Shown here in pieces: positions 1 to 36,502 of a stretch of 36,502 nt of DNA. The first letter of the stretch is position 1; the number at the start of each line of letters is the position of its first letter. The notes below the pieces were generated by a model. The model was not told the origin of the DNA, searched no databases, and saw only the letters and a list, made by a program, of their open reading frames with translations. The position numbers and the translations under genes were made by a program. The DNA comes from Chloroflexota bacterium (GTDB lineage: Bacteria; Chloroflexota; Anaerolineae; Anaerolineales; Villigracilaceae). The stretch spans positions 1 to 36,502 of the forward strand of contig SXKT01000053.1 in assembly GCA_005778035.1 (NCBI GenBank), in the 5' to 3' direction.

Positions 1-1
1 T

Positions 2-1261
2 GCATTGGTTGGCCCACGCTGGTTTACCCACACCGTGCAAGATGCGTTTAATGCCACCATTGGCGCCTGGGTAGTGCCCTTCTACCAACTTTACCTTCCC
101 CTGCGCTTGCGAGACCAGGTACTCTCCCTCACGGTCGGAATCGCGCTGGCGGCACTGATCTGGATCATCCTTTGGGCCTACCCCAAACAAGGCCCCACCA
201 ACAGCCATAGAAACGTATTATCCTGGTGGATGGTACTTGCCTTGCTTGGTGGTATTTTCCCGGTCATTTTGGTTAACCGGCAGATCGACTTTGCAGATTA
301 TTCCCGTTATAGCTTGCCTGCCATGGCTGCCGCGATCGTGTTGCTTGCGAATATGCTATCCCGTCTATCCAACTCAACGACGCTGGCCATGGTGGTGTCC
401 TCCCTCGCCTTGGTCGCCGGAACCACCCATGTCGCCAATGCCACCAACTATGTCGCCGAGGCAACCGCCACCCGCAATTTTTGGTGGCAAGTTTATTGGC
501 GGGCGCCGGGCATAAAACCTGATACTACCTTGTTGGTCGAATATCCCAACATCGCCATCCAGGAGGATTATTTTGTTTGGGGGCCAGCGAACCTCATCTA
601 TGCTCCCCAGGCGCAATCCGGAGACACAGTTCAGGTGCCGATCGAGGCAGTGGTTTTGAACCAAGATACCCTCGCCAAGATCGATATGGCCCGATCAAAG
701 CGTGTGACCATCAGCCAGTTGCGGCGCGGCAACCAAACTGAAGCGGATCTGCGGAAGCTAATGGTCATCTCGCAACCCGCTGAAAATGCGTGTGTGCGGA
801 TCTGGAGCCCAAACGCGATCGTAGGATCGAATGAAATTGACCGGCCAGAGATCCAATTGGTCGCGGAGTGGGTGAACCCAATTGTTCTTGGCGGCGAGGT
901 GGATGAAACTGCGACGCCCCCATTGATGCCCGCCGCGTATTTTGGCAACGAGCCCGAACATGGATGGTGTTATTACTACCAAAAGGCGATGTTGGCATAC
1001 AGCGGTGAAACGAAAGATTGGCAAAGTGTGCGCATAATTATGGAGGAAGCGTTGGAAAAAGGCTTGTACCCAGCTGATTCCACAGAATGGTATCCTCTTC
1101 TTCAGGCATATTCCGCCCAAGGTGAAACGGCAAAATTAAAGCCTTACATTAGCATTTTGGGAGAACGCCCCCTGGCAAAGCGAAACGCTTGTTCCTTGTT
1201 ATGGATGGTAGCCAAAGATGAGAGTACCAAAGAATACGTGCACCAGAATTTTTGCGAATAA
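2..1261 (+). CDS. Membrane protein, 3' part only (GT-C glycosyltransferase-like)
   Basis: The reading frame is open from the left edge of the window, so the 5' end is missing and the first TTG is not a real start. The visible 419 residues begin in a membrane domain. There are hydrophobic segments at about residues 42-60, 75-90, 103-118 and 125-145. A soluble region of about 270 residues with no recognised motif follows. A polytopic N-terminal half with an extracytoplasmic C-terminal domain is the layout of GT-C (PMT/ArnT-like) proteins, and the protein at 31042-33534 has the same general design. No catalytic motif is visible because the N-terminus is absent, so the family is an inference. The gene ends at TAA and converges on the carbamate kinase gene, with a shared terminator between them. 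Confidence 0.55.
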   Translation, partial: ALVGPRWFTHTVQDAFNATIGAWVVPFYQLYLPLRLRDQVLSLTVGIALAALIWIILWAYPKQGPTNSHRNVLSWWMVLALLGGIFPVILVNRQIDFADYSRYSLPAMAAAIVLLANMLSRLSNSTTLAMVVSSLALVAGTTHVANATNYVAEATATRNFWWQVYWRAPGIKPDTTLLVEYPNIAIQEDYFVWGPANLIYAPQAQSGDTVQVPIEAVVLNQDTLAKIDMARSKRVTISQLRRGNQTEADLRKLMVISQPAENACVRIWSPNAIVGSNEIDRPEIQLVAEWVNPIVLGGEVDETATPPLMPAAYFGNEPEHGWCYYYQKAMLAYSGETKDWQSVRIIMEEALEKGLYPADSTEWYPLLQAYSAQGETAKLKPYISILGERPLAKRNACSLLWMVAKDESTKEYVHQNFCE

Positions 1262-1297
1262 ACGCCATCCACTCCAGCCAAAAAAAACAAAAAGACA

Positions 1298-1335
1298 AAA
1301 AAACGGCATTCAGTTCACACTGAATGCCGTTTTTT
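1298..1335. terminator. Bidirectional rho-independent terminator
   Basis: A perfect 12-bp stem, ACGGCATTCAGT (1303-1314) and its complement (1319-1330), closes on a TCAC loop. It has a T-run on the right and an A-run on the left, so it can terminate both the plus-strand gene ending at 1261 and the minus-strand operon ending at 1355. Confidence 0.9.
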
Positions 1336-1354
1336 AGATTGAAACATCAAAAAT

Positions 1355-2317
1355 CTATTTGTTAACGATCCAGGTACCCGTTTCGCCTTTGAGGGCGCGG
1401 CCGATATTTGCCGGATTGGTGATCAGGGCTTTTCCGTTCGGGTTGTTTTCCAGATACCAAATGATCGCCTGAACCTTGGGGGCCATAGAGCCTTTGGCAA
1501 AGTGGGTTCCTTCGGCCATGTAAGCTTTGGCTTCAGCCAAGGTTAACTTGTCGAGCCATTTTTGGTCGGGCTTGCCAAAATTGATGGCGACTTTTTCCAC
1601 CGCGGTAGAGATGATGAACAGGTCTGCCTTCAATTCGCTTGCAAGCAGGGAGGATGCGTAATCCTTATCCACTACTGCTGCAACCCCTTCGTAATTGCCA
1701 TCACCTGGGTCGATCACCGGGATGCCGCCACCACCAACGGTGATGGTAACAATACCTTTGTCGATCAGGGTCTCGACGGTTTCCAGTTCAACGATCTCCT
1801 TGGGCAGCGGTGAAGCTACCACCCGGCGATAACCGCGGCCGGCATCTTCAACAACGGTCCAGCCTTGTTCGGCAACGCGCCTGTCGGCTTCCTCTTTGCT
1901 CATAAAACCACCGATCGGTTTTGCGGGTTTGGAGAATGCCGGGTCGTCTCGGTCTACCAAGGTTTGGGTCACAACTGTCACTACCTTCTTGCGGATCTGC
2001 CTTTGGTAGAGGATGTTTTGCAAATTTTGTTGCAAAGCATAACCGATCGCGCCTTGGCTATCCGCGCCACACACATCCAGCGGAACTTCGTGCATACCTT
2101 CCACTTTGGCTGCGATCTCTGACCTGCGCAAGATGAACCCTACCTGCGGTCCATTGCCGTGGCCGATCGCAACTTCCCAACCATCTTCAACCAGGTCAGC
2201 GATGTGAAGTGCGGTCTCTTTTGCGGCCAAGTATTGGTCTTCGACCCGAACATGCCGTTCATCCAAGATCAACGAATTGCCGCCAATGGCGATCACTGCA
2301 AGTTTGTTGCGAGACAT
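1355..2317 (-). CDS. arcC: Carbamate kinase (YqeA/ArcC type)
   Basis: Carbamate kinase transfers phosphate between carbamoyl phosphate and ADP; in catabolism it yields ATP, CO2 and ammonia. The 320 residues match the usual family length. Amino-acid-kinase motifs are visible: AIGGNSL near residue 11, GHGNGPQVG near 53, the VGGGGIPV segment near 193, and the VDKDYASSLLA and KGSMAPKV segments toward the C-terminus. The start follows a GGAGA Shine-Dalgarno sequence and lies 10 bp after the carbamoyltransferase stop, so it is the last gene of the operon. Its place directly behind a transcarbamylase indicates a fermentative ATP-recovery role, as in arginine, agmatine, allantoin and purine degradation clusters. 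It lacks an arginine deiminase partner here, so the ADI pathway is unlikely. Confidence 0.95.
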   Translation of the reverse strand: MSRNKLAVIAIGGNSLILDERHVRVEDQYLAAKETALHIADLVEDGWEVAIGHGNGPQVGFILRRSEIAAKVEGMHEVPLDVCGADSQGAIGYALQQNLQNILYQRQIRKKVVTVVTQTLVDRDDPAFSKPAKPIGGFMSKEEADRRVAEQGWTVVEDAGRGYRRVVASPLPKEIVELETVETLIDKGIVTITVGGGGIPVIDPGDGNYEGVAAVVDKDYASSLLASELKADLFIISTAVEKVAINFGKPDQKWLDKLTLAEAKAYMAEGTHFAKGSMAPKVQAIIWYLENNPNGKALITNPANIGRALKGETGTWIVNK

Positions 2318-2327
2318 TAAATTTCTC

Positions 2328-3317
2328 CTATGCCATTGTGAGTGCCATCACAGCCTTTTGGGCGTGAAGGCGGTTCTCGGCTTGGTCAAATACAACACTG
2401 TTCGGGCCATCCAAAACACTGCTGGTTACTTCAATGTCACGGTCAGCGGGCAATGGGTGCATGTAAATGGCGTCTTTTTTGGCTACGCTCAGTTTGTCGT
2501 CATCCATGATCCAATGCTTGTACATATCCTGAAGGCGCTTGCCCTCTACTTTGTCGGTGGTGGTCAGCAATGGGCCCCAGCTCTTGGCATAGATCACATC
2601 GGCATCTTCGCAGGCGGCTTTCATGCCATCCTTGGTGTCGATGATCTCGAATTTGGTGCCGGCGATGGCGGCTTGTTCCTGCGCCTGGGCAACAATATCG
2701 GGCATTAACGGGAACTCAGGCGGGTAAGCAAGGGTTACATCCATGCCAAAGCGCGGCATCTGCAAGATCAAGGATTGGGGTACAGAAATGGGTTTGAGGT
2801 AAGAAGCAGCGTATGCCCAGGAAACAACGATCTTTTTCTTGCGCAGGTCCTTGCCTTTTTTCTCCTGAATGGTCATCAGGTCGGCCAGGCATTGGAAGGG
2901 GTGGTAAATATCGCATTGCATGTTCAGTACTGGGGCACGGCTGCTTTTAGCTACCGAGTTCAGGTACTTGTTGCCATCGCCAAAATCACAGTGGCGAATG
3001 GCGATGCCATCAAAATAGCGGCCATAGATCTCACCGATCTCGATAGGGGTATCGCCATGGGAGATCTGGGTGGTGTCGCTGTCAATGAATGCGCCATGGC
3101 CGCCCAGCTGGGCCATGCCGGCTTCGAAGGAGCCACGGGTGCGAGTGGAGGAGAAGAAGAACAACATCGCCAACACCTTGTCGCGAAGGTAAGGGTGTGG
3201 TTCGCCGAGGGCGCGTTTCTTCTTCAGATCCCACGCCACTTCCAATACGGTATCTACTTCTTCTTTGGTGAAGTCAAGGTCACCAATGAAGTCGCGGCCA
3301 CGAAAATTAGTTTGCAT
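2328..3317 (-). CDS. ygeW: YgeW-like carbamoyltransferase
   Basis: This is a 329-residue member of the aspartate/ornithine carbamoyltransferase superfamily. The carbamoyl-phosphate motif SSTRTR is near residue 58. Segments NMQCDIYHPFQCLADL and SYLKPISVPQ closely resemble E. coli YgeW as I recall it; the second is the proline-rich loop associated with the knotted transcarbamylases. The second-substrate motif reads HPLPADRD rather than the HCLP of ornithine, acetylornithine and YgeW enzymes, so the carbamoyl acceptor may differ. It is also shorter than E. coli YgeW (about 396 residues). The operon context with carbamate kinase suggests it runs toward carbamoyl phosphate by phosphorolysis of a ureido compound. 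The true substrate cannot be told from sequence. The start follows TAGGAGAA; the gap to the upstream gene is 46 bp. Confidence 0.85.
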   Translation of the reverse strand: MQTNFRGRDFIGDLDFTKEEVDTVLEVAWDLKKKRALGEPHPYLRDKVLAMLFFFSSTRTRGSFEAGMAQLGGHGAFIDSDTTQISHGDTPIEIGEIYGRYFDGIAIRHCDFGDGNKYLNSVAKSSRAPVLNMQCDIYHPFQCLADLMTIQEKKGKDLRKKKIVVSWAYAASYLKPISVPQSLILQMPRFGMDVTLAYPPEFPLMPDIVAQAQEQAAIAGTKFEIIDTKDGMKAACEDADVIYAKSWGPLLTTTDKVEGKRLQDMYKHWIMDDDKLSVAKKDAIYMHPLPADRDIEVTSSVLDGPNSVVFDQAENRLHAQKAVMALTMA

Positions 3318-3363
3318 AAAAATATTCTCCTAAAAAAGTATCTGGTTGGTTCCAGTAGTTCAC

Positions 3364-4557
3364 TTATTTGATCAGCGAGGGCAAAACCGCGTAAAACTCG
3401 GTCGCCTTTACCATATCGATCAAAGAGACAGAGTCGCGCACGGTGTGAGCGGTTTCTTCATCTCCAGGGCCAAAGCCAATGGAAGGGATGCCGGCTTTGC
3501 CAGCCCAGTAAATGCCATTGGTCGAGAAATTCCACTTGCTGCTTGGTTTGTCTTCCAAACCGATCGCAACGCGGGCAGCCTGCCCGGCTTGCACCAGCGG
3601 GTGGGTCTCTTCATAAGCCCATGCCGGGAAGTATTTGTCTACCGGGAAGACAAAGCCGGTATAGGAAGGTTCATCGTAGAATAATTCCTCAACCTTTACG
3701 GTATCCTTAAATTCCGCCGGGATCAAATCTTCAACTTGTTTTTTAACACCTTCCTTGGTTTCACCAAAGGTCATACGGCGGTCAATGAAGATCACAGCCT
3801 CATCGGGAACGGCATTGATGGAGGGGGTTTGGACGGTCATATCGCTTACGGTGATCTTGCCATGGCCCAGGAAGGGATGGTCGCCCAATTTTGGTTCAAG
3901 ATCGCGGATGCCGGCGATGACGGGCAGCAATTTGTAAATGGCGTTATCGCCCAAATGGTTGGAAGCAGCGTGTGCGCTGCGGCCTTTGGCGGTTACTTTC
4001 ATCTCCAATCGGCCTTTGTGGCCGCGGTAGATGTTCATTTTGGTGGGTTCGCCAATAACAACAAAATCGGGCCTCACTTTGGGGTCTACTTCAACAAAGG
4101 TGTTGGGGGCAATGCCATCGCACCATTCTTCCATATTGCCAAAGTAATAGGCGGTCCAGCCATCCAACATGCCCAAATCACGGGCAAAAGCCAAACCGTA
4201 AACCATGCCGGGGGTGCTGCCTTTTTCATCACAAGCGCCGCGGGCATACAAAATGTCGTTCTCTACCTTTCCTACGAACGGGTCCCACTCCCACTCGGTG
4301 GGGTCGCCAACGCCGACGGTATCGATGTGGCTGTCATAGACGATCGTCCGGGGTCCATTGCCAATGCGGCCGAGGATGTTGCCCATTTTATCGAAACGGA
4401 CCTCATCGAAGCCGAGCTTTCGCATTTCCTCGGCGATTCGTTCGCCGACCGGGCCCAGTTGCGATTCCATGGACGGGATGGCGCAGATCTCACGCATGAA
4501 CTTGATAATGTCCTCTTTGTGTTCTGCTACCTTTGCCTGAATTTCTTTTACACTCAT
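3364..4557 (-). CDS. ygeY: YgeY-like M20 metallohydrolase
   Basis: This 397-residue protein belongs to the M20 peptidase/deacylase family. It shows the dinuclear-metal motifs: YDSHIDTVGVGD near residue 75, ARGACDEKG near 110, NMEEWCDG near 145 and the GEPTKMNIYRGHKGRLE lid-domain entry near 175. These match the group annotated as YgeY, 'selenium metabolism-linked hydrolase', which lies beside selenium-dependent purine hydroxylase genes in other anaerobes. A likely job is hydrolysis of an amide or ureido intermediate. The ATG at 4557 is preferred over upstream starts because a GGAGG box lies just before it and homology begins there. The upstream extension would overlap the regulator gene. The next gene upstream ends 22 bp before it. 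Confidence 0.88.
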   Translation of the reverse strand: MSVKEIQAKVAEHKEDIIKFMREICAIPSMESQLGPVGERIAEEMRKLGFDEVRFDKMGNILGRIGNGPRTIVYDSHIDTVGVGDPTEWEWDPFVGKVENDILYARGACDEKGSTPGMVYGLAFARDLGMLDGWTAYYFGNMEEWCDGIAPNTFVEVDPKVRPDFVVIGEPTKMNIYRGHKGRLEMKVTAKGRSAHAASNHLGDNAIYKLLPVIAGIRDLEPKLGDHPFLGHGKITVSDMTVQTPSINAVPDEAVIFIDRRMTFGETKEGVKKQVEDLIPAEFKDTVKVEELFYDEPSYTGFVFPVDKYFPAWAYEETHPLVQAGQAARVAIGLEDKPSSKWNFSTNGIYWAGKAGIPSIGFGPGDEETAHTVRDSVSLIDMVKATEFYAVLPSLIK

Positions 4558-4579
4558 ACTGCCTCCAAAAATAAGATTT

Positions 4580-5302
4580 CTATAAACTGTTTTTTTCCAC
4601 CCGACGAACAATGTGGAAATTGAAATATCCGGGTAGGAAGTAACTATGGGAGTAATCAACCACTCTTCCTGATGCGGTGTAAAGCTTGGCGGTGAATTGC
4701 AGCAAGACATCACCCCGTTGAATCTCCAATTTTTTAGCGACTTGCGTGCTGGCATTAACCGCAGTGATGTTGGTATAGGAGATGGTTAGAGGGTCACCAC
4801 GCTTGATCAAAAAATCGAGCACGGAACCATTAAATTTGGTTTTCAGCTCATCGGCGCTTAACACCTCGGATGGGAGTTCGTCCACCAGGTATGCGACTGG
4901 TCGGGTATCGGCGCTCATTGTTCGCGCAATTCGAACAATTTCCGAACCTTCAGCAATTTCAAGCTGAGAAGCTGTTTCAGAATCTGCCGTGATCTCGAGT
5001 ATCTCAACCGGGCCTGGACCAACATTTTGGCCGGTTCTCCTTGCCAAGGTCAACATCGATTCCAAGATCTCCAACCCATCATCGATGATGGTGGGTGTGC
5101 CTACCACAAATGTGCCGGAGCCTTGGCGGCGACGGATCTGGCCCTGGGTTTCAAACATGCGCATAGCTTCGCGCAGGGTTGCCCTGCTAACTCCCAACAT
5201 TTTTGCCAGATCGGGTTCCGATGGCAATCGTGAACCATTGGGGTATTTTTTTAACAGTTCACCAAGTTCGGCTTGTAATTTCTGAAATGGAAAATTTGCC
5301 AT
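4580..5302 (-). CDS. GntR/HutC-family transcriptional regulator with UTRA domain
   Basis: The protein has 240 residues. The N-terminal winged helix covers about residues 5-70, with the hallmark LPSEPDLAKMLGVSRATLRE followed by the wing segment RRRQGSGTFV. The rest (about 85-235) is a UTRA ligand-binding domain, with the family-typical AYLVDELP and DYSHSYFLPGYFNF segments. It sits between the deaminase and ygeY inside the operon, preceded by an AGGAG box. It probably represses this operon and responds to a purine or ureido metabolite. The 28-bp palindrome over the operon promoter is its best candidate operator. The ligand is unknown. Confidence 0.9.
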   Translation of the reverse strand: MANFPFQKLQAELGELLKKYPNGSRLPSEPDLAKMLGVSRATLREAMRMFETQGQIRRRQGSGTFVVGTPTIIDDGLEILESMLTLARRTGQNVGPGPVEILEITADSETASQLEIAEGSEIVRIARTMSADTRPVAYLVDELPSEVLSADELKTKFNGSVLDFLIKRGDPLTISYTNITAVNASTQVAKKLEIQRGDVLLQFTAKLYTASGRVVDYSHSYFLPGYFNFHIVRRVEKNSL

Positions 5303-5341
5303 ATCAGCTCCTGTGGGTCGTACAAAAAGGTTGGACCTTGT

Positions 5342-6724
5342 TCAAGCAACTAACCTTTTGGCGGCTTTGTTGTGTTTTTCAGCTAATTTTTGGGCATCCA
5401 GCGTTTGCAAAACCCCATTTTTTACCACAAATTTGCCACCGACAAGGGTATGGTCTACATTTTTTGGCTGGCAAAAAACCACCGCGGAAACGGGGTCGTG
5501 CACAGCGCCACCCGCCAGGTCCAGGCTATTCAGGTTGATGGCAAAAAGATCGGCACACTTGCCGACTTCCAAAGAGCCAATGTCGTTCCTTCCCAAAACA
5601 GCCGCTCCGCCACGGGTGCCCAACCAAAGGGCTTCGCGGGCGGTCATTAATTTTCGGGCAGGGTCATCAGATAAGGAGTAACCGGTGATACCTTCTTTGA
5701 GGCGTGATAGATATAACGCCTGTCTTACTTCGCCCAGCAAATGGGAACCATCATTCGAAGCCGATCCATCGACCCCAAGACCCACATTAACCCCAGCCTT
5801 TAAATATTCTTTTACCGGCGCAATGCCAGATGCCAATCTCATATTTGAGGTTGGGCAATGGGCAACACCGCATTTATGGCGGGCAAACAGATCGATCTCT
5901 GCCGGGTTGACATAAATCGAGTGGGCGAACCACACGTCCCGGCCAACCCAGTCCACCGATTCCATATAACCCGCAGGCCGGTAACCGAATTTTTGCAAAC
6001 AAAACTGCTCCTCGTCTTCGGTTTCGGCAAGGTGGGTATGTAAATGGACATTATATTTGCGAGCCAATGCCGCTGATTCTTTCATCAGGGTGCCGGTTAC
6101 GCTAAATGGAGAGCAAGGAGCCAGAACTACCTGGGTCATCGACCCGGGTTTGGGGTTGTGGTATTTTTGGATCAGCCGTTCAGAATCGGCCAGAATATGG
6201 TCTTCCTTATCTGTCACGCTATCGGGTGGCAAGCCACCCTGCGATTGGCCCAAGGACATCGATCCACGGGAGGCGTGTAACCTGACGCCGATCTCCTGGC
6301 CGGCCAAAATCTCATCATCCAGTTTTGAACCGTTGGGGAATAGATACAAATGGTCGCTTGCTGTGGTGCAACCGCTTAGCGCCAATTCTGCCAAGGCAGT
6401 TTGGGTGCTGGTGTAAATGTCTTCAGGATTTAGCTTTGCCCAAATTGGGTAAAGGGTTGTAAGCCAGTTGAACAAGTTGGCATTTTGGGCAGCAGGTATG
6501 ACCCGGGTAAGGGTTTGGTAAAAATGGTGGTGCGTGTTTACCAATCCCGGCAATACCAAATGTCCAGAAAGATCCACTACCTCATCTGCAATTTGGGGTA
6601 ATTGATCGCTGGGTCCAATTTGTGTGATAAATCCATCGACAATATAAATTCCGCCATCCGGGTATTCCGATTGGTGGTCGTCCATGGTGGCAATATAAGC
6701 GTGTTTGATGAGTAGGGTGGACAT
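5342..6724 (-). CDS. 8-oxoguanine deaminase-like amidohydrolase
   Basis: This is an amidohydrolase-superfamily protein of 460 residues. Visible metal and catalytic motifs are NTHHH near residue 65, HTHLAETEDE near 230, AHSIYV near 270 and GLGVDGSASND near 317. The segment after the first motif (YQTLTRVIPAAQNANLFNWL) is typical of the clade characterised as 8-oxoguanine deaminase, which converts 8-oxoguanine to urate; older annotations call it hydroxydechloroatrazine hydrolase or SsnA. Guanine deaminase or SsnA function is the main alternative. I place the start at 6724, where GGAACAGG lies about 10 bp upstream; an in-frame ATG at 6760 falls inside the promoter palindrome and has no ribosome site. 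It is the first gene of the operon. Confidence 0.85.
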   Translation of the reverse strand: MSTLLIKHAYIATMDDHQSEYPDGGIYIVDGFITQIGPSDQLPQIADEVVDLSGHLVLPGLVNTHHHFYQTLTRVIPAAQNANLFNWLTTLYPIWAKLNPEDIYTSTQTALAELALSGCTTASDHLYLFPNGSKLDDEILAGQEIGVRLHASRGSMSLGQSQGGLPPDSVTDKEDHILADSERLIQKYHNPKPGSMTQVVLAPCSPFSVTGTLMKESAALARKYNVHLHTHLAETEDEEQFCLQKFGYRPAGYMESVDWVGRDVWFAHSIYVNPAEIDLFARHKCGVAHCPTSNMRLASGIAPVKEYLKAGVNVGLGVDGSASNDGSHLLGEVRQALYLSRLKEGITGYSLSDDPARKLMTAREALWLGTRGGAAVLGRNDIGSLEVGKCADLFAINLNSLDLAGGAVHDPVSAVVFCQPKNVDHTLVGGKFVVKNGVLQTLDAQKLAEKHNKAAKRLVA

Positions 6725-6750
6725 GATGGTATCAACCTGTTCCAAGAATT

Positions 6751-6794
6751 TGTCTGACAAATTATAGTTTATCAGACAGGTTTGGGCAAGTCAA
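6751..6794 (-). promoter_or_regulatory. Operon promoter with overlapping palindromic operator
   Basis: Read on the minus strand, TTGACT (6794-6789) and TAAACT (6771-6766) are separated by 17 bp; a TATAAT at 6766-6761 overlaps this -10. The interval 6751-6778 is a palindrome with 12 of 14 positions paired (outer arms TGTCTGA and TCAGACA). One arm contains TTGTCTGACAA, which fits the TNGTNNNACNA pattern known for GntR-superfamily operators. A repressor bound here would cover the -10, and the operon encodes a GntR protein. Confidence 0.7.
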
Positions 6795-6798
6795 TTGA

Positions 6799-7670
6799 TT
6801 AACCGTGTTGGGGTTCGGTTTTGTGGCTGAATACAGTTTTGGCTTGCGAAAGCACAACAGCAAGGAAAATAATGGCGCAACCAACGATCTGAATTGGCAG
6901 TAACTGGTCCTTTAATATCCACCACCCGGCCAAAGCGGCAAAAACCGATTCCAATGAGAGGATCAAGGCTGCATCGGTAGGAGGGGTGTGTCGTTGCCCC
7001 AAACCTGAAGGGTGTAACCAATGCTGATGGACAAGATCGCCCGGTACAAAACAGAACCGATGAAAACCGGAACGAACATTACAGAAGTGTCTTCCAGAAA
7101 AAAGCCGATCACCATATTTAACAGGCCACTAACCAAAAACTGACCAACCGAAAAACTGACCGGCTCGTATTGGCTGGCATATTTGCCCAAAATGATAATG
7201 TGCAACGTCCAAAAGATAGCGCCGGCGATCTCCAAGAAATCTCCGCTTTGAACCTGATACTTGCCGGCGGTACTCAACAAAAATGCGCCTACACCCGCCA
7301 TAGCAACCGCGAGAATATCAGCCTTGGCTGGTTTTTCTCGGAACAACAGATACAAAGCGAAGGGGGTGAATACTGTGTACAAGCTGGTTAAAAATCCAGC
7401 ATTGGCAACCTTTGTGTAAAACAAGCCAACCTGCTGGAAGGTGCTTGCGACCAGCAGTACCACCCCGGCGATCACCATCCAAAACCACTGCCGGGTTGGT
7501 ACATGAATATTTTTGGGGATGAACGGTAACAATACTATGGATGCCAACATAAAGCCAAGCCCGTTATACAGGTATGCTGATTTATAACTCGCGGCGAGAT
7601 TTTGAGCTACAAACGCGGTACCCCAAATGATCGATACCGCCAGTAAAGTTAGGTCAGCTTTGATTCGCAT
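6799..7670 (-). pseudogene. EamA/DMT-family transporter with a -1 frameshift
   Basis: Two reading frames together give one drug/metabolite-type transporter of about 290 residues with ten predicted membrane helices in two EamA repeats. The first frame (from 7670) encodes about 225 residues up to GYTLQVWG. The second frame (ending at 6799) continues with GQRHTPPTDAALILSLESVF, the family's usual last third. The break is at a run of four G residues on the minus strand (6997-7000), where five would restore the frame. It is either a true inactivating mutation or an indel error in a homopolymer. Substrates of this family are metabolites or amino acids; a purine link to the neighbouring operon is possible but unproven. 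Confidence 0.85.
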
Positions 7671-7682
7671 GATAATTGGCTG

Positions 7683-7716
7683 ATTATATCAGGCGGCGTG
7701 GTGCGGGGTTTATAAT
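7683..7716. promoter_or_regulatory. Divergent -10 boxes between eamA and the epimerase gene
   Basis: TATAAT occurs on the minus strand at 7688-7683, 12 bp before the transporter ATG, and on the plus strand at 7711-7716, 21 bp before the epimerase ATG. No convincing -35 hexamers were seen. Confidence 0.45.
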
Positions 7717-7737
7717 TGCTTAAAAGGAATAAATTCA

Positions 7738-8661
7738 ATGAATGTGGTCATTTTTGGAGGAACCGGGTTTATTGGCAAAGCCCTTGTTGCGCATTTAGCC
7801 GAGGCCGGGCATCAGTGTTCGGTAATAACCCGGCGGCAATATTCAATGGCAACGAACGGCAACCGGTTTGTGCAATGGGATGGGAGAACTGTAGCAGAGA
7901 TTGTGCCAGTATTGGCAGATGCCGACGCGATCGTTAACCTGGCGGGTGAGACCATTGGCAAGTGGCCTTGGACCAACGCCCACAAACAACGGGTTATAAA
8001 CAGCCGAGTCCAATTGGGGCAGCAAATCAGCCAGGCCTTTGTATCGGGCTCAGTCCCTTCCAATAAACAAAGGGTGTATATCCAATCCAGCGGAGTAGGT
8101 TTCTATGGGGATAACCTTCAGAACCCCATAGATGAGAAGGCGGCCAATGGGAATGACTTCTTATCCCAGGTTGCCAGTGAGTGGGAGGCATCCAGCCAGG
8201 CTTTGGCCACAATGCCATCGGTCCGCAGTTGTGTTATTAGAACTTCCTTGGTTTTAGGCAGGAATGCAGGGGCATTGCCGATGATGGCTCTGCCGGTTTT
8301 GCTATTTGCCGGGGGGGCGCTGGGAGATGGAAACCAAGGGGTCAGCTGGATCCACATCCAGGATGAGGTTCGGGCTATTGCGCACCTGATAGAAAATCCT
8401 GGATGCGAGGGTGTCTTCAACTTGTCATCACCGCAACCCCTATCCAATCGCCAATTTATGCGAACGCTTGCGAAAGTGCTTGGCCGCCCATTTTGGTTAC
8501 CAGCACCGGCATTTTTGCTAAAACTTGTCCTCGGTGAGATGAGCAGCCTGCTGCTGACCGGCCAATATGCAATTCCCGCTGCGCTTTTGGCATCAGGTTT
8601 TACTTTCATTTATCCAGATTTGGAAACAGCCTTGGGTGATATTTATTCCCCCAAAAAGTGA
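7738..8661 (+). CDS. TIGR01777-family NAD(P)-dependent epimerase (YfcH-like)
   Basis: The 307-residue protein starts with the Rossmann motif VVIFGGTGFIGKALVAHL. It contains the NLAGETIGKWPWTNAHKQRV and SSGVGFYG segments typical of the YfcH/SDR39U1 group of extended short-chain dehydrogenases. The C-terminal 50 residues (PFWLPAPAFLLKLVLGEMSS onward) match the DUF1731 tail. The catalytic tyrosine lies in GFYG and is retained. The start follows AAAGGA. The biological substrate of this family is not established. The next gene starts 9 bp after its stop, so the two are probably co-transcribed. Confidence 0.9.
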   Translation: MNVVIFGGTGFIGKALVAHLAEAGHQCSVITRRQYSMATNGNRFVQWDGRTVAEIVPVLADADAIVNLAGETIGKWPWTNAHKQRVINSRVQLGQQISQAFVSGSVPSNKQRVYIQSSGVGFYGDNLQNPIDEKAANGNDFLSQVASEWEASSQALATMPSVRSCVIRTSLVLGRNAGALPMMALPVLLFAGGALGDGNQGVSWIHIQDEVRAIAHLIENPGCEGVFNLSSPQPLSNRQFMRTLAKVLGRPFWLPAPAFLLKLVLGEMSSLLLTGQYAIPAALLASGFTFIYPDLETALGDIYSPKK

Positions 8662-8670
8662 GGAACGTGC

Positions 8671-9162
8671 ATGTCGATATATTCCCCTGAAAAAATGCCC
8701 CGCCAAGGCGAGATTAACGCGTGGGCGTTGACCTTCATCACTTTTGGTGGTGTCTTCTTCCTATCTTTAAGAGAATCAATTCCATCCTGGGTATGGTTCC
8801 TTTCTGGAATGTTCGCGTTCTCTGCTGCCAGTATATCGCTGGGCAACTGGATTGACCGACAAACTATCATTGAGATCGGCACCGAGGCGGTTCGGTTTGA
8901 AAATGGTTTGCGAAAGGTTAGGCTGGAGTGGCAAGAAGTCTATTCGGTAAAGGTAACGCCTGCCCGGTGGGGCAGGTCTGTCCAGGTTTCGGGCAAAGAT
9001 GGTTTCTTTTCTTTTGCCACCCTTGGTGTAATGACTTTCAGAAACGAAGTGAAAAGCCGGACAGGATTTGAAAAAGGGGATGAAATACTGGATTCAATTT
9101 TGCGAGAAGCCAAATTGGATAAATACGAAAAAATGAATCGGACAACAGTATATTCCCGATGA
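8671..9162 (+). CDS. Small membrane protein with PH-like domain
   Basis: The protein has 163 residues. There are two hydrophobic segments at about residues 18-34 and 41-59, then a soluble C-terminal part. The stretch from about residue 68 (TIIEIGTEAVRFENGLRKVRLEWQEV) has the strand pattern of bacterial PH-like (bPH/YdbS-like) membrane-associated domains. I do not recognise a specific family. A GAGG box precedes the ATG. It follows the epimerase gene closely and precedes tyrS by 134 bp. Confidence 0.65.
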   Translation: MSIYSPEKMPRQGEINAWALTFITFGGVFFLSLRESIPSWVWFLSGMFAFSAASISLGNWIDRQTIIEIGTEAVRFENGLRKVRLEWQEVYSVKVTPARWGRSVQVSGKDGFFSFATLGVMTFRNEVKSRTGFEKGDEILDSILREAKLDKYEKMNRTTVYSR

Positions 9163-9196
9163 TCCCAAAGTAAAACGGCGGCTTACCAAAGTGCTT

Positions 9197-9202
9197 TATA
9201 AT
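9197..9202 (+). promoter_or_regulatory. Candidate -10 box for tyrS
   Basis: TATAAT is present about 95 bp before the tyrS start. No good -35 is visible, so this is a weak call. Confidence 0.35.
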
Positions 9203-9296
9203 TGGCAGGTTCGATAATTGGCACAAGCAAACTAAAACCAATTGCATCCGCGCGGCATTTTGTGCTGGACGATGTGTACACCCCAGTGAGGAAATA

Positions 9297-10508
9297 ATGG
9301 ATATCAATGAACAAGTAGAATACCTAATGCAGGGAACTGAATATGGCGATGAAAGTTTACGCAAGACGATGGAAACAGAGTTGCGCCAACGTCTTATGGA
9401 AGCTGAAAAAGAGGGAAGGAAATTACGCGTATACTGTGGATTTGACCCGCGAACCTCCGATCTGCACATTGGCCACACTGTTACCATGCGAAAATTGCGC
9501 CAATTCCAAGATCTCGGCCATGAGGTCGTATTCCTGATCGGTACATATACATCGCTGATCGGCGACCCGTCTGACAAGGATAAATTGCGCCCACTGCTCA
9601 CCCAGCAACAAACCCTCGACAACGCAGCCTCGTATGCCGAACAGGCATTCCGTATCCTTGATCGCGAAAAAACCACAGTCCGATACAACCACGAATGGCT
9701 GGGCGATCTCAAATTTGCGGATCTGATAAAACTGGGTTCCAATTTTACGATCCAACAATTCTTGACGAGGGAAGCTTTTCGCAAGCGCTGGGACTCAGAA
9801 GACCCGGTATACCTTCATGAGTTCTTTTACGCCATCATGCAAGGTTACGATGCCTATGCCTTGCGAACCGATGTTCAAGTAGGTGGTACCGACCAGTTGT
9901 TTAATATCGTTACTGCCGGCCGCAAGATCATGGCATCGATGGAAATGAAACCCAACATTGGTGTGATCATGGCAATTTTGCCAGGTACCGATGGCGTTGT
10001 GAAAATGAGCAAGTCGCTCGGCAACCACATTCCGCTTAACTCCAACGCCACCGATATGTATGGCAAGGTAATGTCCATACCCGATGAGGCCATGACGCAA
10101 TATGCCAAATTGGTGACCCGCTGGCTGCCAGCCCAGGTAAACGCGTTTGGATCAGACCTTAAGGCTGGTACATTGCACCCGAGAGACGCCAAAATGCGCT
10201 TGGCGCACGAAGTGACCGCTACTTATTACACCGATACGCAAGCAGACCAGGCCCAAGATGCCTTTGTGAAATTGTTTCAACAGGGCTCGATACCAACCGA
10301 GATGGAAGAATACAGCAGGATCGATGGCCAATCTGGCTTGGACATTTTAGTGGCCGCTGGCTTGGTGGCTACCCGGTCAGATGGTCGACGGATGTTCGAC
10401 CAAAAGGCAGTCAAACTTGATGGCAATATTCTCGAAAAAGCGGATGCGCCATTGCCACATGCAGGCGTGTTGCAAGTAGGCAAAAGGCGGTTTCTGCGGG
10501 TAAAGTGA
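9297..10508 (+). CDS. tyrS: Tyrosyl-tRNA synthetase
   Basis: TyrRS activates tyrosine with ATP and loads tRNA-Tyr. The 403-residue protein has the class I signatures HIGH at residues 57-60 and KMSKS near residue 236, and the tyrosine-pocket segment YCGFDPRTSDLHIGH. The C-terminal 60 residues form an S4-like RNA-binding domain (DILVAAGLVATRSDGRRM onward). The sequence resembles the TyrZ-like class of bacterial TyrRS rather than the E. coli type. A GAGGAA box precedes the ATG. The roughly 90-nt leader after a TATAAT at 9197-9202 shows no T-box sequence. A strong terminator follows. Confidence 0.96.
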   Translation: MDINEQVEYLMQGTEYGDESLRKTMETELRQRLMEAEKEGRKLRVYCGFDPRTSDLHIGHTVTMRKLRQFQDLGHEVVFLIGTYTSLIGDPSDKDKLRPLLTQQQTLDNAASYAEQAFRILDREKTTVRYNHEWLGDLKFADLIKLGSNFTIQQFLTREAFRKRWDSEDPVYLHEFFYAIMQGYDAYALRTDVQVGGTDQLFNIVTAGRKIMASMEMKPNIGVIMAILPGTDGVVKMSKSLGNHIPLNSNATDMYGKVMSIPDEAMTQYAKLVTRWLPAQVNAFGSDLKAGTLHPRDAKMRLAHEVTATYYTDTQADQAQDAFVKLFQQGSIPTEMEEYSRIDGQSGLDILVAAGLVATRSDGRRMFDQKAVKLDGNILEKADAPLPHAGVLQVGKRRFLRVK

Positions 10509-10523
10509 TCTGCCTCATCAAAA

Positions 10524-10557
10524 AACCAAAAAACGGCTTTTCAGCCGTTTTTTGGTT
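10524..10557 (+). terminator. Rho-independent terminator after tyrS
   Basis: A perfect 15-bp stem, with AACCAAAAAACGGCT at 10524-10538 and its complement at 10543-10557, closes on a four-base loop. Six T residues lie within the descending arm. It lies 16 bp after the tyrS stop. Confidence 0.88.
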
Positions 10558-10613
10558 AAATTTTATGCGAAATCGGTTATAGTGAATTTATTGCATTATT
10601 GAAAGGTTCATCC

Positions 10614-11900
10614 ATGACGCAAACTCAAAAGATCCCATTATTGGACTTTGTTCTATGCCTTTCAGAAGCAGTAGACCTGATCAGCGCAGAAGTAGCAGAC
10701 CACCACAAACGGACCGCCCAAATTTGTTATGGGTTGGGAAGACGGATTGGATTGCCGGATGAAGAACTGCGAGACCTGGTTATTGCCGCCGCGTTGCACG
10801 ATGTTGGCGGGCTCACCCGTGCCGACCGACTCTCTGCCTTGGAGTTTGAGTATCAAAACCCTTATGGCCATTCTGTTATGGGCTACTTATTATTACGCCC
10901 CTTCATTCCATTCAGCCGAATTGCCAATATTGTAAGATTTCACCACGTAACATGGAATGATGGGGTTGGACGCACCTTTGCGGGTGAAGAAGTGCCCATG
11001 CTTAGCCATTTACTTCAACTGGCAGACCGTGTGGCCATCCTTATCGATCCAACCACCGATGTATTGATTCAGGTCGATGGCATTTTGGAAAAGATCCAGG
11101 CGCAAATGGGGACACGTTTTGTTCCGGAGTATGTTAATGCCTTGCTCGAAATGAGGACTTTGGAATACTTTTGGTTAGACTCGATTTACATGAAGGACTT
11201 GGCGACGCTTGGCAGAAAGTTGGATTTTAATGAGATCGCCTTGGACGATGAGGAATTCTTTGGGCTGACCAATATTTTCAGGCGCATCATCGATTTCCGC
11301 AGCCCATTTACGGCTACGCACTCTGCCGGGGTATCGGCAGTTGCTGGCAAGTTGGGGGAGCTGATCGGTTTTTCTGCTCAAGATCGAAATGTCATCATTC
11401 TGGCCGGACTGTTGCATGATCTGGGCAAGTTGGCTGTGCCAGCAGAGATATTGGAAAAACCCGGCCGATTAACTGAAGAAGAGTTCGATATTGTAAAACG
11501 GCATACCTATTACACATATCATTTGCTTGAACCGCTAAAGATCATGGATGTGATCCGGCAATGGGGGGCTTTCCATCATGAAAGGCTGAATGGAAAGGGG
11601 TATCCATTCCATGTTACCGAAATCGATATGCCTATGGGTTCACGGGTTGTTGCGGTTGCAGATGTGTTCACTGCCCTGACAGAAGACCGGCCATACCGTA
11701 AAGGTTTGCCACTGACGGATGCCTATCAGATCATTTGGGAAATGGTTACCCAAAAAAATTTGGATCCATCTGTGGCGCAGGTTTTGGGTGAAAACCTCGA
11801 AATGGTAGACTTAGCGAGGGTGAATGCCCAAGATGCCGCTGTAAGGGAATATCAGGACTTTAATATGCTCGCAAAACAATTAACACATGAGGAAGAGTAA
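10614..11900 (+). CDS. Tandem HD-domain protein (HD-GYP)
   Basis: The 428-residue protein contains two HD metal-dependent phosphohydrolase domains. The first (about residues 25-150) keeps HHKR, LHDVGG, FHH and ADRV, the expected metal-ligand positions. The second (about 230-390) is an HD-GYP domain with HSAGVS, LLHDLGKL, KRHTYYTYHLL, HHERLNGKGYP and ADVFTAL. HD-GYP domains generally hydrolyse cyclic di-GMP; the first domain may be catalytic or regulatory. No sensor or transmembrane region is present. The ATG at 10614 is chosen because GAAAGG lies 7 bp upstream; an earlier in-frame TTG overlaps that box. It stands alone between two terminators. Confidence 0.88.
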   Translation: MTQTQKIPLLDFVLCLSEAVDLISAEVADHHKRTAQICYGLGRRIGLPDEELRDLVIAAALHDVGGLTRADRLSALEFEYQNPYGHSVMGYLLLRPFIPFSRIANIVRFHHVTWNDGVGRTFAGEEVPMLSHLLQLADRVAILIDPTTDVLIQVDGILEKIQAQMGTRFVPEYVNALLEMRTLEYFWLDSIYMKDLATLGRKLDFNEIALDDEEFFGLTNIFRRIIDFRSPFTATHSAGVSAVAGKLGELIGFSAQDRNVIILAGLLHDLGKLAVPAEILEKPGRLTEEEFDIVKRHTYYTYHLLEPLKIMDVIRQWGAFHHERLNGKGYPFHVTEIDMPMGSRVVAVADVFTALTEDRPYRKGLPLTDAYQIIWEMVTQKNLDPSVAQVLGENLEMVDLARVNAQDAAVREYQDFNMLAKQLTHEEE

Positions 11901-11932
11901 AAAAAAGAACGCCACCAAATAGGTGGCGTTCT
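11899..11932 (-). terminator. Terminator of the tRNA operon
   Basis: An 11-bp stem (AGAACGCCACC at 11906-11916 with 11922-11932) is followed on the minus strand by a run of T residues. It ends the tRNA transcript and abuts the HD-GYP stop codon. Confidence 0.85.
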
Positions 11933-11940
11933 GCAGTATT

Positions 11941-12016
11941 TGGAGGCGACGATGGGATTTGAACCCATGAATAAGGGTTTTGCAGACCCTCGCCTTAGCC
12001 ACTTGGCCACGTCGCC
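11941..12016 (-). tRNA. tRNA-Cys (GCA)
   Basis: Acceptor arms GGCGACG/CGTCGCC pair fully. The anticodon loop CTGCAAA gives anticodon GCA, and the T-loop has GGTTCAAATCC. The discriminator is U and CCA is encoded (11943-11941). It is the last of three tRNAs on this strand. Confidence 0.96.
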
Positions 12017-12084
12017 GTATTAAGATTCAGGCTGGCATTGGATGGCTCGCTGGGAACCATTATGCCAGCCGTCGGAAGGAACTG

Positions 12085-12156
12085 AGCGGGCGATGGGATT
12101 CGAACCCACGACCTACTCCTTGGCAAGGAGTCGTACTACCACTGTACTACGCCCGC
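12085..12156 (-). tRNA. tRNA-Gly (GCC)
   Basis: Acceptor arms GCGGGCG/CGCCCGC, anticodon loop TTGCCAA (anticodon GCC) and T-loop GGTTCGAATCC are all visible. CCA is not encoded. Confidence 0.96.
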
Positions 12157-12159
12157 GAG

Positions 12160-12232
12160 TGCCGAGAGACAGAATCGAACTGACGACACCGCGATTGTCA
12201 GTCGCGTGCTCTACCAACTGAGCTATCTCGGC
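12160..12232 (-). tRNA. tRNA-Val (GAC)
   Basis: Acceptor arms GCCGAGA/TCTCGGC pair fully. The anticodon stem GCGA/TCGC encloses CTGACAA, giving anticodon GAC. CCA is not encoded. Only 3 bp separate it from tRNA-Gly. It is the first gene of the tRNA operon. Confidence 0.96.
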
Positions 12233-12261
12233 GATCGATCACTATTGGTTAAGCGGATGGT

Positions 12262-12290
12262 ATTTTAATGTCAGATCCGATTCTTGTCAA
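12262..12290 (-). promoter_or_regulatory. Sigma-70 promoter of the tRNA operon
   Basis: On the minus strand a perfect TTGACA (12290-12285) is separated by exactly 17 bp from TAAAAT (12267-12262), about 30 bp before tRNA-Val. It is the closest match to consensus in the window. Confidence 0.88.
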
Positions 12291-12384
12291 GAATACTGCT
12301 GCCACCAATATTTTGGAGATTGTTTTCATTATTCGATCAATTTCCAAATTGCTGTACATATCTATTGCACATTTCAGAATTGGG

Positions 12385-12538
12385 TATAATGTATGAGTTA
12401 TAACCTTTCAAGAAATGGAGGCTGAACAGGGCCTGATAACCGATTGCCCGCCAGGAATTTTTGGCGAAGAGAAGGCATACTGGTGACTGGCCAAAAAATG
12501 TGCAGGACCGATTCCCCTGTGCATATCTGGAGGAACAA
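12385..12538 (+). promoter_or_regulatory. -10 box and 140-nt leader of the secreted-protein gene
   Basis: TATAAT at 12385-12390 has no clear -35. About 140 bases follow before the ATG at 12539. Short inverted repeats are present, such as GCCA...TGGC around 12450-12465, and a pairing near 12500-12525 lies just before the GGAGGA box. I tested the sequence by eye against c-di-GMP, SAM, TPP, cobalamin and purine riboswitch cores and found no match. No gene lies in 12233-12538. Confidence 0.4.
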
Positions 12539-13549
12539 ATGATTAATAAAAACACAAAATGGATCTCGACGATCACACTGATGGCAATGCTCTTGGCGGC
12601 ATTGGCCACCCCTCTCACCGCCGCGTTCGCCAAAGATAGCAGCGCAGCAACACCACTCCTCGATGCCAAGTTCCACAAGCTGACCCCAACCAACACCCAA
12701 ATGGATGTAGACCCGCATTATGCCTACTTATCATGGACTCCATTTGAGGGTGCGGATCGATACAAGTTTTGTATTCACGAGGATATTGATCCAACCACAG
12801 ATAAAGATGGCTGTGGCGTAGGTGACCCGAATTGGACCGGTACATTCAACAAGTACTACATTGTTACCAACCTAAACCCAAATGTAACGTACGAATGGAC
12901 GGTGATGGCCTCCACTTGTTGGAAAAAAGGCTGTAATGAGTGGAAAGAAGCTGATCGTGGCATTCATTACACTTTTACAACCAAAGGCGATCCGGCTGAC
13001 CCGCCCAGCCCCGCATCTACTGTCATTATCTCTGGTAATACCCAGGTAGGTGGGGCACGGATTCAGTTCAAATGGGATGAAAATTCTGATGGCGATACCG
13101 ATGACGCGGGCGAAGTGATCACCGAATACTCCAAATCCAATGGCAAGTATTCAATCACCATCCCGTACAACGTCACCGGCACTTTAATTCCACGAGAACC
13201 TGCCAATAGTTCCTATTCCTTCCAACCTCGGCAGGTTGTCTACTCCTCACCCATCACAACCAACCAGATCAACGTGGATTTCAAGGCTTTTGCTCCTATC
13301 ATTGTCTCTGGCAGCACTGGTGTTTCCGGTACTACAGTCACCTTCACAGGTTGGAGCGATTTTCTTGGTAGCATCAAGACCACTGTGACTGGCTCAGATG
13401 GCAAGTACAGTGTTAAATTGCCATACGCTTGGACCGGGGCCATCTCTGCGTCTAAGGCGGGGTATACCTTTGACCCTGCAATTTACGGAAAAGCCCCCAT
13501 TAAGGTAAATATTACTAACCTCAACTTCACTGGGTCAGTTGCTCCATAA
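12539..13549 (+). CDS. Secreted protein with FN3-like domain and two beta-sandwich repeats
   Basis: The 336-residue protein begins with a classic signal peptide: a KNTK basic start, a hydrophobic core to about residue 28 and the cleavage-type sequence TAAFA before KDSS. Residues 40-150 look like a fibronectin type III domain (SWTPFEGADRYKFCIHE, then VTYEWTVMASTCW). Two related repeats follow, each opening VSGxTxVxG and carrying a GKYSI/VxxPY core (about residues 160-245 and 250-336); they resemble carboxypeptidase-regulatory or SdrD-type folds. No sortase motif or membrane anchor is seen, so the protein is probably released or loosely surface-bound. The start is set by GGAGGA and the signal peptide. 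Its function is unknown; adhesion or carbohydrate binding is a guess. Confidence 0.8.
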   Translation: MINKNTKWISTITLMAMLLAALATPLTAAFAKDSSAATPLLDAKFHKLTPTNTQMDVDPHYAYLSWTPFEGADRYKFCIHEDIDPTTDKDGCGVGDPNWTGTFNKYYIVTNLNPNVTYEWTVMASTCWKKGCNEWKEADRGIHYTFTTKGDPADPPSPASTVIISGNTQVGGARIQFKWDENSDGDTDDAGEVITEYSKSNGKYSITIPYNVTGTLIPREPANSSYSFQPRQVVYSSPITTNQINVDFKAFAPIIVSGSTGVSGTTVTFTGWSDFLGSIKTTVTGSDGKYSVKLPYAWTGAISASKAGYTFDPAIYGKAPIKVNITNLNFTGSVAP

Positions 13550-13585
13550 ACAACACCCAAAACCATGCTGGGATGTAAATCATCG

Positions 13586-13626
13586 AAACAAAAACGGCTG
13601 CCTTTTGGCAGCCGTTTTTGTTTTTT
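13586..13626 (+). terminator. Rho-independent terminator
   Basis: A perfect 17-bp stem (13586-13602 with 13607-13623, core AACGGCTGCC) closes on TTTT and is followed by more T residues, 36 bp after the secreted-protein stop. Confidence 0.9.
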
Positions 13627-13642
13627 ATCGCCATTCCAAGTG

Positions 13643-13648
13643 TAGAAT
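13643..13648 (+). promoter_or_regulatory. -10 box of a probable leaderless sigma-factor mRNA
   Basis: TAGAAT ends six bases before the ATG at 13655, so transcription would start at or next to that codon. No Shine-Dalgarno sequence precedes either candidate ATG (13649 or 13655). Confidence 0.45.
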
Positions 13649-13654
13649 ATGTTT

Positions 13655-14260
13655 ATGGATGAAATAACCTTGATTTTGGAAGCAAAAAAGGGGGATCTTT
13701 TTGCTTATAACGAATTGGTACTGGCATACCAAAAACCTGTGTTCAATTTGGCTTTACGAATGCTAGGCGATGGTTATTTGGCGGAAGATGTGACCCAGGA
13801 GGTGTTTATAACGGCATTTGCCAACCTTGGCCAATTTAAAGGCGGCTCGATAAAAAACTGGTTATTGAGGTCTTGCGCCAACCGCTGTATTGATGAGATC
13901 AGAAAGCAAAAAAGAAGGCCGCAAGTGCCGTTGCAACCTGCCACTAACGTGGATGAACCCAACGAAGAACCCAATTGGCTGCGCGATGAAAGCGCTGACC
14001 CGGCAACATCCTTTGAGCAAAAGGAAATTTCGGAACTGATCGAACGCTGTATCCGTGAGTTACGCGAGGATGCTCGACTGGTTATCTTATTGGTGGACGT
14101 ATTTGAAATGGATTATGAGGAGGCCCGACAGGTCATTTCCGCTCCATTGGGCACTCTCAAAAGCCGGCTCATTCGCGCCCGTGAATCTGTTCGAAAATGT
14201 TTGATAACGATAACGGAACTTTACCCCGGTTTCGAGCGTTATAAAAGCGAACACGTATGA
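13655..14260 (+). CDS. ECF-type RNA polymerase sigma factor
   Basis: The protein of about 201 residues shows sigma region 2 (YNELVLAYQKPVFNLALRML, DVTQEVFITAFANL and the NWLLRSCANRCIDEIRKQKR recognition segment, residues 15-90). A charged linker follows, then region 4 (IRELREDARLVILLVDVFEM to LGTLKSRLIRARE, residues 125-180). No region 3 is present, as expected for group 4 sigma factors. Two starts two codons apart are possible; I chose the second because its spacing to TAGAAT suggests a leaderless start. The last four bases overlap the next gene (ATGA), implying coupled translation with a membrane partner, the usual sigma/anti-sigma arrangement. Confidence 0.92.
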   Translation: MDEITLILEAKKGDLFAYNELVLAYQKPVFNLALRMLGDGYLAEDVTQEVFITAFANLGQFKGGSIKNWLLRSCANRCIDEIRKQKRRPQVPLQPATNVDEPNEEPNWLRDESADPATSFEQKEISELIERCIRELREDARLVILLVDVFEMDYEEARQVISAPLGTLKSRLIRARESVRKCLITITELYPGFERYKSEHV

Positions 14261-14916
14261 ACCCTTTCAAACGCTCCATATCAAACTTGGAACTGATCCA
14301 CTTTGGCCGGGATGCCCATCTCTCTCAGGCAGACCAACAGCGCTATGATCAATTGTTCAGAACTGGAACTGCCGAAAAAGCCCACCAGGATGAGATCACG
14401 AAGATCCGTTCTTTGCTCGCGGTAATGCCGTACGTAGAACCACGTAAGGATTTCACCATTTCTGCCCACCTTGCCGGGGTAAGGCCGCCCAAACCAGTCT
14501 ATTTATTCGCCATTCGCTCTTCAATCGCATTATTCAGCTTCTTTTTTATTGGCTTGTCACTCTACCGATTCTCGCCGGTTTCTACACCGATTATTTCCAC
14601 TTCGTCTGCCGAAATTGCGTCTTCGCCAGCAATGGAAATGCAGGCCGAGCCAATGGCGCTCTCTGCACCGATGGAGGAAGTTGCGCCAGAGCCAATGGAA
14701 GACACTGCCCGCATTGTTAGCCCGACCATCGAGGCCGATACCCCATTGGCAAAGAGCGCCCCTTCCGAAGTAATGGAGCAGTCCGTATCACCGGCCTATG
14801 CTGATTGGGCAGTAATTGCCTGGGGAATCACATTGGTTGTTTTGATATTCCTGCTTATTTTATATCCCGCGCTGAGCTTCATTTCCATCCGCAAATGGAA
14901 AAAACGCAATCTGTAG
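14257..14916 (+). CDS. Membrane protein coupled to ECF sigma, putative anti-sigma factor
   Basis: The protein has 219 residues. The cytoplasmic N-terminal part (1-80) has no zinc-binding HxxxCxxC motif. A first membrane helix lies at about 84-102. A linker rich in Ala, Pro, Glu and Met (about 105-180) contains repeated EPM/APM units, and a second helix (about 187-208) is followed by the basic tail RKWKKRN. Position and ATGA overlap with the sigma gene support an anti-sigma role, but no known anti-sigma domain can be recognised, so this is an inference. The linker would lie outside the membrane. Confidence 0.6.
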   Translation: MNPFKRSISNLELIHFGRDAHLSQADQQRYDQLFRTGTAEKAHQDEITKIRSLLAVMPYVEPRKDFTISAHLAGVRPPKPVYLFAIRSSIALFSFFFIGLSLYRFSPVSTPIISTSSAEIASSPAMEMQAEPMALSAPMEEVAPEPMEDTARIVSPTIEADTPLAKSAPSEVMEQSVSPAYADWAVIAWGITLVVLIFLLILYPALSFISIRKWKKRNL

Positions 14917-14926
14917 GCAAGGGATT

Positions 14927-15418
14927 ATGGTTGAGATCACCTTCAGATTCTGCCCATCCTGCGGATGCTTGTTACAGGAACGCCAATTATATGGCAAATC
15001 CTTGCCGTATTGCGAGCAATGCCAGCAGGCATACTTTAAAGACCCCAAGGTAGCCGCGGCTGTGGTGGTAATTTACCAAAACCAGGTGTTATTAGTGCAA
15101 CGAAAAAACCCGCCTTTCCAGGGATGTTGGACATTGCCTGCCGGTTTTGTGGATGGCGGAGAAGATCCACGCCAAGCAGCCGTACGTGAATGCAAGGAAG
15201 AAAGCGGGTTGAACGTCGAAGTTGGTGATTTGTATGATATCCATTATGGCAAGGACCATCCACGTGGGGCGGACTTTGTACTTTTTTACCGAGCGACGTT
15301 CATCGGTGGCACACTTGCTGCCGGAGATGACGCGACAGGCGCCGAATGGTTCTCGCCTGATCATTTGCCAAAACTGGCGTTTCGATCTACCCATCACATA
15401 CTGGCACAACTCTTTTGA
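14927..15418 (+). CDS. Nudix hydrolase with N-terminal zinc ribbon
   Basis: The protein has 163 residues. A four-cysteine zinc ribbon (CPSC near residue 9 and CEQC near 30) precedes a Nudix fold. The Nudix box is complete: GFVDGGEDPRQAAVRECKEE then SG, residues 70-91, fitting GX5EX7REUXEEXGU. The ribbon resembles that of NudC-like or ADP-ribose-type Nudix proteins, but the length is shorter than NADH pyrophosphatase NudC. The substrate is probably a nucleoside diphosphate derivative. GGCAAGGG precedes the ATG, 10 bp after the membrane-protein stop, so it may share the sigma-factor transcript. Confidence 0.9.
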   Translation: MVEITFRFCPSCGCLLQERQLYGKSLPYCEQCQQAYFKDPKVAAAVVVIYQNQVLLVQRKNPPFQGCWTLPAGFVDGGEDPRQAAVRECKEESGLNVEVGDLYDIHYGKDHPRGADFVLFYRATFIGGTLAAGDDATGAEWFSPDHLPKLAFRSTHHILAQLF

Positions 15419-15442
15419 ACGAAGTTGGCGCGGTGATACAAT
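15415..15442 (+). promoter_or_regulatory. Promoter of the MEMO-family gene
   Basis: TTGAAC (15415-15420) and TACAAT (15437-15442) are 16 bp apart. The -35 overlaps the Nudix stop codon, and the ATG is nine bases after the -10, leaving almost no leader. Confidence 0.55.
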
Positions 15443-15451
15443 GGCATTGAA

Positions 15452-16303
15452 ATGACTGAAATCGTAGATGCGCGCCCATCTGCCATTGCGGGGTCTTGGT
15501 ATCCTGCCAATTCATCCGACCTTACCCTTTCGGTAGATTCTTATTTGCAATTGGCAAATTCCCGCCAATTCCCTCCTTCTAACATCAAAGGCCTGATCGT
15601 CCCTCATGCCGGCCATATCTATTCGGGACAAGTGGCAGGTAAAGCTTTTGGTCTGGTAAAGGAGACCCAACCAGACACTGTTGTGATTTTGTCACCTCAT
15701 CATGGGTACAGCCCGTATGCATTCCTTTCCAGCAAACACACTCATTACCAAACACCTTTAGGCCAAGTTCCAATCCAACATGGTTTGTTGGACAATATCT
15801 CGAAGCAATTGGAAACTGAAACCGATCAGCCGATAACACTGGTTGGGCAAGATTCGGAGCATTCCCTCGAGATCCAGCTACCTTTTCTCCAGCGAGTGCT
15901 CAACCACCCATTCCAATTAATACCCATCATGATGAGAAGCTACCAATTTGCCCATCTCATCGCATTGGGCGATGCCATTGCCAACTGTCTGGCTGGGAGG
16001 GCTTGGTTAATGGTGATATCGACGGACTTATCTCATTTTAAAACTATCGGTGCCGCCCACAATTTGGATCGGGATATGTTGCGGGCATGGGAGAGTTTTG
16101 AAGAAGAGGGGATCTTGCGATCTGCCATGGTTGAAAAAACAGAAGCTTGCGGTCTGAATGCTGTTTTGGCGGGGATCAGGGCTTGCAAACAAGCAGGTGC
16201 CACCGGCTTATCGGTACTTGGGTACGATACCTCGGCGCGGGTCACTGGTGATAGGTCCAGTGTTGTGGGGTACGCTTCTGCGGTAATTACCTCGGAGATA
16301 TGA
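15452..16303 (+). CDS. MEMO family protein (AmmeMemoRadiSam system protein B)
   Basis: The 283-residue protein shows the MEMO1 family signatures: AGSWYPA near residue 12, VPHAGHIYSGQVAGKAF near 49, ILSPHHGY near 74, HSLEIQLPFLQ near 135 and STDLSHF near 190. The histidines in these motifs correspond to the family's putative metal-binding site. In many prokaryotes it occurs with an AMMECR1 protein and a radical SAM enzyme, and these are not adjacent here. Its biochemical function is unsettled. Very little leader separates the start from its own promoter and no ribosome site is seen. Confidence 0.92.
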   Translation: MTEIVDARPSAIAGSWYPANSSDLTLSVDSYLQLANSRQFPPSNIKGLIVPHAGHIYSGQVAGKAFGLVKETQPDTVVILSPHHGYSPYAFLSSKHTHYQTPLGQVPIQHGLLDNISKQLETETDQPITLVGQDSEHSLEIQLPFLQRVLNHPFQLIPIMMRSYQFAHLIALGDAIANCLAGRAWLMVISTDLSHFKTIGAAHNLDRDMLRAWESFEEEGILRSAMVEKTEACGLNAVLAGIRACKQAGATGLSVLGYDTSARVTGDRSSVVGYASAVITSEI

Positions 16304-16316
16304 TCGGCCGATCTGA

Positions 16317-17312
16317 TCAGTCAGCCTGTTCCAATATCTTTAGTGAAACCGCGCCAAGCGCGAGCGGGATCCAAAAAGTTACACCACGGTAAACCAAGGT
16401 TGTGATGACCGCTTGTGACCAAGGAATATTTAATGAAAAAAGCGCCATTGGCATGATCGATTCTACGATGCCGATACCGTAGGGAGTAGGTGAAACCACC
16501 AAAAACAAATAAGCCAAAGAAAACCCAGCCACAACGGTCCCAACAGAAAACTCAACCTCGAATGCCATGAAAACCATCGCCAGAATGAGGGCTTGAATAC
16601 CCTTCGCGATGGTGGAAATTGCGAAGGGTATTAGCAGGTTTTTCTTTTGGTTGCGAACCAAACCAAGCCCTTCAGATATTTCTTGTCCGAAGGTGTGGGC
16701 GGCGATCTCAGAAAAGTACTCTTTTTTGGTAAAAACCCACAAAAAGCGGTTGAGCGAGTGGGCAATTTTTTGTAAAGAACGCCCAAGCCGTTCACCTGAA
16801 ACCGCCCCCAAATAAATGCCAAAACCTAATCCGACCAAGATCACCAACATTACCAGTGTGGCGGTGATCTCACCTGGGTTCAAGTCATTGCGTCGAAACA
16901 GCACACCCATCCCAAGCGCAAGCACCACCGAAAAACCGGCGTATTCCATAAATAATACCAATGCGCCAGCCGCGGCGGCGAGCCCACGGCTATATCCGCG
17001 TTTTCCGGCATCATCAACAAATACGGCGATGCCGCCAAATCCACCGCTTGGCGCGACCACGTTGATGAAGCTGGATGCCGAGGCAAGCAATAGCAGCCGG
17101 CGATAGGGTTCGTCAATGCCCAGCAACAGATAAAGCACACGATAATTGAACGCTTCGATCAGGATGTAGATAAAAACCAATATGATCGCCCCGGCCAAGA
17201 GCACCAAGTTGGCGCTTGCAAATACCAGCACGGTTTGCTCGATTTCGCTCAGGCTGATGAATACCAAACCGATCGCCAAAAATAATAAGACAGGAAAAAT
17301 CAACTTCCTCAT
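16317..17312 (-). CDS. Lysylphosphatidylglycerol synthase-type (UPF0104) membrane protein
   Basis: This polytopic membrane protein of about 331 residues has eight or so helices. It carries the family landmark region SASSFINVVAPSGGFGGIAV (about residues 80-100) and the C-terminal SPTPYGIGIVESIM segment. The family covers the flippase domain of MprF and many stand-alone proteins that move lipids; no aminoacyl-transferase domain is attached. The ATG at 17312 is preferred over 17321, because the upstream ATG lies inside a TATAAT box (17325-17320) that is exactly seven bases before the chosen ATG. It converges with the MEMO gene, 13 bp apart. Confidence 0.87.
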   Translation of the reverse strand: MRKLIFPVLLFLAIGLVFISLSEIEQTVLVFASANLVLLAGAIILVFIYILIEAFNYRVLYLLLGIDEPYRRLLLLASASSFINVVAPSGGFGGIAVFVDDAGKRGYSRGLAAAAGALVLFMEYAGFSVVLALGMGVLFRRNDLNPGEITATLVMLVILVGLGFGIYLGAVSGERLGRSLQKIAHSLNRFLWVFTKKEYFSEIAAHTFGQEISEGLGLVRNQKKNLLIPFAISTIAKGIQALILAMVFMAFEVEFSVGTVVAGFSLAYLFLVVSPTPYGIGIVESIMPMALFSLNIPWSQAVITTLVYRGVTFWIPLALGAVSLKILEQAD

Positions 17313-17319
17313 TTTCGGC

Positions 17320-17325
17320 ATTATA
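17320..17325 (-). promoter_or_regulatory. -10 box, probable leaderless start
   Basis: On the minus strand TATAAT is followed by seven bases and then the ATG at 17312, with no room for a ribosome site. Confidence 0.5.
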
Positions 17326-17351
17326 CTCTTTGTTTTTGGATGGGGGGTTTG

Positions 17352-17942
17352 TCAGCGGTATAAATTAATACTAAAAATATATTCAAATACACCTTCTGGA
17401 AGATAATACCGGAAGTTTTTACCTTCCGCGATCTTTGCGCGGATCTCCCGAGAGGATATTTGGAGTAAAGGCGCGCTGATGGCCACCATTTTTTTTTCAA
17501 TCTCGGGCAAGTTTGTAAGATTTGGAAGGACTTCTCCCGGCCGACGCATCACACCAAGCCTGTCAACCAAATTCAGGATCCGTATTGGGTCCTTCCAGGT
17601 GGGCAATTGAGCAAGTGAGTCCCCGCCCAACAGCAAGGTAAGATGATCGGAAGGGTGCTCGGCACGAATGATGGCCATTGTGTCGGCAGTAAAATGAGGT
17701 CCGGGGCGGTCCAGTTCTATCATGCTTACCGCGAATTTGGGTTCATTTCGAATCGCCAATTCCACCATGTGAATACGGTGTGACACATCGGCTTTGTTTT
17801 GGCCAATTTTATGTGGAGACTCAGGTGTAATCACCCAATAGACCTTATCAAGTCCAAGTTGTTCCATAGCCTCAGTGGCAAGGATCAAATGTCCCAAATG
17901 AGGGGGGTCGAAGGTGCCACCAAAGATGCCGATCTTCAGCAT
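17352..17942 (-). CDS. nadD: Nicotinate-nucleotide adenylyltransferase
   Basis: NadD joins nicotinate mononucleotide and ATP to form nicotinate adenine dinucleotide in NAD synthesis. The 196-residue protein has the nucleotidyltransferase motif GGTFDPPHLGHL at residues 8-19 and the C-terminal ISSREIR (usual ISSTEIR) near 163. Length is normal. It begins 11 bp after the GH13 stop on the same strand, so it is probably co-transcribed with it. The ribosome site is weak. Confidence 0.95.
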   Translation of the reverse strand: MLKIGIFGGTFDPPHLGHLILATEAMEQLGLDKVYWVITPESPHKIGQNKADVSHRIHMVELAIRNEPKFAVSMIELDRPGPHFTADTMAIIRAEHPSDHLTLLLGGDSLAQLPTWKDPIRILNLVDRLGVMRRPGEVLPNLTNLPEIEKKMVAISAPLLQISSREIRAKIAEGKNFRYYLPEGVFEYIFSINLYR

Positions 17943-17953
17943 ACTTTTATGGC

Positions 17954-20731
17954 CTAACCTGCACCGGGTGCTTTTTTACCTGCTGTTTTTGTTTTTGTTT
18001 TGGTTTCATCTGCCAAAATTATTGTTTTGGGTGAGGCAGGTTTGCTTTTTTTGGCCTTTGGACTTTTTTGGCTTTTCTTGGGTTCTTCGTCTTCGGACAT
18101 TTTTTGTTCTGCTGGCTTAAATAATTCATCCCATTTTGCCTGAATCGACCAATATCCGGCACCGTTCAAGTTTTCTTCAACAGCAGCCCATTTTCCATCA
18201 CTATCGTACACTTCCCTAAAATCGATAAAGCTATGGGTTTTGTACGCTCCCAGCTGCAGGTACATGCCATGCTCCAAAATTTCATTCGATCGGCGGATAA
18301 ACTCCAAGCCAGAGTGTACGTCCCGGAAAATCGTAAAATTGAGTGGGCTCCAATGAAGGTTCAACGCGTCTCCCAAATTACGTTGGTCGAGTTTGTTGTT
18401 GGCTTTATCCATCACAACAGCCGAGGTTTTGATCCAACCGCGTGTCTCGGCAAATTTATTATGGAAGATAATTAACGCCCTTTCATTTCCATTCCCATTT
18501 GAGTAAGCAAATACTTCTTCGTTGACGCTGCCTTCCGGCGTGAACATATCGAACAAGTAAAACTGATCCACCTCTGCAAACAGGTAGCGTTTTTTGATCA
18601 AAGGATAGATCACTCGCTCGTGATGTTCCATCAGGCCTTTGTCGGGAGTTTCATCCCAATATGCCCGGCGATACTCCATGCCATATTTTTCTTTGAAACC
18701 TTCAAATTGCCCATGGCCAACCATCGGTAAGCCGGGAAGGGTGAACATAAGGGTTGCAATGCCAAAATACTTGTCGCCATTGCCAAATTGCTCCAAGGCA
18801 GTCTTTTCGTCCGGATTGTTCATAAAATTCACATAGCGTTTGAGTATCTGCGGATCAAACTCCAGGGTATTTTTTATTACCATGCGGTATTTGGCATTAT
18901 CTTCATCGCGAAGCATGTGCATAAAGGCGCTGTTATAAACCCGGTGCATACCCAAGGTGCGTACAAAATAGCCCTCCATCATCCAAAAAGCCTCGGCAAG
19001 CAGCAATGTATCCGGAACTTGCTGTGCTACCCTGTCAACCACTTCCCGCCAAAATTCTTCAGGGATGGCTTGGTCAAATTGCTCGCGGGTAAGGCCGTGT
19101 TCACTCCGGCTGGCAATCGCGCCGCCGCTGCCGGGTTCAGGAAACCATAAGCGTTGAATGTGCCGTTTGGCCAATGTCATTGCCGCGTCGAAGCGGATGA
19201 TCGGAAAATTTTTGGCAACTTGGATAATGATTTGTATGACTGCTTCCCGCACTTCGGATTTGAGGAAATTGAGTTGGGCTGTATCATTCCACGGCATCGA
19301 AGTTCCATCATTGCCATGATAAATGAACTGGGTATCTCCGGTCCAGCGATCCAACCGTTTGAACACTACCGATGCGTCGGTTCTATCATAATAATGGTCT
19401 TCCAAATACACACCCACGCGTGCATCATCCGAGAGGTCTGGTCCGTTGAAGGTGTAGGAAGGATATGGCGGGTAAGGCAACGAGAGGAACCAATCTGGAT
19501 GGTTAACCACCCAGGCAGAATCGATGCCCATATGATTGGGCACCATATCAGCGCTTAAGCGGATACCTTTTTGCCAGGCCCGACCACGGAGGTTTTCCAA
19601 TGCTGGCCAACCGCCCAGGTCTTGGGCAATGGCGTAATCTTTTAAAGAGTAGGCGGAAGCGACAGCTTCTGGGTTGCCCATCCGTTGCTTGATGGTGCGG
19701 GAAGCGACACTTCTCTCCCAAAGGCCAATAAGCCACAGGCCAGTAATACCCGCTTTGGCCAATTTCTCCAATTCTTCGTCCGGGATAGCGTCTAATGTGC
19801 GGATTTCTCGGCCATACCATTTGGAGAGTTGGTCTAGCCAAACATAGGAGTTTTTGGCAATTAATACCAAATTAGGCATCCAAACCTTGTCTTCGCTAAA
19901 CCTTTCGTAATCGGTATCGGTGCTATTTTTATAATCGATCACTGGTGCGTTTCCGGCAAAGCCACCATCAAAATTCCCTCGAATTGCTTCCTCCCGGACA
20001 AAATCGATACCGCGGAGCAATCGTTGGATGAATCGATCCCCCAGGATGCCCCCCCATTTGTTGATCAGGAATTGAATTTGGCCTTCTAATGAGTAAGGTG
20101 AGGCGATTGCAGGCGCGCGCAGGATGCTGATCAAGGTTTCAGTGCTGCCTGCCTGACCAAATGGCTTTTCACCGTTGAAATGATCGGTTAGTGCGCCAAT
20201 GGTTTGCAAGTATCCATCGGAATTGAGCGGCGTGTCATCGAAGAGTTCTTTGTATGGGTGGGTTGCCGGGTTCAAATTGGTTATGTTGAGCAAGAGCATT
20301 TCTTCCAAGGTAACCCATTGGTGAGGCAAGCCAGCAGTTTTTGCGGCAAGGTACTGATCTTCCTTCATTTCATTGCGGTAGACTACCCTGGGCGGAAACT
20401 CTGTCAGGAATTTGAGTTGTGAAGTTCGCAATCCCTCTTCGCCCAATATTTTTTCCAATTTGTTAAATGCCCTCGAAATGACCCCCGGGTTTTGTTCTTC
20501 ATACCTGCGAATGATCATGTGCAATACTTCATCGATCAAACCCATCGCGTTGATATCTGAAGCAGGCACAACAGTTCCGCGCACTCGACTCATTTTTGCC
20601 GCAAAATCACGCGCAGCAACAAAATCTGCCACAATAACGCGGCCATCAGTTGCAAACATGCTGTCATCGAATGAGTACTTGGTTCGTGCGGTGCGTGAAA
20701 CATGAAACTCGAAAGGCATTATGTTCAACAT
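17954..20731 (-). CDS. Large GH13 (alpha-amylase family) protein with lysine-rich tail
   Basis: The protein of 925 residues has a GH13 barrel. Region II is RFDAAMTLAKRH (nucleophile Asp near residue 517) and region III is LLAEAF (acid/base Glu near 577). Region IV reads NFMNNPDE near 638 instead of the usual NHD, similar to the N-x-P-D of GlgE-type enzymes. About 330 residues precede the barrel and match no domain I know. The last 45 or so residues are a low-complexity Lys/Pro/Ala/Thr tail. Likely substrates are alpha-glucans or trehalose/maltose derivatives; the exact reaction is unknown. The ATG at 20731 has AGGAG upstream; an earlier ATG at 20761 does not. nadD follows. Confidence 0.8.
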   Translation of the reverse strand: MLNIMPFEFHVSRTARTKYSFDDSMFATDGRVIVADFVAARDFAAKMSRVRGTVVPASDINAMGLIDEVLHMIIRRYEEQNPGVISRAFNKLEKILGEEGLRTSQLKFLTEFPPRVVYRNEMKEDQYLAAKTAGLPHQWVTLEEMLLLNITNLNPATHPYKELFDDTPLNSDGYLQTIGALTDHFNGEKPFGQAGSTETLISILRAPAIASPYSLEGQIQFLINKWGGILGDRFIQRLLRGIDFVREEAIRGNFDGGFAGNAPVIDYKNSTDTDYERFSEDKVWMPNLVLIAKNSYVWLDQLSKWYGREIRTLDAIPDEELEKLAKAGITGLWLIGLWERSVASRTIKQRMGNPEAVASAYSLKDYAIAQDLGGWPALENLRGRAWQKGIRLSADMVPNHMGIDSAWVVNHPDWFLSLPYPPYPSYTFNGPDLSDDARVGVYLEDHYYDRTDASVVFKRLDRWTGDTQFIYHGNDGTSMPWNDTAQLNFLKSEVREAVIQIIIQVAKNFPIIRFDAAMTLAKRHIQRLWFPEPGSGGAIASRSEHGLTREQFDQAIPEEFWREVVDRVAQQVPDTLLLAEAFWMMEGYFVRTLGMHRVYNSAFMHMLRDEDNAKYRMVIKNTLEFDPQILKRYVNFMNNPDEKTALEQFGNGDKYFGIATLMFTLPGLPMVGHGQFEGFKEKYGMEYRRAYWDETPDKGLMEHHERVIYPLIKKRYLFAEVDQFYLFDMFTPEGSVNEEVFAYSNGNGNERALIIFHNKFAETRGWIKTSAVVMDKANNKLDQRNLGDALNLHWSPLNFTIFRDVHSGLEFIRRSNEILEHGMYLQLGAYKTHSFIDFREVYDSDGKWAAVEENLNGAGYWSIQAKWDELFKPAEQKMSEDEEPKKSQKSPKAKKSKPASPKTIILADETKTKTKTAGKKAPGAG

Positions 20732-20784
20732 TGTTTGCGCTCCTGCAAGTTGGTGGCCCATAAAAGAGCCGAACCCGATTTTTC

Positions 20785-20807
20785 CACTACTTTTAGTAGT
20801 GTATACT
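20785..20807 (+). promoter_or_regulatory. -10 box and inverted repeat before the membrane histidine kinase
   Basis: CACTAC and GTAGTG (20785-20790 and 20796-20801) form an inverted repeat that touches TATACT at 20802-20807. The ATG is six bases after the -10, suggesting a leaderless mRNA with an operator-like site upstream. Confidence 0.45.
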
Positions 20808-20813
20808 CTTTAT

Positions 20814-22970
20814 ATGTTTGACGAATTTAGCCAAAAATTCATCCTTGCTACTTACCCGCCAACTATACTGTACCAAATTATAATCTCGGTCTTTGGGTTT
20901 GGCGTTGTTTTAGTAAGCAGACCGCCCAAAAAATTGCTGCTGTTGCCTTTATTGGGTTGGCTGGCGGCTAATTCGGCATTTATCTTTTTTGCATTCCAAT
21001 CTGTACCACTCTTCTCTGCCATAAGCAACAGATCTGCCCTTTTTCTGCTGTCTACTATTTTTCTTTTTCACATTTTGGAGTTAGGATCGAACAAACCCAG
21101 GTTGCACACTGGCTTGTTGAGCCTTGCAGTGACCCTAACCATGCCAATCTCTCTTATTCCCCAGTTCGGTGTTTTTGCGGGGTTGATCTATTTGGCAATG
21201 ACCGTTAACTCCCTGAGAGAAAAATTGTCAACCCAGCGCCAATATTTTATCCGAAATCAACTTTATTATTGGGTATTGGTCATTTCTTGTATTGCCAGTG
21301 CCGGTTATGCGCTACAAAGCAACATGGACGTTGTGTTTGATTTTTTCCTCCCGTTGGCAATGGTTTCCTCCATTATGGTCAGTTGCATTCAACATTTGCC
21401 TGATGTCAAATTTGTAGTACGTGGCGTTTTAAGGTCAGGTCTACTGTTGCTTTGGTTGGCATTGTTATTTTTCGGTGTAATCACTGCCTACAAACAAACA
21501 GGATCGATCTTGGTAATGCCACTTGTATCAGGAATTGGCCTCGCTTTGGCGGTCGTGACAGTCCCATTGGCTGATCGATTCCTGGAGCGAATGCTTGTAT
21601 TGTTATTTTCGCAAGATCGCCAACCGGCAGATCATCTGATTGAAATAATTTCGGTTGCACTCAGAGAAAAATCGTCCCTCGCGGATTTATCAAAAGTATT
21701 TGAGAAGGTGATCGTTGACGAATGTTACGCCACCTCATTTCATTTGGTTATCGCCGATTATGTCGCCAAATCGAATGCCGAAGATGAGTACCATCTATAT
21801 AATCATTCGGCGATACCGCCAATGTTGGCCGATTTAACACTTTCAGGTAGCGGTGTCACCAGTTCCTGGTTCAACCGCCAGCAAAATTCCATTTCTTATC
21901 AATCCGATCTTGAAGCGACGCTCCTGGCAAACGAAGGTGAGGGTTCGGCCCTAGCCTGGTTCAACGCGCTGCAGGGATTTCTTTACGTTCCATTATTCGA
22001 CCAACAACAATGGATCGGTTTTATTTCTGTGGGTCCGCGGCGGCGGGGCGGTTATGAACGTGAAGAAATGATATTTTTTACCGCATTATCTTCCATTGCC
22101 GGCAAGGCGATCGTAAATGCCAAATTGGTGGATAAATTAACAAAAAGTAATGCTGAATTGGAACAGTCTTTCTCAACCTTGCAAAACATTACCAAGGATA
22201 TGTCCACATTTGAAGTGATCAAGTCCAACTTCATAAGCATTGCCTCGCACGAGCTTCGAACACCCCTCACCGTTACCCGTGGTTATGTTGAAATGCTTTT
22301 AGAGGACCAAACGTTGCCGAGTACCCAAAGGGACCTGTTGAATGGGATTTACAAAGGGGTATTGAAACAAGAGGAGATCCTTGATTCGTTATTTGAATTG
22401 GCCCGCCTGGATTTATCCAGCGATATTATGCGGACTGAGGAATTATCACTCAATGACATTCTCCGCGAAGTAACGCAAAAAGTGAGCAAGCAAGTAAACC
22501 AGCGCCAACAAGTTTTGGTTGTCGATCTACCCTCACTGCCGCGCATCGTAGGAGACAGGGCATCCGTCCGTCGTCTGTTCCTCAATATTGTTCAAAATGC
22601 CATCAAATTCACTCCTGATCATGGCAAGATCACCATTAGTGCTTTTATTCCTCCGTCTGAAAACCAACAAGAAGCGGGGATTCAGGTTGTTATCAGAGAT
22701 ACTGGTGTGGGGGTGAGCAAAGAACTGCAAGATATCATTTTCACTCGTTTTTACCAACCAGGTGAAAAAGTAGATCATTTGTCATCGAGCAAATTTCGGT
22801 TCAAAGGGTCGGGGCTTGGTCTTGGTTTGGCTCTCTCACGGGCGATCATTAAAGCTCACGGTGGCCGCATTTGGGTCGTAAGCCCAAGCAACACTGAAGA
22901 GGGTTTGCCGGGTAGCGAATTTCATCTGTTTTTCCCATTTCAGCCCCAAAACCAAATACCAACCGCATAA
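20814..22970 (+). CDS. Membrane sensor histidine kinase with GAF-like domain
   Basis: The protein has 718 residues. The first 265 or so are hydrophobic, with eight or more membrane segments and no known sensor motif. A GAF-like region (about 290-425) precedes a short coiled coil and a complete kinase core: H-box SHELRTP near residue 479, N-box NAIKFTPD near 600, G1 DTGVGVS and G2 GSGLGLGLALSR. Autophosphorylation should therefore be possible. No response regulator lies beside it. I start at 20814 rather than 20721, because TATACT lies six bases upstream and the longer form would overlap the divergent GH13 gene. Confidence 0.9.
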   Translation: MFDEFSQKFILATYPPTILYQIIISVFGFGVVLVSRPPKKLLLLPLLGWLAANSAFIFFAFQSVPLFSAISNRSALFLLSTIFLFHILELGSNKPRLHTGLLSLAVTLTMPISLIPQFGVFAGLIYLAMTVNSLREKLSTQRQYFIRNQLYYWVLVISCIASAGYALQSNMDVVFDFFLPLAMVSSIMVSCIQHLPDVKFVVRGVLRSGLLLLWLALLFFGVITAYKQTGSILVMPLVSGIGLALAVVTVPLADRFLERMLVLLFSQDRQPADHLIEIISVALREKSSLADLSKVFEKVIVDECYATSFHLVIADYVAKSNAEDEYHLYNHSAIPPMLADLTLSGSGVTSSWFNRQQNSISYQSDLEATLLANEGEGSALAWFNALQGFLYVPLFDQQQWIGFISVGPRRRGGYEREEMIFFTALSSIAGKAIVNAKLVDKLTKSNAELEQSFSTLQNITKDMSTFEVIKSNFISIASHELRTPLTVTRGYVEMLLEDQTLPSTQRDLLNGIYKGVLKQEEILDSLFELARLDLSSDIMRTEELSLNDILREVTQKVSKQVNQRQQVLVVDLPSLPRIVGDRASVRRLFLNIVQNAIKFTPDHGKITISAFIPPSENQQEAGIQVVIRDTGVGVSKELQDIIFTRFYQPGEKVDHLSSSKFRFKGSGLGLGLALSRAIIKAHGGRIWVVSPSNTEEGLPGSEFHLFFPFQPQNQIPTA

Positions 22971-22983
22971 AAAGGCTGGGAAA

Positions 22984-23016
22984 AAATAAACCCCTTGTCG
23001 CTGATTGATCAAGGGG
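22984..23016 (-). terminator. Terminator of tRNA-Arg
   Basis: CCCCTTG/CAAGGGG (22991-22997 and 23010-23016) forms a 7-bp stem, followed on the minus strand by TTTATTTTTT. Confidence 0.8.
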
Positions 23017-23019
23017 TAG

Positions 23020-23091
23020 TACTCCCGTGCGGGATCGAACCGCAGCATTTGGCTCCGGAGGCCAACGCTCTATCCACTGAGCTACGGGAGC
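23020..23091 (-). tRNA. tRNA-Arg (CCG)
   Basis: The acceptor GCTCCCG pairs with CGGGAGT (closing G-U pair). The anticodon stem TTGGC/GCCAA encloses CTCCGGA, giving anticodon CCG. The T-arm TGCGG/CCGCA encloses TTCGATC. CCA is not encoded. Confidence 0.95.
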
Positions 23092-23104
23092 ATCACGGAA
23101 TGGC

Positions 23105-23113
23105 ATTGTACCA
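23105..23113 (-). promoter_or_regulatory. Extended -10 promoter of tRNA-Arg
   Basis: On the minus strand TGGTACAAT fits the extended -10 pattern TGnTATAAT, 13 bp before the tRNA. The -35 is poor. Confidence 0.5.
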
Positions 23114-23179
23114 TATTTAGCAATCGTTTTTGTGGTAGTTGCAATTGCCCATGTTTGTATATTCAGGCTTGGAATTCGA

Positions 23180-23210
23180 TATAATAATATTGCCAAGTTG
23201 GCAATATTAT
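23180..23210 (+). promoter_or_regulatory. -10 box overlapped by a 27-bp perfect palindrome
   Basis: TATAAT at 23180-23185 runs into a palindrome (23184-23210) with 13-bp perfect arms around a single central base; core TATTGCCAA-G-TTGGCAATA. The right arm ends in the AT of the ATG start codon of the soluble histidine kinase. It covers the expected transcription start, as an operator would. Confidence 0.7.
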
Positions 23211-24408
23211 GACCGAAAATTATCAAACTGATCTCGACCGTTACAAGAAATTATTGGAGATTTCCCGCGACCTTGCCGGGACTATCGAGTTAGACGCGCT
23301 TTTAAACCGCATTACGTTGGCTGCAAAAGAGATCACCGATTCCGAGGCAGCATCGATCCTATTGTATGATCCTTACGAGAAGAAAATGTTTTTTCAGAAT
23401 GCTACCAATATGGATCCCTTGCTCCAGGGGATCCAAGTGCCTATGGATAGCATCGCTGGATGGATCTTGCAACATCGCAGGCCGGTAATATTGGATGATG
23501 CCTCTCAGGATGAACGGCATTTTGGGAGTGTTTCCAAAAAAGTGAATGTTCATACGCGTAGTCTGTTGGGGGTTCCACTTATTTCCAAAGGTGAGGTGAT
23601 CGGTGTTTTGGAATCGATCAATAAGCGGGATGGTAAGTACAGCCCAGGCGACGAGGAATTGATGTTGGTTCTGGGTGCCCAAGCAGCTGTGGCCATTGAA
23701 AACTCACGGCTGTTTTATCAGTCCGATCACATCTACGAATTTGTCCATGAATTGCGTACCCCGCTTGCTGCGATCACGACTGCTACTTACTTGCTGATGC
23801 GTTCAGAGATTGGCGCGGCGCAGGGGCAGAAGATCATCTCCAACATTAATACTGAAACAAAACGCCTCAGTGAACTTGCGACAAGTTTTTTGGATTTGGC
23901 ACGTTTGCAATCTGGCCGTACCCGTTACCAGAAAAGTAGTTTTGAGATTGCTCCCTTGCTGGAAGAGTGCAAATTTAGCTTGCAGCCAAAAGCATTAGAA
24001 GCCAAAGTAGAGATCCTCATCAAGGCCAAAAAAAACCTGCCTCCCATCATCGCCGACCGTGACAAGATCAAACAAGTGATCATCAACCTGGTAAGCAATG
24101 CCATCAAATACAATCGCGAAAACGGCAAGGTGACCATTGAGGTCACTCTTGACAAGGATCTATGGAAATTTCAGGTAACAGATAACGGCCTGGGCATCCC
24201 CAAGGCTGCCATCCCCAATTTGTTTAAAAAGTTTTACCGAGTAGGTGGAACCGAGCAAAAGATCTCGGGAACCGGACTGGGTTTATCGATCTGCAAGGAG
24301 ATCGTTCAAGGTCATGGCGGGGCAGTTGAGATTGAAAGCCGGGTAAATGTAGGTACCAAATTCCGGTTTACCATTCCTCTGCCCAACAATGAACCTAAGG
24401 ACGAATAA
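23209..24408 (+). CDS. Soluble GAF-domain histidine kinase
   Basis: The protein has 399 residues and no membrane segment. A GAF domain (about residues 20-165, with SEAASILLYDPYEKKMFFQN and RSLLGVPLISKGEVIGVLE) precedes the kinase core. The H-box is HELRTPL at residue 181, the N-box NLVSNAIKYNREN near 290, G1 DNGLGIP and G2 GTGLGLSICKEI. The GAF domain would sense a cytoplasmic small molecule or redox state. No response regulator is adjacent. The ATG has no ribosome site and is embedded in a palindrome. Its 3' end overlaps the convergent alcohol dehydrogenase gene by 14 bp. Confidence 0.92.
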   Translation: MTENYQTDLDRYKKLLEISRDLAGTIELDALLNRITLAAKEITDSEAASILLYDPYEKKMFFQNATNMDPLLQGIQVPMDSIAGWILQHRRPVILDDASQDERHFGSVSKKVNVHTRSLLGVPLISKGEVIGVLESINKRDGKYSPGDEELMLVLGAQAAVAIENSRLFYQSDHIYEFVHELRTPLAAITTATYLLMRSEIGAAQGQKIISNINTETKRLSELATSFLDLARLQSGRTRYQKSSFEIAPLLEECKFSLQPKALEAKVEILIKAKKNLPPIIADRDKIKQVIINLVSNAIKYNRENGKVTIEVTLDKDLWKFQVTDNGLGIPKAAIPNLFKKFYRVGGTEQKISGTGLGLSICKEIVQGHGGAVEIESRVNVGTKFRFTIPLPNNEPKDE

Positions 24409-25372
24409 GAACCTTTAACGCACCTTTTGCGACAGCCCGCTCATACGCCGCCATGGAATCATTGAGAGAGTAGACAGAATCGATCATCAATGTTGGATCG
24501 ATCTTTTCCGCTTCCATCAGCCGTAATGCCGGACCGAACGGGCCGCATCGAGAGCCAATGATATGCAACTCCTGCACCACGATGGATGACAAGTTCACTT
24601 CCAGATTTCCTTTGTAGGTACTTTTCAGGATCAGTTTGCCCTCCGGGCGTATCATCTTTCGGGCAAGTTCGAAGCCGGTGGAGGAGCCTGTCGCCTCCAC
24701 AACCACATCCCAAATCGGTTTTGATAGTTCGCTCTCGCGGATCGGTCTGATATCGCGCATCACCAACTGCTCGATCTGGTTTTGGTATTTTGCAAGCACC
24801 CTAAGGTTTGCACCGGTCAATAACAATACCTGGGCTATTAGGTGGCCCAATCGCCCACCGCCTATCACCAGAACGTTGTCGGTTGGTTTGATATGCACTT
24901 TCTGAAGGATCTCGAGGGCCGCACCGATTGGTTCGGTAAAAACCGCTTTTTCGTCGCTGATAGATTCGGGAACGACTTGCAAGTTTTGCAATGGCAAAGT
25001 GGTGTATTCGGCATGCACACCATTGCGGTTCACAATCCCCAATACACTTCGGTTCTCGCAGTGGTTTTCGCGCAAACCTTTGCAATTTTCACACCTTCCA
25101 CAGCGAACATTGATCTCGCCGACAACCCTTCTTCCAAGCCATTGGGTTTGATCGGCCACTTCTTCCCCCAGTCCAACTACGTCACCAACGAACTCGTGCC
25201 CCAAAATGCCCCGGTAAGGGTAATAACCCTTGATCAATTCAAGGTCGGTTGCGCAAATGCCTGCAAGGCGGATTTTAACCAATGCCTCTTGCGGTGAGGA
25301 GGGCATGGGAACTTGGCGCAGGCTGATCTTGTTTTCTTCCAACCATACTGATTTCATCAATTCTGCCATCAT
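24395..25372 (-). CDS. Zinc-dependent alcohol dehydrogenase-like (MDR) protein
   Basis: This medium-chain dehydrogenase/reductase of about 325 residues has a catalytic-zinc Cys in GICATDLEL and the GHEF motif. The structural-zinc cluster is CGRCENCKGLRENHC (about residues 75-90) and the Rossmann motif VIGGGRLGHLIAQ lies near 150. Substrate is not predictable; sugar or polyol dehydrogenases and threonine-dehydrogenase-like proteins are close in style. Possible starts are 25372 (ATGA overlap with the mutL stop), 25369 and 25357. The first implies translational coupling, and the last gives the most family-like N-terminus (MKSVWLEEN). Confidence 0.85.
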   Translation of the reverse strand: MMAELMKSVWLEENKISLRQVPMPSSPQEALVKIRLAGICATDLELIKGYYPYRGILGHEFVGDVVGLGEEVADQTQWLGRRVVGEINVRCGRCENCKGLRENHCENRSVLGIVNRNGVHAEYTTLPLQNLQVVPESISDEKAVFTEPIGAALEILQKVHIKPTDNVLVIGGGRLGHLIAQVLLLTGANLRVLAKYQNQIEQLVMRDIRPIRESELSKPIWDVVVEATGSSTGFELARKMIRPEGKLILKSTYKGNLEVNLSSIVVQELHIIGSRCGPFGPALRLMEAEKIDPTLMIDSVYSLNDSMAAYERAVAKGALKVLIRP

Positions 25373-27174
25373 CGGGCACCTCTTCGCCCAAATTGCCTTT
25401 CCAATAATTCTACTGATAAATGGATCATGGTCGGCCGGCCATGAGGGCACGACCGGGGATTAGCGCATTTCTCCAATTCGGTCAGCAAATTTGCTTGTTC
25501 CATGGGGCTTAGCGATTGGCCAGCCTTGATAGCAAGTGTCTTACAAACCCGGCCAGCGATCTTTGCTTCAATTTCACTTGCCAGAGGGGTTTCATCCTCA
25601 GAAAAATCATCAACCAATGCACTGATCAGGGCATTTGCGTCCAAATTAGTGAATATAGCTGGCATGGACCGTATCTGAAAAGTATCGGAGCCAAATTCCT
25701 CTATTTCCATGCCCAAATGATGCAAGAATGGCAATTGGGGTTCAACCAGTTTGGCCTGAGCCGCGGAAAGCTTGACCAAAACAGGAGCAAGCAAAGCCTG
25801 TTTCGTGATCTTTTGTTGCTGATGTTGTGCCATTAATTTTTCGAACAATATGCGCTCGTGTGCAGCATGTTGGTCGATCAGGTAAAGACCATCAGGCCCT
25901 TCAGCTATCAGGTAGGTGCCGCCAACTTGGCCGACCAACCTGAGCATAGGAGAGCGGAATTCATCCAAATCAAACTCCGGAGAGCGATTTCCAACCGAAT
26001 CTGACATGGTTTCGCTTGTTTCAGATCGGAGAGTTTCAGTGTTATCCTCATGCCCAAAAAGCCACTCAATGCGTTGGTTATCACTCGCCATTTCCCGATC
26101 CATCAACGCAGATCCAGGCCCGATGTCATCTACCTTGCGAAGAGTGTTGCTCCAAAGCATTTGGTTGTTGGGCAGGCTCGTTACCGGGGCATATGCCAGG
26201 TACGCACGTTTGACCGATCTTTGGACAAAACTAAACACCTGATCTTGGTTTTTAAACCGCACCTCTGCCTTGGTAGGGTGAACATTCACGTCTACATCTT
26301 CAGGCGAAAGGTTCAAAAACAAAGCCGCCATTGGGTAGCGGCCAACCATTAGCAAGGTGTTATATGCCTGCAACAGGGCTTGGGTGAGAGGTGTATCTGA
26401 AACCCATCGTCCATTGATAAAAAAGGTGATCTCTTTGCGGTTGGATCGGGTGATGGATGCCGGGCTAATAAAACCACCAAGCTGAAGCGGCTCCTCGGCA
26501 GCATGGACTTCCAACATTTGGCGGGCAATTTCAATGCCGTAGAGCGCAGCGTAAATTGCCCTTCTGTCGCCATCGCCGCTAGTTTGCAGCGCAACACTAT
26601 GGTTATCGACCTGCCGAAAGCGTATGCGGGGGTAGGCCAGTGCATACTTCGCGACCAAGGAATCGATGACCCGTCGTTCTGTAAGATCGTGTTTTAAAAA
26701 CTTTAGCCGTGCAGGAACATTGTAAAACAGATCTTCAACAACAATAGTGGTTCCTTTTGGAACCCCTGCTGGTTCTTGTACTCGCAAAATACCGCCATCG
26801 ACCACCATGCGTCCACCCGCGGTCTCAGAACCAATTCGGCTGGTTACAGTTAGCCTGGAAACAGAGCCGATGGATGCAAGCGCCTCGCCACGAAAACCCA
26901 AGGTTGTGATGTTAAAAAGGTCAGCCGAGTTGGTAAGCTTGCTGGTAGCATGGCGTTCCACAGCCAATGGCAATTCAGTGAAAGGAATTCCATGCCCATC
27001 ATCGCTAATGCGGATCAATTTTCTGCCCGCATCGACGATCTCGATCTCAATCGATGTGGCACCGGCATCAATGGCGTTTTCAAGGGCTTCTTTTACAACC
27101 GATGCCGGCCGTTCCACAACCTCGCCTGCGGCGATTTGTGAAGCGATCTCGGGGGGAAGAATATGGATGGACAT
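25369..27174 (-). CDS. mutL: DNA mismatch repair protein MutL (endonuclease type)
   Basis: The protein has 601 residues. The N-terminal GHKL ATPase has ENAIDAG near residue 34, DDGHGI near 58 and GFRGEALASI near 92. The C-terminal domain carries DQHAAHERILFE, which fits the metal-dependent endonuclease motif DQHA(X)2E(X)4E, and CPHGRPT near the end. So this MutL should nick DNA itself, as in organisms without MutH. mutS is not in the window. The start at 27174 (MSIHILP) is preferred over 27204, because TATAAT lies exactly seven bases upstream. The stop overlaps the downstream dehydrogenase start. Confidence 0.95.
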   Translation of the reverse strand: MSIHILPPEIASQIAAGEVVERPASVVKEALENAIDAGATSIEIEIVDAGRKLIRISDDGHGIPFTELPLAVERHATSKLTNSADLFNITTLGFRGEALASIGSVSRLTVTSRIGSETAGGRMVVDGGILRVQEPAGVPKGTTIVVEDLFYNVPARLKFLKHDLTERRVIDSLVAKYALAYPRIRFRQVDNHSVALQTSGDGDRRAIYAALYGIEIARQMLEVHAAEEPLQLGGFISPASITRSNRKEITFFINGRWVSDTPLTQALLQAYNTLLMVGRYPMAALFLNLSPEDVDVNVHPTKAEVRFKNQDQVFSFVQRSVKRAYLAYAPVTSLPNNQMLWSNTLRKVDDIGPGSALMDREMASDNQRIEWLFGHEDNTETLRSETSETMSDSVGNRSPEFDLDEFRSPMLRLVGQVGGTYLIAEGPDGLYLIDQHAAHERILFEKLMAQHQQQKITKQALLAPVLVKLSAAQAKLVEPQLPFLHHLGMEIEEFGSDTFQIRSMPAIFTNLDANALISALVDDFSEDETPLASEIEAKIAGRVCKTLAIKAGQSLSPMEQANLLTELEKCANPRSCPHGRPTMIHLSVELLERQFGRRGAR

Positions 27175-27181
27175 CGCTAAA

Positions 27182-27199
27182 ATTATATACTGATATAAT
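27182..27199. promoter_or_regulatory. Back-to-back -10 boxes of mutL and the HAD gene
   Basis: TATAAT on the minus strand (27187-27182) and on the plus strand (27194-27199) are separated by six bases. Each lies seven bases before the ATG of its gene, so both mRNAs would be leaderless and the two promoters cannot be fully occupied at once. Confidence 0.6.
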
Positions 27200-27206
27200 C
27201 CCACCG

Positions 27207-27851
27207 ATGAACATCTCTCACACCTTTATTGACCTCGACGATACCATCTACCCATCCAGCAGTGGTGTCTGGCAAATGATCAAGCAGCGGGTATACCTGT
27301 ATATGGAATCCAGATTTGGTATTCCAAGGGAGCAAGGTGTTGAGGTTAGCAAAAATTTTGTGAACAAGTATGGCACAACGTACAAAGGGCTTTGCGAGTT
27401 TTACAAGGTGGATGAGGATGATTACTTCGATTTTGTCCACGACATCCCGTTGGAATCTGCCCTTAGCTACGATGCCCAATTGGATCACGCCCTTCGAGTG
27501 ATCCCGGGAGAGAAATACATCCTCACCAACGCTACTTCGCCCCATGCAAGGCGGGTTCTTACCGCAATGAAGGTGGAGCACCATTTCCAAAGGATCATTG
27601 ATATTAAAGACATGAAACCCTATTGCAAACCGGCAGCTGAGGCATTTGAGATCGCCATAAAGATCGCAGGCGCGCCATCGGCACATTCTTGCGTATTCAT
27701 AGATGACCTTGAAAACAACACGCGAGGCGCCCTCAAGTTGGGGTTTCATGCAATTTTGTTTGGTAAAAAAGAGAAAACGGACGGTTGTTCGGCAGCTTAT
27801 GAAAATTGGCAACAGATTGAAAAGCACCTCTTAAATGGATCGTCAATATGA
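27207..27851 (+). CDS. HAD-family phosphatase, pyrimidine 5'-nucleotidase type
   Basis: The protein has 214 residues. HAD motif I is FIDLDDTIYPSS at residues 7-18, motif II is ILTNAT near 110, and motifs III/IV are the KPAAEAFEIA lysine near 150 and FIDDLENN near 170. The DDTIYPSSSGVW entry is typical of the Sdt1/PynA-like pyrimidine nucleotidases of subfamily IA, so nucleotide dephosphorylation is likely but not certain. The ATG is seven bases after TATAAT with no ribosome site. The next gene overlaps its stop by four bases. Confidence 0.85.
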   Translation: MNISHTFIDLDDTIYPSSSGVWQMIKQRVYLYMESRFGIPREQGVEVSKNFVNKYGTTYKGLCEFYKVDEDDYFDFVHDIPLESALSYDAQLDHALRVIPGEKYILTNATSPHARRVLTAMKVEHHFQRIIDIKDMKPYCKPAAEAFEIAIKIAGAPSAHSCVFIDDLENNTRGALKLGFHAILFGKKEKTDGCSAAYENWQQIEKHLLNGSSI

Positions 27852-28066
27852 ATCCGGATAGGATTTGGATCGTTTTAGTGATACTGGTGGTTGTCATTGG
27901 GGGGGCTAACTTGGTGATGTTCGCCATGGCAAGATCTTTTGGTCGCTCAAATATCCACTTCTTTAAAAATTTTTCGGATGCTGCCGGACCATGGAAAAAA
28001 GAAGACGAGGGGTTGAAGGAACTTAATGATCGGGTAAACAAGTTGAGGGATGAGCAAAAAAAGTAA
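27848..28066 (+). CDS. 72-residue single-pass membrane protein
   Basis: One hydrophobic helix (about residues 7-27, rich in Val/Ile/Leu) is followed by a charged tail with a likely short coiled coil near the C-terminus (KKEDEGLKELNDRVNKLRDE). It begins within the stop of the HAD gene (ATGA), which implies coupled translation. I do not recognise a family. The N-terminus is short and the tail would be cytoplasmic if the positive-inside rule applies. Confidence 0.65.
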   Translation: MNPDRIWIVLVILVVVIGGANLVMFAMARSFGRSNIHFFKNFSDAAGPWKKEDEGLKELNDRVNKLRDEQKK

Positions 28067-28090
28067 ACGAACACTGTTCCTTGGCTCCTC

Positions 28091-28139
28091 AACTCATATA
28101 ATGTTCCTACAATTCCCCCCTTTTAACTCATATTACGTT
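28091..28139 (+). repeat. Imperfect direct repeat upstream of the S41 protease
   Basis: AACTCATATAATGTT (28091-28105) and AACTCATATTACGTT (28125-28139) match at 13 of 15 positions, 34 bp apart. The first contains a TATAAT (28097-28102). They may be tandem promoters or operator sites; 28067-28180 has no gene. Confidence 0.4.
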
Positions 28140-28180
28140 AATACATCCATGCTAAATTAAAGCATTGTACGGAGGATACC

Positions 28181-29440
28181 GTGAAAAAATTTTTACAAAT
28201 AACACTCATCGCAGCCTTATCTGGCTTTTTATTATTGGCAACTTTTGCTGGCGGAATTTTGGTCGGCCATTTCGGCCAAATCCCTGCTGTAGACGCCTTA
28301 CTAACAGATGCTGAAAGAGGCCTTGAGATCAAGGCTACACCGGTTGCCGCCACGAAGGCTACCCCTGAGGACCTGCAAACTTTGTTTGAGCCATTTTGGG
28401 AAGCGTGGGAGCTCATCCATCGTGACTATGTGGATCAACCCGTCAATGATGTGGAATTAATGCGCGGGGCAATACGCGGTATGCTCGATAGCCTGGGCGA
28501 CGACCATACATCCTATATGGATCCGGTAACCTTCAAGGAAGAAAATGATTCCCTCGCCGGCAACTACGAAGGGATCGGCGCGTATGTGGATACTACGGGC
28601 GACTATCTGACCGTTATCAGCCCCATTCCATCTTCCCCGGCAGAAAAAGCAGGCCTGCGGGCGGGTGATATGGTGGTCAAGATCGATGGGGTAGATATGG
28701 TTGGTGTAGACCCCGAAAAAGTGCGCCAAAAAGTTCTCGGCCCGGCTGGCAGCATCGTCGTGTTGACCATCCAGCGAAAAGGTGAAGAGGAATTGTTCGA
28801 TGTGAGTATTACACGGGCTGAGATCGTGATCGCCAGTGTAGAAAGTAAAATGCTCCAGAATGATCTGGGTTACATCAAGTTGAACACATTCGGTGACACA
28901 ACCACCACAGAATTAGTAAGCCAATTGGAAACACTGAAGGCAGATGGAGCCCGTGGATACATTTTGGATCTGCGTAACAATGGCGGTGGGTACCTGCAAA
29001 CTGCTGTGGAGGTAGCCTCTCAGTTTGTGGCAAAAGGCACCATTGTGATCGAGAAATATGGTGATGAGCGCCAAAATGACGAATATACCGCCATTGCTGG
29101 TGGATTGGCGACCGATGTTCCTGTAGTCGTTTTGATCAATGAAGGTTCAGCATCCGCATCAGAGATCGTGGCCGGAGCTCTGCAAGATTACAAGCGTGGC
29201 CCCTTGGTGGGTGCTACCTCATATGGCAAAGGATCAGTCCAAATCTGGACACCACTCAGCAATGACCAAGGCGCCGTGCGCATAACCATCGCCAAATGGC
29301 TGACGCCCCTTGAACGCACGATCCATAAAGTTGGCCTGACCCCGGATGTTGCTGTGGAGATGACCGAAGATGATTTCATCAATAATTTGGACCCGCAATT
29401 AGACGCGGCTGTAGTTGAGTTGGAAAAATTGTTACAATAA
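28181..29440 (+). CDS. S41 family C-terminal processing peptidase (CtpA-like)
   Basis: This 419-residue protein starts at GTG, set by a strong GGAGG box. An N-terminal membrane/signal segment (about residues 7-28) is followed by a helical region, a PDZ domain (about 115-195, with GIGAYVDTTGDYLTVISPIP and KAGLRAGDMVVKIDGVD) and the S41 catalytic domain. The nucleophile is in EGSASASE near residue 325 and the general-base lysine is in SYGKGS about 25 residues later. These enzymes cut secreted or membrane proteins at or near their C-termini outside the membrane. Confidence 0.94.
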   Translation: MKKFLQITLIAALSGFLLLATFAGGILVGHFGQIPAVDALLTDAERGLEIKATPVAATKATPEDLQTLFEPFWEAWELIHRDYVDQPVNDVELMRGAIRGMLDSLGDDHTSYMDPVTFKEENDSLAGNYEGIGAYVDTTGDYLTVISPIPSSPAEKAGLRAGDMVVKIDGVDMVGVDPEKVRQKVLGPAGSIVVLTIQRKGEEELFDVSITRAEIVIASVESKMLQNDLGYIKLNTFGDTTTTELVSQLETLKADGARGYILDLRNNGGGYLQTAVEVASQFVAKGTIVIEKYGDERQNDEYTAIAGGLATDVPVVVLINEGSASASEIVAGALQDYKRGPLVGATSYGKGSVQIWTPLSNDQGAVRITIAKWLTPLERTIHKVGLTPDVAVEMTEDDFINNLDPQLDAAVVELEKLLQ

Positions 29441-29467
29441 TATTGACGCATAGATAAGAGGAGTGCC

Positions 29468-30157
29468 ATGTTCTTTAATTTCCAATACTTGATCTTTATG
29501 ATCCCCGCTTTCATCATCATGGGGATCACCAGTTGGTATGTGCGCTCATCCTACTCCAAGTGGAGCCAGGTACGTGCCACCAGCGGCTTAACCGGTGCCC
29601 AGGCTGCGCAGCGATTGATCTCCGCATCCGGACTGATGGGTGTTCGCATTCAGACGATCGCCGGAGAATTAACCGATAATTATGATCCTCGTACAAAAAT
29701 GCTGAACCTGAGCCAAGGCGTTGCCTCACAACCCTCAGTTGCGTCCTTGGCTATTGCTGCTCATGAACTTGGGCACGCCATGCAAGATGCCGAGGATTAT
29801 GCTCCATTGCGGTTTCGGGCGGCCTTGGTCCCGGCAGTGAATATCGGCTCTAACTTGGGCTGGATCCTGATCATGATCGGCTTGTTTCTCAACTTTACTG
29901 AACTTGCCTGGCTCGGTATCATGGTATTCTCGGGCGGGGCGGTGTTTGCCCTGGCGACCTTGCCCGTAGAGTTTGACGCTTCGGCCCGCGCAAAAAGGAT
30001 GTTGGTGGATTCTGGGCTGGTTTCGGACCAGAATGAGGTCGGTGGAGTAAATAGTGTTCTTAATGCCGCAGCCCTGACGTATGTGGCCGCCCTAATCACC
30101 GCGGTCATGCAGATCCTTTATTACGTCACCCTGGTTGGTGGCCGACGGCGTGATTGA
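29468..30157 (+). CDS. Membrane zinc metallopeptidase, YugP family
   Basis: The protein has 229 residues. An N-terminal membrane helix (about 5-22) is followed by the zinc motif HELGHAMQD at residue 99 (HExxH). Two or three further helices lie at about 117-160 and 195-220. The EFDASARAKRML segment near 171 supplies the third-ligand region seen in YugP homologues. Function of the family is unknown. An AGAGGAG box precedes the ATG, 27 bp after the protease stop, so the two envelope peptidases are probably co-transcribed. Confidence 0.92.
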   Translation: MFFNFQYLIFMIPAFIIMGITSWYVRSSYSKWSQVRATSGLTGAQAAQRLISASGLMGVRIQTIAGELTDNYDPRTKMLNLSQGVASQPSVASLAIAAHELGHAMQDAEDYAPLRFRAALVPAVNIGSNLGWILIMIGLFLNFTELAWLGIMVFSGGAVFALATLPVEFDASARAKRMLVDSGLVSDQNEVGGVNSVLNAAALTYVAALITAVMQILYYVTLVGGRRRD

Positions 30158-30177
30158 TCCAATAATCGATCGAGGAT

Positions 30178-30215
30178 AGGGTAGCCTGAAATAACAAAGG
30201 CTACCCTTGTTCTTT
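30178..30215 (+). terminator. Stem-loop terminator
   Basis: AGGGTAGCCT and AGGCTACCCT (30178-30187, 30198-30207) form a 10-bp stem followed by TTGTTCTTT, ending the peptidase transcript. The next ATG is only 12 bp on. Confidence 0.65.
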
Positions 30216-30219
30216 AACC

Positions 30220-31041
30220 ATGGCAACAAAACATCCAGGTTTTCTCCCAAAAAAACCGCAGGGGGTGATCACCCGCGGAAAAACAGCCCAAAACCGATTG
30301 AGGCAAACTGACCATTTTCTGATGATCTATGACCCGCAGTTATTGGGTGCTGGTGATGACTCCATCTTTGTTGATTTAGGGTATGGTTTTGGCCCAATGA
30401 CCACCCTTGAATTGGCTGACAGGTTTCATCTGATCAACCCTACATTAAAGCTTGTTGGAGTTGAGATAGATCCGGACCGTGTTTCGGTAGCCCTCCCATA
30501 CCGATCTGAGACCGTTGATTTCAGATTGGGTGGGTTCAATATTCCTGTTCGAACGGGGGAATACATCCGAGGAATTCGCGCGTTCAATGTGCTGCGTCAA
30601 TACAATGAAGAAGAAGTGGAGCCATCCTGGACAGCGCTCTCCAGAAATGTGGTTGAAGGAGGGGTGTTATTGGAGGGAACATCCAATCCGAATGGCTCTA
30701 TATGGGTCAGTAATTTGCTGAGAATGAGAGATGGCCATTGGAAACAGGAAGCATTGGTTTTTTATGGCAACCTAAAGGGGGGCTTTGATCCGGCAAATTT
30801 CCAACCTGTTTTGCCCAAAAATTATATTCACCACATGGTGGAAGGCGAATGGATCCATTCCTTTTTTGAGGACTGGAAACAAGCTGCCCGCGATGAAAGG
30901 CATCAGCAAGCATGGGGGAATGGTCGTTGGTTCACTGAGACTGCAAACAAAATGGCAAGCCGTGGGTACTGTGTTAATACCAGGCGAAGGTTTTTAAGCC
31001 GGGGCTTTTTTGTACTCAAGAATTTGCCGGTCAAAGGCTGA
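30220..31041 (+). CDS. Class I SAM-dependent methyltransferase-like protein
   Basis: The protein has 273 residues. The SAM-binding motif I is VDLGYGFGPMTTLELADRF (about residues 51-69), and the acidic end of strand 2 is VGVEIDPDRV (about 80-89). No substrate-specific motif was recognised. The first 40 residues are basic and Gln/Lys-rich (PKKPQGVITRGKTAQNRLRQ), which may contact nucleic acid. No clear ribosome site precedes the ATG, so the start is uncertain. Its stop codon directly abuts that of the convergent gene. Confidence 0.75.
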   Translation: MATKHPGFLPKKPQGVITRGKTAQNRLRQTDHFLMIYDPQLLGAGDDSIFVDLGYGFGPMTTLELADRFHLINPTLKLVGVEIDPDRVSVALPYRSETVDFRLGGFNIPVRTGEYIRGIRAFNVLRQYNEEEVEPSWTALSRNVVEGGVLLEGTSNPNGSIWVSNLLRMRDGHWKQEALVFYGNLKGGFDPANFQPVLPKNYIHHMVEGEWIHSFFEDWKQAARDERHQQAWGNGRWFTETANKMASRGYCVNTRRRFLSRGFFVLKNLPVKG

Positions 31042-33534
31042 TCAAGGTCTGAAGATCAGATATCTGGATGATTTGTCGCAAGGGTCCAATTTTGAGGTAC
31101 TGGCGATTTGGGTAAACTTGGCCAGGTCAAAACTTTGAAGGATCGGGTTCCCCAAATATCTTTCCTCGATCATTAAGAAATCAGCCTCCTGCGCCCACCT
31201 GGCTGAGATCTCCTCGTTCCAAAAGCCGTATTTTTCTGCGATCTGACTATTGCTGCCCACTTTATATGAGAACCCATCATTGATCTGTTGCGGAAAAATT
31301 TTCACATCCATGGTTAGGAATGGAGTGGTGGATTCGCCTAACCAATAGACCTTGCTGCCAGCTGGTATCACCTGCTTCAGTTCAGCATCTACCCTGGAGT
31401 GCGCCAAGATGACATCCCCACGGCAAGATTGGTAATTATGCCTCGAATGCATCCAAACACTGGTGAAGGGCGGAAAGCCCAGCATGCAGATTAATATCAA
31501 AATCTGTAAAGAAACCCCATTTTGGGGTTTTCCTGAATAGTTGCCATTGGCTACCAAAAATATCAACAAAATTGACAAAAAGATGGCAGTGCCAAATGCC
31601 AATGGAAATGCGATCTTGGCATCTTCTATGCCAACGCCAAAGTTCTCCCTTGCCCAAACGAACAACGGTTGCACCCCAGCCTTGCCCGCCAAAGAAGGAA
31701 TCTTGAAATAAAACAAACTCTCGAGCGATTGCCGGTGAATAAACCAATTGCTGAGTGTAAATATGGCGCCAATAATAGTGAACAAGAGCGCCTTTGTTTT
31801 TCCAAAAATCGGGTCAACCAAGGGCAACATCATCACTGTCAGCACAATACCCATCGGCAAATAAAAGGATAGGTATCCAGAAAAACAATAAATACAAGAC
31901 CCATCATTGAGTGTGATCACACCGTGGGCGAGGTTGAGTACAACCAAAGTGCCTGCCAAAAAAACGATTTCTTTATAAAAATGATACTTTTGAAACCCCT
32001 TCCAATTGGCTACAATTGGCAACATTATCAACCCCGCCAGCGCAAAAAAATTACTGGCGATTCCCTGTAAAAAGCTATTTGCCACAGAAATAGCGTCGAC
32101 ACTTGCCCCGATCAGTTTCCAGCTAACAGTGCCACCACCGGTGTATCTGTAAGCATCCAAAAATGGGGTGATTGCTTTTGGTAACCACTTGGCCCAGACC
32201 TTTAAGATCCCAGGCCAGTACGCAGCGTGGCCAACCCCAAAAACCATTATCCCAGCAAGTATGACCGGAATGGCACGGCGCCATCCCAATTTCCAAAGGA
32301 TGTAAAGGTTCAATCCGGCAAGGTATATTGCCATATTCTCGCGGGTTAAGACAACAATTGAGGCGAGCATGTTGCTGATCACCAAGGAAGTGATGGATCC
32401 ATTTTTGCGGAGCGCAAAATATAACGATAATGTGAGCAAGGTTGCAGTGTAGATCTGCGAGTTGCCCAAATTATAAAAATTATCCAAGGCCGGGTTTAAC
32501 ATAAAAAACGCCGAAGCAGCCAAGCCACCATAGGTCGGCCAAATCCGTTGCCCAATTTGGAAAAGCAATATTGCTATGGCCACAAGCATTGCCAAACTTG
32601 CCATGCGCAAGGTAAGGATGCCAGCACCAAAAATTTGTTGGATGATGCCTGGCAACAGAAAAGACAGCGGCATCTTGTTGGTCCAGGGACCATAATCCTG
32701 ATAGGGGGAATACTGGCCAGAAGTGAATAATAAGCCTTTAATTCCGTAGGAGCCTTCATCCATGATACTCGGCAAAGACCATGCGCCTGTTATGACCGTT
32801 TGTAAAAAAACAAAAAACGCCAGCGCGAAAACCAACAGCAATAAGACAAAAAGCTGATCGAATGTTTGGTCTTGCACGTCGGCAGTCACCCTCCACCAGT
32901 GATGGGTACAGGTTGCGGTTAATAAAACTGTAGCCAGAAGCCAGCATGACCATACTTGGACAGGATAATTTCCGCCAAGCACCCCGCCGATGAAAACCAG
33001 GATGTACAGAGAAAACGCAATGATCCAATTCCGCGGTACGATCCGCGCCACATTCGTTTGCCCAGTGAGTCGTTCACCCAGGGCAACCAGGGTAAGCAGC
33101 AGGCTGAATTGGGTAAAAAATCCATTGGCAAACAAGGCAAAAAAAAGTGATAAAGGTGTGAACAAGATCAAGGCAAAGACCATTGCTGCGAACAGTGCCA
33201 TTGCCAAAACACGGAGCGTGGTGGGTAGTGTTGAAATGTAGGAATTTAGACCAGAAAAGAATGAATTTTTCTGGTCCTGAAAGGAATGATGATTACTAAG
33301 GAACAAAGCCAATGCTGCAAGCAGGATGAAAAAGAGGTAGGCAAAAGCCCATTTGGGGGTAGTAATGTCAAAAGCAGCCTTTGGCCCCAAAAATTTACCA
33401 GAAACCTGGATTAACCCAAAAATTGGAATGATAGAAGTGAGAAGGATAGAGATTCGATTTGTACGTTTCACTGAGAAATGGCCTTGTTTGAAGTGGATGA
33501 CAGCGTAATTATACCTGCCGAAACAATCAGCCAT
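31042..33534 (-). CDS. GT-C family membrane glycosyltransferase-like protein
   Basis: The 830-residue protein has about 18 predicted membrane segments over residues 28-700 and a soluble C-terminal part of about 125 residues. The segment after residue 230 (MDEGSYGIKGLLF, then YSPYQDYGPWTNKMPLSFLLPG) resembles the first external loop of GT-C enzymes of the PMT/ArnT type, where an acidic residue is catalytic; they use polyprenyl-phosphate sugars. That loop is reached only after several extra N-terminal helices. An AAAGG box supports the ATG at 33534. A GTG at 33471 is the alternative. No cell-wall genes are adjacent to specify the sugar or acceptor. Confidence 0.75.
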   Translation of the reverse strand: MADCFGRYNYAVIHFKQGHFSVKRTNRISILLTSIIPIFGLIQVSGKFLGPKAAFDITTPKWAFAYLFFILLAALALFLSNHHSFQDQKNSFFSGLNSYISTLPTTLRVLAMALFAAMVFALILFTPLSLFFALFANGFFTQFSLLLTLVALGERLTGQTNVARIVPRNWIIAFSLYILVFIGGVLGGNYPVQVWSCWLLATVLLTATCTHHWWRVTADVQDQTFDQLFVLLLLVFALAFFVFLQTVITGAWSLPSIMDEGSYGIKGLLFTSGQYSPYQDYGPWTNKMPLSFLLPGIIQQIFGAGILTLRMASLAMLVAIAILLFQIGQRIWPTYGGLAASAFFMLNPALDNFYNLGNSQIYTATLLTLSLYFALRKNGSITSLVISNMLASIVVLTRENMAIYLAGLNLYILWKLGWRRAIPVILAGIMVFGVGHAAYWPGILKVWAKWLPKAITPFLDAYRYTGGGTVSWKLIGASVDAISVANSFLQGIASNFFALAGLIMLPIVANWKGFQKYHFYKEIVFLAGTLVVLNLAHGVITLNDGSCIYCFSGYLSFYLPMGIVLTVMMLPLVDPIFGKTKALLFTIIGAIFTLSNWFIHRQSLESLFYFKIPSLAGKAGVQPLFVWARENFGVGIEDAKIAFPLAFGTAIFLSILLIFLVANGNYSGKPQNGVSLQILILICMLGFPPFTSVWMHSRHNYQSCRGDVILAHSRVDAELKQVIPAGSKVYWLGESTTPFLTMDVKIFPQQINDGFSYKVGSNSQIAEKYGFWNEEISARWAQEADFLMIEERYLGNPILQSFDLAKFTQIASTSKLDPCDKSSRYLIFRP

Positions 33535-33652
33535 ATCGCGCCTTTATTGTTGAGCAATTGGATGATTAAACTCATATTACAATTCAAAAATCGGCACCTG
33601 TACTATACTTTAAAAAGTGATGATTGTTGCGCTTGTTTGTGATTTTTTTACT

Positions 33653-33680
33653 TTGCTACGTGGTTACCATTGTTGATAAT
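33653..33680 (+). promoter_or_regulatory. Promoter of the oxidoreductase operon
   Basis: TTGCTA (33653-33658) and GATAAT (33675-33680) are separated by 16 bp, about 35 bp before the first ATG, which has an AAAGGAG ribosome site (33700-33706). Confidence 0.5.
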
Positions 33681-33715
33681 GATAAGTAGAGTTTTTTCAA
33701 AGGAGCCTAATTGTT

Positions 33716-33952
33716 ATGTCTGTTAATGGTTGGATTGAAGTGTCAGACATGTATTGCAAGGGATGTGAATTGTGTGTACATGCTTGCCCTCAAGAAGTAA
33801 TTGATCTGAATATGGACCGGTTGACGACGAAAGGTTTTCACCCGGCTTATATCGTAAAAGAAGGTTGCACAGGATGTGCAATTTGTGCGTTGGTCTGTCC
33901 AGATTCGGCGATCACTGTCTACCGTGAAGTGGTCAAAGGCAGGCCAGCTTGA
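33716..33952 (+). CDS. korD: 2-oxoacid:ferredoxin oxidoreductase, delta (ferredoxin) subunit
   Basis: This 78-residue protein is a 2[4Fe-4S] ferredoxin with clusters CKGCELCVHACP (residues 14-25) and CTGCAICALVCP (about 52-63). In this position it is the electron-transfer subunit of the enzyme encoded by the next three genes, passing electrons from the TPP/FeS core to free ferredoxin. AAAGGAG precedes the ATG. 53 bp separate it from the alpha gene, which has its own GGGGAG. Confidence 0.93.
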   Translation: MSVNGWIEVSDMYCKGCELCVHACPQEVIDLNMDRLTTKGFHPAYIVKEGCTGCAICALVCPDSAITVYREVVKGRPA

Positions 33953-34005
33953 ACTCTATTTTGGGAAAAATCGTTATGTATTCCTATCGTGGGGAGTGAA
34001 AATCA

Positions 34006-35124
34006 ATGGCGAAAGAATTGATCAAAGGAAATGTGGCGATGGCGGAAGCAGCCATCCGGGCTGGTTTGGAAGCATACTTTGGCTACCCTATTACCCCCCA
34101 AACCGAGGTATTGGAGCACTTGGCCAAACGGATGCCTGAACTGGGCAGGGCGTTTGTTCAGGCAGAGAGTGAAGTAGCGGCAATTAATATGGTGTACGGA
34201 GCGGCTTGTACAGGCGTACGGGTAATGACATCCTCATCAAGCCCGGGTGTATCGTTGATGCAAGAAGGACTTTCATACATCGCGGGCACAGAAGTGCCAG
34301 CTGTAATGATCAATGTTATGCGTGGCGGACCTGGCTTGGGCAATATTGCCCCTGCCCAAAGTGATTATCATCAGGCAGTTCGTGGTGGCGGGCATGGGGA
34401 TTACCATCCAATAGTGTTGGCACCGGCTTCCGTGCAAGAGGCCATTGACCTGACGGTACTATCATTTGACTTGGCGGAGAAATACCGCAATTTGGTTTTT
34501 GTTCTCGCGGATGGATCAGTTGGCCAAATGATGGAACCGGCAGAATTACCTGAAATGCGACCGGTTGTTCGCCAAGATTACGACTGGGCAATTCGGGGCA
34601 GGGGAGAGAACAGCCGCCCAAAACGTATTCTGACTTCCATTTATATTAATCCGTTAGATGAAGAAATAGCCAATCTGCGAATGTTGAATACCTGGTATCA
34701 GATCAAGCAAAACGAGATTCGATTTAAGGAATACTACCTGGATGATGCCGAATATTTGGTGGTTGGTTTTGGTACCGCAGGCAGGGTTGCCCTTTCAGCG
34801 GTGCGCAAATTCCGCGCCAATGGCGTCAAAGTAGGCTTGTTACGTCCGATCACTGTCAGCCCATTCCCCGATGAAATTCTGTCACTTCTCGCTGGTCGAA
34901 TGAAAGGTATTTTGGTTGTGGAAATGAGCCAGGGCCAAATGTTGGATGATGTATTGATAGCGGTTGGAAGGCAATCCCCGGTCCATTTTTATGGCCGTCC
35001 GGGAGGGGTCGTTCCTTTTCCCGAGGATGTAGAACGTGAGATCAATCGCATGATCGTATCCGATTCCAAGCTGGTCACCGATCCACGCAAAGCGTGGCTG
35101 GACCGGGCTTTAGCAAAAATCTGA
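34006..35124 (+). CDS. korA: 2-oxoacid:ferredoxin oxidoreductase, alpha subunit (VorB/KorA type)
   Basis: The protein has 372 residues. The N-terminal pyrimidine-binding domain has KGNVAMAEAAIRAGLEAYFG and YPITPQTEV (the family hallmark near residue 26), then QAESEVAAINMVYGAACTGV and SSSPGVSLMQEG. The C-terminal part (about 245-360) is the transketolase-C-like domain. The YPITPQTE and SSSPG motifs mark the alpha subunit. It reads most like the branched-chain 2-oxoisovalerate (Vor) or 2-oxoglutarate (Kor) type rather than pyruvate:ferredoxin oxidoreductase. Sequence alone does not fix the substrate. Confidence 0.92.
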   Translation: MAKELIKGNVAMAEAAIRAGLEAYFGYPITPQTEVLEHLAKRMPELGRAFVQAESEVAAINMVYGAACTGVRVMTSSSSPGVSLMQEGLSYIAGTEVPAVMINVMRGGPGLGNIAPAQSDYHQAVRGGGHGDYHPIVLAPASVQEAIDLTVLSFDLAEKYRNLVFVLADGSVGQMMEPAELPEMRPVVRQDYDWAIRGRGENSRPKRILTSIYINPLDEEIANLRMLNTWYQIKQNEIRFKEYYLDDAEYLVVGFGTAGRVALSAVRKFRANGVKVGLLRPITVSPFPDEILSLLAGRMKGILVVEMSQGQMLDDVLIAVGRQSPVHFYGRPGGVVPFPEDVEREINRMIVSDSKLVTDPRKAWLDRALAKI

Positions 35125-35135
35125 CAGGAGAATGA

Positions 35136-35915
35136 ATGGTTACCTTAGTAAAACCAGAAAACATGGTATTTTCCCGACCCCAGGCGTTTACCGAGACATC
35201 GACTCATTATTGCCCCGGCTGTACGCACGGCACTGCCCATCGCCTGATAGCGGAAACACTGATGGAAATGAACATCGTTGACCGCACGATCGGTGTCGCC
35301 CCTGTAGGTTGCTCGGTTTTTGCGTACAACTATTTTGATACTGATTTTGTAGAAGCCGCTCACGGGCGCGCTCCCGCGATGGCAACCGGCATCAAACGGG
35401 TATTGCCAGATCGGTGCGTTTTCACTTATCAGGGCGATGGTGATTTGGCCTCGATTGGAATGGCTGAGATCATGCATGCTGCCGGTCGAGGTGAGAATAT
35501 CACCGTCATCTTCCTAAATAACGCAATCTATGGGATGACCGGTGGTCAAATGGCCCCAACCACCTTGCCAGGGCAACGGACCACATCCTCTCCCAATGGG
35601 CGAGATGTCGAATTATCGGGTTTCCCTTTGCGAATGTCTGAGATGATCGCCAAAATGGACGGGGCGAGTTATGTTGTACGGCGTTCTCTGCACGATCCCG
35701 CGAATATCCGCAAGGCCAAAAAAGCCATCCGGACTGCGTTCGAAACCCAAATGCGTGGGTTAGGTTTTTCAATGGTGGAATTATTGTCCACTTGTCCTAC
35801 AAACTGGGGCATAAATCCAGTCGATTCCTGCCAATGGGTTGAAGACCACATGATCCCGGTGTATCCGCTGGGTGATTATAAGATCAGCCTTTCAGTCGGC
35901 GATCTGCGTTTGTAA
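35136..35915 (+). CDS. korB: 2-oxoacid:ferredoxin oxidoreductase, beta (TPP-binding) subunit
   Basis: The protein has 259 residues. It contains [13 protein letters not shown] near residue 26 and the TPP/Mg motif [20 protein letters not shown] near 106, followed by [18 protein letters not shown] near 129. These are diagnostic for the beta subunit. The start follows an AGGAGAATGA box, 11 bp after the alpha stop, so the genes are coupled. Confidence 0.94.
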
Positions 35916-35941
35916 TAATAGCAATTATTCGAGGCAATATA

Positions 35942-36487
35942 ATGCAAAAAGAGATCCTGATTGCGGGTTTTGGCGGGCAAGGAGTTTTATTTGCCGGGCA
36001 GATTTTGGCGTACACTGCCATGGACTTAAAAATGGAGGTGACTTGGATACCAAGCTATGGGCCAGAAATGCGTGGTGGCACCGCCAATTGTACGGTTGTT
36101 ATCGCCGATGAAGAGATCGGCTCTCCGCTGGTAGAAGTACCCCCATTGGCAATATTACTTAATTTACCTTCATACGACAAGTACGAACCAATGATCTTGC
36201 CCGGCGGGGTAGCGGTGATCAACGCGTCTTTGGTGGATAGGGGGCCAGTTCGAACTGACATTCAGCAGATATTCATCCCTGCCAGCAAGATCGCCGAAGA
36301 GATCGGTGACAAGAAACTGATGAATATGGTCACAGTGGGTGCCTTACTTACCAAATTACCTGAGCTAAAGATCGGTGACGTCAAGAATTCACTCAAGGCT
36401 CACTTGCCAGAGCGGCATCATAAATTGCTTCCCAGCAATTACCTGGCCTTGGAGCGTGGATATGTTGCTGCGATGGAATATGCCTGA
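35942..36487 (+). CDS. korC: 2-oxoacid:ferredoxin oxidoreductase, gamma subunit
   Basis: The 181-residue protein begins with EILIAGFGGQGVLFAGQILA, the glycine-rich hallmark of the gamma subunit, and has PSYGPEMRGGTANCTVVIAD near residue 40. It completes the delta-alpha-beta-gamma set. The gene lies 26 bp after beta and ends 15 bp before the window edge, so further operon members may lie beyond it. Confidence 0.94.
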   Translation: MQKEILIAGFGGQGVLFAGQILAYTAMDLKMEVTWIPSYGPEMRGGTANCTVVIADEEIGSPLVEVPPLAILLNLPSYDKYEPMILPGGVAVINASLVDRGPVRTDIQQIFIPASKIAEEIGDKKLMNMVTVGALLTKLPELKIGDVKNSLKAHLPERHHKLLPSNYLALERGYVAAMEYA

Positions 36488-36502
36488 TGATTTAATAACA
36501 CA

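Follow-up and report, generated by a model that had tools for sequence, protein, structure and literature searches.

The biochemistry of the reductive urate pathway was resolved only in 2025, in gut bacteria, when the pathway was shown in E. coli and its reactions were established by work on this species and C. difficile (PMC12507026). The E. coli genes are arranged in the order ygeW-ygeX-ygeY-hyuA-yqeA and, farther along, ygfK-ssnA-ygfM-xdhD. Clusters in which SsnA is accompanied by a putative F420-dependent reductase have been described in Chloroflexota; in the main text of that paper, the terms "8-oxoguanine" and "threonine synthase" have no occurrences (PMC12507026). A different solution is that of Rubrobacter, whose ureidoglycine transcarbamylase (UGTCase) is a pseudo-aspartate transcarbamylase (pseudo-ATCase) encoded beside a carbamate kinase and proposed to substitute for an amidohydrolase in purine breakdown (PMC4016543, PMC4581275). 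The available sections of these two papers disagree on the motif H(T/S)LP, which one of them assigns to UGTCase itself and the other to subgroups 2 and 3. In Nocardioides sp. JS614, a pseudo-ATCase gene adjoins ygeW, xdhABC, and hyuA (PMC4016543, section 7).

Organization of the five-gene cluster and identity of its products

The window, i.e., the whole 36,502-nucleotide stretch of Chloroflexota DNA that was analyzed, includes between positions 1355 and 6724 five genes on the minus strand, in the order that had been predicted. They encode an 8-oxoguanine deaminase-like amidohydrolase (P0005, 5342-6724), a GntR regulator with a UTRA ligand domain (P0004, 4580-5302), the M20 metallohydrolase YgeY (P0003, 3364-4557), a YgeW-like carbamoyltransferase with a knotted-type signature (P0002, 2328-3317), and a carbamate kinase (P0001, 1355-2317). 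The intergenic gaps calculated from these coordinates are, from deaminase to kinase, 39, 22, 46, and 10 bp. A strong intrinsic terminator (1298-1335, minus strand) consisting of a 17-pair stem, a 4-base loop, and a T-rich tail follows the kinase gene, and a weak promoter-like site with 10 of 12 matches precedes the first gene (6761-6789, minus strand). The cluster is therefore likely transcribed as a single unit, in agreement with the original prediction, although promoter-like sites were barely more frequent in the region than expected by chance (8 versus a shuffle mean of 6.5). When the window was searched by tblastn with 35 reference proteins, only the five cluster genes matched and no xdh, ygfK, ygeX, ssnA, or hydantoinase gene was found.

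The deaminase P0005 scored 664.1 bits against the 8-oxoguanine deaminase equivalog model NF006055 (cut-off 532), and its closest solved structures were 3hpa (555.6 bits) and 7ww2 (508.1 bits), which bear the names amidohydrolase and 8-oxoguanine deaminase, respectively. Its identity to E. coli GuaD is only 27%. We propose that P0005 acts as a feeder, converting 8-oxoguanine to urate, an odd choice as the main feeder because E. coli has a guanine deaminase near its cluster. P0004 was above the cut-offs of PF00392 and PF07702 and, among the matches listed, above that of no NCBIfam model. P0003 scored 476.5 bits against TIGR03526 (cut-off 321.5), supporting the assignment as YgeY. The kinase P0001 passed TIGR00746 (368.5 bits, cut-off 358.25) and NF009007 (393.3 bits, cut-off 266), and it likely forms ATP from carbamoyl phosphate and ADP, the role that had been anticipated for it.

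The name YgeW, given to P0002 in the original prediction, was upheld only in part. The protein fell below both YgeW models (172.9 bits for a cut-off of 500 and 182.9 bits for a cut-off of 453) and reached no NCBIfam cut-off among the matches listed, and it shares 33% identity with E. coli YgeW. Nonetheless, the YgeW second-substrate residues Q98, Q160, S200, K203, and K270 are all kept in P0002, as Q84, Q134, S172, K175, and K245, and these five polar positions were invariant in the 10 rows of A1 and the 16 rows of A2; at the position of a sixth polar YgeW residue, D124, P0002 has a gap. As read from the sequence alignment only, P0002 has the proline-rich loop and the extended 120's loop given for the knotted group in section 10 of PMC4581275. 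Its motif HPLP departs from the H[AVC]LP of YgeW-type enzymes, and the protein, with 329 residues compared with 396 in YgeW, has shorter ends and a shorter 240's region; the extra terminal helices and the extended 240's loop of YgeW are absent. P0002 was rejected as an ordinary ornithine carbamoyltransferase: it has AKSWGPL in place of the DxxxSMG motif and stayed under the model cut-offs (246.1 versus 306 and 228.3 versus 280.85 bits). A structure model of P0002 (mean pLDDT 54.9) was too poor to judge the knot, and that of the second transferase described below (65.2) was also of poor quality. We propose that P0002 phosphorolyses 2,3-diureidopropionate to yield carbamoyl phosphate.

Gene order and pathway partners in the host genome and its relatives

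For the comparison with other genomes, CT refers to the P0002-type carbamoyltransferase, CT2 to the second, pseudo-aspartate transferase of relatives, and CK to the carbamate kinase. A genome scan confirmed at least 559 relatives, and the best 80 loci were kept. Of these 80, 49 extend 9 kb or more upstream of the transferase, and 37 of those have the deaminase, GntR, and transferase genes in this order and on one strand. In 74 loci the sequence reaches far enough downstream to include the kinase gene, which was located no more than 1.2 kb from the transferase in 68 of them. Since so many loci keep it, the gene order is not due to chance.

The host genome, which is 64% complete, contains several of the partners that the window lacks. 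On contig C6, SsnA (15785-17104) covers positions 1-440 of the 441 of its model, scores 451 bits and so falls slightly short of the 455.5-bit cut-off, and lies in a row with genes that, by their Pfam names, encode an F420-dependent NADP oxidoreductase, an F420 ligase (CofE), and a luciferase-family protein. Contig C39 has a row coding for a Bmp (PnrA-like) lipoprotein, an ABC ATPase, two permeases, a xanthine dehydrogenase (XDH) FAD subunit, XDH itself, and a threonine-synthase-like PLP enzyme, as well as a D-hydantoinase (40845-42230) with 515.8 bits for a cut-off of 393.25. The XDH-family domain had three matches in this genome and was present in 59 of the 61 genomes inspected, while YgeX and YgfK were above cut-off in none of the 61. 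Thus, the reported absence of ygeX, ygfK, and xanthine dehydrogenase stood for the window and, at these cut-offs, for YgeX and YgfK throughout, but not for XDH-family proteins, which are encoded on other contigs. The search for distant ygfK copies yielded fragments in two genomes (G005 and G032) and, at locus L238, a full-length homologue with 39% identity to E. coli YgfK. At locus L117, the XDH was below the cut-off of every XDH model among the matches listed.

The partners are physically linked to the cluster genes in some relatives. Locus L152 has, on one strand, an SsnA fragment (40% of the protein, at the contig end), CK, CT, YgeY, an F420 reductase, ABC, BMP, and permease genes, XDH, and XDH-FAD. 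L153, in a genome without CT, contains the deaminase, an F420 reductase, YgeY, CK, a transporter, and a threonine-synthase-like (ThrC-like) gene, and L238 combines a transporter, XDH, YgeY, CT2, CT, CK, a ThrC-like gene, and YgfK. Adenine deaminase and XDH genes are found within operons of relatives, and SsnA shares a gene row with a luciferase-family protein at L113, L123, L125, L126, and L128-L130. Some relatives also have paralogous clusters that include SsnA-like, hydantoinase, M20, or CT genes (L143, L145, and L146). SsnA was above cut-off in 43 of the 61 genomes; CT and SsnA were detected together in 45, CT alone in 5, SsnA alone in 4, and neither in 7, an association with a Fisher p value of 4e-4 when kinship is ignored.

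Where YgeX is lacking, a ThrC-like PLP enzyme adjoins XDH, and it is a candidate for the YgeX step; the luciferase-family F420 reductase is a candidate for the YgfK step. It is unlikely that the ThrC-like protein is the housekeeping threonine synthase, because a separate canonical enzyme (287-310 bits) exists in seven of the nine genomes checked, including the host; G027 and G049, which carry the ThrC-like gene, have no canonical enzyme in this score range. The reductase at L123 passed no NCBIfam cut-off; therefore, the use of F420 is deduced from the fold family and the adjoining F420 genes.

Two clades of YgeY and a second carbamoyltransferase

The YgeY proteins of the relatives form two clades, with P0003 in clade A. 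Residues H77, D79, D110, E143, E144, E170, and H371, which we take to be the M20 metal and catalytic residues, are conserved in all 30 rows of clade A and all 21 rows of clade B, and we propose that the clade A protein P0003 hydrolyses one ureido group. The two clades match the distribution of CT2, in which the pseudo-ATCase motifs HSLP and VxP replace HPLP and RxQ: among 40 full-length copies, HSLP was found in 37 and the string VEP in all. The CT2 copy at L042 was above one ATCase model (250.7 bits, cut-off 236.95) and below three others.

YgeY, CT2, or both were found in 49 of the 50 genomes with CT, the remaining one being a contig-end fragment. This complementarity and the YgeY clade split that tracks CT2 are new here. 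Together, they suggest a version of the route in which both ureido groups are converted to carbamoyl phosphate with a yield of two ATP per urate. Only five independent pairs on well-supported branches of the CT tree differ in CT2; on average, YgeY differed in the opposite direction in 2.1 of them, in the same direction in 0.1, and not at all in 2.9 (median p 0.5). By an AU test, monophyly of the 20 YgeY rows associated with CT2, L219 excluded, was not rejected (p 0.071). The final YgeY tree was built without the E. coli outgroup because its branch was implausibly long. At L196, a frame change divides the clade B YgeY gene, which is not a mosaic.

Proposed pathway and comparison with known systems

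These results led us to propose, with good but not full confidence, that the five genes form the terminal, ureido-cleaving and ATP-forming section of an F420-linked variant of the anaerobic reductive urate pathway in Anaerolineales (Chloroflexota), which agrees with the original tie to anaerobic purine and ureido catabolism. In this pathway, purines would be taken up by the PnrA-type ABC transporter, and urate would be produced by XDH, along with adenine deaminase in many relatives, as well as from 8-oxoguanine by the deaminase. An XDH-family enzyme would reduce urate to yanthine, the luciferase-family F420 reductase would dearomatize it, and SsnA and the hydantoinase would open the rings to give 2,3-diureidopropionate. 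The YgeW-like transferase would then move one carbamoyl group to phosphate, carbamate kinase would use the resulting carbamoyl phosphate to make ATP, YgeY would hydrolyse the remaining ureido group, and diaminopropionate would be handled by the threonine-synthase-like enzyme in the place of YgeX. What the present data establish is which genes are there, the families to which they belong, and how they are linked and co-occur; the reactions are those reported for E. coli and C. difficile (PMC12507026), and each substrate proposed for this host, like the roles of the ThrC-like enzyme and of F420, is inferred. As counterpoints, 5 of the 50 CT genomes have no detected SsnA, and 4 of the 49 SsnA genomes have no CT.

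The original prediction suggested a possible minimal or alternative route, in which 8-oxoguanine is converted to urate and a ureido acid then yields carbamoyl phosphate and ATP without XDH, SsnA, or hydantoinase. The lack of the three genes in the window by tblastn fits this idea, as do own-genus loci such as L036-L038 and L040-L041, where, within the stretches covered, neither transporter nor XDH adjoins the cluster. However, urate has no free ureido group before ring opening, and partner genes share a strand with cluster genes in L152, L153, and L238. With SsnA, XDH-family proteins, hydantoinase, and the PnrA-type transporter encoded on other contigs of the same genome and in linked rows of relatives, the minimal route was rejected as scarcely credible. 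Very improbable too, and equally rejected, is that the genes represent the lower steps of an oxidative urate-allantoin pathway in which the transferases act on allantoate or ureidoglycine, as does the UGTCase of Rubrobacter. M20 hydrolases also use allantoate, and CT2 has the HSLP motif of pseudo-ATCases, among which Rxyl_2847 is a ureidoglycine transferase beside a carbamate kinase, but OHCU decarboxylase, taken here as the marker of the oxidative route, was found in only 1 of the 61 genomes (G045, which has no CT) and not in the host, and the neighbors are instead SsnA, the F420 reductase, and YgfK.

It is somewhat less improbable, yet unlikely, that the genes form a broader ureido-acid module for purines, pyrimidines, or pterins, with a main substrate other than urate and the reductive steps acting on another heterocycle. 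An entry enzyme of the 8-oxoguanine deaminase rather than the guanine deaminase type, a transferase that is not a canonical YgeW, the lack of YgeX above cut-off in any genome, and the paralogous clusters at L143, L145, and L146 would be in line with it; the frequency of SsnA above cut-off, the YgeW pocket residues kept in P0002, and the operons of relatives holding XDH and adenine deaminase argue against it.

Within the reductive urate pathway, we tentatively consider that Anaerolineales have an F420-dependent form with two interchangeable endings, hydrolysis by clade A YgeY (one ATP per urate) or phosphorolysis by the pseudo-aspartate transferase (two ATP per urate, accompanied by the second YgeY clade), with the ThrC-like enzyme instead of YgeX and F420 synthesis genes inside the SsnA row. 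The version in the window may be the clade A ending. If true, uncultured Chloroflexota, from samples including groundwater, lake-cast, and sludge, use F420 as a different electron carrier and a different last lyase, and some lineages obtain a second ATP from the ureido groups. This reading also suggests a role for the YgeW-like transferase and for a group of pseudo-ATCases to which the literature, in the sections available to us, assigns no reaction.

The relatives share with Nocardioides sp. JS614, as described in the available section, two adjoining carbamoyltransferases together with XDH and hydantoinase genes; that strain is one case, to whose enzyme this section assigns no reaction, and its motif is that of subgroup 2, not 3. 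CT2 has the HSLP and VxP pair listed for subgroup 3 of the pseudo-ATCases. Unlike the Rubrobacter UGTCase route, reported as oxidative with uricase, the context here is reductive, and the window itself has YgeY rather than a pseudo-ATCase. SsnA and a luciferase-family protein in one row are common to the present loci and the Chloroflexota clusters of PMC12507026; in the available text on the latter, neither genes for F420 synthesis nor a second transferase are mentioned. Compared with the E. coli cluster, YgeX and YgfK are above cut-off in none of the 61 genomes, the transferase is under the YgeW cut-off, an 8-oxoguanine deaminase takes the place of GuaD and an ABC transporter that of UacT, and the genes are distributed over three contigs. 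In common with E. coli, the host has YgeY (41% identity), carbamate kinase (51% to YqeA), hydantoinase (36% to HyuA), SsnA, and proteins of the XDH family, and its YgeW-like transferase shares the pocket residues of YgeW.

The gene cluster and its carbamoyltransferase

Five genes on the minus strand run from an 8-oxoguanine deaminase-like amidohydrolase (6724-5342) through a GntR/UTRA regulator (5302-4580), YgeY (4557-3364) and a carbamoyltransferase, CT (3317-2328), to carbamate kinase (2317-1355). Between consecutive genes lie 39, 22, 46 and 10 bp; downstream of the kinase gene is a terminator with a 17-pair stem. The identities originally predicted for the deaminase, YgeY and the kinase were each backed by curated models. 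A carbamoyltransferase gene was indeed found in the place assigned to YgeW, but the name YgeW was not supported, as CT scored 172.9 and 182.9 bits with YgeW models whose cut-offs are 500 and 453. CT also fell under the cut-offs of the best OTC (246.1 of 306 bits) and AOTC (233.2 of 288 bits) models; on the OTC score and a missing DxxxSMG motif, an ordinary OTC was rejected. Among solved structures, its closest relatives by sequence are OTC (1pvv, 204 bits), AOTC (168-171) and YgeW (3q98, 151).

CT shares 33% identity with E. coli YgeW. In a sequence alignment it shows the marks of the knotted group, namely a proline-rich loop and a 120's-loop insert, as well as the carbamoyl-phosphate motifs, and it retains the YgeW residues Q98, Q160, S200, K203 and K270. 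The roles of these residues, and the Glu found in AOTC and SOTC at the position of Q160, are described in PMC4581275. Because the knotted-group marks and YgeW residues are kept and the OTC motif is missing, we therefore say that CT probably acts like YgeW; it is not classed as YgeW, however, since it has HPLP and lacks YgeW's extra segments.

Upstream of the cluster, what we take to be an EamA-type transporter gene (6799-7690, minus strand) shows by eye a frame change near 6970. Its ORF (6963-7670) stops early and similar-looking coding sequence continues, reflecting either a genuine disruption of the gene or a fault in the assembly. The membrane protein encoded at 5-1261, convergent to the operon, resembles by eye a large membrane protein that neighbours the kinase in two relatives (L042 and L043); a Pfam scan matched no family in it or in the L043 counterpart.

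Partner genes in the genome and in relatives

The absence of ygeX, ygfK and xanthine dehydrogenase (XDH) had suggested a minimal or alternative route. All three are absent from the window, but XDH was found on another contig of the assembly (1.63 Mb, 64% complete), C39, so its absence is confined to the window. Consecutive genes on C39 encode a Bmp (PnrA-like) lipoprotein, an ABC ATPase, two permeases, the XDH FAD subunit, XDH and a PLP enzyme; the last shares 64% identity with the threonine-synthase-like (ThrC-like) enzyme of a relative (L117). At some distance on the same contig is a D-hydantoinase gene (515.8 bits against a cut-off of 393.25). Contig C6 carries one row of genes for SsnA (451 bits, cut-off 455.5), an F420-dependent NADP oxidoreductase, CofE (an F420 ligase) and a luciferase-family protein, which shares 85% identity with that of L123, an SsnA locus of a relative. 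With SsnA on C6 and transporter, XDH and hydantoinase on C39, a minimal route without partners was not upheld. The absence of YgeX and YgfK stood: each exceeded its cut-off in 0 of 61 genomes, not all complete, with YgfK fragments in G005 and G032. The G005 fragment (G005:C84:5863-7149, L260) scored 630 bits over model positions 1-423; since the CT of this close relative is 97% identical to that of the window, close kin of the organism may possess YgfK.

Sixty relatives were searched and stretches of up to 20 kb were read; the named loci are the best 80 of at least 559 confirmed in the scan, many of them cut by contig ends. Chloroflexota taxa were named for 80/80 of these best loci, a few genus names being presumably Chloroflexota. 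The predicted co-occurrence of the five genes was borne out, as the usual row holds deaminase, GntR regulator, CT and kinase with YgeY and/or a second transferase. Typically the row starts with deaminase and adenine deaminase, continues with GntR, YgeY and/or second transferase, CT and kinase, and often goes on to a transporter. Among these best 80 of at least 559 loci, many contig-cut, we counted deaminase in 46, adenine deaminase in 45, GntR in 56, kinase in 68, ABC ATPase in 36, the ThrC-like enzyme in 14 and XDH in 8. In G018 (L042 with L117) and G023 (L043 with L118) the row continues with transporter, XDH FAD subunit, XDH and the ThrC-like enzyme. L152 has, on one strand, SsnA (40% of the protein, at a contig end), kinase, CT, YgeY, an F420 reductase, transporter and XDH; L153, whose genome has no CT, groups deaminase with F420 reductase, YgeY, kinase, transporter and the ThrC-like enzyme. 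In L238 transporter and XDH stand with YgeY, the second transferase, CT, kinase, the ThrC-like enzyme and a 39% homologue of YgfK, and in L257 a hydantoinase follows the ThrC-like enzyme.

CT and SsnA occurred together in 45/61 genomes, CT alone in five (G006, G028, G031, G040, G055), SsnA alone in four (G014, G017, G050, G054) and neither in seven. The SsnA tally comprises 43 genomes over the cut-off, four at 442-454 bits and two partial at 310-312 bits; that of CT includes the fragments of G006, G015 and G026. As for the oxidative route, its marker OHCU decarboxylase was found in 1/61 genomes, one without CT. The SsnA row of relatives (L123 4526-11063, L124 5226-10810, L125-L130) includes F420 synthesis genes (in L123/L124, CofC, CofD and CofE pass their cut-offs), a PNPOx-type protein, a nitroreductase-family protein and NADPH-F420 reductase, as if F420 production were dedicated to the urate pathway.

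A second SsnA copy in L127 and L132 is 42-43% identical to that of L123. Near it, and also in G016, G022, G024 and G056, lies a protein of ~830 aa matched only by the central portion of YgfK (118-143 bits in G014, G016, G022, G023, G024 and G056); its G023 frame has two internal TGA codons. Other clusters (L143, L145, L146, G038:C580, G046:C96) contain paralogous CT (37-50% identical to the window's), SsnA-like, hydantoinase and YgeY-like genes; these may serve a related ureido-acid pathway acting on a different substrate. A small protein of ~170 aa lies between YgeY and CT in L066 (8565-9089), L036, L040, L043 and L044; it forms a cluster of 9 loci and bears a weak resemblance to histidine phosphatases (PF00300, 28.4 bits in L066 against a cut-off of 21.7).

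YgeY and the second transferase

In many relatives a second transferase (317 aa in L042) lies between YgeY and CT. The L042 protein exceeds one ATCase model (250.7 vs 236.95), and the family has HSLP (37/40) and VEP (40/40) at the places of ATCase HPLP and RxQ. Many of the genomes have a separate copy at 37-41% identity; that of G018 (L149) is 45% identical to E. coli PyrB. The family's HSLP and VEP correspond to the motif pair given for pseudo-ATCase subgroup 3 in PMC4016543, excerpts from which name no reaction for that subgroup. The two sources disagree on the subgroup bearing the motif, because PMC4581275 assigns H(T/S)LP to the Rubrobacter ureidoglycine enzyme itself.

The 50 CT genomes comprise 24 with YgeY only, 12 with both, 13 with the second transferase only and one with neither (G015, where CT is a contig-end fragment), giving an uncorrected Fisher p of 2.9e-4. 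YgeY was counted at ≥59% identity, so G029 (partial, 50 + 61%) and G016 (41%) were scored as without it. G019, whose copy of the second transferase contains stops, was scored as lacking that enzyme. Among 67 named loci (from the best 80 of at least 559) with at least 3.6 kb upstream, the same classes numbered 30, 21, 15 and one (L244). The second transferase of G019 (G019:C117:15509-15913) is broken, with two stops in its first 135 residues, while the neighbouring YgeY is intact, as would be expected of two redundant enzymes.

Full-length YgeY copies from the named loci (best 80 of at least 559) were compared with that of the window, itself one of the rows; L196 was excluded for its split copy. 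YgeY is 71-100% identical to the window's in the 31 rows lacking the second transferase (one below 75%, L219) and 62-74% in the 20 rows having it. The tree separates these 20 rows and L219 (clade B) from the 30 others (clade A, the window's type) with branch support of 100/100. The clades share no common residue at 20 columns, 14 of them between 191 and 262; the residues scored, which we take to be those of M20, are kept in 21/21 clade B rows. On the YgeY tree, with 51 rows, the second-transferase label changes twice, against eight changes on the CT tree, with 68; since the row sets differ, this is only a hint that cassettes were swapped upstream of a shared CT-kinase core. Five independent pairs on well-supported branches of the CT tree differed in the second transferase, and the comparison of YgeY across them gave a median p of 0.5. 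In L196 (6989-8183) a frame change, through real decay or an assembly error, divides a clade-B-like YgeY, while the second transferase beside it is intact.

Proposed pathway and known systems

In a literature of mostly non-subscription texts, no paper joined 8-oxoguanine deaminase with carbamate kinase, and none contained three or more of Anaerolineae, xanthine dehydrogenase, adenine deaminase and carbamate kinase; with most subscription papers, figures and supplements outside its coverage, this is no proof of absence. Within that mostly non-subscription literature, three papers name yanthine, diureidopropionate or ureidomethyl-hydantoin, and a putative F420 reductase in Chloroflexota is already mentioned in PMC12507026.

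According to PMC12507026 and PMC12990295, in E. coli and C. difficile urate is converted to yanthine and reductively dearomatised, SsnA and HyuA open the rings to diureidopropionate, YgeW moves one ureido group to phosphate, YgeY takes the other and YgeX acts last. In the window's organism, where every substrate assignment is an inference, CT would take the role of YgeW, carbamate kinase would yield ATP and YgeY would take off the other ureido group. An F420 enzyme would stand in place of YgfK, and the ThrC-like enzyme in place of YgeX; a separate canonical threonine synthase is present in 7/9 checked genomes having the latter. In relatives without YgeY, the pseudo-ATCase would transfer the other ureido group to phosphate as well, giving a second ATP. 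A precedent is the ureidoglycine transferase of Rubrobacter, proposed in PMC4016543 as a stand-in for an amidohydrolase.
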